Source: Magnetospirillum sp. ME-1
Lineage (GTDB): Bacteria > Pseudomonadota > Alphaproteobacteria > Rhodospirillales > Magnetospirillaceae
Reading direction: 5' to 3'
NCBI RefSeq assembly: GCF_002105535.1
Contig: NZ_CP015848.1
Span: 930,907-994,906, forward strand
DNA: 64,000 nucleotides
Shown here: in pieces, positions 1 to 64,000 of the stretch
How positions within the stretch are numbered: the first letter of the stretch is position 1
Layout: the number at the start of each line of letters is the position of its first letter
Notes under the pieces: model-generated
What the model saw: the letters and a program-made list of their open reading frames with translations, nothing else
What the model was told of the DNA's origin: nothing
Database searches by the model: none
Translations under genes and position numbers: made by a program

Positions 1-1
1 G

Positions 2-649
2 CTGCAGATGGACATCAAGATCACCTCCATCACCGAGGAGATCATGAAGATCGCGCTCGGCCAGGCCAAGGACGGCCGCATCCACATCCTGGGCGAGATG
101 AACAAGGGCCTGGATCACGCCCGTGATTCGGTGTCGGGCAACGCTCCGCGCATCACCACCATCTCCATTCCCAAGGAGAAGATCCGCGAAGTCATCGGCA
201 CCGGCGGCAAGGTCATCCGCGAGATCTGCGAGCAGACCGGCGCCAAGATCGACATCGACGACGACGGCACCATCAAGGTGGCCTCGGTGGATTCCGACGC
301 CGGCCAGCGCGCCATCGACTGGATCCGCGGCATCGTCGCCGAGCCGGAGCTGGGCGTGATCTACAACGGCAAGGTCGTGAAGGTGGTCGATTTCGGCGCC
401 TTCGTGAACTTCCTGGGGTCGCGCGACGGTCTGGTCCACATCTCGGAACTGGCCCGCGAGCGCGTCGCCAAGACCGCCGACGTGGTCAAGCAGGGCGACG
501 TGGTCAAGGTCAAGGTCCTGGGCTTCGACGACCGCGGCAAGGTGAAGCTGTCCATGAAGCAGGTGGACCAGACCACCGGCGAGGACATCTCCGCCCAGCT
601 GGAAGCCGAGCGCGCCGCCGCCAAGAAGGAGCGTCACCACGAGGATTGA
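2..649 (+). CDS. pnp: Polyribonucleotide nucleotidyltransferase (PNPase), C-terminal part
   Basis: The gene enters from the left edge, so only the last 215 or so residues are present. PNPase degrades RNA 3' to 5' by phosphorolysis and works in the cytoplasm, often with RNase E. Visible are the end of the second RNase PH core, a KH domain ([15 protein letters not shown], the GxxG RNA-binding loop) and an S1 domain ([19 protein letters not shown], then [19 protein letters not shown]). The basic tail ends KKERHHED. The reading frame is already open at base 2, so the ATG at base 8 is internal. A strong terminator follows 28 bases after the stop. Confidence 0.97.
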
Positions 650-677
650 TCCTCGGCGTGACATCCGACGAGAAAGG

Positions 678-709
678 GCGCGGTTCCGAAAGGGACCGCG
701 CTTTTTTTT
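678..709 (+). terminator. Rho-independent terminator of pnp
   Basis: A 10-bp stem (GCGCGGTTCC with GGGACCGCGC, one G-T pair) encloses a GAAA loop and is followed by eight T residues. It lies just downstream of pnp on the same strand. Confidence 0.93.
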
Positions 710-718
710 ACTCATAAT

Positions 719-819
719 GTCATCCCGAGCGATGAGCGAGGGATCTCCGCCTGGGCGAGCGTGTCAAAACCGGACAGGGCATGCCAGGATGAGATCCCTC
801 GCTCATCGCTCGGGATGAC
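719..819. repeat. Palindromic intergenic repeat, unit A (perfect 29-bp arms)
   Basis: Bases 719-747 and 791-819 are perfect inverted copies of a 29-mer that begins GTCATCCCGAGCGATGAGCG. They are separated by 43 bases. The same 29-mer occurs again, in the first orientation, at 1115-1143. Unit A belongs to a family with further copies near 27.3, 36.3, 36.9, 39.6 and 50.0 kb. The right arm contains the probable start codon of the GIY-YIG gene. Confidence 0.9.
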
Positions 820-1108
820 ACCGTTGCAGCGGCACTTCTACGTCTACATGCTCTCGAGCGTATCCGGCGTGCTGTATGTCGGCGTCACCAATGACCTGGC
901 TCGCAGGCTGCACGAGGATCGCAGCGGTATCGCGGATGGGTTCACCAAGCGCTATCATTGCCATCGGCTGGTCTGGTTCGAGATGACCGGCGATGTGAAC
1001 GCCGCCATAGCCCGGGAAAAGCAGATCAAAGGCTGGCGACGTTCCAAAAAGGAAGAGCTGATCCGTGAGATGAATCCCTCCTGGGCGGATTTGGCCCAGG
1101 ACTTCTGA
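815..1108 (+). CDS. Small GIY-YIG nuclease-domain protein
   Basis: This 97-residue protein is essentially one GIY-YIG domain of the short stand-alone type (COG2827-like). The GIY and YIG motifs appear as YVYML and LYVGVT, followed by the conserved arginine of RRLHE, the block [12 protein letters not shown] and the catalytic glutamate in [11 protein letters not shown]. Family members are metal-dependent DNA endonucleases or are uncharacterised. An in-frame ATG at 761 would add 18 residues ([10 protein letters not shown]) that merely translate the flanking repeat, so I prefer the ATG at 815, inside the repeat arm. The gene lies exactly between inverted identical 29-bp arms (791-819 and 1115-1143), which suggests a link between nuclease and repeat. 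The cellular role is unknown. Confidence 0.85.
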
Positions 1109-1114
1109 TCCCCT

Positions 1115-1143
1115 GTCATCCCGAGCGATGAGCGAGGGATCTC
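1115..1143. repeat. Third identical copy of the 29-bp repeat arm
   Basis: This copy matches bases 719-747 exactly and is inverted relative to 791-819. It begins six bases after the stop codon of the GIY-YIG gene and has no right-hand partner arm, so it is a half unit. It sits 47 bases before the msrB start. Confidence 0.9.
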
Positions 1144-1190
1144 CGCCCGGACCTGCGGTGCCGGTTCATACTTTGGCAAGGACAATAACC

Positions 1191-1589
1191 ATGAGCGACA
1201 AAGTGGTGAAGACCGACGCCGAGTGGCAGGCGCAATTGACCCCCGGCCAATACGCCGTGACCCGGCAGAAGGCCACCGAGCGCCCCTTCTCCGGCGAATA
1301 CGACCACCTGTTCAAGCCCGGACGCTACACTTGCGTCTGCTGCGGCCAGGACCTGTTTCTGTCGGAAGCCAAGTTCAACTCCGGCTGTGGTTGGCCCGCC
1401 TTCTCCATGCCCGCGACGCCGGAAGCGGTGGCGGAAGAGCGCGACCGCAGCCACGGCATGATCCGCACCGAGGTGCTGTGCTCCAGATGCGACGCCCATC
1501 TCGGCCACGTCTTCGACGACGGGCCGGGTCCGACGGGCTTGCGCTACTGCATCAACTCGCTGTCGCTGAAGTTCGAAAAATCAGAATAG
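1191..1589 (+). CDS. msrB: Peptide-methionine (R)-S-oxide reductase MsrB
   Basis: MsrB reduces the R epimer of methionine sulfoxide in proteins, using thioredoxin, and repairs oxidative damage in the cytoplasm. The 132-residue protein has the zinc cysteines (C48 and C51 in CVCCG, C97 and C100 in CSRC), the GCGWPAF block with C66 where a recycling cysteine is often found, the [10 protein letters not shown] block and the catalytic cysteine C120 in [10 protein letters not shown] chose ATG 1191 because AAGGAC lies seven bases upstream; an earlier in-frame start at 1128 would translate the repeat. The 3' end overlaps the converging radical SAM gene by nine bases. Confidence 0.96.
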
Positions 1590-2651
1590 CCGCAACTGAT
1601 CCCCCACCCGGGGCGGCGGCGTGAACCGGGAACTGTCCAACGCCACCCGCCCGTTCTCCAGCCCCAGCCTGCGCAGCGCCACGTGAAAGCGTTGGGCCAG
1701 CAGGCGGGCGTGCTCACCTTCGCCGCTCATGCGTTTGCCGAAGCGGGGATCGTTGAGCTTTCCGCCCCGTTGCTGCGTCAGCAGGGACAGCACATGGGCC
1801 GCCCGCTCGGGGAAATGGGCGTCCAGCCATTCGGCGAACAGGTCCTTCACCTCGTAGGGCAGGCGCAGCAGGGTGAAGCCCGCCGCTGTCGCCCCGGCGT
1901 CCCGGGCCGCCGCCAGGATGTCCTCCAACTCGTGGTCGTTGAGGCGCGGAATCATGGGGGCCGCCATCACCATGGTGGGCACGCCCTCGGCCGACAGGCG
2001 GCGGATGGCTTCCAGCCGCCGGGCGGGCGATGAGGCGCGGGGCTCCAGCTTGGCGTGCAGGCGGACGTCCAGCGTGGTGACGCTGACCGCCACCGCCGCC
2101 AGTCCCTCCGCCGCCATGGGTCCCAGGATGTCCAGGTCGCGGGTCACCAGGAAGCCCTTGGTGGTGATCATCACCGGGTGGGCAAAGGCGGCCAGCACCT
2201 CGAGGCAGCCGCGCATGATCTTCCAGTCGCGCTCGATGGGCTGGTAGGGATCGGTGTTGGTGCCGAACGCGATGGGGGCGGGCTTATAGCCGGGCTTCCT
2301 CAGCGCCGCCTCCAGCAGGGCCGGGGCGTCGGGCTTGACCGACAGTTTGGTCTCGAAATCCAGGCCCGGCGACAGGTCGAGATAGGCGTGGCTCGGCCGG
2401 GCGAAGCAATAGACGCAGCCATGGCCGCAACCACGATAGGGGTTGACCGAGCGGTCGAAGGGAATGTCGGGCGAATCGTTGCGCGTCAGAATGTTGCGCG
2501 CCCGCTCCACATGGATGGTGGTGCGGGGATCGGGCCTCTCCTCCTCGGCCAAAGCCCAGCCGTCATCCACCGCCTCGGCGCCGAGACGGTCGAAGCGGGG
2601 CGTGGGGTTGGAGCGCGCGCCGCGCGCCTTGGGCCAATCCTCAGGCGTCAT
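1581..2651 (-). CDS. Radical SAM protein, PA0069/Rv2578c-like
   Basis: The protein of about 356 residues carries the radical SAM cysteine motif CxxxCxxC in the form [18 protein letters not shown], which binds the [4Fe-4S] cluster and S-adenosylmethionine. The N-terminal [10 protein letters not shown] stretch and the overall length match the uncharacterised PA0069 family, which is distantly related to spore photoproduct lyase. The substrate is unknown. The start is uncertain: ATG 2651 begins MTPEDW, an ATG at 2663 is also in frame, and neither has a clear ribosome binding site. It is transcribed towards msrB and is not in an operon. Confidence 0.82.
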
Positions 2652-2737
2652 GGATAAGAACATAACACGAACAGGCTTGCCTCTCCACCGGTTTTGCCCT
2701 AACACCAGCGGACCATCGCATTCGAAGGGGCTTTTCC

Positions 2738-3621
<884 letters not shown>

Positions 3622-3622
<1 letters not shown>

Positions 3623-4710
3623 TGCTGATCAACGGCACCCCCTACCGCACCATCTGGCTGGGCGCCGACGGGCGCGTGGTCGAGATCATCGACCAGACCC
3701 GCCTGCCCCACGACTTCGTCACCGTGGCGCTGACCGGCCTCGACGATGCCGCCAGGGCCATCAAGGACATGTGGGTCAGGGGCGCGCCGCTGATCGGCGC
3801 CACCGCCGCCTACGGCATGGCCTTGGCGGCCATCGAGGATGCCTCGGACAAGGGCCTCGACAAGGCCTATCAGGTGCTGCACGCGACAAGGCCCACCGCC
3901 ATCAACCTGAAATGGGCCCTGGACGAGATGATGGCGGTGTTGAAGCCGCTGGCCGTCAAGGACCGCGTCGACGCCGCCTACGAGCGCGCCGCCGAGATCT
4001 GCGACGAGGATTCCGCCCAGAACGCCGCCCTAGGCGTCCACGGCGCCAAAATCATCGCCGAGCAGTACAAGGCCAAGGGCCGCACCATCAACATCCTGAC
4101 CCATTGCAACGCCGGCTGGCTGGCCACGGTGGATTGGGGCACCGCGCTGGCCCCCATCTACAAGGCCTTCGACGCCGGCATTCCCGTCCATGTCTGGGTG
4201 GACGAGACACGGCCCAGGAACCAGGGCGCCAGCCTGACGGCGCGCGAACTGAACTGGCACGGCGTACCCCATACGGTGATCGCCGACAATACCGGCGGCC
4301 ACCTGATGCAGCACGGCATGGTCGACCTGTGCATCGTCGGCACCGACCGCACCACCCGCAACGGCGACGTCTGCAACAAGATCGGCACGTATCTGAAGGC
4401 CCTGGCCGCCAAGGACAACAACGTCCCCTTCTATGTGGGCCTGCCCAGCCCCACCATCGACTGGACCATCGCCGACGGGGTCAAGGAAATTCCCATCGAG
4501 ACCCGCTCGGCCCGCGAGCAGACCCATATCTTCGGCAAGACTGAGGATGGCGTTGTGCATGAGGTCCAGGTCACCCCGGACGGCTCGGCGGCGGTCAATT
4601 ACGGTTTCGACGTCACGCCGGCCCGTCTGGTCACCGGCCTGATTACCGAGCGCGGCGTCTGTGAGGCCTCGCCGGAAGGGTTGAAGGCGCTGTTCCCGGA
4701 GCGGGCGTAG
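3622..4710 (+). CDS. mtnA: S-methyl-5-thioribose-1-phosphate isomerase
   Basis: MtnA converts methylthioribose-1-phosphate to methylthioribulose-1-phosphate. The 362-residue protein belongs to the eIF2B-like isomerase family. It has the [13 protein letters not shown] block, the catalytic cysteine in [10 protein letters not shown] and the catalytic aspartate in [10 protein letters not shown]. The frame is open much further upstream, but ATG 3622 overlaps the mtnP stop by one base and gives the normal N-terminus ([13 protein letters not shown]). No mtnB, mtnC or mtnD gene follows. In Rhodospirillum-type bacteria methylthioribulose phosphate can be handled by a RuBisCO-like route instead; the window does not show which applies. 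Confidence 0.95.
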
Positions 4711-4852
4711 ACACGTCCCGCCGGGAAGGGGGCTTCGGCCCCTCATCCCGCCGAATAAGGGTACGGGCCGGAAGATGTAAGGCATTCGTCATAAATAAAT
4801 TGTACGATGCCCAGATTCCATCAGCGCCACCTCACCAGAGCGAGGGCATGCC

Positions 4853-6763
4853 GTGCATGGCGATGAACGGCAGATCTTCAGGTTGCAGCTGTTCTCATCG
4901 GCGATCATCGTTGCCGTGATGGCCCTGGCATTGGGCGGGGCCTTGATCTACCAGGCCCGCAGCGAGCACCACGACAACATTCTTGCCATGGAACGGCAGG
5001 AACTGGCGTCCATGCAGGACGAACTGGTCCGCGAGGTGGAAAGCGCCAAGAACTTCCTCCAGACCATGCAAAGCCGCACCGAAGCAATTCTGCGGCAGCA
5101 GATCACCGATCAGGTCGACCAGGCCCATGCGCTGGCAACCGCTCTTTACACCGAGGGGAAGGACCGAATCGGCGAGAGGGAACTGAAGCGGCTGATCATC
5201 GAAGTCCTTCGCCCCCTCCGGTTCTTCGACGGGAAGGGCTATTACTTTGTCGACGGCATGGATGGGCTGTGCCTGCTGCTGCCCATCAATACCAAGCTCG
5301 AGGGAACATCGCTGCTGGATAACCGGGACGATGCCGGAACCTACATCATGCGCACCCTCATCGAGGCGGCCAGGATGCCGGTCGGACAGGGATTCGCTCA
5401 CTATCGCTGGCACGCTCCGGGCAGCGGCGCCAAGATGCTGGAGAAAATCTCCTATGTCCGGCACTTCGAGCCCTTCGACTGGATCATCGGCACCGGACAA
5501 TACATATCCGATGTGGATCAGGTGCTGCAGTTGGAAGCGCGCAACCGGCTGCGGTCCCTGCGCTTCGGCCCGCAATCCAAGGGCTATTTCGTGGTCTACG
5601 GCCCTGGCGAACAGGTTCTGGTCTCTCCGTCAAGACCGGCAAGTGAAGACCACCTGATCGACGAACTGCCCCCCGATGGCCGGGCCGTGGCCCATTTGAT
5701 CTTCGAGCAGGCAAAGCGGGGCGACGGCTTCGTCAGCTATGAGTGGGCGCCGGACGGAGGGTCCTCGAACAAATCCACGAAAATGGTCTATGTCTCGAAA
5801 ATACCCGGCTGGGATTGGGCCATCAGCGCCGGGCTTTACATGGATGACCTTGCCGCCGCGACGGCGGAGCGCCGGGCCGTGCTGGAGCGCAATACCCGCG
5901 AAAAGATCATGCTGACCATTTTCGCCACCGCGATCGGGGTTACCGCCTCGCTGCTGATCGGCTGGAAATTCTCACGGCTCACGCACCGCATGATCGGAAC
6001 ATACCACAGTAAAATTGAAAACAAGAACATGGAGCTGGAGGTTAAGACCCACAACCTTGAGCACTCGAACGCCGATCTTGAAAAGTTCGCCTATGTGGCA
6101 TCGCATGACCTGCAGACACCACTCCGCAATATCATCCACTACACCCAGCTCCTGGAGCGGCGCTATCGGGGCGTACTTGACACAAACGCGGACGATTACA
6201 TCAAATTCATCGTTGATGGCGGCAAGCATATGACGCGACTCATCAACGACCTCCTGGAGTTTTCCCGCGTATCACGCCAGTCGGAGCCCTTGGCCCCGGT
6301 CCCGGCGCGTGAAGCCGTTGCCCAGGCCCTGAAGAATCTGGAGTCGGACATCCGTGCGTCGGGCGCCCAGGTCAATATCGGCGATCTGCCGGTGGTCATG
6401 GCCGATCCGATTTACCTTGTCAGCCTGTTTCAGAACCTGATCGGCAATGGCATCAAGTATCGCGCACCGGACAGGCCGCCCGTCATCTCCATCCGTGCGC
6501 AACCCCAATCGGCCGACATCTGGCGCATCGCCGTGACGGACAACGGCATCGGGATCGAGCCGCAATACCATGAAAAGATCTTCGATATCTTCCAGCGCCT
6601 GGCCACGACGTCCAGTCACGAAGGGACAGGCATCGGATTGACCCTGTGCCGCCGCATTGTCCATCGCTTCGGCGGTGACATCTGGCTGACCTCGGAGCCG
6701 GGGAGCGGCACGACCTTCTACGTTACGCTCCGGGATGGTTCAGGCGCGCAAACGCCTGCGTGA
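4853..6763 (+). CDS. Membrane sensor histidine kinase with tandem Cache domains
   Basis: This 636-residue protein is a probable two-component sensor. A transmembrane segment lies near residues 15-33 and a second near 345-365. Between them are two Cache-like units, shown by the repeated pattern GKGYYFV..DG and later SKGYFVVYGP, each followed by W-aromatic-I-G/S-A/T-G (FDWIIGTGQY and WDWAISAGLY). The cytoplasmic part has a short coiled linker, the H box HDLQTPLRNI, an N box (NLIGNGIKY) and ATPase boxes DNGIGIE and GTGIGLTLC. Cache_2 domains usually bind small organic acids outside the membrane. The start is GTG 4853 with CGAGGG upstream. No response regulator gene is adjacent, so it is an orphan kinase. 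Confidence 0.9.
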   Translation: MHGDERQIFRLQLFSSAIIVAVMALALGGALIYQARSEHHDNILAMERQELASMQDELVREVESAKNFLQTMQSRTEAILRQQITDQVDQAHALATALYTEGKDRIGERELKRLIIEVLRPLRFFDGKGYYFVDGMDGLCLLLPINTKLEGTSLLDNRDDAGTYIMRTLIEAARMPVGQGFAHYRWHAPGSGAKMLEKISYVRHFEPFDWIIGTGQYISDVDQVLQLEARNRLRSLRFGPQSKGYFVVYGPGEQVLVSPSRPASEDHLIDELPPDGRAVAHLIFEQAKRGDGFVSYEWAPDGGSSNKSTKMVYVSKIPGWDWAISAGLYMDDLAAATAERRAVLERNTREKIMLTIFATAIGVTASLLIGWKFSRLTHRMIGTYHSKIENKNMELEVKTHNLEHSNADLEKFAYVASHDLQTPLRNIIHYTQLLERRYRGVLDTNADDYIKFIVDGGKHMTRLINDLLEFSRVSRQSEPLAPVPAREAVAQALKNLESDIRASGAQVNIGDLPVVMADPIYLVSLFQNLIGNGIKYRAPDRPPVISIRAQPQSADIWRIAVTDNGIGIEPQYHEKIFDIFQRLATTSSHEGTGIGLTLCRRIVHRFGGDIWLTSEPGSGTTFYVTLRDGSGAQTPA

Positions 6764-6780
6764 CGGGCACCTCGCCGGCC

Positions 6781-8112
6781 TCACCCTTCGTCCTCGCCGG
6801 CATCGTCGATGGCGGTGGCGCCCAGCGCCAGCAGGGCTTCGACCCCGGCATCGGGGATGGCTTCCACCTTGCGCAACTGGCGGTCGATGGCGCGTTTCCT
6901 CACCGCCACGTCGTCGATGGTCTTGGACGCCTCCTGCAGCTTCTTCTGGACCTTGTCGAGCACGTCGCCGTACTTGCCGAACTCGGTCTTGACCGCGCCC
7001 AGGATCTCCCACACCTCGCTCGAGCGCTTCTCGATGGCCATGGTCTTGAAGCCCATCTGAATGGCGTTGAGGATGGCGCCCAGCGTGGTCGGCCCGGCGG
7101 CGATCACCTTGTAGTCGCGCTGGATCAGGTCCACCAGGCCGGGGCGGCGCAGCACCTCGGCATACAGCCCCTCGGTGGGCAGGAACAGGATGGCGAAGTC
7201 GGTGGTGGCCGGCGGGTTGACGTATTTGTCGCGGATGTCGCGGGCGAAGCTCTTGACCCGGTTCTCCAGCGCCTTGGCGGCGGCCTCGACGGCTTCGGCA
7301 TCGGCGCGCTCGACGGCCATCTGCAGGCGCTCGTAATCCTCGTTGGGGAATTTGGAATCGATGGGCAGCAGCACTTCCGGCTCGTCGTCGCCCTTGCCCG
7401 GCAGGCGGATGGCGAAGTCGACGCGCTCCAGGCTGCCCTTCCTGCAATTGGCTTCGCGCACATACTGATCGGCGCGGAAGATCTGTTCCAGCAGCGCGCC
7501 CAGTTGCACCTCGCCCCAGGTGCCGCGGGTCTTGACGTTGGTGAGCACCCGCTTCAAATCACCCACGCCGCTGGCGAGATTCTGCATCTCGCCCAGGCCC
7601 TTGTGGACCTGTTCCAGGCGGTCGCTGACCAGCTTGAAGGATTCGCCCAGGCGCTTTTCCAGGGTGCCCTGCAGCTTCTCGTCCACGGTCTGGCGCATCT
7701 GCTCCAGCTTGGCGGTATTTTCGCCCCGCAGCTTGTCCAGATGCTCGGACACCACCCGGGTCTGCTCCGACACGGTCTTGCCGATGCCTTCGCCCAGCTG
7801 CTTGATGCCGCCCAGCACCTCCTCGCGCAAATTGCGGGCCTGGGTGGCCTGGTCCGAGCGGAACTCGGCCAACTTGGTCTCCACCAGGATGCGTAGCTCG
7901 GTGTGGTAGCGGTCGGCGGCGGAGGCGGATGCGCCCTGATGGTCGCGGATCATCTCGGCGCTTTCGCGCCGGTCCTGGCGGGCCTCGTCGCGCAACACCC
8001 GCTCCAGCCGGTCGAGACGCTCGGACAGGTCGTCCTTCCGGCGCAGCAGCAACAGCACCACGCCCACCAGGGCGAGCAGGGAAAGACCAGCGGAGATCAG
8101 GGCAAAATCCAT
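6781..8112 (-). CDS. rmuC: DNA recombination protein RmuC
   Basis: RmuC is a poorly understood protein that limits DNA rearrangements at inverted repeats and has a predicted nuclease-like core. The 443-residue protein begins with one membrane anchor (residues 2-22) followed by a long coiled coil to about residue 185, then the conserved core: GTWGEVQLGALLEQI, LPIDSKFPNEDY, DFAILFLPTEGLYAEV and AAGPTTLGAILNAI. I chose the ATG at 8112, which starts directly before the hydrophobic anchor; an ATG at 8154 would add 14 residues with no family support. It converges on the histidine kinase gene with a 17-base gap. Confidence 0.93.
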   Translation of the reverse strand: MDFALISAGLSLLALVGVVLLLLRRKDDLSERLDRLERVLRDEARQDRRESAEMIRDHQGASASAADRYHTELRILVETKLAEFRSDQATQARNLREEVLGGIKQLGEGIGKTVSEQTRVVSEHLDKLRGENTAKLEQMRQTVDEKLQGTLEKRLGESFKLVSDRLEQVHKGLGEMQNLASGVGDLKRVLTNVKTRGTWGEVQLGALLEQIFRADQYVREANCRKGSLERVDFAIRLPGKGDDEPEVLLPIDSKFPNEDYERLQMAVERADAEAVEAAAKALENRVKSFARDIRDKYVNPPATTDFAILFLPTEGLYAEVLRRPGLVDLIQRDYKVIAAGPTTLGAILNAIQMGFKTMAIEKRSSEVWEILGAVKTEFGKYGDVLDKVQKKLQEASKTIDDVAVRKRAIDRQLRKVEAIPDAGVEALLALGATAIDDAGEDEG

Positions 8113-8157
8113 GGCGACCGTCCGAACATTACGGGAACAGTTGCCTTGTATCACGCA

Positions 8158-8712
8158 TCAAGGGCGGCGGTAAACCACGAACACCAGCCGCGCCGCGCCG
8201 CGCGGGCGCTCGTCCACCGCCTCGAAGCCGGGGGGAGGCGCGAAGGCCTCGTCGGCGGCCACTTCCACCACGGCCAGGGCGCCCGGCTCCAGCCAGCCCT
8301 TGGCGGCAAGCCCTTCCAGGCAAGGAGCGGCCAGCCCGGAATGATAGGGCGGATCGAGGAAGGCCAGGGTGCAGGCATGGGGGGCGGCGGGGGGCCGGGC
8401 GGCGTCGGCGCGGACCACCTTGGTCTGGTCCTCCACCTTCAATGCCTTCACGTTGGCGTAGATGGCGGCCAGGGGCTGCGCCGCCAGTTCCAGGAAGCTG
8501 GCGTGCGCCGCGCCGCGCGACAGGGCTTCCAGGCCCAGCGCGCCCGACCCGGCGAAGGCGTCCACCACGCGGGCGCCCTCCATCTCCACCAGATCGGAAT
8601 GCATCAGGACGTCGAAGAGGGCCTGGCGCACCCGGTCGGCGGTGGGCCGGGTGTCGCGGCCCGACGGCGCCTCGAGACGGCGGCCCTTATGAAGACCGGC
8701 GACGATGCGCAT
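8158..8712 (-). CDS. rsmD: 16S rRNA (guanine-966-N2)-methyltransferase RsmD
   Basis: RsmD methylates G966 of 16S rRNA in the assembled small subunit. The 184-residue protein starts with the signature MRIVAGLHKGRRLEAP, has the RPTADRVRQALFD block, the SAM-binding loop DAFAGSGALGLEAL and the catalytic motif DPPY in LAFLDPPYHSG. Its start overlaps the end of the upstream rluB gene by 26 bases, so the two rRNA modification genes are almost certainly one transcript. Confidence 0.96.
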   Translation of the reverse strand: MRIVAGLHKGRRLEAPSGRDTRPTADRVRQALFDVLMHSDLVEMEGARVVDAFAGSGALGLEALSRGAAHASFLELAAQPLAAIYANVKALKVEDQTKVVRADAARPPAAPHACTLAFLDPPYHSGLAAPCLEGLAAKGWLEPGALAVVEVAADEAFAPPPGFEAVDERPRGAARLVFVVYRRP

Positions 8713-9574
8713 CGCGGGATTTTTCTTTCTTGGCGTCGGCGGCGCGCTTGTCCTCGGCCAGCTTCTGCTTGCGGGCCCGGGCGGCGACCCGTTGCTCCTT
8801 TTCGCGCTCGCCGGCGGGCTTGTGCTCGGCCTTGGGCTTCAACACCGCCTTGCCTTCGCCCATCTGCTCGCGCAGGACCTTGCCCGCCACCTCGTCGGCG
8901 GCGCCTTCGGCCAGGGTGCCCAGCTGGAAGGGGCCGTAGGAGACACGGATCAGGCGCGACACCGGCCAGCCCAGATATTCCATCACCCGGCGGATTTCGC
9001 GATTCTTGCCTTCCTTCAGCGCGACCGAGAGCCAGGCGTTGGCGCCCTGGCGGCGATCCAGCGTCGCGCTGATGGGGCCGTATTCCATGCCGTCGATGGT
9101 GATGCCGTTCTCCAGCCGGGCCAGGGCGTCTTCCGACACCTCGCCATGGACGCGCACCCGGTAACGCCGCACCCAGGCGTTGGAGGGCAGTTCCAGCTTG
9201 CGGGCCAGCTCGCCGTCATTGGTGAGCAGCAGCAGGCCTTCGGAATTGAGGTCGAGGCGGCCCACCGAGATCACCCGGGGCATGCCGTCGGGCAGATGGT
9301 CGAACACGGTCGGCCGACCTTCGGGGTCGCGGTGGGTGGTGACCAGACCGGCGGGCTTGTGGTAGCGCCACAGCCGGGTCTTTTCCGGCTCGGAAAGCGG
9401 CGTACCGTCCACCAGGACGATGTCGCCCGGCCCGACCACGCAGGCGGGGCTATCGAGCGTCTTGCCGTTGACCGAGACGCGGCCCATCTCGATCCAGCGC
9501 TCGGCCTCGCGGCGCGAGCACAATCCGGCGCGGGCCAGCCGCTTGGCTATTCTTTCGCCTTTTTCCTCGGTCAT
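8687..9574 (-). CDS. rluB: 23S rRNA pseudouridine synthase, RluB/RsuA family
   Basis: The enzyme isomerises a uridine in rRNA. The 295-residue protein has an N-terminal S4 RNA-binding domain (ERIAKRLARAGLCSRREAER) and the catalytic domain with the essential aspartate in GRLDLNSEGLLLLTNDG. The GKNREIRRVMEYLGWPVSRL block is typical of RluB/RluE/RluF/RsuA. The C-terminal 50 residues are a lysine- and arginine-rich tail common in alphaproteobacterial members. The start at 9574 is set by GGGAG seven bases upstream; another ATG at 9580 is too close to it. The gene overlaps its neighbours at both ends. Confidence 0.93.
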   Translation of the reverse strand: MTEEKGERIAKRLARAGLCSRREAERWIEMGRVSVNGKTLDSPACVVGPGDIVLVDGTPLSEPEKTRLWRYHKPAGLVTTHRDPEGRPTVFDHLPDGMPRVISVGRLDLNSEGLLLLTNDGELARKLELPSNAWVRRYRVRVHGEVSEDALARLENGITIDGMEYGPISATLDRRQGANAWLSVALKEGKNREIRRVMEYLGWPVSRLIRVSYGPFQLGTLAEGAADEVAGKVLREQMGEGKAVLKPKAEHKPAGEREKEQRVAARARKQKLAEDKRAADAKKEKSRDAHRRRSS

Positions 9575-10284
9575 CGGCATGCTCCCACGAAAGCGCGCAG
9601 CAGGGCCGAATCCGCCGGGCTGATGTCGTATTCGGGATGCCATTGCACCCCGATGCAGAAGGTCTTTCCCGTCGCCTCGATGCCCTCGATCACCCCGTCG
9701 GGGGCGATGGCGTTGACGGCACAGCCGGGCGCCACGTCGCGCACCGCCTGATGGTGGGCCGAGTTCACCGGAATGCGCGTCTCGCCGACGATGGCGGCAA
9801 GCCGGGTCTCGGCGGCGATCTCCACCCAATGGCCGGGCTCGGAGCGGGAATTGGGCTGCTCGTGGGAGAGCGCGCCCGCCACCTCGTCGGGGATGTGCTG
9901 GATCAGGGTGCCGCCCAGCGCCACGTTGAGCAATTGCTGCCCGCCGCAGATGCCGAGGATGGGCATGTCGCGGTCCAGCGCGCCCCGCACCATGGCCAGT
10001 TCGAACTGGGTGCGCCCACGCTTCAGCACCAGGCCGGCGCGGGCCTCGGCGCCGAACAGGGCCGGGTCGATGTCGAAGGCCCCGCCGGTGACGATCAGCC
10101 CGTCGATGCGGTCGAGGAAAGCGGCGGCCAGACGGGGCTCGTGCGGCAGCATCACCGGCAGCCCGCCGGCGCGGGCGACGATCTCGGCGTAATTACGCCG
10201 CAGCGCGTACCACGGCATGCGGGAATAGCCGCCGGGTTCCTCGCTGTCCAAGGTGATGCCGATAAGGGGGGGCGAGAGGCTCAT
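9571..10284 (-). CDS. Class I glutamine amidotransferase-like hydrolase (PuuD/peptidase C26 type)
   Basis: The 237-residue protein has the full glutamine amidotransferase triad: the nucleophile cysteine in GICGGQQLLNVA, the histidine in VQWHPEYD and the following acidic residue. The IDGLIVTGGAFDIDP block and the NSAHHQAV motif fit the gamma-glutamyl-gamma-aminobutyrate hydrolase group. These enzymes cleave gamma-glutamyl amides, often in polyamine breakdown, but no polyamine genes are nearby, so the substrate is open. The start at 10284 (MSLSPP) is preferred over 10311. Its last bases overlap rluB. Confidence 0.87.
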   Translation of the reverse strand: MSLSPPLIGITLDSEEPGGYSRMPWYALRRNYAEIVARAGGLPVMLPHEPRLAAAFLDRIDGLIVTGGAFDIDPALFGAEARAGLVLKRGRTQFELAMVRGALDRDMPILGICGGQQLLNVALGGTLIQHIPDEVAGALSHEQPNSRSEPGHWVEIAAETRLAAIVGETRIPVNSAHHQAVRDVAPGCAVNAIAPDGVIEGIEATGKTFCIGVQWHPEYDISPADSALLRAFVGACR

Positions 10285-10309
10285 GACGTTTCTATACCCC
10301 CCCGCCACC

Positions 10310-10343
10310 AAAGAAGAAAGGCCCGGGCGCGAACGCCCGGGCC
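10310..10343 (-). terminator. Rho-independent terminator downstream of the lactate permease
   Basis: Bases 10320-10329 and 10334-10343 form a perfect 10-bp GC-rich stem (GGCCCGGGCG) with a four-base loop. Read on the minus strand the hairpin is followed by TTTCTTCTTT. It lies about 160 bases beyond the permease stop. The bases between hold another perfect hairpin near 10473-10496 (arms CGGCGAGCCGG) without a T tract. Confidence 0.8.
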
Positions 10344-10505
10344 AGTTTGTCCGGCATCAGGGGATGCTGGAGGGTGATATCTCCGCCCCCATCGGGGGCG
10401 GCAAGCGCAAAGCGCGCCGCGGCTTATGCCGCGAAAGCCAAGCGCAAGCGCCCGGCGACTGAGGGACTTACGGCGAGCCGGATTTCCGGCTCGCCGGTAC
10501 TGGTG

Positions 10506-12149
10506 TTACGGAATCATCCAGGTGAAGACATAGGCCTGGAGCGTGGTGATCACGCCGATGATGGCGACGAAGAAGATGCTGTGCTTCAAGGTGAAGCGGA
10601 ACAGGCTCGATTCGTGACCCACCAGGCCCACGGCGGCACAGGCCACCGCGATGGACTGGGGCGAGATCATCTTGCCGGTGACGCCGCCGGTGGTGTTGGC
10701 GGCGACCATCAGGATGTCGCTGACCCCCAGTTGCTTGGCGGTGGTGGCCTGCAGCGCGCCGAACAGGGCGTTGGACGAGGTGTCCGAACCCGTGAGGAAC
10801 ACGCCCAGCCAACCCAGCACCGGCGAGAAGAACGGATAGATGTCGCCGGCGCCGGTCAGCAGCAGGGCCAGGGTGGTGGACAGGCCCGAGGCATTGGCCA
10901 CGTAGGCGAAGGCCAACACCGTACCGATGGTGTAGATGGGACGCTTCAGCTCGTTCAGGGTCTCGCCGAAGGTCTTCAGGCCCTCCGAGCCCTTCATCCC
11001 CAGGAAGATGATGGTGATGATGGCCGAGATCAGGATGGCGGTGCCGGTGGCCGACAGCAGGTTCAGGGTGTAGACGGCCGGCACGGCCTTGGCGGCGGCG
11101 ACGATGGGCGGCACCTTGGACACCAGGTTGTGCAGGAAGGGCACTTCCCAGTTGATGTTGGTGAAGACCAGATCGCCGCCCTTGGCGAACATGGCCTTGA
11201 AGGGCTTGAGGCTCCACACGGTGACCACGGCGGTCAGCACCAGGAACGGCGCCCAGGCCTTGGCCACCTGGCCGGCGGTATAGTCGTGGGAGTGCTTCTC
11301 CTCCTCGCCCTCGGCCTTGAAGCGGAAGATGTTCTTGGGCTGCCAGAACTTGAGGAACACGGTGATGCACACCAGGCTGATCAGCGCCGAGGTGATGTCG
11401 GGCAGCTCCGGCCCGATGTAGTTGGAGGTGAACCACACGCCGAAGGCGAACGAGCCGCCGGCCACCAGGATGGCGGGCCAGGTCTCGCGGACGCCCTTGA
11501 AGCCGTCCATGATGAACACGATCCAGAAGGGCACGAACACGGCCAGCAGCGGCAGCTGGCGGCCGGCCATGGCGCCGATCTTGAAGGGGTCGAGGCCCGA
11601 GACCTGGCCGGCGACGATGATCGGAATGCCCATGGCGCCGAAGGCCACCGGCGCGGTGTTGGCGATCAGGCACAGACCGGCGGCATAGAGCGGGTTGAAG
11701 CCCAACCCCACCAGCAGGGCGGCGGTGATGGCCACCGGCGCGCCGAAGCCCGCCGCGCCCTCGAGGAAGGCGCCGAACGAGAAGCCGATCATCAGCATCT
11801 GCAGGCGCTGGTCGGCGGTGATGGACACCACCGAGGAGCGGATGATCTCGAACTGGCCGGTCTTGACCGTGACCTTATACAGGAACACGGCGCCGATGAT
11901 GATCCAGGCGATGGGCCACAACCCGAACAGGAAGCCCTGGACGCCGGCCATCAGGGCCGAGGCGACCGGCATCTTGTAGAACACGATGGCGACCGCGATG
12001 GACAGCAGCACCGTGATGGTACCCGCCACATGGCCCTTCATCTTCAAAATCGCCAGCGCGATGAAGAAGAAGATGATCGGAATGGCGGCGATCAGTGACG
12101 ACAGCCACAGATTCCCGGCCGGGTCATAAACTTGCATCCAGGCTTGCAT
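10506..12149 (-). CDS. lldP: L-lactate permease, LctP/LldP family
   Basis: The 547-residue protein is a many-segment inner-membrane carrier that imports lactate (and often glycolate) with protons. Conserved family stretches include [22 protein letters not shown] near residue 140, [14 protein letters not shown], and [20 protein letters not shown], with FTWMIP at the end. GGGAGG lies four bases before the ATG. It diverges from the lut/dld genes, and a lactate-regulator-like palindrome lies in the intergenic region at 12226-12244. The permease next to lutABC and a Dld-II enzyme matches the Shewanella lactate locus. Confidence 0.95.
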
Positions 12150-12225
12150 GGTACCTCCCCGAAGGTTCGACCGTGCATCCGCCCGGATGCCGGCGAGGTG
12201 TTGGCGTTGAACGTTTCTTGAATCG

Positions 12226-12244
12226 TGGTAACAAAATTTGACCA
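12226..12244. promoter_or_regulatory. Candidate GntR/LldR-type operator before lldP
   Basis: The 19-base site TGGTAACAAAATTTGACCA has the TGGT...ACCA ends and AT-rich centre typical of FadR/PdhR/LldR-type operators. It lies 77 bases upstream of the lldP start and 107 bases before the FCD gene. A similar, better palindrome is at 12942-12960. Confidence 0.55.
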
Positions 12245-12350
12245 GATGATGACGGTGGATAACTCACTTTGTCATCCGCTGTAAATGGAAAAGTTGCCAT
12301 GCCAAAAATCCATGGTTGGCTATACCCCTCCCCCGTCCTATCCTGATGAC

Positions 12351-12938
12351 ATGATTCACGCCGCCCCCAATGCCGCCGCCGAGCAACCCGCCGCCGACCC
12401 GCTGGCCCGCCTGCTGCAGGCGCACCCCGAGACGGTCTTCGACTATTTCGAATTCCGCCGGGTGATGGCCGGCAACGCCGCCGCCCTGGCCGCCGAGCGA
12501 GCCTCGGACGAGGATCTGGCCCGCATCCGGACCTGCCTGGACGCCATGGAAAAGGCCCACGCCCTGGACGATCCCGCCCAGGAGGCGGCGGCCGACGCCG
12601 AGTTCCACTTGGCCATCTACGAGGCCGCCCACAATCTGGTGATGGCCCAGGTGATGCGCCGGGTGTTCGACATGCTGAAGGTGGGCGTGTTCTACGACCG
12701 CATCGACCTCTACCGCCGCCGCGGCGTCCGCGACGCCTTCCTGCGCCAGCACCAGGCCATCTGGCAGGCCATCGCCTCGGGCAATCCGGAAGTGGCCCGC
12801 ACCATGGCCGAAGCCCACATCAACTCCACCGAGGAAGCCCTGCGCGAGGCCCAGTTCGCCAATTCGCGCCGCGACGTGGCGTTGCGCCGCCGGGCGGGGT
12901 CGGACCTGATCGGAAGATCGCGGGATACCGCCCGATAA
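12351..12938 (+). CDS. FCD-domain protein, PdhR/LldR-like, without a DNA-binding domain
   Basis: The 195 residues align from about residue 20 onward with the ligand-binding FCD domain of PdhR/LldR regulators. Visible are DPLARLLQAHPETVFDYFEFRRV, a metal-binding-type pattern with D and H residues (ADAEFHLAIYEAAHN), RQHQAIWQAI and MAEAHI. Full-length relatives have a winged helix of about 70 residues before this point. Here the upstream frame closes before 12285 and no winged helix is encoded in any form between lldP and this gene. It is either a decayed regulator or a stand-alone ligand-binding protein. Start is uncertain; ATG 12285 is also in frame. Confidence 0.8.
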   Translation: MIHAAPNAAAEQPAADPLARLLQAHPETVFDYFEFRRVMAGNAAALAAERASDEDLARIRTCLDAMEKAHALDDPAQEAAADAEFHLAIYEAAHNLVMAQVMRRVFDMLKVGVFYDRIDLYRRRGVRDAFLRQHQAIWQAIASGNPEVARTMAEAHINSTEEALREAQFANSRRDVALRRRAGSDLIGRSRDTAR

Positions 12939-12941
12939 TTT

Positions 12942-12960
12942 TGGCAAAATAATTTTACCA
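12942..12960. promoter_or_regulatory. Palindromic operator candidate before lutA
   Basis: TGGCAAAATAATTTTACCA is a 19-base palindrome with one mismatched pair. It lies just after the FCD gene and 81 bases before the lutA start. Its TGG...CCA ends resemble the site before lldP, so one GntR-family regulator may control both directions. Confidence 0.6.
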
Positions 12961-13041
12961 CTTTACGCGCTTGGTAAGAATGCTGTAACCATGGTGGTGC
13001 CGGGGCTCGCCCCTGGCCAAGCAACATTTGGTGGAACGCCC

Positions 13042-13791
13042 ATGCCCAAGCAGCCCCGCCCGGAAAGCGTCTACTTCTTCGGAACCTGCCTGATCGACCT
13101 GTTCTACCCCGAAGCCGGACTGGCCGGGATGGAGCTTTTGAAGCGCGAGGGCCTCAAGGTGGTGTTCCCCCCTGAGCAGACCTGCTGCGGCCAGCCGGCC
13201 CGCAACAACGGCTACCAGGACGAGGCCCGCGCCGTGGCCCGCCTGCAACTGGACGCCTTTCCCGGCGACCGCCCCATCGTGGTGCCCTCGGGGTCCTGCG
13301 CCGGCATGATGAAGACCCATTACCCCGAGATGTTCGAGGGCACCCCCGACCATGCCCGCGCGGTGGCCTTCTCCCAGCGGGTGTTCGAGCTGACCGAATT
13401 CCTGGTGGACGTGCTGGGCGTCACGCTGGTGGACAAGGGCCAGCCTGTGACCATCACCTGGCACCCCTCGTGCCACTCCCAGCGCGAAGCGGGCGTGGTG
13501 GAGCAGCCCAAGGCCCTGCTGCGCCAGCTTTCCAACGTCACCCTGGTGGAGAACCCGCGCGAGAAGGAATGCTGCGGCTTCGGCGGCGCCTTTGCGGTGC
13601 GCCAGGCCGAGATCTCGGCGGCCATGGTCGCCGACAAGGTGGCCTCCATCGAGGAAACCGGCGCCACTTCCGTGGTCTCGGGCGATTGCGGCTGCCTGAT
13701 GAACATCACCGGCGCCGCCGAGAAGAGTAAGAAGGGCTTCAAGGGCCGCCACATCGCCGAATTCATCCTGGAGCGCTGCCATGGTCGCTGA
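13042..13791 (+). CDS. lutA: Lactate utilisation protein LutA (LldE), Fe-S subunit
   Basis: LutA is one of three subunits of a cytoplasmic or membrane-associated L-lactate oxidising complex that yields pyruvate. The 249-residue protein has the two cysteine-rich CCG domains of the family: YFFGTCLIDLFYPEAG with TCCGQPARNNGY, and WHPSCHSQREAG with KECCGFGGAFAVR. I chose ATG 13042 (MPKQPRP), preceded by GGTGGAA, rather than the in-frame start at 12991. The end overlaps lutB by 11 bases. Confidence 0.94.
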   Translation: MPKQPRPESVYFFGTCLIDLFYPEAGLAGMELLKREGLKVVFPPEQTCCGQPARNNGYQDEARAVARLQLDAFPGDRPIVVPSGSCAGMMKTHYPEMFEGTPDHARAVAFSQRVFELTEFLVDVLGVTLVDKGQPVTITWHPSCHSQREAGVVEQPKALLRQLSNVTLVENPREKECCGFGGAFAVRQAEISAAMVADKVASIEETGATSVVSGDCGCLMNITGAAEKSKKGFKGRHIAEFILERCHGR

Positions 13792-15217
13792 CGCCCACAA
13801 GATGGAGTTCGGCGCCAAGGCCCATGTGGCGCTCAACGACCCCAAGCTGCGCGCCAATTTCCGCCGCGCCATGGACGGGCTGATGACGAAAAGGGCCGCC
13901 CAGTTCGCCGATACCGGCGAGTGGACGTCCTTGCGCGCCCGAGGCGCCGCGATCCGCGCCAATGCCCTGGCCAAGCTGCCCGAACTGTTGGAGCAATTGG
14001 AGGCCAACTGCCTGCGAAACGGCATCCATGTGCATTGGGCCGAAACCACCGCCGAGGCCAACGCCATCGTGCTGGGCATCCTCGAGGCGGCGGGCGCCAG
14101 GACGGTGATCAAGGGCAAGTCCATGGTCACCGAGGAGATGCACCTCAACGCCCATCTGGAAAAGAACGGCATCACCCCGGTGGAATCCGACCTGGGCGAG
14201 TACATCATCCAGCTGGCGGGCGAGGCCCCCAGCCACATCGTCATGCCCTGCATCCACAAGAACAAGGGCGAGATCGCCGAACTGTTCCACGACAAGATCG
14301 AGGGCCAGCCCTATACCGAGAACGTGGACGAGCTGACCGCCGCCGCCCGCAAGGCCCTGCGCGGCGCCTTCGCCGGCGCCGACGCCGGCATCTCGGGCGT
14401 CAATTTCGCGGTGGCCGAGACCGGCACCCTGGTCTTGATCGAGAACGAGGGCAACGGGCGGCTGTCCACCACGCTGCCGCCCTTGCACATCGCGGTTACC
14501 GGCATCGAGAAGGTCTTGGAAAAGCTCGACGACGTGCCGCCGCTCTTATCCCTGCTGCCCCGCTCGGCCACCGGCCAGCCCATCACCACCTACGTCAACA
14601 TGATCTCGTCGCCCCGAAAGGACGGCGAGAAGGACGGGCCGAAGGCGGTGCATCTGGTGCTGCTGGACAACGGGCGGTCGCGCGTCCACGGCGACACGGA
14701 ACTGCGCGACACGCTCCGGTGCATCCGCTGCGCCGCCTGCATGAACCATTGCCCGGTCTATACCCGTGTCGGCGGCCATACCTACACCTTCACCTATCCC
14801 GGCCCCATCGGAAAGCTGCTGACGCCGCAGCTGGAAGGCATCGACTGTGCCGGCGACCAGCCGCACGCCTCGACGCTCTGCCGCGCCTGCGCCGACGTCT
14901 GTCCGGTGCAGATCCCCATTCCCGACCTGCTGGTGCGGCTGCGCACCGAATCGGTGCGGCCCGCCGCCCCCGGCGCGGTCAAGGGGGCGGGCTCCATGGC
15001 CAGCTCCTCCGAGACAATGGGCTGGAAGGGCTGGACGCTGCTGTACGGCTCGCCGCTCATCTACCGCATCGGCACAAAGATGCTCGGCTGGTTCGGCAAT
15101 CTGATGCCGTCGTCCGCCCCCATGCTGAAGCAATGGACCTCGGTCCGCACCAAACCGAAATTCGCTCCCAAGAGCCTGCACGAACTGGCCCGCGAGAAGG
15201 GGTTCTGTGATGAATAG
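13781..15217 (+). CDS. lutB: Lactate utilisation protein LutB (LldF), ferredoxin-like subunit
   Basis: LutB carries the electron-transfer clusters of the LutABC lactate dehydrogenase. The 478-residue protein has an N-terminal LUD domain (GKSMVTEEMHLNAHLEKNG and NFAVAETGTLVLIENEGN) and two 4Fe-4S motifs, CIRCAACMNHCP and CRACADVCPVQIP. A C-terminal region with WKGWTLLYGSPLIYRIG may touch the membrane. The length is normal. It overlaps lutA by 11 bases and lutC by 8, so the three are translated together. Confidence 0.95.
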   Translation: MVADAHKMEFGAKAHVALNDPKLRANFRRAMDGLMTKRAAQFADTGEWTSLRARGAAIRANALAKLPELLEQLEANCLRNGIHVHWAETTAEANAIVLGILEAAGARTVIKGKSMVTEEMHLNAHLEKNGITPVESDLGEYIIQLAGEAPSHIVMPCIHKNKGEIAELFHDKIEGQPYTENVDELTAAARKALRGAFAGADAGISGVNFAVAETGTLVLIENEGNGRLSTTLPPLHIAVTGIEKVLEKLDDVPPLLSLLPRSATGQPITTYVNMISSPRKDGEKDGPKAVHLVLLDNGRSRVHGDTELRDTLRCIRCAACMNHCPVYTRVGGHTYTFTYPGPIGKLLTPQLEGIDCAGDQPHASTLCRACADVCPVQIPIPDLLVRLRTESVRPAAPGAVKGAGSMASSSETMGWKGWTLLYGSPLIYRIGTKMLGWFGNLMPSSAPMLKQWTSVRTKPKFAPKSLHELAREKGFCDE

Positions 15218-15862
15218 CCCGCGTGAGCGTATCCTCGCCCGCCTGAAGGCCGCGCCCAAATCCGCAGCGCCCCTGCGCCCCGACTGGACGCCGCCCGCCT
15301 ATGACGCCGCTGCCCGCAAGGCCAAGTTCAAGGCCATGCTGGAGGCGTCCCACGCCGATGTGCACGAGGTAACCGCCGCCGACTGGCCCGAACGGCTGAA
15401 ATCCATCCTGGCCAACAAGGGCGTGGGCTCCATGGTCTACGCCCCCGCCACCGACGCCGGACAGCGGCTGGCCCAGTCCTGGGGCGAGGGCGGCCCCGCC
15501 CTGGTGGCCTATGACCGTCCGGTGGAGGAGTTCAAGGAGGTGCTGGTCTCCAGGGCCGACGCCGGCTTCACCACCACCCGGGGCGGCATCGCCCATACCG
15601 GGTCGCTGGTGCTGTGGCCCACCTCGGACGAGCCCCGGCTGATGAGCCTGCTGCCCCCCATCCACGTGGCCCTGGTGGAAGAATCCGCCCTCACCGATTC
15701 CCTGGCGGAGACCATCCGGGTCCAGGGCTGGGCCAATGGCATGCCCACCAACGCCGTGCTGGTGTCCGGCCCTTCCAAGACCGCCGACATCGAGCAGACC
15801 CTGGCCTATGGCGTCCATGGGCCGAAGGAACTGATCGTCCTGCTGATCGGGAGTGAGTCTCC

Positions 15863-15866
<4 letters not shown>
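15210..15866 (+). CDS. lutC: Lactate utilisation protein LutC (LldG)
   Basis: LutC is the third subunit of the LutABC complex and is a LUD-domain protein without Fe-S motifs. The 218-residue protein has the RERILARLKAA start, the GGIAHTGSLVLWPTSDEPRLMSL block and a C-terminus rich in conserved glycine and proline (GPSKTADIEQTLAYGVHGPKE). ATG 15210 is preferred over the adjacent GTG 15207, with GAAGGGG upstream inside lutB. The stop overlaps the GTG start of the next gene (GTGA). Confidence 0.94.
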
Positions 15867-18679
<2,813 letters not shown>

Positions 18680-18745
18680 GGACTTGCCCACGCCGGCTCC
18701 TCGTGCCAGCTTCTCCTTAAGTTAAATACGCAAGGAGATGCCGGA

Positions 18746-19510
18746 ATGAGCGAGCTGGTGTTGAGCCACGTGGAAAGCGGCGTTCAGGTGGTTCGCATGA
18801 ACCGCCCGGACAAGAAGAACGCCCTGATCGGCGAGATGTACGCCGCCCTGGCCGAGGCCTTCGCCAAGGGCGAGGCCGACGACGAGGTGGCGGTCTTCCT
18901 GATTCTCGGCAGCCAGAATGATTTCTCGGCCGGCAACGACCTGCCCGACTTCCTCTCCTGGGAAGCGCTGACCGGGTCGGTGGCCGACCGCTTCATCCGC
19001 GCCGTGGCCGGGGCGAAGAAGCCGGTGGTGGCGGCGGTCCGGGGCGCGGCCATCGGCATCGGCTCGACCCTGCTGCCCCATTGCGATCTGGTCTATGCCG
19101 CGCCGGGCACCCGCTTCCACATGCCGTTCATCAATCTCGGCATCGTGCCGGAGGCCGGGTCCAGCCAGACCATGCCGCTGCTGGCCGGGCATCGCCGCGC
19201 CGCCGAGATGCTGATGCTGGGCGAGCCGTTCGGGGTGGAAACCGCCGAGGCCATCGGCCTGATCAACGGCGTGGTGCCGGGCGAGGATCTGGAGGAGACC
19301 GCCATGGCCGCCGCCCGCAAGCTGGCCGCCAAGCCGCGCGCCATCCTGCGCGAGATCAAGGCGCTGATGAAGACCCCGGCCGAGCCGATCATGGATCGCC
19401 TTTCGCGCGAGTCCAAGGTGTTCGACCAGTGCCTGAAGGGCGAAGCCCTGACCGAAGCAGTCTCCGCCTTCAAGGAAAAGCGGGCGCCCGATTTCTCCAA
19501 GTGCCGGTAG
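18746..19510 (+). CDS. Enoyl-CoA hydratase/isomerase family protein
   Basis: The 254-residue crotonase-fold protein begins 66 bases after the dehydrogenase gene and has an excellent AAGGAG site. The oxyanion-hole regions are FSAGNDLPDF and RGAAIGIGSTLLPHCDLVYA. A glutamate that often acts as catalytic base is seen at LGIVPEAGSSQTMP. The family includes hydratases, isomerases and others acting on acyl-CoA thioesters, and the precise reaction cannot be read from sequence. It converges on the next gene with a six-base gap. Confidence 0.9.
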   Translation: MSELVLSHVESGVQVVRMNRPDKKNALIGEMYAALAEAFAKGEADDEVAVFLILGSQNDFSAGNDLPDFLSWEALTGSVADRFIRAVAGAKKPVVAAVRGAAIGIGSTLLPHCDLVYAAPGTRFHMPFINLGIVPEAGSSQTMPLLAGHRRAAEMLMLGEPFGVETAEAIGLINGVVPGEDLEETAMAAARKLAAKPRAILREIKALMKTPAEPIMDRLSRESKVFDQCLKGEALTEAVSAFKEKRAPDFSKCR

Positions 19511-19516
19511 GCGTCG

Positions 19517-20125
19517 CTACTTCTTCATGATCCGGCTGACCGACAGCATGGCTTCCATGGGTCGGCGGCCGGGTGACGAAACCGAGGTGACCAGGGCCAG
19601 CGGCTGGCTGCCATCCTCGGCGAAGCGGCGGCCCAAGTCGCGGGCGAACCAATCGGACGGCATCAGATAATAGTCGGCGATCAGGCTGCCGGCCTCGTCG
19701 CGGGCGTCCAGCGCCAGCAATTGCGCCCCACCCTTGAGCCCGCCCCGCTCCACCATGGCCAGCAGATGGCGCTGCAGCGAGGAGGAATCGCCGTATTCCG
19801 ACCACACGGTGCAGATACCGTCGCGTCCCGCCACCAGGGTCACGGCGCCCAGGCCGGGGCGGCGCAGCACGCGAACGACGCCGCTCCGTCCCTTGAGGAA
19901 GCTCTCGGCCACGTCGGGGGCGACGTCGGCGAAGCCGAACTCGCCGGTGGGCGAGGCGGCGGTATTGATGGCGTTGAAATCCCCCACGTTGAGAACGCAG
20001 ATGCGTCCCAGCACCGCCACCGCCAGCCGTGACGTCTCGTCGCGGATTGCGAGGCCGCCCGGGGGCTGGGCGGCGGCCGGCAGGGTGAACAGGGCGAGAA
20101 GCAGGGCGAGGGCGGCACGTCTCAT
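19517..20125 (-). CDS. Secreted protein of unknown function (tandem paralogue 1)
   Basis: The 202-residue protein has a clear Sec signal peptide (MRRAALALLLALFTLPAAAQ), so it is periplasmic or outer. The mature part has a pair of cysteines (ICVLNVG and GICTVW) and a shared layout with the next gene: a FLKGRSG segment, a GAVTLVAGRDGICTV segment, and a C-terminal SSPGRRPMEAMLSVSRI. I do not recognise a named domain. It overlaps its upstream partner by four bases, so they form a co-translated pair that probably arose by tandem duplication. Confidence 0.75.
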   Translation of the reverse strand: MRRAALALLLALFTLPAAAQPPGGLAIRDETSRLAVAVLGRICVLNVGDFNAINTAASPTGEFGFADVAPDVAESFLKGRSGVVRVLRRPGLGAVTLVAGRDGICTVWSEYGDSSSLQRHLLAMVERGGLKGGAQLLALDARDEAGSLIADYYLMPSDWFARDLGRRFAEDGSQPLALVTSVSSPGRRPMEAMLSVSRIMKK

Positions 20126-20715
20126 GGCTGCCTCAGTCCGATGGTGATGATGGCCTGAAGATCGGGGTTGGCGCTTTCCGAGGTGGTGACGATCACCCGC
20201 AATCCGGACGGCTCGCCGCCATGCCGGCCGACCAGCTCGTCACGGTAGGAGGCGGTGGGGACCAGATCGATGAAGCGCGACGTCAGCGGGCCCTTGGTCT
20301 CGCGCCCTCCGGCCTGGACGGTGAAATAGCGCCCCACCGCCGTCTTCAGGTCCTTTTCCACCTGGGCGTTGAGCGCGGACGACGATACCCGGCGAACGAA
20401 AACGGCGCATTGCTCGTCGGCGGGAACGATGGCCAGGGTGACGCCCGCCTCATCGCGGATATAGGCCTCGCCCTGCCGGCCCTGCAGGAAGGGCCGGGCC
20501 GCCTGATCGGGCAAACGGGGGAGGTAGAGTTCCCCGCCCGGCTGCATCTTCTCCCGCAATTTGTCCAGTGCCCCCACATGGGCGGCACAGCCCCGCACGA
20601 AGGTGGCCGAGGCGACCTCGGCGACGTTGCGGGGCGGCGGCTCGGCGGCGAGGACGGAGTGGCCGGCCGCGGCCAGCGCCAGGATCAGGGCGGAGAGGAG
20701 ACGGGTCATGCGCAT
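20122..20715 (-). CDS. Secreted protein of unknown function (tandem paralogue 2)
   Basis: The 197-residue protein has a signal peptide (MTRLLSALILALAAAGHSVLA) and two cysteines (FVRGCAAHVG and EQCAVFVRRV). The FLQGRQGEAYIRDEAGVTLAI region and the end (VIVTTSESANPDLQAIITIG) match the layout of the neighbouring secreted protein. The start is at 20715 or 20709, just inside the hemerythrin gene, so the frame read from 20973 is not needed. Its position after hemerythrin and ferritin-like genes on one transcript hints at a periplasmic partner for them, which is only inference. Confidence 0.72.
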   Translation of the reverse strand: MRMTRLLSALILALAAAGHSVLAAEPPPRNVAEVASATFVRGCAAHVGALDKLREKMQPGGELYLPRLPDQAARPFLQGRQGEAYIRDEAGVTLAIVPADEQCAVFVRRVSSSALNAQVEKDLKTAVGRYFTVQAGGRETKGPLTSRFIDLVPTASYRDELVGRHGGEPSGLRVIVTTSESANPDLQAIITIGLRQP

Positions 20716-21128
20716 TGCCGCGGCATGAAGGTCTTGATCCGCATGTCCTGGTTGGTGACGTGCTCCACCAGGGCCTCCATCAGGGAATGGACACCCAGCA
20801 GGCAGTCGATCAGGCAATCGGCGGCGTGAATCTCGGCGACCACCTCCTCGGTGCGGGCGAGAAGGCGCTCGTGCTCCTGGCGATGGATGGCCAGGGCGGG
20901 AAAGCCGATGCGCTGCATCAGGCGTTCCTCGTCGGCGAAATGGGCCCGCAGATTGGCGATGAAGGTCGAGCAATAGGCCACGATCTCGTCCTTGGGCTCG
21001 TCCGAGGCCAGGGCGGCGCGCAAGGCGGCGGCCTCCTCGAAAAAAGCGCGGTGCTGGCCGTCCACGAGTGAATCGCCCAGGGCGAACTCATCGCTCCACC
21101 GGTATTGCCACAATGCGTTGCCGCTCAT
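20706..21128 (-). CDS. Bacteriohemerythrin
   Basis: This 140-residue four-helix protein binds oxygen at a non-haem diiron site. All seven ligands expected for the family are visible: H26, H63, E67 (HFADE), H82, H86 (HRQEH), H123 and D128 (HVTNQD). Such stand-alone hemerythrins store, deliver or sense oxygen in microaerobic bacteria. ATG 21128 gives the normal N-terminus (MSGNALWQYRWSDEFALG). It overlaps both the ferritin-like gene upstream and the secreted protein gene downstream, so the four genes from 21964 to 19517 look like one operon. Confidence 0.92.
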   Translation of the reverse strand: MSGNALWQYRWSDEFALGDSLVDGQHRAFFEEAAALRAALASDEPKDEIVAYCSTFIANLRAHFADEERLMQRIGFPALAIHRQEHERLLARTEEVVAEIHAADCLIDCLLGVHSLMEALVEHVTNQDMRIKTFMPRQCA

Positions 21129-21964
21129 GACGTCTCGCACTCCCCCACAATGCCCGCCTGCCGCGAGCGCTGCCGCATCTTGCCCCAAGCGAAGTCGCAT
21201 GCGCGGCGCCCCAGCCAGCCCTTGGGGTCCAGCCCGACCGCCTTGACGACCATACTCGCCGCCCGCTCGGCATGCACCTTGCCATAAAGCGCATAGGCGC
21301 GCGAGCCATACGCCGCATTGCAGCGCGCCCGATCATAGGCCATGCCGTCCGGTTCGTTGGCCGCATGCCAGGCGAAGGCCAGTTCGTCGTCGTCGCTCTC
21401 CCTGATCCGCCCCACCGCCACCATGACCCGGCGCCACAGCGGCAGGCGGTGGCGGGTCATGGTTTGGCGCATGGCGTCGTAGAACAGCTTGTAGTGCCGG
21501 AACTCGTCGCCGGCGATGCGGTGGCACAATTCGCGCAGGACGGGCTCGCGGCTGGCGTCCCGGACGGCCGAATAGAAGGACGAGGTCCCCGTCTCGACGA
21601 TGCAGCGGGCCAGCAATTCGCCCGTGGCCGAACCGCGCACCGACGCTTCCGCCTCGACCGGAATGCGGTAGCCGTCGGCGAAGCGGCGAAACCGGACGGA
21701 AAAATCATAACCGGGATCGGCAAGCTCGGCGTAGCGCCCCAGGCTTTCGCCGTGGCGGATCTCGTCATCGCGCCATTGCCCCAGAAGCTTGACGAAATCG
21801 GGATCGTCGCGGAACACCCGGCCGAGATAGAGGGTGTAATCGGCGGCATTGCGCTCGACCATGGCGGCGGCCTTGACCACCATCAGAAGATCGGAATCCA
21901 CCAGTCCGGGATCAAACCGATCCCAGCCGATGTCGTCCACGCACCATCTGCCGCCGAAATCCAT
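21125..21964 (-). CDS. Ferritin-like diiron protein
   Basis: The 279-residue protein has the ligand set of a ferritin-like diiron carboxylate site: E37, E68 with H71 (DEIRH), E124 and E154 with H157 (DEFRH). It could be a rubrerythrin-type peroxidase, an oxygenase or an iron-handling protein, but there is no rubredoxin-type Cys4 site, so an ordinary rubrerythrin is unlikely. The C-terminal 80 residues are not part of the diiron fold and end in a basic segment. It is the first gene of an overlapping set that also encodes a hemerythrin, so the operon joins two different diiron proteins. Confidence 0.8.
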   Translation of the reverse strand: MDFGGRWCVDDIGWDRFDPGLVDSDLLMVVKAAAMVERNAADYTLYLGRVFRDDPDFVKLLGQWRDDEIRHGESLGRYAELADPGYDFSVRFRRFADGYRIPVEAEASVRGSATGELLARCIVETGTSSFYSAVRDASREPVLRELCHRIAGDEFRHYKLFYDAMRQTMTRHRLPLWRRVMVAVGRIRESDDDELAFAWHAANEPDGMAYDRARCNAAYGSRAYALYGKVHAERAASMVVKAVGLDPKGWLGRRACDFAWGKMRQRSRQAGIVGECETS

Positions 21965-22019
21965 GAGCCCCCGCTCCCCTTGAAGTATTCCATTCTGGGA
22001 GATAGGGGCGGATTTTCAA

Positions 22020-22054
22020 GACAAAAGGGCCGCCCCGCTAGGGGACGGCCCTTT
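22020..22054 (-). terminator. Rho-independent terminator of the atp operon
   Basis: Bases 22024-22036 and 22041-22054 form a long GC-rich stem with loop GCTA. On the minus strand it is followed by TTTTGTCTT. It lies 20 bases after the atpC stop and separates the atp operon from the ferritin-like gene. Confidence 0.85.
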
Positions 22055-22074
22055 CGAAAATCCGGATACCCCGT

Positions 22075-22476
22075 TCAGGCCACCGCGGCGACCATGGCCT
22101 CGGCGATCAGGGCCAGACGCTGTGCCTGAGCCTTGTCACGCTCGTTGCCGGCGTTCTCCAGGGCTTCCTTGGCGGCCTTCTTGCGGGCCTCGGCCATCTC
22201 GGCGGTCAGCTCGGCCACCGGAATGGCTTCCTCGGCCAGCACGGTGATGCGCTCCTCGTTGACCTCGGCGAAACCGCCGGCCACGAAGATGGAGGACGAG
22301 ACCTTGCCGCCGTCATGGATGTCGATGACACCCGGACGCACGGTGGTGATCATCGGGGCGTGCAGCGCCAGGGCACCGAAGTCGCCTTCGCCGCCGGGCA
22401 CCACGACCATGTCCACCTTGGACGAAACCAGAAGCTTCGCCGGGGACACCAATTCGAACTGAATCTTCTCGGCCAT
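22075..22476 (-). CDS. atpC: ATP synthase F1 subunit epsilon
   Basis: Epsilon is part of the rotor stalk and can inhibit ATP hydrolysis. The 133-residue protein has the N-terminal beta-sandwich (FELVSPAKLLVSSKVDMVVVPGGEGDFGALALHAPMIT) and a C-terminal helical hairpin shortened to an alanine-rich end. It is the last gene of the atpHAGDC operon, 69 bases after atpD, and is followed by a strong terminator. Confidence 0.95.
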   Translation of the reverse strand: MAEKIQFELVSPAKLLVSSKVDMVVVPGGEGDFGALALHAPMITTVRPGVIDIHDGGKVSSSIFVAGGFAEVNEERITVLAEEAIPVAELTAEMAEARKKAAKEALENAGNERDKAQAQRLALIAEAMVAAVA

Positions 22477-22545
22477 GCCGCGATTCCTTTAACTTTTTAG
22501 CGGCGGGCACCCGCGGGCGCCCGCCCCTAATTATTCCCGAAAGCC

Positions 22546-23979
<1,434 letters not shown>

Positions 23980-23990
23980 CTAGTCTTCCG

Positions 23991-24875
23991 TCACAGCGCT
24001 TCGGCGCCGGAGATGATTTCGATCAGTTCCTTGGTGATCTGGGCCTGGCGCGACCGGTTGTACTTGATCGCCAAGGCATTGATCATTTCGCCCGCGTTGC
24101 GAGTCGCGTTGTCCATCGCGGTCATGCGCGCGCCCTGCTCCGAAGCCTGGCTTTCCAGCAAGGCGCGGAACATCTGGGTAGCCAGATTGCGCGGCAGGAT
24201 CTCGGCCAGGATTTCCTCCTCGCCGGGCTCGAACTCGTAGATGGCCTTGGGTCCGGCATCGGACTTGGCGGCCTGTTCGGGCACCGGGAAGGGAATCACC
24301 TGCTGGCGGGTCACTTCCTGCGAGATGGCCGACTTGAACTTGTTGTAGACCACGGTGCAGACATCGAACTCTTCGCCGTCGAACATGGCGGAGACCTTCG
24401 ACGCGACCTGATCGGCCTCGGCGAACACGATGCCCTTGCGGCCCAGGTTCTCGAAGCCTTCGATCATGTACTGGCCGTAGTCGCGGCGCAGCTGCTCGCG
24501 GGCCTTGCGGCCCACCGGCATGATCTTGATGGTCTTGCCCTGCTTCAGCAGGTCGGCGGCCATCGCCTTGGTGGCGCGGACGATGGACGAGTTGAAGCCA
24601 CCGCACAGACCGCGATCGGCGGTGACCGCCACGATCAGGTGCACCTTGTCGCTTCCGGTGCCGGAGATCATGCGGGGCGCGCCCGACTGGCCAGCCAGCG
24701 AGGCGGCCAGGGTGCCCAGCATGCGCTCCATGCGCTCGGCGAAGGGGCGCGCCGCCTCCGCCGCGGTTTGCGCGCGGCGGAGCTTGGATGCGGCGACCAT
24801 CTTCATGGCCGAGGTGATCTTACGCGTCGATTTGACGCTTACGATCTTCAGCCTTAGGTCCTTGAGGCTCGGCAT
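23991..24875 (-). CDS. atpG: ATP synthase F1 subunit gamma
   Basis: Gamma is the central rotor shaft. The 294-residue protein has the N-terminal coil ([26 protein letters not shown]), the conserved [13 protein letters not shown] block, and the C-terminal coil ([30 protein letters not shown]). It lies between atpA and atpD in the usual order with 20-22 base gaps. Confidence 0.98.
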
Positions 24876-24897
24876 AACCTACACTCCCAAGGGGCGA

Positions 24898-26427
24898 TTA
24901 AGCGAAGGTCTTGGCGAACGAGTCGAGGAACGCCTTGAGCTTCTCTTCGGTCTGGGCGCTGATCTGCTTCTCGGAGGCGATGGTGGAGAGGATCTCCGGG
25001 GCCTTCGAGCGGATCTCGGCGAGCAGCGACGATTCGAAGCGGCCGACCTGGCGCACCTCGATCTTGTCCAGATAGCCCTTCACGCCGGCGTAGATGGAAA
25101 TGACTTCCTCTTCGGTGGGCATGGGGGAGAACTGGGGCTGCTTCAGCAGTTCGGTCAGACGCGCGCCGCGGTTCAGCAGCTTCTGGGTGGCCGGGTCCAG
25201 GTCGGAAGCGAACTGCGCGAAGGCAGCCATTTCACGATACTGGGCCAGTTCCAGCTTGATCGAGCCCGCAACCTGCTTCATCGCCTTGATCTGGGCGGCG
25301 GAGCCGACGCGCGACACCGACAGACCGACGTTCACGGCGGGGCGGATGCCCTTATAGAACAGTTCGGTTTCCAGGAAGATCTGGCCGTCGGTGATCGAGA
25401 TCACGTTGGTGGGGATGTAGGCGGACACGTCGTTGGCCTGGGTCTCGATGACCGGCAGGGCGGTCAGCGAGCCGGCACCGGCGGCGTCGCCCATCTTGGC
25501 GGCGCGCTCGAGCAGGCGCGAGTGCAGGTAGAACACGTCGCCCGGATAGGCTTCGCGGCCCGGCGGACGGCGGAGCAGCAGCGACATCTGACGGTAGGCG
25601 ACGGCCTGCTTCGAGAGATCATCATAAATGATCAGGGCGTGCATGCCGTTGTCGCGGAAGTACTCGCCCATGGTGCAGCCGGCGTAAGGCGCGATGAACT
25701 GCAGCGGAGCGGGCTCCGACGCGGTCGCGGCCACCACGATGGTGTAGTCCATGGCGCCGTAATCGGTCAGGGTCTTGACGATCTGGGCGACGGTGGAGCG
25801 CTTCTGACCGACGGCGACGTAGATGCAGAACAGCTTCGCCTTCTCGTCGTTGGCGTCGTGCCAGCGCTTCTGGTTGATGATGGTGTCGACCAGGATGGCG
25901 GTCTTGCCGGTCTGGCGGTCACCGATGACCAGCTCGCGCTGGCCGCGGCCGACGGGGATCAGGGCGTCCACGGCCTTGATGCCGGTGGACATGGGCTCGT
26001 GCACCGACTTACGCGGAATGATGCCCGGGGCCTTGACGTCCACGCGCTGGCGGGAGGTCGCCTCGATGGGGCCCTTGCCGTCGATGGGATTGCCCAGCGC
26101 GTCCACGACGCGGCCCAGCAGGCCCTTGCCGACCGGAACGTCCACGATGGAGCCGGTCCGCTTGACGACGTCGCCTTCCTTGATGTTGCGGTCGTCGCCG
26201 AAAATCACGATACCGACGTTGTCGGTCTCGAGGTTCAGCGCCATACCCTTGATGCCGCCGGGGAATTCGACCATCTCGCCGGCCTGGACCTTGTCGAGGC
26301 CGTGCACGCGGGCGATACCGTCACCGACAGACAGCACCTGACCGACCTCGGCAACTTCCGCCTCGGTCCCGAAGGTGGCGATCTGTTGCTTGAGGATTGC
26401 GGAGATTTCCGCGGCGCGGATTTCCAT
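24898..26427 (-). CDS. atpA: ATP synthase F1 subunit alpha
   Basis: Alpha forms the non-catalytic nucleotide sites of the F1 hexamer. The 509-residue protein has the P-loop GDRQTGKT at residues 169-176 and the family's arginine-finger region ([20 protein letters not shown], read here as [11 protein letters not shown]). Its ATG overlaps the atpH stop by one base. Sequence and length are ordinary. Confidence 0.99.
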
Positions 26428-26981
26428 TATCCAACCCCTTTCATAGCGAGCTTGAGATGCTGCAGCTTCGTCTTCAGCGAGCTGTCAACCATGCGGGAAC
26501 CGACCTGAACCACCAGGCCGCCCAGCAAGCTGGGATCAACCTTGACGTCGACGGCGACATTGCCGCCGAAGGCCGCCTTGAGGGCGGTGGTGAGGGCGTC
26601 TTGCTGGGCCGGCGTGAGAGCCACGGCGGAAGCCACCGTCGCGGACTTTTCGCCACGACGGGCCGCCAACCGGCCGAGATAGGAAGCGATCACCCCCGAG
26701 AGGGTGAACAGCCGGCGGTTCTTGGCCGCCAGCCCGAGAAACTTGGAGGTCAGCTCCGAGAAACCGGCGGCCTTGGCAACGGCGGAAATCGCCGCTCCCT
26801 GCTGCTCGCGGCTGAGAACGGGGCTGTCGACGACCCGGCGCAGGTCAGCGCTTTCGCGCAGCATGGCCTGGAGCGTCTTGAGGTCGCCAGCCACCTGGTC
26901 GAGGGAGCCGGAAGAATCGGCCAACTCGAAGAGAGCGGTGGCATAGCGGTCGGCGATCACGCCAATAGTTTCGGAAGGCAC
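26427..26981 (-). CDS. atpH: ATP synthase F1 subunit delta
   Basis: Delta joins F1 to the peripheral stalk. The 184-residue protein has the OSCP/delta start ([13 protein letters not shown]), [22 protein letters not shown] and the C-terminal [21 protein letters not shown]. Translation begins at GTG 26981, with AAGGAC nine bases upstream. It is the first gene of the operon. The Fo genes are not next to it, as is usual in alphaproteobacteria. Confidence 0.96.
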
Positions 26982-27083
26982 CTGGGCAAGTCCTTGGATA
27001 GGGTCGAACCGGCAGCCGTAACCTATTGAAAGGCAACATAATTCTGGCGCCTGCAGGAATAGCCCCCCTGTCGGCGCGTCGGT

Positions 27084-27112
27084 TAACTAGCACATCGGGT
27101 TTTGCGTTGCAA
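27084..27112 (-). promoter_or_regulatory. Candidate sigma-70 promoter of the atp operon
   Basis: On the minus strand, TTGCAA (27107-27112) and TAGTTA (27084-27089) are separated by exactly 17 bases. Transcription would start near 27077 and leave an untranslated leader of about 95 bases before atpH. The rest of the 436-base gap between atpH and recQ holds the hairpin at 27191-27237 and repeat unit B. Confidence 0.5.
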
Positions 27113-27190
27113 GACGACTCCTGCCCATTCGGGGGAGGAGAGGCAATTATCCTCATCAAGCCGAACGCAAGGCTGCGCGCCGAAATGGGG

Positions 27191-27237
27191 GTGGGAGGCC
27201 GGGTGGGAGGACCTACCCGCCTCCCACATTTTTTTCC
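27191..27237 (+). terminator. Strong orphan terminator on the plus strand, possible end of a small RNA
   Basis: GTGGGAGG (27191-27198) pairs with CCTCCCAC (27220-27227), and the stem continues inward with CGGGT and ACCCG. The hairpin is followed by ATTTTTTT. No plus-strand gene precedes it: atpH, its probable promoter and recQ all lie on the minus strand. On the minus strand the hairpin lacks a T tract. A short plus-strand transcript starting between about 27030 and 27150 would explain it. Confidence 0.6.
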
Positions 27238-27306
27238 TGACCGTTCCGCGGCAGCGATAATCCGGGGCTCCCATTCCGAGCTGAAGCGGAAACAACGCCT
27301 CGTTTT

Positions 27307-27410
27307 GTCATCCCGACGACCACCGGGAGGAGGGATCTCATCCTGCTCCGGCGGATATGATTCGGCGAAGCCGTGTCATGCGGAGATCCCTCGCAGACGC
27401 TCGGGATGAC
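27307..27410. repeat. Palindromic intergenic repeat, unit B
   Basis: This 104-base unit has the family arms GTCATCCCGA...GGGATCTC and GAGATCCCTCGC...CTCGGGATGAC. The left arm is partly altered (CGACGACCACCGGGAGGA). It lies eight bases beyond the recQ stop. Confidence 0.85.
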
Positions 27411-27417
27411 AGACAGG

Positions 27418-29241
<1,824 letters not shown>

Positions 29242-29249
29242 GAAAATCC

Positions 29250-29561
29250 TTAAAGCGAGCCGTCTTCGGCATCCATATGGTGCGGGACGTCCATACCCCG
29301 GTGAAGAATGCGGACGACGAAGATGCCGCTCGTCTCCATCAGGTAGAAAACGATATGCCGGCCATGCTCGTGGCGCAGCAGACCCGCCGTGGCAAGCTCC
29401 GCCGGACGGCCCAGGCGGGGGTTGTCGGCCAGGGAGTACAGGCAATCGCGCAGCCCGAGGAAATAGGCATCCGCCCGCGCCTCGCCGAAGGTCTGGGCGG
29501 AATAGACGTAGATACGGCCAAGGTCGTCGGCGGCCTTGTTGGAAAGGACGTATTCAGCCAT
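29250..29561 (-). CDS. parE: ParE/RelE-family toxin
   Basis: The 103-residue protein is a type II toxin. It shows the family pattern [24 protein letters not shown], then [10 protein letters not shown] and the C-terminal strand block [20 protein letters not shown]. ParE toxins poison DNA gyrase, while RelE toxins cut mRNA; the sequence favours ParE. ATG 29561 overlaps the antitoxin stop by eight bases, as expected of a toxin placed second in its operon. Confidence 0.92.
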
Positions 29562-29787
29562 GGGCGAGGCGGGACTTTGCCTCGGCCATGATGTCTTCGG
29601 CCTTGCGCGGGCTGCGGCCGCTATCCAGCCCTTCGGCGATGGCGGCCTCCAGAACCTGACGCCGCTGCTGGTCACGGCGGATCAGGTCACGGACATAGTC
29701 GCTGGCATTGGCGTAAACACCGCCCTTGACTTGGGAATCCACCCATTCGCGCATGGGATCGGGCAGGGATACGTTCATGGTCGCCAT
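29554..29787 (-). CDS. parD: ParD-family antitoxin
   Basis: The 77-residue protein has an N-terminal ribbon-helix-helix DNA-binding region (MNVSLPDPMREWVDSQV) with the family motif YANASDYVRDLIRRD, then a C-terminal tail that binds the toxin. ATG 29787 has AAGGAG six bases upstream; a longer start at 29841 would run through the operator. It probably represses its own operon through the perfect palindrome at 29810-29828. Confidence 0.92.
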   Translation of the reverse strand: MATMNVSLPDPMREWVDSQVKGGVYANASDYVRDLIRRDQQRRQVLEAAIAEGLDSGRSPRKAEDIMAEAKSRLAHG

Positions 29788-29809
29788 GACGAACTCCTTG
29801 ACGCTGAAA

Positions 29810-29828
29810 TATGGCAAACTTTGCCATA
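29810..29828. promoter_or_regulatory. ParD operator candidate (perfect palindrome)
   Basis: TATGGCAAACTTTGCCATA is a perfect 9-bp inverted repeat around one central base. It lies 22 bases before the parD start, in the promoter position, and only a few bases after the priA stop. Ribbon-helix-helix antitoxins commonly bind such sites. Confidence 0.75.
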
Positions 29829-29837
29829 CCTTGCCGC

Positions 29838-32039
29838 TCAAGAAAAGCTATAGGGATCGACGTCCACCTGGACGCGCACACTTTTAGGGGGGGCGGCGCG
29901 GGAAAGCCAGTCGCGCAGCAGGGCCTGGAGGTTCACCGCCCGGCTGCTTTGCACCAGGAAGCGGCGGCGATGCCTGCCGCGCAGCAGGGCCATGGGCGCG
30001 GGCGCCGGCCCCAGCACCTGCACGCCCTCCGCCCGGGGCGCCGCCTTGGCCAGGGTGCGGGCGTAGGACTCCACCACCCCCACGTCGGGCCCCGACAGGA
30101 TCAGGGCGGCGAGGCGGCCATAGGGGGGCATGCCGGCGGCGCGGCGCAGTTCGGCTTCCCGCGCGATGAAGGCGTCGCGCTCGCCCGAGCGCAGCGCGCG
30201 CATCACCGGATGGTCGGGCTGGTAGGTCTGGAGCAGCACGCGGCCCGGTCGCTCGGCGCGGCCGGCGCGCCCCGCCACCTGGGACAAAAGCTGATGGGTG
30301 CGCTCGCCCGCCCTGAGGTCGCCGCCCTCCAGCCCCAGATCGGCATCCACCACCCCCACCAGGGTCAGCATGGGGAAGTGATAGCCCTTGGCGACGATCT
30401 GGGTGCCCACCAGCAGGTCGATCTCGTGGTCGGAGACCCGGCGCACGAACTCGGCCGCCGCGTGGGGGCCGGTGCAGGTGTCCGAGGTCATCACCGCGAT
30501 GCGGGCGTTGGGGAACAGCAGGGCGGCTTCCTCCGCCACCCGCTCCACGCCGGGGCCGCAGGCGGCGAAATTGGCCTCGGCCTCGCATTCCGGGCATTTT
30601 TCGGGCAGCCGGATATGGTGGCCGCAATGGTGGCAGACCAGCCGCCCCGCCGATCTGTGCTCCACCAGCCAGGCGGTGCAATGGGGGCATTGCAGCCGGT
30701 GGCCGCAGGTGCGGCACAGCGTCAGCGGCGCATAGCCCCGGCGGTTGAGATACAGCATGGCCTGCTCGCCCGCCGCCATCACCTCTTCCAGCGCCTCCAC
30801 CAGCCGGGGCGACAGCCAGCGGCCCCTTGGCGGCGGATGGCGGCGCAGATCCACCGGGAGGATGTCGGGCATCACCGCTCCGGCATGGCGGTCGGGCAGA
30901 TGCACCAATTGGTAGCGGCCGGCCTGGACGTTGGCGAGGCTTTCCAGCGACGGCGTGGCCGAGGCCAGGATGGCGGGGAAATTCCCCAGCCGGGCGCGGA
31001 CCACCGCCATGTCGCGGGCGTGGTAGCAGACGTGGTCCTCCTGCTTGAAGGCCTGGTCGTGCTCCTCGTCCACCACGATCAGGCCGAGATTTTGGAACGG
31101 CAGGAACAGGCCCGAGCGGGCGCCGACCACGATGGCGGCCTCGCCCGAGGCCACCGCCCGCCAGGTCTTGCGCCGGGTGGCGTCGCCCAGGTCGGAATGC
31201 CACAGGGCGGGCTTGACCCCGAAGCGCTTGCGGAAGCGCTCCAGCCACTGGGCCGACAGCGCGATCTCGGGCAGCAGCACCAGCACCTGGCGGCCGGCCG
31301 CCAGGCATGCCGCCACCGCCTCGAAATACACCTCGGTCTTGCCCGAGCCGGTGACCCCGTCGATCAACTGCACAGAAAAACCGCGCCCCAGAGCGTCCAC
31401 CAGGGCGTCGGCCGCCTCCTGCTGGGCCGGCGACAGTTCGGCGCGCTGCTGGGCAAGATCAGGCGGCGCAAAGGCGCGGGGCGGCGGCAGTTCGACGGTT
31501 TCCAGCACGCCCGCCTCGGCCAGCCCCTTGACCACCGCCGGCCCCACCCCGGCCTCGCGGGCCAAGTCGGCCGCCGACAGCGGCGGCAGGCGGCCCGCCG
31601 CCTCGATCACCTTGCGCCGGGCGGGCGTCTCCTTGACGTCGGGGGGCGAGGCGGCAAGACGAAGGGCCAGATGGGGGGCGGCGGGCTCCAGGGCCGAGGG
31701 CACGCTCATGGCCATCTTCAGCACCGCGCCGGGGGGCGCAAGGGTGTAGGACGCCACCCAATCGACGAAGCGCCGCGTCACCTCGGGCAGGGGGGGCGCG
31801 GCGAGGCGGCGCGCCACCGGACGCAGCTTTCCCATCTCCACCTTGCCATCGCCCGCCCCCCAGACCACGCCCGTCACCAGACGGTTGCCCAGCGGCACCT
31901 CGACGAAATCGCCGGGATGCAGGGGCTCGGAGCCCACGGCGTAATCGTAGGCTCCGCCGAGCGGCAGAGGCAGCATCACGGCGACGCGATGACCTGGATT
32001 GAACAGGCAGGGGGTTGAAGTGGCGGACATGGCGTGCAT
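29838..32039 (-). CDS. priA: Primosomal protein N' (replication restart helicase PriA)
   Basis: PriA reloads the replisome at stalled forks. The 733-residue protein has the N-terminal DNA-binding domain ([28 protein letters not shown]), the P-loop [11 protein letters not shown], the VVDEEHD box, the zinc-binding cysteine clusters ([13 protein letters not shown] and [18 protein letters not shown]) and the C-terminal domain ending in [12 protein letters not shown]. Start could be 32039 or 32030. It diverges from the DUF484 gene with a gap of about 40 bases. Confidence 0.96.
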
Positions 32040-32080
32040 AAGCTACGGAACAAGGGAGAACCAGGGAAGGAATATTGGTC

Positions 32081-32794
32081 ATGGCGCGCAAGCGCGACGA
32101 CGCCGCGTTGCATCTGCCGCTGCCCGACGAACGGCAGGTCATGGCATTCCTGCAGGCCCATCCCGACTTCCTGGTCCGCCACCCCGACCTGCTGCTGTCG
32201 CTGTCGCCGCCGTCGCGCTGGGCCGAGGACGACGGCGTGCTGGACATGCAGGTATTCATGATCGAGCGCCTCAGAGACGAGGTGGAGCGGGTCCGGGGCG
32301 CCGCCGAGCACCTGATCCACACCTCGCGCTCCAACATGTCCATCCAGACCCGCACCCACCGCGCCGTGCTGTCCATCTTAAGCGCCGACAACATGGCCGA
32401 GCTGGTGGAAGCGGTGTCCGACGACCTGCCGGCGCTTTTGGACGTGGACGTGGCGACGCTGTGTTTCGAGAAGACCGAGGAAGCGCTGCCCGAGCTGATG
32501 GCCCCGGGCATCCTTACCCTGCCGGTGGGTACCGTCGTCCAGATCATGGGCGGCGCCGACCGCGACTGCGCGCTGACCGAGGAGATGCCGGGCGACCCCG
32601 CTCTGTTCGCCGGCGGCGCCGGTCTGGTGCAATCCTCGGCCGTGGTCCGCCTGTCGCCGGGCGGGCGCTCGCCCGAAGGCGCCATGGCGCTGGGCTCGCG
32701 CTTTGGGCGCACCTTCCATGCCGGCCAGGCCACCGAACTGATCACCTTCCTGGCCCGCGTGGTCGAGGGCTCGGTACGACGTTTCGTGGGGTAG
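32081..32794 (+). CDS. DUF484 family protein
   Basis: The 237-residue protein has the family start (VMAFLQAHPDFLVRHPDLLLSL), a short coiled region (LRDEVERVRGAAEHLI) and a GAF-like C-terminal domain (ALGSRFGRTFHAGQATELITFLARVVE). Its function is unknown, but DUF484 genes typically sit just before xerC, as here (with one gene between). ATG 32081 has GGGAAGGA upstream; a TTG at 32075 is too close to that site. Confidence 0.9.
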   Translation: MARKRDDAALHLPLPDERQVMAFLQAHPDFLVRHPDLLLSLSPPSRWAEDDGVLDMQVFMIERLRDEVERVRGAAEHLIHTSRSNMSIQTRTHRAVLSILSADNMAELVEAVSDDLPALLDVDVATLCFEKTEEALPELMAPGILTLPVGTVVQIMGGADRDCALTEEMPGDPALFAGGAGLVQSSAVVRLSPGGRSPEGAMALGSRFGRTFHAGQATELITFLARVVEGSVRRFVG

Positions 32795-32817
32795 CGTTCC
32801 AGCGAATGGGGGATGGC

Positions 32818-33195
32818 ATGGATTTCATGACCGCGGTTAAGACCTGTATCGGCAAGTACGCCACCTTCCAGGGCCGGGCATCCCGTTCGGAATACTGGTA
32901 CTTCACCCTGTTCATGCTCATCCTTAACCTGATTTCCGGAGTGATCGCCGGCGCCTCCCTCGGCGTGCTGGCGGTGCTGCCCTTGGTCCTGACCATCGCC
33001 CTGTTCGTGCCCGCACTGGCGGTGTCGGTCCGCCGGCTGCACGATCTGGACAAGTCGGGCTGGTGGGTCCTGATCATCCTGATTCCGCTGATCGGCGGCC
33101 TGATTCTGCTGTTCTGGGCCTGCAAGCGGGGGACCGAGGGGCAGAACATGTACGGCAGCGATCCCTTGTGGACCGCACTGATCCCCGCGCCGTAA
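32818..33195 (+). CDS. DUF805 membrane protein
   Basis: The 125-residue protein has the DUF805 signature: CIGKYATFQGRASRSEYWYF, three or four hydrophobic segments and RRLHDLDKSGWW, ending in a segment with CKRGTEGQNMYGSDP. It is an inner-membrane protein of unknown role. The start at 32818 is supported by GGGGGA just upstream, with ATG 32806 as an alternative. It is set between the DUF484 gene and xerC on the same strand, which suggests later insertion into that conserved pair. Confidence 0.88.
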   Translation: MDFMTAVKTCIGKYATFQGRASRSEYWYFTLFMLILNLISGVIAGASLGVLAVLPLVLTIALFVPALAVSVRRLHDLDKSGWWVLIILIPLIGGLILLFWACKRGTEGQNMYGSDPLWTALIPAP

Positions 33196-33207
33196 TCCAC
33201 ACGGGCC

Positions 33208-34152
33208 ATGCCGCCGACCCCCATCCATTTCGCGGCCAAGGCCGACCTCGCCCGCGCGGTGGAGTCGTGGAAGCAATGGCTGGGGGCGGAAAAGCGGGCG
33301 TCCGGCCATACGCTGGACGGCTATGGCCGCGACCTTGCCGCCTTTCTGACCTTCCTGACCGGGCATCTGGGGGCCGAGCCCGATCTGGCCGCCCTGAACG
33401 GTCTGGGGGCGGGGGATTTTCGCGCCTTTCTGGCGCGGCGCACCGATGACGGGCTGGGGCGTTCGTCCCTGGCCCGGCTGATGAGCACGCTGCGCGGCTT
33501 CTTCAAGTTCCTCGACCGCCACGGGCTGGTCCACAACCCGGCCATCACGGCGGTGAAGTCGCCCCGCCCGCCCAAGTCGGTGCCCAAGCCGCTCGCCCCC
33601 GACGAGGCGCTGGAGGCCCTGGCCAGCGCCGGCGAGTTGCATGACGAGCCCTGGCTGGCGGCCCGCGACGTGGCTCTGTTCACCCTGCTCTACGGCGCCG
33701 GGCTGCGCCTGGGCGAAGCCCTGTCGCTCTTGCGCCGCGACCTGCCCCGCGGCGACACCATGGTCATCACCGGCAAGGGCAACAAGCAGCGCGTCGTGCC
33801 CGTCCTGCCGGTGGTCCGGGACGCCATCGCCGATTACCTGAAGCGCCTGCCCTATCCCGCCGATGCCGACATGCCGCTGTTCCTGGGCGCCCGCGGCGGC
33901 CCGCTCAATCCCGGCGTGGTGCAGCGGCAGATGCGCCGCCTTCGCCTGCTGATGGGCCTGCCCGACACCGCCACGCCGCACGCCCTGCGCCACTCCTTCG
34001 CCACCCACCTGCTGGCCGGCGGCGGGGATTTGCGGACCATCCAGGAATTGCTGGGCCATTCCTCGCTGTCCACCACCCAGCGCTATACCGAGGTGGATGC
34101 CGCCCGTCTCACCCGCGTCTACCGGGACGCCCATCCGAGGGCCAAGGCATGA
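33208..34152 (+). CDS. xerC: Site-specific tyrosine recombinase XerC
   Basis: XerC with XerD resolves chromosome dimers at dif. The 314-residue protein has the N-terminal SAM-like domain (RDLAAFLTFL, LARLMSTLRGFFKFL) and the complete catalytic set: R167 (GAGLRLGEALSL), K190 (TGKGNKQR), H258 and R261 (HALRHSFATHLLAGG), H284 (LGHSSLSTTQRYT) and Y293. It overlaps tsaE by four bases. The housekeeping neighbours argue against a phage integrase. Confidence 0.95.
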   Translation: MPPTPIHFAAKADLARAVESWKQWLGAEKRASGHTLDGYGRDLAAFLTFLTGHLGAEPDLAALNGLGAGDFRAFLARRTDDGLGRSSLARLMSTLRGFFKFLDRHGLVHNPAITAVKSPRPPKSVPKPLAPDEALEALASAGELHDEPWLAARDVALFTLLYGAGLRLGEALSLLRRDLPRGDTMVITGKGNKQRVVPVLPVVRDAIADYLKRLPYPADADMPLFLGARGGPLNPGVVQRQMRRLRLLMGLPDTATPHALRHSFATHLLAGGGDLRTIQELLGHSSLSTTQRYTEVDAARLTRVYRDAHPRAKA

Positions 34153-34619
34153 GCCTCGTCATCTCCTTCGATCTCCCCACCGAGGCCGACACCATGGCGC
34201 TGGGCCGCCGGCTGGCCGCCCTGGTCCGCCCCGGCGACGTCATCGCGCTTTCGGGCACGCTGGGCACCGGCAAGAGCACGCTCGCCCGCGCCCTGATCCG
34301 GGCGCTCACCGACGACGACGAGGAGGTGCCCAGCCCCACCTTCACCCTGGTGCAGCAATACGAGACCGAAGCGGGGCTGGTCTGGCATTTCGACCTCTAC
34401 CGCCTGGACAAGCCCGACGACGCCCTGGAACTGGACATCGAGGAGGCCTTCGCCGAGGGTATCAGCCTGATCGAATGGCCGGACCGGCTGGGGCCGCATC
34501 TGCCGCGCAAGCGCCTGGACGTTTCGCTGCAACAGGGCGAGGCCGGGCTGGGCCGCCACGCCACGCTCACCGCCTTTGGCCCCTGGGCCGAGCGCCTTGG
34601 AGATTTCCTGCATGAGTGA
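34149..34619 (+). CDS. tsaE: tRNA threonylcarbamoyladenosine biosynthesis ATPase TsaE
   Basis: TsaE is the ATPase that works with TsaB and TsaD to make t6A at position 37 of ANN-decoding tRNAs. The 156-residue protein has the P-loop SGTLGTGKS at residues 35-43, the VPSPTFTLVQQYE switch region, HFDLYRL and the LIEWPDRLG motif. It overlaps xerC by four bases and amgK by eight. Confidence 0.95.
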   Translation: MSLVISFDLPTEADTMALGRRLAALVRPGDVIALSGTLGTGKSTLARALIRALTDDDEEVPSPTFTLVQQYETEAGLVWHFDLYRLDKPDDALELDIEEAFAEGISLIEWPDRLGPHLPRKRLDVSLQQGEAGLGRHATLTAFGPWAERLGDFLHE

Positions 34620-35604
34620 CCGCGAGGACCTGATCCGCTCCTTCCTGACCAAGGCCGGTTGGGGCACGGCCAAGCGCGGAAAGCTGGCCGGCGACGCCAG
34701 CTTCCGCCATTACGACCGTCTGCTGCGCGGCACCGAGCCCGCCGTGCTGATGGACGCCCCGCCGCCCAAGGAGGACGTGCGACCCTTCGTGCGCATCGCC
34801 CGGCACCTGAAGGCGCTGGGCCTCTCCGCCCCCGATCTGCTGAGCGTTGACGAGGAGAACGGCCTGCTGCTGCTGGAAGACCTGGGCGACGCCACCTATA
34901 CCCGCCTGCTGGACGCCGATCACGACGAGGCGGCACTCTACGCCCTGGCCACCGACGTGCTGGCCGAGATCGCGGCCAGGCCCGATGCGGTACTGGCCGG
35001 CACGCCGCCCTATGACGACGAGCGCCTGCTGACCGAGGCCTGCCTGCTGACCGACTGGTACATGCCCGCCATGGCCGGCAAGGAAACCGAGGCGGGCGCG
35101 CGGGCCGAATACGTGGAGATCTGGCAGCGCCTGCTCCCCGTCGCCCGCATGGTCCCCGACACATTGGTGCTGCGCGACTTCCATGTGGACAACCTGATGC
35201 TGCTGGACCGCAAGGGCCTTGCCGCCTGCGGGTTGCTGGACTTCCAGGACGCGGTGATCGGGCCCATGACCTACGACCTGATGAGCCTGCTGGAAGATGC
35301 GCGCCGCGACATCGACCCGGTGATGATCGAGATCATGAAGGGCCGCTTCCTCAAGCGTTTCCCCCACATCGACCGCGCCGTGTTCGAGGCGTCGTGGGCG
35401 GTGATGGCCGCAAGCCGCCACGCCAAGGTGATCGGCATCTTCACCCGCCTGTGCCGGCGCGACGGCAAGCCCTCCTATCTGGTCCACATTCCCCGCGTCT
35501 GGCGCCTGCTGGAAGGGGCCTGCAAGCATCCGGTGCTGGCCGAGCTGACCCGGTGGCTGGACCGCCACATCCCCACGGAGACGCGCGGAGTGCCCGCCCC
35601 ATGA
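34612..35604 (+). CDS. amgK: Cell-wall amino sugar kinase AmgK (APH family)
   Basis: AmgK phosphorylates the anomeric position of N-acetylmuramic acid (and GlcNAc), part of a peptidoglycan recycling route that bypasses de novo UDP-MurNAc synthesis. The 330-residue protein has the APH-type phosphotransfer loop with D189 and N194 (LRDFHVDNLM) and the metal-binding LLDFQDAVIGPMTYDLMSLLEDAR block. The C-terminus (RLCRRDGKPSYLVHIPRVW) is typical of the AmgK group. ATG 34612 lies inside the tsaE end, and the stop overlaps murU (ATGA). Confidence 0.9.
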   Translation: MSDREDLIRSFLTKAGWGTAKRGKLAGDASFRHYDRLLRGTEPAVLMDAPPPKEDVRPFVRIARHLKALGLSAPDLLSVDEENGLLLLEDLGDATYTRLLDADHDEAALYALATDVLAEIAARPDAVLAGTPPYDDERLLTEACLLTDWYMPAMAGKETEAGARAEYVEIWQRLLPVARMVPDTLVLRDFHVDNLMLLDRKGLAACGLLDFQDAVIGPMTYDLMSLLEDARRDIDPVMIEIMKGRFLKRFPHIDRAVFEASWAVMAASRHAKVIGIFTRLCRRDGKPSYLVHIPRVWRLLEGACKHPVLAELTRWLDRHIPTETRGVPAP

Positions 35605-36305
35605 GCGCTCACATCACCCACGCCATGGTTCTGGCGGCGGGTCTCGGCCTGCGTATGCGGCCCATCACGCTGACTACGCCGAAGCCGCTGGTCAATGTCG
35701 CCGGACGCACCATGCTGGACCGGGCACTGGACCATGTGGAGCGCGCCGGCATCGACGAGATCGTGGTCAACACCCACTGGCTGGCCGACAAGGTGGCCGA
35801 GCATCTGGCGGGAAGGGGCGGCATCACCATCTCCCACGAGCCGGACCTGCTGGAGACCGGCGGCGGGGTGGCCAAGGCACTGCCCCATCTCGGCCATTCC
35901 TCGTTCTTCGTGGTCAACAGCGACATCATCTGGACCGATGGCGACGTGCCGGCGCTCACCCGCCTCGCCCGCATGTGGGACCCGGACCGCATGGACGCCC
36001 TGCTGCTGCTGCAAAAGGTGGAGACGGCCGTCGGCTACGAGGGCAAGGGCGACTTCTTCCTCGACGCAGCCGACGTGCCCCATCGCCGGGGCGAAGCCCC
36101 TTCGGCGCCCACCCTGTTCTCCGGCGTGCAGGTACTGCACCACCGCCTGTTCGAGGGCGCGCCCGAGGGCAAGTTCTCGCTCAACGTCCTCTACGACCGG
36201 GCGGCGGCGGCCAGACGCCTGTTCGGGCTGGTCCACGACGGCAGGTGGTACCACGTGGGAACGCCCGAGGCCCTGCCCGAGGTCGAGCGGCTGCTGTCGG
36301 CCTGA
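35601..36305 (+). CDS. murU: N-acetylmuramate alpha-1-phosphate uridylyltransferase MurU
   Basis: MurU turns MurNAc-1-phosphate and UTP into UDP-MurNAc, the step after AmgK. The 234-residue protein has the sugar nucleotidyltransferase signature (LAAGLGLRMRPITLTTPKPL, residues 11-30), the VNTHWLADKV block, ETGGGVAKALP and NSDIIW with the metal-binding aspartate. The C-terminal GRWYHVGTPEAL is also typical. The true start is ATG 35601, overlapping the amgK stop, and the longer upstream frame is spurious. Confidence 0.92.
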   Translation: MSAHITHAMVLAAGLGLRMRPITLTTPKPLVNVAGRTMLDRALDHVERAGIDEIVVNTHWLADKVAEHLAGRGGITISHEPDLLETGGGVAKALPHLGHSSFFVVNSDIIWTDGDVPALTRLARMWDPDRMDALLLLQKVETAVGYEGKGDFFLDAADVPHRRGEAPSAPTLFSGVQVLHHRLFEGAPEGKFSLNVLYDRAAAARRLFGLVHDGRWYHVGTPEALPEVERLLSA

Positions 36306-36311
36306 TCCCCC

Positions 36312-36415
36312 GTCATTCCGAGCGCATGCGAGGAATCTCATCCTGGACCGGCAGTGCCGATTCTGAAAAGCCGTTCCAGGATGAGATCCCTCCTCTCGTT
36401 GGTCGTCGGGATGAC
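36312..36415. repeat. Palindromic intergenic repeat, unit C
   Basis: This 104-base unit has arms GTCATTCCGAGCGCATGCGAGGAATCTC... and GAGATCCCTCCTCTCG...CGTCGGGATGAC. An inner inverted pair, TCCTGGA and TCCAGGA, lengthens the hairpin. It starts seven bases after the murU stop and could act as the end of that transcript. Confidence 0.85.
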
Positions 36416-36511
36416 AATTCAGAACCTCCCGGTATGACAATTCGGTTGGGGACCATTTGGCCCATTGCCCCCCGGCCTCGCCTCGGCTAAAAGATTTCGT
36501 CGTCGCAACGA

Positions 36512-36880
36512 ATGAGTGGATTGATGGGCGTTACCCTGAAACCGGTGCAAGCTCTCGACCTCTGGCGCGGAGCCATCGTCGAAAGCGTCCGGCGTGACGC
36601 TCCCGACCTGTCGGCCCGCCAGATGGCGCTGCTGCTCACCGTCTATCTCACGCCGCCGCCCCACACGGTGCGCGGCCTGGCGACCACGCTCAACATCTCC
36701 AAGCCGGCCATCACCCGCGCACTCGACCGCCTGACCGAGTTCGGTCTGGTCAAGCGCAAGGTGGACGACCAGGACCGCCGCTCGGTTCTGATCCAGCGCA
36801 CGGTCAAGGGCTCGGTGTTCCTGCGCGAATTCGGCGAGATCATCGTCGTCGCCGGCGCGGACGCCGCCGAGGCGGGCTGA
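36512..36880 (+). CDS. MarR-family winged-helix regulator
   Basis: The 122-residue protein has one winged helix-turn-helix: RQMALLLTVYLTPPPHTVRG, then LATTLNISKPAITRALDRL as the recognition region and the wing RKVDDQDRRSVLIQ. It lacks the long C-terminal dimer helix of classical MarR proteins, so it is a short form. The ligand and targets are unknown. The start may be ATG 36512 or ATG 36524. It stands alone between two repeat units. Confidence 0.85.
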   Translation: MSGLMGVTLKPVQALDLWRGAIVESVRRDAPDLSARQMALLLTVYLTPPPHTVRGLATTLNISKPAITRALDRLTEFGLVKRKVDDQDRRSVLIQRTVKGSVFLREFGEIIVVAGADAAEAG

Positions 36881-36891
36881 GTTTCCGAATT

Positions 36892-36978
36892 GTCATCCTG
36901 AGGCGAAGCCGAAGGATCTTTCAGCCTGAGGCGGGAGCCGCCCATGCGTGAAAGACTCTTCGCGCTGCTCAGAGTGAC
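36892..36978. repeat. Palindromic intergenic repeat, unit D (divergent)
   Basis: This shorter unit of 87 bases begins GTCATCCTGAGGCGAAGCCG and ends in CTGCTCAGAGTGAC. The arms are clearly related to the family but contain several differences from each other. It lies between the MarR gene and the 3' end of the SRP RNA gene, which converge here. Confidence 0.75.
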
Positions 36979-37002
36979 ACGCACACCGGATGTATGGAAA
37001 GG

Positions 37003-37106
37003 GTGGGAGACCGGACACGACCCGGACCGGAAATCGTTACGGCTGCTTCCTTCCGGACCTGACCGGGTTGGCGACGGGTCCGTCCATGCCGATCTCCCGG
37101 GGCGGA
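37003..37106 (-). ncRNA. ffs: Signal recognition particle RNA (4.5S type)
   Basis: The minus strand holds the domain IV signature GGTCAGGTCCGGAAGGAAGC (within 37043-37064), with its GGAA tetraloop and the Ffh-binding bulges. Flanking sequences pair into the long hairpin: GGGAGA near 37092-37097 pairs with TCTCCC near 37005-37010, and CGGACCCG pairs with the CGGTCCGGG stretch. The RNA is about 100 nt and forms the cytoplasmic SRP with Ffh to target membrane proteins. Exact ends are estimated. Confidence 0.92.
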
Positions 37107-37149
37107 CCATAAGAGCAACCGGCAGCCCATTGCAAGGCCGATTCGAGTC

Positions 37150-39576
37150 ATGACCCGCATCCTCGCCGTCCTCGGCCCCACCAATACCGGCAAGACCCAC
37201 TTCGCCATGGAGCGCATGCTGGCCCATGCCAGCGGCATGATCGGCTTTCCCCTGCGGCTCCTGGCGCGCGAGAACTACGACCGCATCGTGCGCCTCAAGG
37301 GCGCGGGCCAGGTGGCACTGATCACCGGCGAGGAGAAGATCATCCCGCCCCATCCGCGCTGGCTGGTCTGCACGGTGGAATCCATGCCGCTGGACCGGAG
37401 GGTGGCGTTCCTGGCCGTGGACGAGATTCAGCTCTGCGCCGATCCTGAGCGCGGCCACATCTTCACCGACCGCCTGCTGCATGCCAGGGGCGATGCCGAG
37501 ACCCTGTTCCTGGGGGCCGAGACCATCAAGCCCCTGATCCGCCGGCTGGTGCCGGGCGTCGAGTTCATGAGCCGTCCGCGCTTTTCCCAGCTGAGCCATG
37601 TGGGGGCGAAGAAGCTGGGCCGCCTGCCGCCGCGCTCGGTGCTGGTGGCGTTTTCGGCCGCCGAGGTCTATTCCATGGCCGAGTTCGTCCGCCGCTCCAG
37701 GGGCGGCGCGGCGGTGGTGCTGGGCGCGCTTTCCCCTCGCACCCGCAACGCCCAGGTGGGCATGTACCAGGCGGGCGAGGTGGACTACATCGTCGCCACC
37801 GACGCCATCGGCATGGGGCTCAACATGGACGTGGACCATGTGGCCTTCGCGTCCTTGCGCAAGTTCGACGGACGCGCCCCCCGCCCGCTGGAGCCCACCG
37901 AGATCGCCCAGATCGCCGGCCGCGCCGGGCGGCACATGAACGACGGCACCTTCGGCACCACGCTGGACGCCGGGACCATCGCGCCCGAAATCGCCGAGCA
38001 GGTGGAGACCCACCGCTTCGATCCCTTGAAGACCCTCTACTGGCGCAATTCCGACCTGCGCTTCGCCTCCGTCCCCGCCCTTCTGGCCAGCCTGGACCGG
38101 CCGCCGGAGAAACCCGGCCTGCTGCGCGCCCGCGACGCCGACGACCAATTGGCGCTGGCGGCGCTGTCCCAGGACGAGGAGATCGTGAAGCTCGCCAATC
38201 ACCCCGAGCGGGTCAGGCTGCTGTGGGAGGTCTGCCGCGTCCCCGATTTCCGCAAGGTGATGGACGAATCCCACACCCGCCTGCTGGGCCGTATCTTCCG
38301 CCATCTGGCCGCACCCAAGGGGCGGCTGCCCACCGACTGGCTGGCCGAGAACATCAGGCGCATCGACCGCACCGACGGCGAGTTGGACGCCATCGTCCAG
38401 AGAATCGCCAACATCCGCACCTGGACCTACGTCTCCCATCGCAGCGACTGGGTCGCCGAGTCCGCCCATTGGCAGGAGGTGACCCGCGGCGTCGAGGACC
38501 GCCTGTCCGACGCTCTGCACCAGCGCCTCACCAACCGCTTCGTCGACAAGCGCACCGCCGTTCTGGTGCGGCGCATGAGGGACGGCGACGGCATGGAGGC
38601 CGAGATCGGCGACGGGGGCGAGGTACGGGTGGAAGGCGAGTTCGTCGGCCGCCTCAAGGGCTTTTGCTTCGAGGCCGACAAGGCCGAGACGGGCGCGGCG
38701 GCGCGCACCATGCAGGCCGCCGCGCTCCGCGCCCTGGTCCCCGAGGTGGAGCGCCGCCTGGCCCAGGCCCTGGCCGACCCGCCCGAGGCCTTCGACCTGG
38801 ATCCGGACGGTCTGTCATGGCGCGGCGAAGTCCTGGCCCGCCTCGCCCCCGGTTTCGACGCCCTGCATCCCCAGGTGGAGGCGCCGCTGGGTGAGTTGCT
38901 GCCGCCCAAGGGCCGCGAGCGCCTGCGCAAGAAGCTGGGCGAGGTCTTGGGACTTTGGCTGGCCGCCCGCCTGCCCACGCTGTTCCGCCTGCCCGATGCC
39001 CCGCTCACGGGCGCGGCGCGGGGACTGGCCCACCAACTGGCCGAGGGGCTGGGCTCCATGCAAGCCGACGAATCCCTGGTCCGCACCCTGTCCCAGGATG
39101 ATTCCCTGGCGCTGGCCCGCCTGGACATCCGGGTGGGGCGGCACGGGCTTTACATCCCCGCTCTTCTGAAGCCCAAGGCGCAGGCCCTGCGCGCCCTGCT
39201 GTGGCGCATCCACACCGGAGCTCCCGCCCCCGGCATCCCCGGCCCCCGTCCGGCGGTGATGGTGCCCGACGGCGTGCCCGCCGCCTTCTACGAAGCGGTG
39301 GGCTATGGCGTGCTGGGCAAGGTGGCGGTGCGCCGCGACGTGCTCGAACGCTTCGCCGCCCTGGCGCGTGCGAGCGCCCATTCCGGCCCTTTCCAGCCCA
39401 GCCACGAGATGCACTCGGCGCTGGGTCTGGGAATCGAGGCCACGGAAAGCGCGCTGGGCGCCCTGGGTTATGTGAAGGCGGGCGACGGGTTCAGGACGGG
39501 CAGGAAACCCCGACGCAAGGTCCGGCCGGACAAGCCCTCGGATTCGCCCTTCGCGGTGTTGAAGCAGCCGCGCTGA
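37150..39576 (+). CDS. SUV3-like ATP-dependent helicase
   Basis: The 808-residue protein resembles the mitochondrial RNA helicase SUV3 and its alphaproteobacterial relatives. It has the P-loop GPTNTGKTH near residue 9, the box VDEIQLCAD, motif Ia/II spacing typical of the family, and motif VI in QIAGRAGRHMNDG. The second half is the large SUV3 C-terminal region, with an alanine- and proline-rich end and a basic tail (GRKPRRKVRPDK). In mitochondria SUV3 works with PNPase in RNA decay; the bacterial form is little studied. It is monocistronic, starts 44 bases from the SRP RNA 5' end in the opposite direction, and is followed by repeat unit E. Confidence 0.88.
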   Translation: MTRILAVLGPTNTGKTHFAMERMLAHASGMIGFPLRLLARENYDRIVRLKGAGQVALITGEEKIIPPHPRWLVCTVESMPLDRRVAFLAVDEIQLCADPERGHIFTDRLLHARGDAETLFLGAETIKPLIRRLVPGVEFMSRPRFSQLSHVGAKKLGRLPPRSVLVAFSAAEVYSMAEFVRRSRGGAAVVLGALSPRTRNAQVGMYQAGEVDYIVATDAIGMGLNMDVDHVAFASLRKFDGRAPRPLEPTEIAQIAGRAGRHMNDGTFGTTLDAGTIAPEIAEQVETHRFDPLKTLYWRNSDLRFASVPALLASLDRPPEKPGLLRARDADDQLALAALSQDEEIVKLANHPERVRLLWEVCRVPDFRKVMDESHTRLLGRIFRHLAAPKGRLPTDWLAENIRRIDRTDGELDAIVQRIANIRTWTYVSHRSDWVAESAHWQEVTRGVEDRLSDALHQRLTNRFVDKRTAVLVRRMRDGDGMEAEIGDGGEVRVEGEFVGRLKGFCFEADKAETGAAARTMQAAALRALVPEVERRLAQALADPPEAFDLDPDGLSWRGEVLARLAPGFDALHPQVEAPLGELLPPKGRERLRKKLGEVLGLWLAARLPTLFRLPDAPLTGAARGLAHQLAEGLGSMQADESLVRTLSQDDSLALARLDIRVGRHGLYIPALLKPKAQALRALLWRIHTGAPAPGIPGPRPAVMVPDGVPAAFYEAVGYGVLGKVAVRRDVLERFAALARASAHSGPFQPSHEMHSALGLGIEATESALGALGYVKAGDGFRTGRKPRRKVRPDKPSDSPFAVLKQPR

Positions 39577-39640
39577 GAATTGGGCAGCCGCCCAAACCCG
39601 CTTGGAGGCATGCCTTCCAAACCTCTCTTTGCTTTTGTCT

Positions 39641-39738
39641 GTCATCCCGAGCGTATGCGAGGGATCTCATCCTGGAACAGCACTCCAGGACCGGCACCGC
39701 CAGGCCGGACGGAGATCCTTCGCTGCGCTCAGGATGAC
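39641..39738. repeat. Palindromic intergenic repeat, unit E
   Basis: The 98-base unit begins GTCATCCCGAGCGTATGCGA and ends TTCGCTGCGCTCAGGATGAC. It lies between the converging helicase and pccR genes and stops 11 bases before the pccR stop codon. Confidence 0.85.
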
Positions 39739-39749
39739 AAACGATGCCT

Positions 39750-41174
39750 TTACGCAAACAGATATGGCACGAACGACCGGTTGTTCTCGTCCACGCTGAT
39801 ATGGCTGCCGATGGGGGGGAAGGCGCGCTGGCGGCAATCGTCGCGCTCGCAGATGCGGCAATTGACGCCGATGGGCACGGCGGCCTGCTCGGAGGCGAGG
39901 TCGAGGCCGGCGGAATAGACCACGTCGGCGGCGTAGGCCGTCTCGCAGCCCAGACCCACGGCGAAATGGCGGTCGGGACGCAAGTAGGAACCGCCGCGTT
40001 TCGACACCGTGCGGGCGACGCAGATATAGGAGATGGAATCGGGCATGCGGGCCAACTGCACCAGGATCTTGCCGGGGCGGGCGAAGGCCTCGTGCACGTT
40101 CCACAAGGGGCAGGCGCCGCCGAAGCGGGTGAAGTGGAAGCGCGTCGCCGAATGCCGCTTGGTGATGTTGCCGGCCATGTCGACGCGCACGAAATAGAAC
40201 GGCACGCCGCGTGCGCCGGGGCGCTGCAGGGTGGACAGGCGATGGGCCACCTGCTCGAAGCTGGCGCCGAAGCGGCTTTGCAGCTGCTCGATGTCGTGGC
40301 GCAGCAGCTTGGCCTGATTGGCGAAGGCCATGTAGGGCATCACCAGGGCGCCGGCGAAGTAATTGGCCAGCCCCACCCGGCAGATGGAGCGCGCGTCGTC
40401 CGACGACAGCTTGGCGCCGCCCACCACCTCCTCGATCAGTTCGTGATAGGCCAGCAGCGCCACCTGATGGGCCAGCTGGAAGGTGCGGCTGGGCACCGAC
40501 AGCAGCGCGGAAAGGGACAGCGAGCCCGCGCCCGGCTCGAAGGTGCGCATGCCCGCCGTGTCGTCCTCGGCGACGATGCGCACGCGCACGCCGTGGCGGT
40601 TTTCCAGATAGGCCACCAGATCGTTGTGCATCTGGCCCAGGCGGAAGCCCTCGGCCTCCACCAGCGCTTCCGCCGCCTCGTCCAGGGTGCCGAAGTAGTT
40701 GTTGCAGTAATAGAAGAAGTCCCGAACCTCCTCGTAGGGGAAATGGGCGTGGCCGCCCCGCTCTTCCCCCGTGGCCGAGGACAGGTTCTCGGTCAGCGAC
40801 TGCATGCGCTCGTCCAGCTGGCGGAAGGTCTGGTAGAGGGTCAGCACCCTCTTGGCCAGTTCCGGCGAGGCCGAGGCGGCGTTCCGGAGCTCGGACAGGC
40901 CGATGGAGCCCGAGCCGAACACCGGATCGTTCAGCGCCTCGCGCAGATCGGCCACCAGACGGGATTCCTCGTCCTCCACCAGGGTGGCGAGGTCCACGTC
41001 CAGCACCTTGGCGATGCGCAGCAGCACCGGCACCGTCAGCGGGCGCTGGTTGTTTTCGATCTGGTTGAGATAGCTGGGCGACACCTCCAGCAGCGCGGCG
41101 AGCGCCGCCTGGGACAGCTTCTTGCCGTCGCGCAGCCGCCGGAGCTTGTAGCCGAGAAACAGTTTCTTGTTCAT
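39750..41174 (-). CDS. pccR: Short-chain fatty acyl-CoA regulator, PccR/ScfR family
   Basis: The 474-residue protein has an N-terminal XRE helix-turn-helix (LRRLRDGKKLSQAALAALLEVSPSYLNQIE, described here by its start and end positions 12-41), then an IrrE/ImmA-like region (LAYHELIEEVVGGAKLS) and a C-terminal DUF2083 domain with conserved cysteines (CRICERDDCRQRAFP). This architecture is that of RamB, PrpR and PccR, which sense short acyl-CoAs. In Rhodobacter, PccR controls propionyl-CoA carboxylase. The gene diverges from pccB, and TTCGCAA-type motifs fill the shared promoter region. ATG 41174 or ATG 41180 could be used. Confidence 0.9.
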   Translation of the reverse strand: MNKKLFLGYKLRRLRDGKKLSQAALAALLEVSPSYLNQIENNQRPLTVPVLLRIAKVLDVDLATLVEDEESRLVADLREALNDPVFGSGSIGLSELRNAASASPELAKRVLTLYQTFRQLDERMQSLTENLSSATGEERGGHAHFPYEEVRDFFYYCNNYFGTLDEAAEALVEAEGFRLGQMHNDLVAYLENRHGVRVRIVAEDDTAGMRTFEPGAGSLSLSALLSVPSRTFQLAHQVALLAYHELIEEVVGGAKLSSDDARSICRVGLANYFAGALVMPYMAFANQAKLLRHDIEQLQSRFGASFEQVAHRLSTLQRPGARGVPFYFVRVDMAGNITKRHSATRFHFTRFGGACPLWNVHEAFARPGKILVQLARMPDSISYICVARTVSKRGGSYLRPDRHFAVGLGCETAYAADVVYSAGLDLASEQAAVPIGVNCRICERDDCRQRAFPPIGSHISVDENNRSFVPYLFA

Positions 41175-41204
41175 GACCATAGGTTATAACCGCAGCCACC
41201 GATC

Positions 41205-41303
41205 TTCGCAACCTTAGCAACTTCGCAGAGCGGTGTTGCGAAGACCTTCGCAACACCGCCCTTTTCCCCGCGACTCCTGTTGCAGCCATGGGGCTTTGCG
41301 AAT
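41205..41303. promoter_or_regulatory. Cluster of TTCGCAA/TTGCGAA motifs between pccR and pccB
   Basis: Five related sites occur at 41205-41211, 41222-41228 (last base different), 41236-41242, 41247-41253 and 41297-41303. The third and fourth are inside a perfect inverted repeat with 14-bp arms, 41230-41259 (GCGGTGTTGCGAAG, AC, and its complement). PccR and RamB relatives bind TTTGCAAA-like sequences, so these are good operator candidates. The palindrome is followed by CCTTTT on the plus strand, so a hairpin acting in the pccB leader is an alternative. Confidence 0.65.
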
Positions 41304-41347
41304 AAGACCGACGCCAATGTCACTCTGCCCGCCGGAGGCCCGCGTCC

Positions 41348-42886
<1,539 letters not shown>

Positions 42887-42899
42887 GGGGGACGATCAT

Positions 42900-44887
<1,988 letters not shown>

Positions 44888-44891
<4 letters not shown>

Positions 44892-45547
44892 GCAAGGTCC
44901 CGGGCATCGACCGCCTTCTGGCCAATAACAAGGCCTGGGCAGAGGAGACCGAGCGCAGCAAGCCCGGCTTCTTCTCCCATCTGGCGCAACAGCAGACCCC
45001 GGGATATCTTTGGATCGGCTGCGCCGATTCGCGGGTTCCGGCCAACGAGATCGTTGGCCTGGAACCCGGCGAGGTGTTCGTCCACCGCAACGTGGCCAAT
45101 CTGGTCCATCACGCGGACATGAACTGCCTGTCGGTGCTGCAATACGCCATCGACGTGCTGAAGGTGGAACACATCATCGTCTGCGGCCATTACGGCTGCG
45201 GCGGGGTGCGGGCCGCGCTCCAGGATGCACGGCTGGGCGTCACCGAGTACTGGATCCGTCCGGTGCGCGACATCTGCGAATGCCACCGGCACGAGTTGGA
45301 CATGCTGCCCAGCGAGGCGGCCCGGGTGGACCGGCTGTGCGAGCTGAACGTCATGCAGCAGGTCCGCAACCTGTGCCGCTCGCCGGTCATCCAGGATGCA
45401 TGGAGCCGCGGCCAGCAGCTGGAAATCCATTCCTGGGTCTATGGCCTGACCGACGGTCTGGTCCGCACCCTGGGCCCGGTGGTGGCCGGCCTGAAGTCGT
45501 TGGATGAATTCGGCGCCTCCTACCTGATGCGTGGCGCGGCGTTTTAA
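44888..45547 (+). CDS. Beta-class carbonic anhydrase
   Basis: This enzyme interconverts CO2 and bicarbonate. The 219-residue protein has the zinc and catalytic residues of the beta class: C45, D47 and R49 in GCADSR, and H101 and C104 in CGHYGCGG. Translation is coupled to pccA by the ATGA overlap, and mcm follows 21 bases later. Because PccA consumes bicarbonate, local supply is the obvious role, although this is inferred from position only. Confidence 0.94.
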
Positions 45548-45567
45548 GAAGAGAAGGGAGAGGGACG

Positions 45568-47718
<2,151 letters not shown>

Positions 47719-47738
47719 TTTCGGGCCTAGCGGTATTG

Positions 47739-47769
47739 AACGGGCGGGACGGCGACGTCCCGCCCGTTT
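47739..47769 (+). terminator. Terminator after methylmalonyl-CoA mutase
   Basis: A perfect 13-bp stem (AACGGGCGGGACG) with loop GCGA is followed by TTTG. It lies 21 bases after the mcm stop and five bases before the converging gene's stop, so it can serve both strands. Confidence 0.8.
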
Positions 47770-47773
47770 GCGT

Positions 47774-48211
47774 TCAATCCATGGCCTCGTAGAAGCTCTT
47801 GAACACCGACAGCCCGGAATTTCCCGCCGTCGCCAGATCGAGCAGATTCGACCCAGAGCCGGCCGACGACGACGCCCCGCGCAGTTTGAGCGCCGAGGAT
47901 TGCGCCGAGGCCGCAATGGACTCGGCGGTGTCCCCGCTCATTCCGGCCAGGATGGCCGCCGCCGAGCCGCCCGCCCCCCCCATGCCCGATGCCCCCATCC
48001 TGGCCCGCTGGGTGGCCGAGGCCTTGGCCAGCAGGTCGCGCTGCTGCTGCTCCTCGGCCGCCTGCCGGCTCAGTATCATCTGGTTCTGCCGGGCCTGGGC
48101 CTCGGCCTGGGCGGCGGCCGATTTTTCCGCCGCCGACGCCTTGCCTGCCGCTCCGGCCACGGTGGATACCGCAGTGACGGCCATGGGAATCATGGTTTCA
48201 AATCCTGACAT
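47774..48211 (-). CDS. Alanine-rich phage-virion-like protein
   Basis: The 145-residue protein is unusually rich in Ala, Ser and Gln. After a short hydrophobic N-terminus (MIPMAVTAVSTVAGAAGKA) comes a helical QAEAQARQNQ..QAAEEQQQRD segment and a glycine-rich GMGGAGGSAAAILAGM stretch (RARMGASGMGG). This build resembles small internal virion or tail-associated proteins of T7-like podoviruses, where a helix with repeated Q/A/R precedes RARFGAxG. AAGGAG lies six bases before ATG 48211. Given the podovirus-like genes 2 kb away, it may belong to the same remnant. The match is by pattern only. Confidence 0.6.
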   Translation of the reverse strand: MSGFETMIPMAVTAVSTVAGAAGKASAAEKSAAAQAEAQARQNQMILSRQAAEEQQQRDLLAKASATQRARMGASGMGGAGGSAAAILAGMSGDTAESIAASAQSSALKLRGASSSAGSGSNLLDLATAGNSGLSVFKSFYEAMD

Positions 48212-48397
48212 GACGATCTCCTTGTAGATGAAGGTTCCGGTCTTGCCGGATAACCTCGTGATGAAAAGACGGTTTGACTTGAATGCCCGCTGGTTGTGGC
48301 GGGTAGGCATTGTTGCGCAGGGATGCGTTTCCCTCTTCCGGGAGACCCAAAACCGATTATCATCAGCGGAAATCGGGTCTTTGCCGGACAGGCGGGC

Positions 48398-49126
48398 ATG
48401 ACAAAGCTTTCGACGACCACACGGACACGCACCCAGCGCACTGACCGGATCGAGTCCCGGGCCAATGGGTTGCTGGGCGATTGCCGCCGCGCCTTTCACG
48501 CCTTCGGCGATCTCGACGAGCTGGCCGAAAACCTGCGCATTCTGTCGCTCAACGCCGAACTGGCCGCCGGCCGGGCCGGCGACAAGGGCAAGGCGGTCCG
48601 CGCGCTGACCCAATACACCCGCGAACTGGTCAACCGCCTGGCCCAGATTCAGGGCGAGATGCATTCCTTAAGGGGCCGCACCTTCGCGTTCTCGTCCACC
48701 ATCCTGCGCTGCCTCACTCAGCTGAACCTGTTCGAGCGGGCCTGCCAGCTGATCGAAGCCGAGCCGGACGGCGCGCGCCGCTGCGGCAGCGGCAAGCGGG
48801 CCTTCGCCGAACTGATGAACCTGCTGGTCGATACCCTGGACGGCATGGCCGACGCGGTGACCGACCTGTCGCGCCGCACCCACGCGGTGGAGGAGGTGGT
48901 CAGCCAGTCGGATTCCATCGCCACCAACATCGCCATCGAGGCCGCCGCCGCCGGCGTGCATGAAAAGGAGTTCCGCACGGTGTCCGACACCATGCGGACC
49001 TATGTGGACGATCTGCGCCAGATGATCGACGAGGCTTCGGACGCGGTGCGCCGCGCTTCCGAGAAGGGCGAGGCGCTCAGGCGCATCGGCCTGGATGCCC
49101 TCGACGATCTCCACCGCAACTCATAG
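48398..49126 (+). CDS. Soluble methyl-accepting-chemotaxis-like signalling protein
   Basis: The 242-residue helical protein has no membrane segment. The segment LAENLRILSLNAELAAGRAGDKGKAVRALTQYTREL resembles the hairpin region of chemoreceptors (the pattern LNAxxxAxRAGxxGxxxxxxxxxxxxL), and SDSIATNIAIEAAAAGVHEKEFRTVSDTMRTYVDDL repeats a weaker version near residue 185. It is shorter than a receptor signalling domain and may be a degenerate or partner form. The start at 48398 follows a weak site; the frame is open from 48296. The ODP gene follows 18 bases after the stop. Confidence 0.7.
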   Translation: MTKLSTTTRTRTQRTDRIESRANGLLGDCRRAFHAFGDLDELAENLRILSLNAELAAGRAGDKGKAVRALTQYTRELVNRLAQIQGEMHSLRGRTFAFSSTILRCLTQLNLFERACQLIEAEPDGARRCGSGKRAFAELMNLLVDTLDGMADAVTDLSRRTHAVEEVVSQSDSIATNIAIEAAAAGVHEKEFRTVSDTMRTYVDDLRQMIDEASDAVRRASEKGEALRRIGLDALDDLHRNS

Positions 49127-49144
49127 CGTGTCAGGATTTCGCCC

Positions 49145-49903
49145 ATGAAGTGCGTCACCCTTTTCCGTCAGGACGATCACTGCTGGCAGATGTTCGGCCA
49201 GGACCCGGACAAGCCCGACAACGTGATCGACACCAACCAGTACCTGATCCGCTCGGGTGATTCGGCCATCCTGCTCGATCCCGGCGGCATGGAGGTCTTT
49301 CCGGCCATGCTGGCGGCGCTGACCCGCGAGATTTCGGTGTCGTCCATCAAGGCGCTGTTCCTGTCGCACCAGGACCCCGACATCGGCTCGTCCCTGCCCC
49401 TGTGGCGCCGGGTGTGCGAGCCGGACATCAAGATCTATCTGTCCTGGCTGTGGTCCAGCTTCACCGCCCATTTCGACCGCGAGGCCACCTTCACCACCAT
49501 TCCCGACGAGGGCATGGAGATCTCGCTGTCCCATGACGTCCGCCTGCGCTTCGTGCCGGCGCACTACCTGCACTCGTCGGGCAATTTCAACGTCTACGAC
49601 CCCAAGGCCAAGGTGCTGTTCTCCGGCGACGTGGGCGCCGCCCTGGTGCCCAAGGAAAAGGCCACCGGATCGGCGTTCGTCACCGACTTCGCCACCCATG
49701 TGCAGTACATGGAAGGCTTCCACCGCCGCTGGCTGGCCTCGACCCGGGCCCGCGACGCCTGGTGCGCCCAGGTGTCCAAGCTGGACATCGAGTTCCTGGC
49801 CCCCCAGCACGGGCTGGTGTTCAAGGGCGACGACGTCAAGCGCTTCATCGACTGGTTCGCCGCGCTCGAGATCGGATCGGGCGTCGCCGCCATGAACCGT
49901 TAG
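49145..49903 (+). CDS. Metallo-beta-lactamase-fold diiron protein, ODP type
   Basis: The 252-residue protein is a stand-alone flavodiiron-like beta-lactamase-fold domain. Metal ligand candidates are H75, D77 and D79 (LSHQDPDIG), H140 in PAHYLHSSGNF, D162 (FSGDVGA) and H222 (APQHG). It lacks the flavodoxin domain of flavodiiron proteins. This matches ODP proteins, which bind oxygen at a diiron site and in Treponema feed into chemotaxis. The neighbouring receptor-like gene fits that idea. A strong terminator follows. Confidence 0.88.
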   Translation: MKCVTLFRQDDHCWQMFGQDPDKPDNVIDTNQYLIRSGDSAILLDPGGMEVFPAMLAALTREISVSSIKALFLSHQDPDIGSSLPLWRRVCEPDIKIYLSWLWSSFTAHFDREATFTTIPDEGMEISLSHDVRLRFVPAHYLHSSGNFNVYDPKAKVLFSGDVGAALVPKEKATGSAFVTDFATHVQYMEGFHRRWLASTRARDAWCAQVSKLDIEFLAPQHGLVFKGDDVKRFIDWFAALEIGSGVAAMNR

Positions 49904-49916
49904 GCCGACGACGATC

Positions 49917-49952
49917 AAGGGCCCCCTTCCAACCGGGAGGGGGCCCTTTTTT
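49917..49952 (+). terminator. Rho-independent terminator after the ODP gene
   Basis: AAGGGCCCCCT (49917-49927) pairs with AGGGGGCCCTT (49938-49948) and the hairpin runs into six T residues. It lies 14 bases after the ODP stop. Confidence 0.93.
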
Positions 49953-49969
49953 CGTGGCGCGGACACACT

Positions 49970-50069
49970 GTCATCCCGAGCGAAGCCGAGGGATCTCGTC
50001 CTGGAACGGCATTACCGTTCCGGCACCGGTATTCCAGGCGGAGTTTCCTCGTCTGCGGCTCGGAATGAC
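49970..50069. repeat. Palindromic intergenic repeat, unit F
   Basis: The 100-base unit begins GTCATCCCGAGCGAAGCCGA and ends CTCGGAATGAC, with an inner inverted pair (CTGGAACGGC and its relatives). It lies between the ODP terminator and the stop of the phage scaffold-like gene, exactly where a capsid gene would be expected downstream of scaffold. Confidence 0.85.
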
Positions 50070-50075
50070 AGGACG

Positions 50076-50813
50076 TCACTCCCCGTAGAGCTTGCGGAAG
50101 CCGTCGGTGACCTTGGCGATGAAGGCCGGGTCGCGGGTCTTCCAGTAGCGGGGATCGTTGATCATCTTCTTCAGCTGCTCCTCGGTGCGGCCGTCCTCGC
50201 CGGGGGCAAGGGCGGTGCCGAGCGACGGCTCCTCGGACTGCATCAGGCGATGCATGGTCTTGACCCCGTCGGCGGTGGCGGCCAGGGCGTCATAGGCCGC
50301 CTTGGGCAGGTTGGCCTTGCCCCAGGCCTTGATCTGGCGGGCGCTTTCCTGCCACTGGGCCTCGCCGCCGAAATGGCGCTTCAGGTGCTCGATCTGGCTT
50401 TCCTCGTCGTGGCACTGGGTCAGGTGCTCCATCAGGGGCAGCAGGCATTCATGGGCCAGGTCGTAGACCATCTGGGCCTGGGCCTGGGTGAAGCCGGCCT
50501 GATGCAGGCGCTGGTTCACCGCCGGCGCGCTGGCCAGCGACGGATGCCTGGCTTCGATGCGGTAATTCTCGTGGCTGTCGGGAACGCCCAGCGCCTTGCG
50601 AAAGGCGTTGACCTCATCGCCGGCGGCCTGGGGGCCGGGGACCCGCACCATGGACGAGGCGCGGCGCTCCAGATCGCGATAGGCCCGCAGCAGGGCATCG
50701 ACCCGCACGGTTCCGGTGGCGGCATCCCAGAACTTGGCGGGAATGTTGTCGGGGCGGTTGCCGTCGCCGGCGGGTTCGGCGGACTCGGGGGGCAGAACGG
50801 ATTGGGCGATCAT
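50076..50813 (-). CDS. Phage capsid-assembly (scaffold)-like protein
   Basis: The 245-residue protein is polar and mostly helical. Its N-terminus (NIPAKFWDAATGTVRVDALLRAYRDLE) and C-terminus (KKMINDPRYWKTRDPAFIAKVTDGFRKLYG) match the pattern of T7 gp9-like capsid-assembly proteins found next to portal genes. AGGAG lies upstream of ATG 50813. It follows the portal gene and a Bbp19-like gene in the order expected of a podovirus, but no major capsid gene follows. Confidence 0.72.
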   Translation of the reverse strand: MIAQSVLPPESAEPAGDGNRPDNIPAKFWDAATGTVRVDALLRAYRDLERRASSMVRVPGPQAAGDEVNAFRKALGVPDSHENYRIEARHPSLASAPAVNQRLHQAGFTQAQAQMVYDLAHECLLPLMEHLTQCHDEESQIEHLKRHFGGEAQWQESARQIKAWGKANLPKAAYDALAATADGVKTMHRLMQSEEPSLGTALAPGEDGRTEEQLKKMINDPRYWKTRDPAFIAKVTDGFRKLYGE

Positions 50814-50851
50814 GATGTACGTACTCCTGAGAAAATGAACAAGGGAATGTC

Positions 50852-51118
50852 CTACGCTCCGTCCCGGCCGCGCGCGGCCAGGGCCAGGAGATGCAGGACC
50901 AGATGACGCTGGCCTTCCAGATGGCGCAGCGCGTTGTCGCCGGCCTCTGGCGAGAGGCAGCGGTCGATGGTCATGGCCTTGAGGTGGCTAAGAACCGCTT
51001 CGCCGTCCGGCGTGGCGAACAGCCGGGCGGCCTGCAGGCAGAGCAGGTCCATGCCCCGGCCGTCACGGGGCCCGGCCGGGTTCTCCAGCCAGGCCCAGCC
51101 GGAGTCAGGCCGGGACAT
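50852..51118 (-). CDS. Small phage protein, Bbp19-like
   Basis: The 88-residue protein resembles Bbp19 of Bordetella phage BPP-1 in its second half: ARLFATPDGEAVLSHLKAMT, then RCLSPEAGDNALRHLEGQRHLV. The role is unknown. ATG 51118 lies within the end of the portal gene (14-base overlap). In tailed phages of this type it sits between portal and scaffold, as here. Confidence 0.7.
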   Translation of the reverse strand: MSRPDSGWAWLENPAGPRDGRGMDLLCLQAARLFATPDGEAVLSHLKAMTIDRCLSPEAGDNALRHLEGQRHLVLHLLALAARGRDGA

Positions 51119-52745
51119 GGGCGCCTCCCTTGGGCTGGGCGGCGACGGGCGCATCCAGGTCGCGGATCACCTGGGCCAGCCCCCCGGTATCGGCCGCGGG
51201 GGCCACCTGGGCGGGAGCGGCGGAACCGGGCCGCACCAGTTCCGAGGGAACGTTGAAGGCGCGGGCCAGCCAGCGGGCGGCCGCCTCGCCGTCCACGGTG
51301 CCCTCGGCCGCCGGCCCCAGGCTGGACAGGGCGCCCAGCCAGGACAGGACGTTGCGGGCATCGCGCCGGCCCTGGTTCTGGGCCAGCGGCGAGCGGTACT
51401 GCAGGTCGACGGTCCGTCCGTCCAGCGCCAGGGCGGGAATCTCGCCCCTGCGACGCAGGATATGGATGGCGCGCATGACCAGGGGGGTCAGCAGCTCGCT
51501 CTGCAGGCGGCCATAGGTGGCCCCCAGCAGCCGCGCCATCTCGTCGGAGCGCTGCAGCACCTCGGTGGCGGTCAGCGTCGGCGCGGCGGGCTGGCTGAGC
51601 TTGTCGCCCAGCAAGGCGTGGCGGATACGCCCCCGAAGATCGTCCAGCACCAGCTGCGAGGTGTCGAACCGCCCCGGCGCGCTCAGCGGCTGCAGGCCGG
51701 CCGAGCCCACCGCCTTGGGGATGATGGTCCCGGGCACCAGCTTGATGTTGGCGGGATTGAGCACCCCGTCGTCATCGGCCTGCCAGATGCCGGTCACCGC
51801 GATGGTGGCGTTCTTCAGCACCAGCTCCACCACCTTGTTGGCGGTCTTGATGTCGGGCAGGGCCTTCATCACCGGCGAGCGGCCATAGACCTCGCCCGGC
51901 GCCTTCAGCCAGCGGAAGTTGAGGAAGGGAGAGCTGGAAAACTGTCCCTGCCCCAGGATCAGGCCCTGGGACTCGTCATCGAGCACGGCGGCGTAGGAAT
52001 AGCCGCCGCGCACCGGAATCACCGCCTCGACCAGGCCGAGGCGCAGGTCGGGATCGTCGGCGGCCGCCTTCAGCACCTCCTCGGGCAAGGTGGCGCGGGG
52101 AAAGCGCGATTTCAGCGCCGCCACCGACACCTCGCTGCGGCGGAAAGTGACGTCGAGCCGCCCCGACGGCCCCTCCTCCAGCACCGCCTGCCCCAGGGGA
52201 ACCGAGGTGAAGCGGAAGGCCGAGGGCTCGCCGGGCGGCGCTTCCTCGAACAGAAGCGAGGCGGTGCCGCCGGTGACGGCGTCCAGATAGCACTGGTGCA
52301 TCTCGATGGCGAAGTTGGAGCGGTCGAAATGGGACTGCATCACGGCGGCGATGCGTTCCAGCATGGGCGCCAGTTCGTCGCGCTCATCCGCCGGCAGCTG
52401 GTCGCCGGCCGCCAGTCCGAACCACTGCGCCCAGGGCGGAGTCAGCTCGGACAGCAGGCTGGCGGCCAGTTGGTCGACGCAATCGGGCGCCGTGCCGTCG
52501 AACAGCCGGTCGGCCTTGCGTTCGCCCGGCACGCCGCCCTGGAACATGCCGTCACGCAGCGGCAGGGCGTAGTCGTAGCATTCCTGCCAGTGGGATTCCC
52601 AGGCTCCGCGCCGCTCCTTGGCCTTGCGGTAACGCTTCAGAAGCGCCGCGGGATCGTCGCCGCCGGGACCCAGCAGGCTTTCCCCCGGGCCGCCCCGCTC
52701 GTCACCCGCCTTGCGGTTTTTCGTCTCCTTGTCATCCATGGTCAC
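51105..52745 (-). CDS. Phage portal (head-to-tail connector) protein, podovirus type
   Basis: The 546-residue protein matches the bacteriophage head-to-tail connecting family. Seen are the N-terminal RYRKAKERRGAWESHWQECYDYALP, the LFDGTAPDCVDQLAASLLSELTPP block and WFGL, PGEVYGRSPVMKALPDIKTAN, and the region with TATEVLQRSDEMARLLGATYGRLQSELLTPLV near residue 395. Portal dodecamers form the DNA entry pore. The open frame is intact and its codon use looks like that of the host genes. Confidence 0.85.
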   Translation of the reverse strand: MTMDDKETKNRKAGDERGGPGESLLGPGGDDPAALLKRYRKAKERRGAWESHWQECYDYALPLRDGMFQGGVPGERKADRLFDGTAPDCVDQLAASLLSELTPPWAQWFGLAAGDQLPADERDELAPMLERIAAVMQSHFDRSNFAIEMHQCYLDAVTGGTASLLFEEAPPGEPSAFRFTSVPLGQAVLEEGPSGRLDVTFRRSEVSVAALKSRFPRATLPEEVLKAAADDPDLRLGLVEAVIPVRGGYSYAAVLDDESQGLILGQGQFSSSPFLNFRWLKAPGEVYGRSPVMKALPDIKTANKVVELVLKNATIAVTGIWQADDDGVLNPANIKLVPGTIIPKAVGSAGLQPLSAPGRFDTSQLVLDDLRGRIRHALLGDKLSQPAAPTLTATEVLQRSDEMARLLGATYGRLQSELLTPLVMRAIHILRRRGEIPALALDGRTVDLQYRSPLAQNQGRRDARNVLSWLGALSSLGPAAEGTVDGEAAARWLARAFNVPSELVRPGSAAPAQVAPAADTGGLAQVIRDLDAPVAAQPKGGAHVPA

Positions 52746-52951
52746 TCTCCCAGCAGGCTTTTGCCCGCCCGATTACCCCCGGGCTGCAACAGCCCGGTTT
52801 CCGAGGTGGCGATGGTGCCCAGCAGGCCGCGCCGGTTGCGGTTGATGGCGTTGACCCGCTCTTCCGCCGCCGCCGCCTCCGGATCGGGGGCCGGCGGCAA
52901 CACCACCGGAGCGGGCGGGGCCGGCGGATCGGGAGCAAAGAAACCACCCAT
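52742..52951 (-). CDS. Small proline-rich phage protein upstream of portal
   Basis: The 69-residue protein has MGGFFAPDPPAPPAPVVLPP, a short helix with RNRRGLLGTIATSE, and ends KSLLGE. This layout (a proline-rich start, an RxRRGxxGTI core and a LLGE or LLGQ end) is common in small proteins beside portal genes. AAGGAG lies seven bases before ATG 52951. It overlaps the portal gene by four bases. Confidence 0.72.
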   Translation of the reverse strand: MGGFFAPDPPAPPAPVVLPPAPDPEAAAAEERVNAINRNRRGLLGTIATSETGLLQPGGNRAGKSLLGE

Positions 52952-52989
52952 GGCAAATCTCCTTCAGCTTGATCATGTTTTGTTCCCGG

Positions 52990-53478
52990 TCATGGCCGCA
53001 CCGGCCCGGGCTGCGATGCAGGCGGGTGGTTCGGGCATGGTTCGGGCGTTGATTTCTGGACCATATTCCCGCAGATCGGGGCAGTCAAGGATTTTTTTCC
53101 GTTTCTCGTGAGGTGGTCGTAAAGCTGTCCCGGGGTCAGCACCCAACGGTCCTGCAGGCCCAGCACCCGCTTCACCGCTTCCACACAGGAAAAGATGCCG
53201 ATCGGGCTGGCCCGGCGCGGCGGATGGCGCACCACGGTCTCCACCACGCTCAACCCCTCCTGGGCGCAGAGCCAGGCCGCCAGGTCGGTGGCGGGATCCA
53301 GGGACCACAGCTCCACCGAGGTGCGATGAGCCAGGGGATTGACGCAAACCCAGACGCCGCCCAGCTCCAGCAGGACGAAGCAGTGACGGAAGCCGGGCCG
53401 CAACAGCCGCAGCCAGCCCAGATCCGCCTTGCCCGAGAACACCACCAGGGCACGGGTGGGGGCGGGCTCGGCGCTCAT
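52990..53478 (-). CDS. Conserved phage-cluster protein, possible permuted papain-like enzyme
   Basis: The 162-residue protein has a histidine in GFRHCFVLLELGGVW and a cysteine in IGIFSCVEAVKRVLGLQ. A His-first, Cys-later order with FxCVxxVKRxLG resembles permuted NlpC/P60-type cysteine peptidases. This is a weak pattern match. The proline-rich tail (EPCPNHPPASQPGPVRP) is unusual. It overlaps its upstream neighbour by four bases, and so is part of the same transcript as the portal cluster. Confidence 0.6.
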   Translation of the reverse strand: MSAEPAPTRALVVFSGKADLGWLRLLRPGFRHCFVLLELGGVWVCVNPLAHRTSVELWSLDPATDLAAWLCAQEGLSVVETVVRHPPRRASPIGIFSCVEAVKRVLGLQDRWVLTPGQLYDHLTRNGKKSLTAPICGNMVQKSTPEPCPNHPPASQPGPVRP

Positions 53479-53831
53479 GCGACGATCCCCTTGGCGCGCA
53501 GCGGCGTCTCCAGCCGGTCCAAGGCTTCGCGCCACAGCCGGCCGGTCACGGCGCCATCGCCCACCGCCACTCCGCCTTCGCCGCCGAACAACGCCAGCGC
53601 CCGCAGATGGGCGCGCCCCAGAATGCGCCGCTGCACCAGCCTGCGCACCTCGCGGGCGATGTCGTCGGGGGCGCAGGGCCGGGCCACGGCGCCGATTCCC
53701 TCGCGGAACCGCGCCCCCTCGTCGCGGGCCCGCTGGCACTGGGAATACCAGATCCAGGCATCCTCGGGGGTGGTGAAAGGCTCCTCGCCGCGATCGTCAA
53801 ATGTTGACCTTATGTTCCGTTTTAGAGCCAT
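53475..53831 (-). CDS. Conserved protein at the head of the phage-like cluster
   Basis: The 118-residue protein has FTTPEDAWIWYSQCQRARDEGARF, then RPCAPDDIAREVRRLVQRR, and ends GRLWREALDRLETPLRAKGIV. I do not recognise a named domain. The helical, positively charged middle would fit a DNA-binding or packaging accessory protein. ATG 53831 has GGGA at a good distance; ATG 53837 is the alternative. It heads a six-gene minus-strand set to 50076. Confidence 0.6.
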   Translation of the reverse strand: MALKRNIRSTFDDRGEEPFTTPEDAWIWYSQCQRARDEGARFREGIGAVARPCAPDDIAREVRRLVQRRILGRAHLRALALFGGEGGVAVGDGAVTGRLWREALDRLETPLRAKGIVA

Positions 53832-53950
53832 TTTCATTCCCTGTTCGTAGGACTTTCCACCGTCAACGGATGCCTAACGACCAGAATAGAGTCAAGAAAA
53901 AGGTTTATGTTCCTGTGGCACCCGACGGCGATTTGCGGGACCATCTTCCC

Positions 53951-54586
53951 ATGCTGAAGCACGCTGACATCTGGGCCGCCATCGACGCGTTAGCCCGTGA
54001 CCACGGGCTCACAGCGTCGGCGCTTGCCCGCAAAGCCGGGCTGGACCCCACCACCTTCAACAAGAGCAAGCGCATCACCCGCGAAGGCAAGCCCCGCTGG
54101 CCCTCGACGGAGAGTGTCGCCAAGGTGCTGGAAGCCACCAACGCCAGCATGACCGCCTTCGTCGCCTATATCGAAAACGCCGTCCAGTCGCAGCCCCAGG
54201 CCGCCACCATTCCCCTGGTCGGCTTCGCCCAGGCGGGGGACCGGGGATTTTTCGACGATGCCGGCTATCCGGTGGGGGGCGGCTGGGACGAGATCCCGTT
54301 CCCCGAGATCGGCGATCCCCACGCCTACGCGCTGGAGGTCAGCGGCGATTCCATGGAACCGCTCTACCGCGACGGCGACGTGGTGATCGTCTCGCCCGCC
54401 GCCGGGGTGCGGCGCGGCGACCGCGTGGTGGTGCGCACCACCGAGGGCGAGGTGATGGTCAAGCAGCTGGTCCGCCAGACCGCCAAGCGCATCGAGCTGG
54501 CCTCGCTCAATCCGGACCATCCCGGACGCTCGCTGGCCACCGAGGAGGTGGCCTGGATCGCCCGCATCCTGTGGTCGAGCCAATAG
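53951..54586 (+). CDS. XRE/S24 repressor, LexA/cI-like
   Basis: The 211-residue protein has an N-terminal helix-turn-helix (LTASALARKAGLDPTTFNKSKR) and a C-terminal S24 peptidase-like domain with the serine in SGDSMEPLYRDGD and the lysine in MVKQLVRQTAKR. The cleavage-type Ala-Gly motif AQAGDRG is present near residue 95. S24 repressors switch off on DNA damage. I chose ATG 53951 (MLKHADIWAAID) as the family N-terminus; ATG 53801 and 53870 are in-frame alternatives. It diverges from the phage-like cluster with a gap of about 120 bases, which is the position expected of the controlling repressor. Relatives are also found outside prophages. Confidence 0.82.
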   Translation: MLKHADIWAAIDALARDHGLTASALARKAGLDPTTFNKSKRITREGKPRWPSTESVAKVLEATNASMTAFVAYIENAVQSQPQAATIPLVGFAQAGDRGFFDDAGYPVGGGWDEIPFPEIGDPHAYALEVSGDSMEPLYRDGDVVIVSPAAGVRRGDRVVVRTTEGEVMVKQLVRQTAKRIELASLNPDHPGRSLATEEVAWIARILWSSQ

Positions 54587-54643
54587 CTCTTGCGATTATT
54601 TTCCTATTGTGGTTTGATGGCGGCCTCGCCCGAGGAGTCCGCG

Positions 54644-54919
54644 GTGCCCATCGCCTTTGCCTTCCGGCGGATGGACGCGGCGGAACGACGCCATGACGGC
54701 CCCATCCCGCCCGCCGACCCCGCCGCCCTGCCTTGCGGGCCGGCACGGGCGCGCCTGTTCCAGCGTCTGGCCGCCGAACAGCGGGACGATCTCTCGCGCC
54801 GGCGGCGGAACCTGAAGGCGGCCGTCCTGGCGTGCGATGCCCGGCTTGATCGCGGCCAGGAGCGTCTGCGGTTCTACCGTGACCAGGGCGCCGCCTGGGC
54901 GGCACTCCCGGCCCGATAG
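54644..54919 (+). CDS. Small charged protein of unknown function
   Basis: This 91-residue protein is rich in Arg, Ala and Asp (DDLSRRRRNLKAAVLACDARLDRG). GTG 54644 is preceded by GAGGAG at six bases, which is better than the ATG at 54617. It converges on fabI with a six-base gap. I see no domain. Its place after the repressor suggests a phage or repressor-linked accessory gene, but that is weak. Confidence 0.5.
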   Translation: MPIAFAFRRMDAAERRHDGPIPPADPAALPCGPARARLFQRLAAEQRDDLSRRRRNLKAAVLACDARLDRGQERLRFYRDQGAAWAALPAR

Positions 54920-54925
54920 AATTCC

Positions 54926-55729
54926 TTACCCGACGATGTGGGCGCCGCCGTCGATGTACAAGGTGGTGCCGGTCACCGACTTGGCCAGATCGCTGACCAG
55001 ATAGGCGGCGAACGAGCCGCAATCGTTGATGTCGGCCAGCTGATGGGTCGGCGCCTTCTGGGCGGCGGCGTCCATCAGCTCGTCGAAGCGGTCGATGCCC
55101 GAGGCGGCACGGGTCTTCAGCGGGCCGGGCGACAGGGCCAGGACGCGGATGCCCTTGGGGCCCAGTTCATGCGCCAGGTACTTGGTGGTGCTTTCCAGCG
55201 CCGCCTTGACCGGACCCATGACGTTGTAATGCTCGACCACCTTGCGGCCGCCGTAGAACGACACGGTGATCAGCGAGCCGCCGTTCTTCATCAAGGGCTC
55301 GGCCAGCTTGGCGCAGCGCACGAACGAGAAGCACGACACGTCCATGGCCAGGGCGAAACCCTCGCGCGAGCAATCGGTGACCCGGCCGTGCAGGTCGTCG
55401 CGGTTGGCGTAGGCGATGGAGTGGATGACGAAATCCAGGCGGCCCCACTTTTCCTCGATGGCCTTGAACACCGCTTCCAACTGCCCGTCTTCGCGCACGT
55501 CGCAGGGCATGTAGATGGGAGCGAACATCTGCTCGGCCAGGGGACGGACGTACTTGTCGCTCTTCTCGTTCAGGTAGGTGATGGCCAGCTCGGCGCCATA
55601 GGCGTGGCAGTGGCGGGCGCAGCCATAGGCGATGGACTGGTCGTTGGCGATGCCGATCACCAGTCCCTTCTTGCCGCGAAGATCGAGAAGCTGCAGCGGC
55701 GCCGGGGCGCCATTGGCGGTTCCATTCAT
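54926..55729 (-). CDS. fabI: Enoyl-[acyl-carrier-protein] reductase (NADH) FabI
   Basis: FabI reduces the trans-2-enoyl group in fatty acid synthesis and is the target of triclosan-type inhibitors. The 267-residue protein has the SDR-like NAD-binding start (KKGLVIGIANDQSIAYGCA), the active site region VSFYGGRKVVEHYNVMGPVKAALEST with the family's Y-x6-K, and the C-terminal VTGTTLYIDGGAHIVG. The N-terminus is about 10 residues longer than that of E. coli FabI. Confidence 0.95.
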   Translation of the reverse strand: MNGTANGAPAPLQLLDLRGKKGLVIGIANDQSIAYGCARHCHAYGAELAITYLNEKSDKYVRPLAEQMFAPIYMPCDVREDGQLEAVFKAIEEKWGRLDFVIHSIAYANRDDLHGRVTDCSREGFALAMDVSCFSFVRCAKLAEPLMKNGGSLITVSFYGGRKVVEHYNVMGPVKAALESTTKYLAHELGPKGIRVLALSPGPLKTRAASGIDRFDELMDAAAQKAPTHQLADINDCGSFAAYLVSDLAKSVTGTTLYIDGGAHIVG

Positions 55730-55875
55730 GTCAGGCCCATCTCCAAAGTGTCTTGCTGCGGTGCAGCATAGACCTCCCCCGTTCCGGCCTCAAGCGGTAT
55801 GACCACGCCGGCCCTGCATTTCGCACAACGGTAATATTCGGAAAACATTGAATGTTCGCCGCCCCGCCAACGGAC

Positions 55876-55905
55876 TTGACGCTCGGCGGCGGCGGGGGCT
55901 ATGTC
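55876..55905 (+). promoter_or_regulatory. Candidate sigma-70 promoter of metZ
   Basis: TTGACG (55876-55881) and TATGTC (55900-55905) are separated by 18 bases. Transcription would start a few bases before the SAM-II aptamer. The remaining part of the 301-base gap between fabI and metZ (55730-55875) shows no other feature to me. Confidence 0.55.
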
Positions 55906-55908
55906 TTT

Positions 55909-55966
55909 GACGTGGTGATTTGTCCGACCGGATTGCGGCCACGTAAAACATTCCGCTAAAGAGGTC
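55909..55966 (+). ncRNA. SAM-II riboswitch upstream of metZ
   Basis: The sequence has the SAM-II elements in order: P1 strand CGTGG (55911-55915), GATTTG, TTGCGG, P1 strand CCACG (55939-55943), TAAAA, and GCTAAAGAGG (55955-55964). GCGG (55935-55938) can pair with CCGC (55953-55956) to make the pseudoknot. SAM-II aptamers precede methionine and SAM synthesis genes in alphaproteobacteria. High SAM should lower metZ expression. Confidence 0.93.
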
Positions 55967-55984
55967 CGAGTGCTCCGAATGTCG

Positions 55985-56016
55985 AGCCCCGGCCCGCTCC
56001 ATGGTCGGGGCTTTTG
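55985..56016 (+). terminator. Leader terminator between SAM-II riboswitch and metZ
   Basis: Bases 55985-55994 (AGCCCCGGCC) pair with 56003-56012 (GGTCGGGGCT, one G-T pair), followed by TTTTGTCTT. It lies between the aptamer and the metZ ribosome binding site (GGAGG, 56022-56026). The arrangement allows transcriptional control in addition to the translational control usual for SAM-II. Confidence 0.8.
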
Positions 56017-56030
56017 TCTTCGGAGGTACC

Positions 56031-57242
56031 ATGAACAGCAACGTGTCCAAGCCGGCCCATTCCTGGCGCCCCCGCACCAAGGCGGTGCGCGGCGGATTGT
56101 CCCGCACCAATTTCAGCGAGACGGCCGAAGCCATGTTCATGACCTCGGGCTATGTCTACGGCAGCGCCGAGGAGGCCGAGGCCAGCTTCGACGGCACGCT
56201 GGACCGCATGGTCTATTCCCGCTTCAAGAACCCCACCGTCGCCACCTTCGAGACCCGCCTGGCCGAGATGGAGGGCGTGCCCGAGGGCATGAATATCGCC
56301 TGCCGCGCCACCGCCTCGGGCATGGCCGCCGTGCATGCCGCCCTGCTCTGCCAGCTTCGGGCCGGCGACCGGGTGGTGGCGTCCAAGGCGCTGTTCGGCT
56401 CGTGCCACTGGATCATCAACGAATTGCTGCCGCGCTACGGTGTCGAGCGGGTGTTCGTGGACGGCACCGATCTTGCGGCCTGGGAAACGGCGCTGGCCAA
56501 GCCCACCACCTGTGTCTTCCTCGAGACGCCCTCCAACCCGACGCTGGAGATCATCGACCTCGCCGCCGTGTGCGAGCTGGCCCACAAGGCCGGGGCCAAG
56601 GTGGTGGTGGACAACGTCTTCGCCACTCCCATCCTGCAAAGCCCGTTCGAGCTGGGCGCCGACATCGTCGCCTACTCCGCCACCAAGCACATGGACGGCC
56701 AGGGCCGCTGTCTCGGCGGCGCGGTGCTGGGCTCGCCCGAGTTCTGCAACGACGTGCTGGGGCCCTTCCTGCGCAACACCGGCCCGGCCCTGTCGCCGTT
56801 CAACGCCTGGGTGCTGCTGAAGGGCCTGGAAACCCTGGACCTGCGCATGGAGCGCCATTGCGCCAACGCGCTCCAGGTCGCCCGCTTCCTGGAAACCCGC
56901 CCCGAGGTGGCCCGGGTGATCTATCCCGGCCTGGAAAGCCACCCCCAGCACCAGCTGGCCAGGCGCCAGATGAAGGGCTGGGGCTCCATCGTCGCCATCG
57001 AACTCACGGGCGGAAAATCCTCGGCCTACAAGCTGCTGAACGGGGTGGAGCTGATCGACATCTCCAACAACCTGGGCGATGCCAAGAGCCTGATGACCCA
57101 CCCCTGGACCACCACCCACCAGCGCCTGGCGCCGGAAGACAAGCTGGCCATGGGCATTTCCGAAGGCCTGGTGCGCCTGTCGGTGGGCCTGGAGGACGCC
57201 GACGATCTGGTCGAGGATCTGGGCCGGGCGCTGGAATCCTAA
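56031..57242 (+). CDS. metZ: O-succinylhomoserine sulfhydrylase MetZ
   Basis: MetZ joins O-succinylhomoserine and sulfide to give homocysteine, bypassing cystathionine. The 403-residue protein is of the Cys/Met metabolism PLP family: the PLP lysine lies in YSATKHMDGQGRC, and conserved blocks include YSRFKNPTVATFETRLAEMEG, NPTLEIIDL and the C-terminal RLSVGLEDADDLVEDLGRAL. The family also contains gamma-synthases, but the SAM-II leader and the sequence SETAEAMFMTSGYVYGSAEE (start region) favour MetZ. apaG follows after a terminator hairpin. ATG 56031 has GGAGG at a four-base gap. Confidence 0.93.
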   Translation: MNSNVSKPAHSWRPRTKAVRGGLSRTNFSETAEAMFMTSGYVYGSAEEAEASFDGTLDRMVYSRFKNPTVATFETRLAEMEGVPEGMNIACRATASGMAAVHAALLCQLRAGDRVVASKALFGSCHWIINELLPRYGVERVFVDGTDLAAWETALAKPTTCVFLETPSNPTLEIIDLAAVCELAHKAGAKVVVDNVFATPILQSPFELGADIVAYSATKHMDGQGRCLGGAVLGSPEFCNDVLGPFLRNTGPALSPFNAWVLLKGLETLDLRMERHCANALQVARFLETRPEVARVIYPGLESHPQHQLARRQMKGWGSIVAIELTGGKSSAYKLLNGVELIDISNNLGDAKSLMTHPWTTTHQRLAPEDKLAMGISEGLVRLSVGLEDADDLVEDLGRALES

Positions 57243-57271
57243 AACCCCTCGATTCTGATCGGTGGACAAAG

Positions 57272-57309
57272 ACCGATACCCACCTGATATGATGGGTGTC
57301 GGTACTTTT
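57272..57309 (+). terminator. Terminator after metZ
   Basis: ACCGATACCCA (57272-57282) pairs with TGGGTGTCGGT (57293-57303) with one G-T pair, followed by ACTTTTC. It lies 29 bases after the metZ stop and just before the apaG ribosome binding site, so read-through into apaG may still occur. Confidence 0.65.
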
Positions 57310-57325
57310 CCGGACGGGGAGCCCC

Positions 57326-57718
57326 ATGTACAGCCAGACCACCCGGGACATCGAGGTGACCGTCAAGCCCTTCTATCTGGACGACCAGTCCTCGCCCGGC
57401 GACAACCATTTCGTCTGGGCCTATCGCGTGCGCATCGTCAACAAGGGCTCGCGCACCGTCCAGCTCATGCGCCGCCACTGGGTGATCACCGACGCCATCG
57501 GCCGGGTGCAGGAGGTCAAGGGGCCGGGCGTGGTGGGCGAGCAGCCGGTGCTGCGTCCCGGCGACGCCTACGAGTACACCTCGGGCACCCCCCTGCCCAC
57601 CCCGTCGGGCATCATGGTCGGCACCTACGAGATGGAGGACGAGGACGGCTCGGCCTTCGACATCGCCATCCCCGCCTTCTCGCTGGACAGCCCGCACGAG
57701 AAACCCAGACTGAATTAG
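57326..57718 (+). CDS. apaG: ApaG family protein
   Basis: The 130-residue protein is an immunoglobulin-like beta-sandwich of unclear function; it has been linked to cobalt and magnesium efflux. Conserved blocks are [42 protein letters not shown] and [13 protein letters not shown] 57326 has GGGGA upstream, and the longer start at 57296 would translate the terminator region. metZ-apaG adjacency is common in alphaproteobacteria. Confidence 0.93.
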
Positions 57719-57750
57719 TCGGGCTTGTAATTGGAAGGGGGCGCCGCCAC

Positions 57751-58446
57751 ATGCCGGATCGTGACCAACGCGAAAGGAATGCCGCCGTGAGCAACGACGC
57801 CACCACCCTCTCCCTGCCCAAGGAACTGCTTCCCGCCACCGGTTCCGGCCTGAACCGGCCGACGCGGGAAGAGGCCGAAGAGGCGGTCCGCACCCTGCTG
57901 CGCTGGGCCGGCGATGATCCCGACCGCGAAGGTCTGGCCGGCACCCCCGACCGGGTGGTCCGCGCCTACGAGGAGTTCTTCTCCGGCTACGACCAGGACC
58001 CCACCGAGATCCTGCACCGCACCTTCGAGGAAACCGACGGCTACGACGAGATGGTGCTGCTGCGCGACATCCGCCTGGAATCCCATTGCGAGCACCACGT
58101 GGTGCCCATCATCGGCAAGGCGCACGTGGCCTATCTGCCCAACCGCCGGGTGGTGGGCATCTCCAAGCTGGCCCGCGTGGTGGAGATCTATTCGCGGCGT
58201 TTGCAGATTCAGGAAAAGCTCACCGCCCAGATCGCCAACACCATCAACGACGTGCTGCAGCCCAAGGGGGTGGCGGTGGTCATCGAGGCGGCGCACCAGT
58301 GCATGACCACGCGCGGCATCCACAAGCCCGGCGTCACCATGGTCACCAGCCGCATGCTGGGCGCCTTCCGCGACGACCCGGCGACCCGGCGCGAATTCAT
58401 GGCGCTGATCCACAACCAGCATTCGGGCGGGCTGTCGAACGTTTAG
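57751..58446 (+). CDS. folE: GTP cyclohydrolase I FolE
   Basis: FolE makes dihydroneopterin triphosphate from GTP, the first step of folate synthesis. The 231-residue protein has the zinc ligands in CEHHVVP and HQCMTTRG, the [13 protein letters not shown] block and the [23 protein letters not shown] block. ATG 57751 has GGAAGGGG at a good distance; GTG 57787, with AAAGGA, is an equally reasonable start and would shorten the protein by 12 residues. It converges on the DUF1501 gene. Confidence 0.94.
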
Positions 58447-58449
58447 ACC

Positions 58450-59619
58450 TTAGGTTCGGACCAAGCCCTCCACCGGCCGCACCCCGGCGCTGTCGGGAAA
58501 GATCGTGCCGTCCAGCGCCCTGGCCGCAACGCCCAGATGGTCGCGCAGGATGGCCTTGAACACGGCGCGGGCATCCAGGGTGGGGCGCAGGTCGCGGCCC
58601 TGGTGCAGCTGCGCCTTGGCCAGCCCCGGCCAGTCGGTGAAGACCTTGCCGCCCGCCACCGCGCCGCCCGCCAGGATCATGGCGCCGCCGGTGCCGTGGT
58701 CGCTGCCGCCGGTGCCGTTCTCGGCCACGGTGCGGCCGAATTCGGAAGCCGCCACCACCACGGTGGTCTTCCAGGCGGGGCCTAAGGCGCGGGCCAGGGC
58801 GTTGATGCCCTCGGCCAGCTGCCCCAGGGGCTGGTTCATGCGGCCCAGCTGGCCGCTGTGGGTATCCCAGCCGCCCAAGTCCATCACCATCAGGCGCGGA
58901 CCGTCGGCGGCGGCCATCAGGCTGCCGGCGGCGGCGGCCAGGGCGGGAAAGGCCGACGCGCCCTTGCGCTTTCCTCCCGCCATCTCCGGTTCCATGGCCA
59001 GGGCCGAATCGGCGAAGGCCTCCATCTGCACCCCTTCCTCGAAGGCTGTGGCGAGCAGGGGATCGCCGTCATAGAGCGCACGCAGCGCCGCGATGCGCGA
59101 TTGCGGCAGGCCGGGCAGCGGCGAGGGAGCCCAGGACGACACCTTGGCCGCACCGCGCAGCAACAGCGGCACCGTCTGGCCCACCGCCAGGGCGGGCGGA
59201 TTGCCCCTTGCCGCCACGGCGCGGTTCAGCCAGCCGTCATTGAGGGCATGGGGCCGGATGGCGCCGCTTTCCAGCACATCCTGCCCGTCGAAATGGGAGC
59301 GTTCGCGATAGGGCGAGGCCACCGCATGCACCACCGCCAGTTCCCGGGCCTGCCACAGGGGCTGCAACGGAGCCAGGGCGGGATGCAGGGCGAAGGTGGA
59401 ATCCAGCCGCACCGCCCCGCTGCCGGAATCCAGGGCCAGCCCGCCGCGGGCCGAGGCATAGGCGGGATCGCCCAGGGGCGGCACCGCGTGCAGCCCGTCC
59501 ATGCCGCCGCGCAGCACAACCACCACCAGACGGCGGTCGCCGGACTGGGCGGCCAGGGCGCCGGGAATGAAGCCGAAGGCGGCGGATGCCCCGAGAAAGG
59601 CGCGGCGGGAGAGATGCAT
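58450..59619 (-). CDS. DUF1501 protein with Tat signal
   Basis: The 389-residue protein starts with a twin-arginine signal (LSRRAFLGASAAFGFIPGALA), so it is exported folded. The mature part shows the sulfatase-like DUF1501 layout: VVVVLRGGMDGLHAVPPLGD, RSHFDGQDVLESG and WKTTVVVAASEFGRTVAENGTGGSDHGTGG near residue 300. ATG 59619 has AGGAG at six bases; ATG 59625, overlapping the upstream stop (ATGA), is also possible. It pairs with the DUF1800 gene upstream, as in many bacteria. Function is unknown. Confidence 0.9.
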   Translation of the reverse strand: MHLSRRAFLGASAAFGFIPGALAAQSGDRRLVVVVLRGGMDGLHAVPPLGDPAYASARGGLALDSGSGAVRLDSTFALHPALAPLQPLWQARELAVVHAVASPYRERSHFDGQDVLESGAIRPHALNDGWLNRAVAARGNPPALAVGQTVPLLLRGAAKVSSWAPSPLPGLPQSRIAALRALYDGDPLLATAFEEGVQMEAFADSALAMEPEMAGGKRKGASAFPALAAAAGSLMAAADGPRLMVMDLGGWDTHSGQLGRMNQPLGQLAEGINALARALGPAWKTTVVVAASEFGRTVAENGTGGSDHGTGGAMILAGGAVAGGKVFTDWPGLAKAQLHQGRDLRPTLDARAVFKAILRDHLGVAARALDGTIFPDSAGVRPVEGLVRT

Positions 59620-59621
59620 GC

Positions 59622-60926
59622 TCATCTCCTCTGGAATTCGCGGCTGGCCAGCAGCAGGAACAGCGCGTCCGTCCCCCGGGCGCCCTCCAGGGCCTGACGG
59701 GTGGCGGGACCGGCGGCGATCACCTGCTGGGCCTCCTGGGCGGCGAAGCTCCGCCCCCGGCGATCGGCCAGGGCCCTGGCCCATTCCAGGCGGCGCATCA
59801 GGGATTCGGGGGCCATCCAGGTCTCGGCCCGGTCGGGCCAGCCGGCCGGGGACGGGGCCGACCACACCGGCTGGCCCAGCACGGCCATGGACTGCACCAG
59901 ACGCCGGTCGGCATCGTCGCCCGCCTCCAACCCGATCAGCCGTGCGGTGGCGATGACCAGATCATCGGGGCTGCGCATCTTGGCCAGAGGCTGGCTCCAG
60001 GTCTCGGCGCGGGTGACCAGCAGGCGGGTCATGGCCAGCAGGTCGCCGTCGGTGTCGAGGAAGGTGCGGGCCAGCACCTCCACCAGGGCCGGCGGCGGAT
60101 CGTCGGCGGCGAAGTGGCGGGCCAGCTTGGCCGCGACGAAGCGGGCGGTGGAGGGGTGGCGCGACAGCATCAGCAGGGCGCGCTCGGTCTCGACCTCGCC
60201 GCCCTCGAAGCGCTGGCCCAGCAGCATCTTGGCCCCCGGCTCGTGGCGGTTGGGGACATAGCGGAAGAAGCCGCCCTCGGGATCGATGGTCCAGCCGGTG
60301 AGAATGCCGGCAAAGGCCTCCACGTCCCCCTGGCCATAGCCGCCATCCACACCCAGCGTATGGAGCTCGAGAATCTCGCGGGCCAGATTTTCGTTCAGCC
60401 CCTTGCCCCGCTTCTGGCCGGCGGGGGAATTGGGACCGATGGACTGGGCGTTGTCCAGATAGGCCAGCATGGCGGGATGGCGGGTCACGGCGCGCAGCAT
60501 GTCGTGGAAGCGGCCCAGCACATGGGGGCGGATGGCTTCGCGCTCGAAGGCGCCGGTGATAGGCGCCACCTGCTGCCGCTGGGTCGAGACGGTGAAATGG
60601 TTGCTCCAGAACCGCACCAGACGCTCCACCACCGGGCTGGGCGAGGCGATGGCGGCGCGGGTGCGGGCGGCGGCCTCGGCCATGGCCAGGCGGCGCATCT
60701 CGTCCTTGCCCAGATCGGGGTCGCGCTTGCGCTCCTTCCGGATCTCCGCCATGCGGCGAAGCGTCGAGGCGTGGTCGGGCAGACCGGCCAGTTCCGGCGG
60801 CGCCATCGGGCGGTCGAGCTGCCCCAGCACCCAGCCGCGCGGATCGGCGGCAATGGCGGCGACCTCGCCGGGGGCGGCGCCCATGCCGAAACGGGTCAGG
60901 GCGAAAAGAGCGGCTTCCTTGGACAT
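59622..60926 (-). CDS. DUF1800 protein
   Basis: The 434-residue protein has the family pattern: ALFALTRFGMGAAPGE at the start, LVRFWSNHFTVSTQR, LAYLDNAQSIGPNSPAGQKRGKGLNENLAREILELHTLGV (described here by its position near residues 165-205) and FAGILTGWTID. It lacks an obvious signal peptide, unlike its DUF1501 partner. Both genes overlap and are found together widely, sometimes next to secretion or surface genes. Role unknown. The start at 60926 is chosen because the frame to 60986 has no family match. Confidence 0.88.
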   Translation of the reverse strand: MSKEAALFALTRFGMGAAPGEVAAIAADPRGWVLGQLDRPMAPPELAGLPDHASTLRRMAEIRKERKRDPDLGKDEMRRLAMAEAAARTRAAIASPSPVVERLVRFWSNHFTVSTQRQQVAPITGAFEREAIRPHVLGRFHDMLRAVTRHPAMLAYLDNAQSIGPNSPAGQKRGKGLNENLAREILELHTLGVDGGYGQGDVEAFAGILTGWTIDPEGGFFRYVPNRHEPGAKMLLGQRFEGGEVETERALLMLSRHPSTARFVAAKLARHFAADDPPPALVEVLARTFLDTDGDLLAMTRLLVTRAETWSQPLAKMRSPDDLVIATARLIGLEAGDDADRRLVQSMAVLGQPVWSAPSPAGWPDRAETWMAPESLMRRLEWARALADRRGRSFAAQEAQQVIAAGPATRQALEGARGTDALFLLLASREFQRR

Positions 60927-61007
60927 GGTCCCGATGATGGGGGGCGAATATGGCGGGTTCAAGGCGCGACCATGCCGTCCGCGCAATTACCGATTGACCG
61001 AGGACGC

Positions 61008-61601
61008 CTACTTCTTGGTCTTGCCCCGGGGCATGCGCGATTCCATCAGGGCGTGCAGCTTGGTGTCGAACAGCCAGATCATGACGCCGTCCTCGCTTTC
61101 CTTCATCTGGCCTTCGTTGGTGCCGTTCAGCCAGCGGACGAAATAGGGCACCTTCTGCACCGGCGGCCCCCAACGGTCGGCCAGGAAGGCGTAGGTGCCC
61201 GGAAACTTGTCCGGGTCCTGGCGCCCGACGATCTGGAAGATGCGCTGGGTGCCCGCCTCGTCCTCGATGGTCAGGAACCACAATTCGGTGGGCACGCCGC
61301 CCACCTGGGTGGGGCGCGGGGTCCAGTTGTTCTTGCCGTCGTCCTGGAACAGGGCGCAGCGGTCCACCTTGGCGGTGACCATGGCGCCCACCATCATCAG
61401 CGGCGTCTTTTCCACACCCGGCGGCTTCTCGGCGTCCCAGCCGCACACCATCTTGGTGTTGGCGGGCAGGGCGGAAAAGCGCAGCTGGTTGGCGCGCATA
61501 CCCAATTGCGCCGGCCCCAGTTCCAGGGGCCGGGTGGTGTCGGCGGCGGTCGCGGGCAGGACGGACAGCAACAGCAGGCAAACAAAAACGGCAAGACGCA
61601 T
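61008..61601 (-). CDS. Secreted protein of unknown function (tandem paralogue A)
   Basis: The 197-residue protein has a signal peptide (MRLAVFVCLLLLSVLPATAA). Two cysteines lie in MVCGWDAEKP and DRCALFQDDG. The C-terminus ends with WLFDTKLHALMESRMPRGKTKK. It shares the layout C-x-x-D-x-x-K-P, LM, RCA-F-x-DDG, W, VPT, and a hydrophobic strand with the upstream neighbour, so the two are tandem paralogues. I do not recognise the domain. Confidence 0.72.
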   Translation of the reverse strand: MRLAVFVCLLLLSVLPATAADTTRPLELGPAQLGMRANQLRFSALPANTKMVCGWDAEKPPGVEKTPLMMVGAMVTAKVDRCALFQDDGKNNWTPRPTQVGGVPTELWFLTIEDEAGTQRIFQIVGRQDPDKFPGTYAFLADRWGPPVQKVPYFVRWLNGTNEGQMKESEDGVMIWLFDTKLHALMESRMPRGKTKK

Positions 61602-61606
61602 GGCGA

Positions 61607-62221
61607 CTACTCGCGGATGGCGGTTCCGGGGGATCTCATCAACTTGCGCAGGCGGAGGTCACCCACCGCGACGGCGAATTCGTCGGGGTATTTCTCATCG
61701 ACGAACATCAGGGTCTCGTGCTGTTCGTCCCGCCAGCCGAGAAGCTGGTGGCCGCGGGCCGAGGGTTCGCCCAGCATGGCGCCCAGCAGCCCGGCCGCCT
61801 TGTCCCATTCGGCATTGCGGCCCCACAGGCTGAACTGGGCCAGGCGATAGCGCCCCTGGGCGCCCTGCTCGACGAAGATCAGCCACAGCCGCGCCTCGCC
61901 CAGCGCGGTGGGAACGCCGGCGATGGACCAGGTGCCGGTTCCGTCATCGGCGAACACCGCGCAACGCCGCACATGATCAGCCCCGCGCGAACGCTGGGCC
62001 TTCATCAGGCCGGGATTGGCCAGCCGGGGCTTGTCGGTGTCGGATTCGCAGACGATGCGCCGGCCGGGCGCCAGCTTCATGGCGCGCACGTCCTCGAACA
62101 CCGCGCCGGGCTGGGGCAGGTCGTCGCCCAGGGCGCGGACCACCTTCTGGTCGGCGAGAGCGGGCCCGGAAGCGGCAATGGCCGCCGCCGCCAGCATCCA
62201 GAATCGAGATCGAACCGTCAT
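61607..62221 (-). CDS. Secreted protein of unknown function (tandem paralogue B)
   Basis: The 204-residue protein has a signal peptide (MTVRSRFWMLAAAAIAASGPALA). It has cysteines at RIVCESDTDKP and RRCAVFADDG, matching paralogue A in position, and the pair VPTALGEARLWLIFVEQ with VPTELWFLTIE of A. It sits five bases upstream of paralogue A, so they are co-transcribed. Confidence 0.72.
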   Translation of the reverse strand: MTVRSRFWMLAAAAIAASGPALADQKVVRALGDDLPQPGAVFEDVRAMKLAPGRRIVCESDTDKPRLANPGLMKAQRSRGADHVRRCAVFADDGTGTWSIAGVPTALGEARLWLIFVEQGAQGRYRLAQFSLWGRNAEWDKAAGLLGAMLGEPSARGHQLLGWRDEQHETLMFVDEKYPDEFAVAVGDLRLRKLMRSPGTAIRE

Positions 62222-62278
62222 GCACGCTCACCCGATGGTTTCGCGACTGCGAAGTATGGCATGGGGGACGGCGCCCCG

Positions 62279-63277
62279 TCACCGGGTCTCCGACGCAAGG
62301 GTCGCAAGCTTTTCTGACGCTGCCCTGTCAGCGCCCGACGGCAGCGGCGCGGACGGGTCGGCGATCCAGGCGGCGATGTCGTCGATCACCACCTGGGCCT
62401 GCAGATCGCGCAGCAGCATGTGCCAGCCGTTGCCGTATAGGGCGGCCCGCTGGCCGGCGCCCAGCCGGGGCAAGGCCGCCACCGCCCCCCAGGTGGGTTC
62501 GGGCGGAATGATCTCGTCGCGCGCCCCGTAGAGCAGCAAGGTGGGCAGGTCCAGGCGGGGCGCGTCCATCTGCGCCGCATCCATCAGGTCCACCATTCCG
62601 TAGATGGCATCCACCCGCGTCTCCTTGATGACCAGGGGGTCCCGGGACAAGGCGCGCAGCATCTCGATGTTGTCCGAGGGCTGGATCTTGAGGCCCCGCC
62701 CGGTCAGGGTCCAGCCCGGCGCCACATGATAGGCCAGCCACAGCGCGGCCCGCTGGTACCAGGGCATGCTGGTCCGCCCCCACACCGCCGGGGCCGACAG
62801 GATCACCCCGCTGACCTCGGGCATGGGGGCATGGGTGGCGGCTTCGATGGTCACCGCGCCGCCCATGCTCTCGCCCAGCAGATAGAGCGGCACCCCCGGA
62901 TGGCGGGCGGCCAGCAGGCGGGCGGCGGCGCGCAGATCGGCGACCATGGCCGCGGTCGACGACCACCAGCCGGGATGGGGCCCGGCGCCGAAGCCCCGCT
63001 GATCATAGGCGTAGACGGCGACGCCCTTGGCCGCCAGCGCCTTGCCCGGCCCATGGAAGGCGTTGGAATAGTCGTTCATGCCGTGGACGGCGACCACCAC
63101 CGCCCGGGGCCCGGCCGCCGGCAACCACGAGCGTAGTGGCAGCCGTGCCCCGTCGGCGGCGACCATGGCGTCGGCTTCCAGCACGGGGGCCTGGACATCG
63201 GGACCGGCGGGATGGGTGGCGGCGGCGCAGGCGGAAAGCAGCAGACCCATCAGCAGCGCCCCCAGCGACCGCATCAT
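62279..63277 (-). CDS. Alpha/beta hydrolase lipoprotein (monoacylglycerol lipase-like)
   Basis: The 332-residue protein has a lipoprotein signal with lipobox LSAC (MMRSLGALLMGLLLSACAA), so it is membrane anchored. The serine hydrolase triad is visible: S in LGESMGGAV, the aspartate in YGARDEIIP, and H near NGWHMLLRD. The VVAVHGMNDYSNAFH block carries the oxyanion glycine. Family members hydrolyse lipids or esters. The ATG overlaps the end of the ABC ATPase gene, so they are likely co-transcribed. The frame is open to 63670, but residues before ATG 63277 are spurious. Confidence 0.87.
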   Translation of the reverse strand: MMRSLGALLMGLLLSACAAATHPAGPDVQAPVLEADAMVAADGARLPLRSWLPAAGPRAVVVAVHGMNDYSNAFHGPGKALAAKGVAVYAYDQRGFGAGPHPGWWSSTAAMVADLRAAARLLAARHPGVPLYLLGESMGGAVTIEAATHAPMPEVSGVILSAPAVWGRTSMPWYQRAALWLAYHVAPGWTLTGRGLKIQPSDNIEMLRALSRDPLVIKETRVDAIYGMVDLMDAAQMDAPRLDLPTLLLYGARDEIIPPEPTWGAVAALPRLGAGQRAALYGNGWHMLLRDLQAQVVIDDIAAWIADPSAPLPSGADRAASEKLATLASETR

Positions 63278-63999
63278 TTCGACGCGGTCAGTTGCAGGAA
63301 GATGTCCTCGAGGTCGGTTTCCTCGGTGGACAGGTCGGCGATGGCGAGACCGGCGGCGGCGAAGGCGCCGAGAATGCGGCTCATGGGGGTGGCCGAGGGG
63401 CGGTAGCGCAGCAGCAGACGCCGCCCATCCAGCCGTTCCGGCCCGAACGGGACCAGCGCCGCCGGAATCTCGGCCAGATCGGCCTCCAGCGTGATGGTCA
63501 GCGCCTTGCCGTCGATGCGCTTCAAGAGGTTGGGGGTGGAATCGCAGGCCACCAGCTTGCCATGGTTGATGATGGCGATGCGGTCGCACAGCTCCTCCGC
63601 CTCCTCCAGGTAATGGGTGGTGAGGATGACGGTGGTGCCGTGCGCGTTCAGCTGGCGCACATAGGCCCACAATTGCTGGCGCAGCTCGATATCGACGCCG
63701 GCGGTGGGCTCGTCGAGGATGAGGACCGGCGGCGTGTGGACCATGGCCTTGGCCACCAGCAGGCGGCGGCGCATGCCGCCCGACAGCGTCCGGGCATAGG
63801 CCCCGGCCTTGTCGGCCAATCCCACCGCCTCCAGGATCTCCATGGTGCGGCGCTCGGACTTCGGCACGCCGTACATGCCGGCCTGCACGTCCAGCAGTTC
63901 CCGGGGCGTGAAGAAGGGGTCCAGGTTCAACTCCTGCGGTACCACGCCGATGGCGGCCTTGGCCCCGCGCGCGTCGGTGTCGATGTCGCGGTCCCAGAT
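63274..63999 (-). CDS. ABC transporter ATP-binding protein, NodI/CcmA type (partial)
   Basis: The gene continues beyond the right edge, so the N-terminus with the Walker A motif is missing. Visible are the Q-loop region (VVPQELNLDPFF), the ABC signature in RTLSGGMRRRLLVAKAMVH, Walker B in PPVLILDEPTAGVD and the H-loop in ILTTHYLEEAEELCDRI. The C-terminal extension has a further domain (LTITLEADLAEIP to LQLTASK). This is the DrrA/NodI group, which exports drugs or lipid-linked molecules. The permease is probably outside the window. Confidence 0.92.
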   Translation of the reverse strand: MWDRDIDTDARGAKAAIGVVPQELNLDPFFTPRELLDVQAGMYGVPKSERRTMEILEAVGLADKAGAYARTLSGGMRRRLLVAKAMVHTPPVLILDEPTAGVDIELRQQLWAYVRQLNAHGTTVILTTHYLEEAEELCDRIAIINHGKLVACDSTPNLLKRIDGKALTITLEADLAEIPAALVPFGPERLDGRRLLLRYRPSATPMSRILGAFAAAGLAIADLSTEETDLEDIFLQLTASK

Positions 64000-64000
64000 G

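Follow-up and report, generated by a model that had tools for sequence, protein, structure and literature searches.

Pairing of a small GIY-YIG nuclease with flanking palindromic repeats in Magnetospirillum and other bacteria, a possible counterpart of the RAYT/REP system

The REP/REPIN–RAYT system is the closest described relative, in layout, of the locus reported here. Its palindromes are short and imperfect, bear a short unpaired tag, are often arranged as inverted pairs, and occur in many, mostly intergenic copies; its enzyme, RAYT (TnpA-REP), is encoded by a gene flanked by matching palindromes, which are also dispersed in the genome as inverted pairs. RAYT is an HUH tyrosine transposase and the REP tag is GTAG. 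Here, we report a locus of Magnetospirillum sp. ME-1 that shares this arrangement of palindromes and enzyme gene, but its enzyme is a GIY-YIG nuclease of about 97 residues and its tag is GTC (TGTC).

GIY-YIG enzymes hydrolyse DNA; they do not join ends and form no covalent link with DNA, so that any mobility based on such an enzyme must rely on host repair. The same catalytic domain is found in homing endonucleases, e.g., I-TevI, which belong to the realm of selfish genetics. Unlike those, the gene described here shows no sign of an intron or intein and its product has no added DNA-binding domain; and where I-TevI-like enzymes have one long unique site, the target that we propose is a repeated hairpin. 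Single-domain GIY-YIG proteins of the UPF0213/COG2827 type (PDB IDs: 1zg2 and 1ywl) have the same fold and size as our protein, and both were deposited as hypothetical proteins.

Another class of palindromes, the CGTC REPs, was described by Di Nocera et al. 2013 (PMC3733652). According to that paper, they carry the tag CGTC, TGTC, or CCTC with AT at the first stem positions, have stems of 8–9 bp, loops of 4–5 and an unpaired tail that is mostly CCA, occur mostly as head-to-head dimers, and make up four families, with neisserial dRS3 and rickettsial RPE-4/RPE-6 among the members. It further states that these repeats “apparently lack a dedicated transposase”, a matter left to future work, that no tyrosine transposase gene was flanked by CGTC repeats, and that other transposase classes were associated with them only fortuitously. 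A paper that cites this work (PMC6006769) gives no match to the term GIY, and among the matches listed from open-access full text, preprints lying outside that corpus, no paper links GIY-YIG to such repeats, which does not prove absence.

The window, i.e., the whole stretch of DNA that was analysed, is 64,000 nt long, and the genome it comes from (4.55 Mb) is G000 in our panel; its features are collected in Table 1. A first-pass annotation had described three identical 29-base arms, with a 97-residue GIY-YIG gene lying between two of them, its start codon inside one arm and its stop six bases before the other, and all of this was borne out. The arm sequence, GTCATCCCGAGCGATGAGCGAGGGATCTC, is present in three copies with zero mismatches (mean of 0.00 in 100 shuffles), the ATG (815–817) lies within arm 2, and the TGA (1106–1108) is separated from arm 3 by six bases (1109–1114). 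Positions 719–819 form a complete inverted pair (unit 1) with its own spacer; arm 3 is the left arm of a truncated second pair (unit 2), as read from the complete unit 2 in the related genome G006. The order around the gene is arm(−)–gene–arm(+), and the tags at the feet of the arms are TGTC (718–721 and 1114–1117).

Table 1. Coordinates of the palindromic arms, the nuclease gene, and the units lacking a nuclease in the window
Feature	Position	Strand	Description
Arm 1	719–747	+	left arm of unit 1; TGTC-tagged imperfect hairpin, tag 718–721
Arm 1 structure			5-bp foot stem ATCCC/GGGAT, tandem G-A mismatch, inner 2-bp stem, tail CTC
Spacer between arms of unit 1	748–790	none	43 bp
Arm 2	791–819	−	right arm of unit 1; contains nuclease start codon
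GIY-YIG nuclease gene	815–1108	+	97 aa
Arm 3	1115–1143	+	left arm of unit 2; remainder of unit 2 lost in G000
Palindrome unit without nuclease	27307–27410		
Palindrome unit without nuclease	36312–36415		
Single arm	36892–36919	+	CCTGAG variant
Palindrome unit without nuclease	39641–39738		
Arm within degraded unit	49970–49996	+	

As a single strand, the 103 nt from 718 to 820 fold to −48.4 kcal/mol, compared with −18.3 in shuffles (z −10.0); the folding energy of a lone arm is unremarkable (z −0.6). In the fold of the lone arm, the 5-bp foot is followed by a tandem G-A mismatch and then by a 2-bp inner stem with a loop of 5 nt; the GTC tag stays unpaired. The TGTC tag and the AT at the first two stem positions are shared with CGTC REPs as defined in PMC3733652, but the short foot with tandem mismatches, the inner stem, and the CTC tail place the window arms outside the four families given there.

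The exact arm, allowing for three or fewer mismatches over 25 bases, occurs at exactly three places in the whole G000 genome, all at this locus, and the idea of a dispersed exact-arm family was rejected, the exact arm being private to the locus. The wider family pattern, GTCATNCYGAG N4–30 RGNATCTC, is found at at least 131 places (64 + 67), and its reversed-pattern control at 0 places. Among the 100 family places listed there are 15 neighbour pairs less than 150 bp apart, all in + − order with the tags facing outward, 14 of them at a spacing of 70–72 and one at 56. The annotation had counted five other units without a nuclease in the window; all five were found, as pairs or single arms, and none bears a GIY-YIG gene. 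PF01541 has four matches in the G000 genome with just one inside the window; the others are L001, which is a second small gene, L002, which belongs to another subfamily, and a match in a frame of 636 residues that we read as UvrC. A different palindrome (GTCATTCCGGGCG...CCCGGAATCC) stands on either side of L001, and no palindrome was seen when the flanks of L002 were inspected by eye.

The window protein matches the Pfam GIY-YIG family (PF01541) at E 2.3e-12 (47.5 bits against a cut-off of 22.6), and NCBIfam gave no match at E 0.01. Residues Y11, Y21, G23, R31, E68, and K72 are kept, among them the tyrosines, arginine, and glutamate that characterise GIY-YIG enzymes. Position 35, however, is D in the window copy alone, compared with H in 193 of the 195 aligned family proteins and Y in one, and the G006 ortholog keeps H. 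Because D replaces the conserved H35, the window copy may be impaired, and recently so, as judged from the alignment; intact relatives exist. A predicted model from a 20-row alignment has a mean pLDDT of 90.3. Sequence-profile matches among solved chains were the UPF0213 proteins 1zg2 and 1ywl, and the fold search with the model returned 1zg2 (UPF0213) at E 9e-5 and, as weak matches (E 0.04–0.08), the branched-DNA nuclease Slx1 and also 1ywl. A defence system (PADLOC, no match at E 0.01) and a phage origin (G006 ortholog, no tblastn match in phage records at E 1e-5) were considered and rejected.

An alignment of eleven nuclease proteins of the genus served as the query, and the best 80 of 561 confirmed candidates in a one-genome-per-species collection were taken as loci; these span Clostridia, Patescibacteria, Chloroflexi, Bacteroidota, Actinomycetota, proteobacteria, and others. 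PF01541 was also searched in 190 genomes of the window's class, with 30 + 80 loci taken from among the matches listed. The first 110 loci (80 + 30) included 109 with a tblastn match and 100 with enough flank on both sides. The best ungapped flank inverted repeat reached 12 or more in 70 of these 100 GIY-YIG loci compared with 16 of 300 in-locus controls (pairs of stretches 300 bp apart, taken from other parts of these loci), and 14 or more in 53 compared with 4. When an arm was defined by its grammar, i.e., GTC, an A-stem of 5 exact bases, a loop, and the returning stem', arms stood on both flanks in 45/100 loci versus 6/1000 control pairs, and on any flank in 68/100 versus 159/1000. The two bases after the second stem half, which detection did not use, were CC in 95 and CT in 83 of 188 arms (178/188). 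The flanks of ParE genes from the 190-genome panel gave 0/30 at ≥14 and 2/30 at ≥12, with arms on both flanks in 0/30 and on any flank in 2/30.

Enough flank was available for 103 of the 105 proteins in the class set; these were sorted into subfamilies, as crude bins, by regular expressions on the protein. The main subfamily (EH..GFTKRY) has 36/63 loci at ≥14 in the window's class, 39 with arms on any flank and 25 on both; the sister GIY-YIG subfamily YVGWT has 0/10 on every flank measure. The other bins gave, at ≥14, 2/6 (LYTGxS), 2/5 (SKYxPW), 0/2 (YTGI), and 9/17 (unassigned), and at least one protein of the LYTGxS bin, L289, falls by score with the main group. The genome-contig set has 37/72 at ≥14 with arms on any flank in 64, and the genus set 10/12 with arms in 11. 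All these rates are lower bounds because the arm detector is blind to other tags and mismatched stems (e.g., CTTCATCCTGAG... beside the RRPV-type subfamily), and loci without a GTCA arm often bear a palindrome of just this kind. The annotation had tied nuclease and palindromes together from a single locus; counted over many, the subfamily is flanked by such palindromes far above chance, and the pairing is general. One could still suppose that GIY-YIG genes happen to sit in intergenic stretches where palindromes are common; these are indeed abundant and mostly intergenic, and at least one arm turned up in 159 of the 1000 in-locus control pairs. Yet ParE genes and the sister subfamily of the same panel stand without them, arms on both flanks are far more frequent at the nuclease than in the controls, and hairpin class and nuclease share a phylogeny (see below), so chance is almost certainly not the explanation.

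Arms stand on both flanks in 77 of the 195 loci, and 41 of the 77 have the outward-tag layout of the gene-less units (chi-square p 3e-7), i.e., arm(+)–gene–arm(−). Such terminal inverted repeats are shared with insertion sequences and MITEs; the order in the window, arm(−)–gene–arm(+), differs from it.

The arms differ in geometry. Some have a 5-bp foot, G-A mismatches, and mostly the tail CT, others 8–9-bp stems, 4–5-nt loops, and mostly the tail CC, and there are intermediates. Many arms beside the other nuclease clade have the 8–9-bp stems, 4–5-nt loops, and tail CC. We compared hairpin class with the nuclease tree. The first labels were given partly by hand, once the arms had been viewed but before the tree existed, with 29 loci hand-listed (some unchanged), making one of four classes, and seven further loci unlabelled; on this hand-labelled tree (88 nucleases), 2 changes are required for the 36 rows of the G-A class against a shuffled mean of 28.1 (0/500 as low), and 17 for all four classes together against 44.0 (0/200 as low). 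An automatic label was then taken from stem length (≤6 or ≥7) by majority of the arms with tail CC/CT. The 202 loci gave 195 proteins past the length/stop filter, of which 126 have an arm and 121 were labelled; 5 ties and 69 loci without an arm were left out. These 121 loci require 7 changes, compared with 24.2 on average and never fewer than 15 in within-host shuffles (0/1000 as low), and the window's class alone (71 loci) requires 6 against 13.0, minimum 9 (0/1000 as low), the host groups in the shuffles taking the window's class as Alphaproteobacteria. Please note that the tree has 97 columns and is poorly resolved, with 4 of 117 inner branches starred, so single nodes are untrustworthy and it is the clustering that is the result. 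Hairpin type follows the nuclease clade, not the host, across phyla. Both sides of the tree are represented in G000, by one nuclease each, and either nuclease is accompanied by the hairpin class of its side.

Copy number was compared with nuclease presence. In the 17 genus genomes the palindrome pattern has 179 places in G000, 107 in G006, and 43 in G013, then 32, 29, 20 (G001), 18 (G004), 10, and 7, and 0–2 in the other eight. A full-length nuclease near that of the window (≥67% identity) is found in G000, G006, and G004, and the copy numbers of these three differ from those of the 14 without it (exact Mann–Whitney p 0.016); 10/17 genus genomes match the window protein, several of the matches being partial or distant. 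In the window's class, 17/190 genomes have at least 10 palindrome places. The top five counts (308, 190, 118, 73, and 72) all belong to genomes with a nuclease bearing short-foot arms. G202 (70 places) has broken or partial clade-profile matches plus one distant relative, and G018 (54) and G153 (44), genomes that are 81–83% complete, have partial clade-profile matches. Full-length clade-profile matches are present in G124, G139, G076, G107, and G162; short-foot arms were seen in G107, and the flanks of the other four, as far as viewed, are in some cases of the other class. G200 and G152 (11 places each) have distant nuclease relatives. No nuclease match was obtained by the clade profile in G105 (19 places) and G175 (20 places), and G013 has no full-length nuclease of the clade, just a 31-bit match. 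Genomes like G105 and G175 indicate that palindromes can outlast or lack the nuclease, and nuclease copies with stops occur among the matches. We also tried to call the clade in class genomes by nearest neighbour, but this call put more distant subfamilies into the clade of the window, which made it too noisy, and it was rejected; by it, ≥10 places are found in 7/20 assigned genomes (13/20 having fewer than 10) compared with 10/170 others, a modest association (Fisher p 5e-4, Mann–Whitney p 9e-4) in which G000 was entered by hand. As a separate observation, G139 has 13 PF01541 matches in one genome, of which 12 match the clade profile at E 0.001.

Could another enzyme, RAYT or some other transposase, move the palindromes, with the nuclease as a passenger? 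PF01797, the RAYT-type family, does match in 4/17 genus genomes, namely G001, G004, G013, and G014 (20, 18, 43, and 0 palindrome places), but the two genus genomes richest in palindromes, G000 (searched at E 0.001) and G006, have no match, and RAYT was rejected as the mobiliser in G000. What PMC3733652 states on tyrosine and other transposases points the same way, and on this and the PF01797 search we regard this account as highly improbable.

The nuclease might also be a homing-like parasite that inserts into palindromes of other origin, as some insertion sequences insert into REPs, without spreading them. This fits a gene that lies in or adjoins palindromes, empty counterparts that can keep a palindrome (described next), and palindromes in genomes lacking a full-length clade nuclease. 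It does not fit a hairpin class that tracks the nuclease clade through many phyla, nor the short-foot-arm nuclease in all five genomes with the highest counts of the 190, nor the outward-tag layout common to gene-bearing and gene-less forms; we consider such a parasite unlikely, though worth keeping in mind.

Sister sites with and without the gene, a comparison that the annotation had proposed, were found at pnp–msrB, at dnaB–alr, in Sphingobium, and in Sinorhizobium, so the gene is present or absent at orthologous sites. Between pnp and msrB, G006 has unit 1, the gene, and unit 2 with both arms, and G000 has the same except that unit 2 is a left arm only; G004 and, in degraded form, G013 have unit 2 without unit 1 or the gene; G010 has a unit of another palindrome family; and G001, G007, G011, G012, G015, and G016 have neither palindrome unit nor gene (the other six of the 17 genus genomes yielded no interval). 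The three arms at this place are mutually different in G006 and identical in G000, a sequence pattern that suggests arm conversion at the G000 locus. Arms 1 and 3 are direct repeats, which makes loss by recombination as possible as gain. It was also observed that this intergenic region (window 650–1190) carries different palindrome families in different species. Between dnaB and alr, G000 and G008 carry the gene with CCGGG-type palindromes, 14 other readable genomes are without it, and G014 gave no interval; in G001 a CCCGCG-type arm, with no GIY-YIG gene, was seen where G000 and G008 have the gene and the other palindrome type.

For the locus on Sphingobium plasmids, both sides are matched by 11 records, of which 7 are filled and cover the locus completely and 4 are without the gene. 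In the filled records (three of the 7 aligned) the gene lies between CGTCACCCCGGG... arms, and one filled record, TYG73, has a one-base gap in the nuclease gene. The empty TYG64 and TYG74 have a single hairpin tagged at both ends, as would be expected from either the left end of one arm joined to the right end of the other or an insertion target; the empty TYG72 and TYG65 have hairpins of other sequence with no GTC tag. The comparison of filled with empty records brings out an 8-bp stretch, ACCCCGGG, that the two arms have in common and that could be a target-site duplication or deletion homology. In Sinorhizobium there are three filled records, and the same place in S. meliloti Ak57 is an imperfect hairpin with CCTC-like tags at both ends. 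G101 carries the gene and its surrounding palindromes twice, at two places (94% alike over 427 bp), and the similarity between L043 and L048, which are at different sites in different species, starts at the CGTC tag. For filled and empty pairs on Rhizobium plasmids, the CIAT894 query matched itself and otherwise gave short matches only, most of them to an insertion sequence; with the R. tumorigenes query, eight records were obtained that cover most of it, and in each of them the gene is annotated.

These sites bear on a further alternative, a host housekeeping enzyme that trims palindrome hairpins or cruciforms in the manner of Slx1 or SbcCD, its gene being regulated by the adjoining palindromes. 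The start codon inside an arm and the weak structural likeness to Slx1 agree with it. Housekeeping is hard to reconcile, however, with the patchy distribution in the genus, with copies that have stops or a one-base gap, with 13 GIY-YIG matches in one genome, and with different sites in related species; we take it to be quite improbable.

From the linkage, the common arm grammar, the co-phylogeny, and the multi-copy dispersal, we consider it probable that gene and palindromes form one selfish genetic system, a RAYT/REP counterpart built on an unrelated enzyme, in which hairpin recognition, cleavage, and cleavage-driven spread are what we infer. In such a system, the lone GIY-YIG nuclease would recognise the palindrome class flanking its own gene, as a folded hairpin or cruciform, and would cleave it at the tagged foot (GTC / CY); host repair or recombination might then copy, convert, or remove the DNA between the arms, and cleavage would in this way drive palindrome spread. 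Pairs with the gene between or beside them would be the autonomous form, and the gene-less pairs, tens to hundreds per genome, the non-autonomous one. The annotation had likened the locus to REP/RAYT with a GIY-YIG enzyme in place of RAYT. The likeness holds in the linkage above chance, the sister sites, the palindrome type set by nuclease clade, and the lack of a RAYT/Y1 match in G000; it falters on the tens of palindromes without a full-length clade nuclease in G013, G175, and G105, at the sensitivity used. Also against the one-system reading are the two of four empty Sphingobium sites whose hairpin lacks the GTC tag, the modest copy-number association by nearest-neighbour assignment, and recombination between direct or inverted repeats, which could delete the gene without any nuclease.

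Mobile palindromes partnered by a lone GIY-YIG nuclease are not known to us, and none were found in print within the literature covered. In layout the proposed system resembles RAYT/REP, but it has neither the defining enzyme nor the tag of that family. Such short palindromic repeats are widespread in bacteria, dRS3 of Neisseria among them, and in a record of Neisseria gonorrhoeae, dRS3-like repeats flank a GIY-YIG relative on either side. For the enzyme that CGTC REPs apparently lack, the GIY-YIG family is a strong candidate. We lean, with reservation, towards the fuller proposal that a lone structure-specific GIY-YIG nuclease is the missing dedicated enzyme of CGTC/TGTC-type REPs (including neisserial dRS3 and related repeats of many phyla), which would be mobile through cleavage of their own hairpins and copying by host repair; two or more nuclease clades would each be paired with a hairpin geometry of their own. 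An enzyme of about 95–100 residues that can be cloned, with a matched hairpin substrate, makes the missing-transposase question directly testable. If true, this would be a new enzyme class among bacterial mobile elements and could explain many small GIY-YIG genes of unknown role that are scattered through genomes.

Several observations concern other GIY-YIG subfamilies. A second subfamily (SYYVG...GGYTxxRRPV) often stands beside palindromes tagged CTTCAT/CTCATCCTGAG... (L148, L150, L151, L234, L239, L242, L251–L253, and others) and is possibly a third nuclease–palindrome pairing. Members of the small SKYxPW subfamily (L157, L287, and L303) lie near CTTCGGCTCGGCAAGCC-type repeats. L256 and L257 in G094, of the palindrome-free YVGWT subfamily, are inverted copies that are 93% alike over 250 bp, and L256 starts directly after a sequence that by eye resembles a tRNA 3' end. 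A defence region on a Planktothrix agardhii plasmid (L342) contains a palindrome-flanked GIY-YIG gene, with an MmeI-type restriction enzyme on one side and DISARM drmA on the other.
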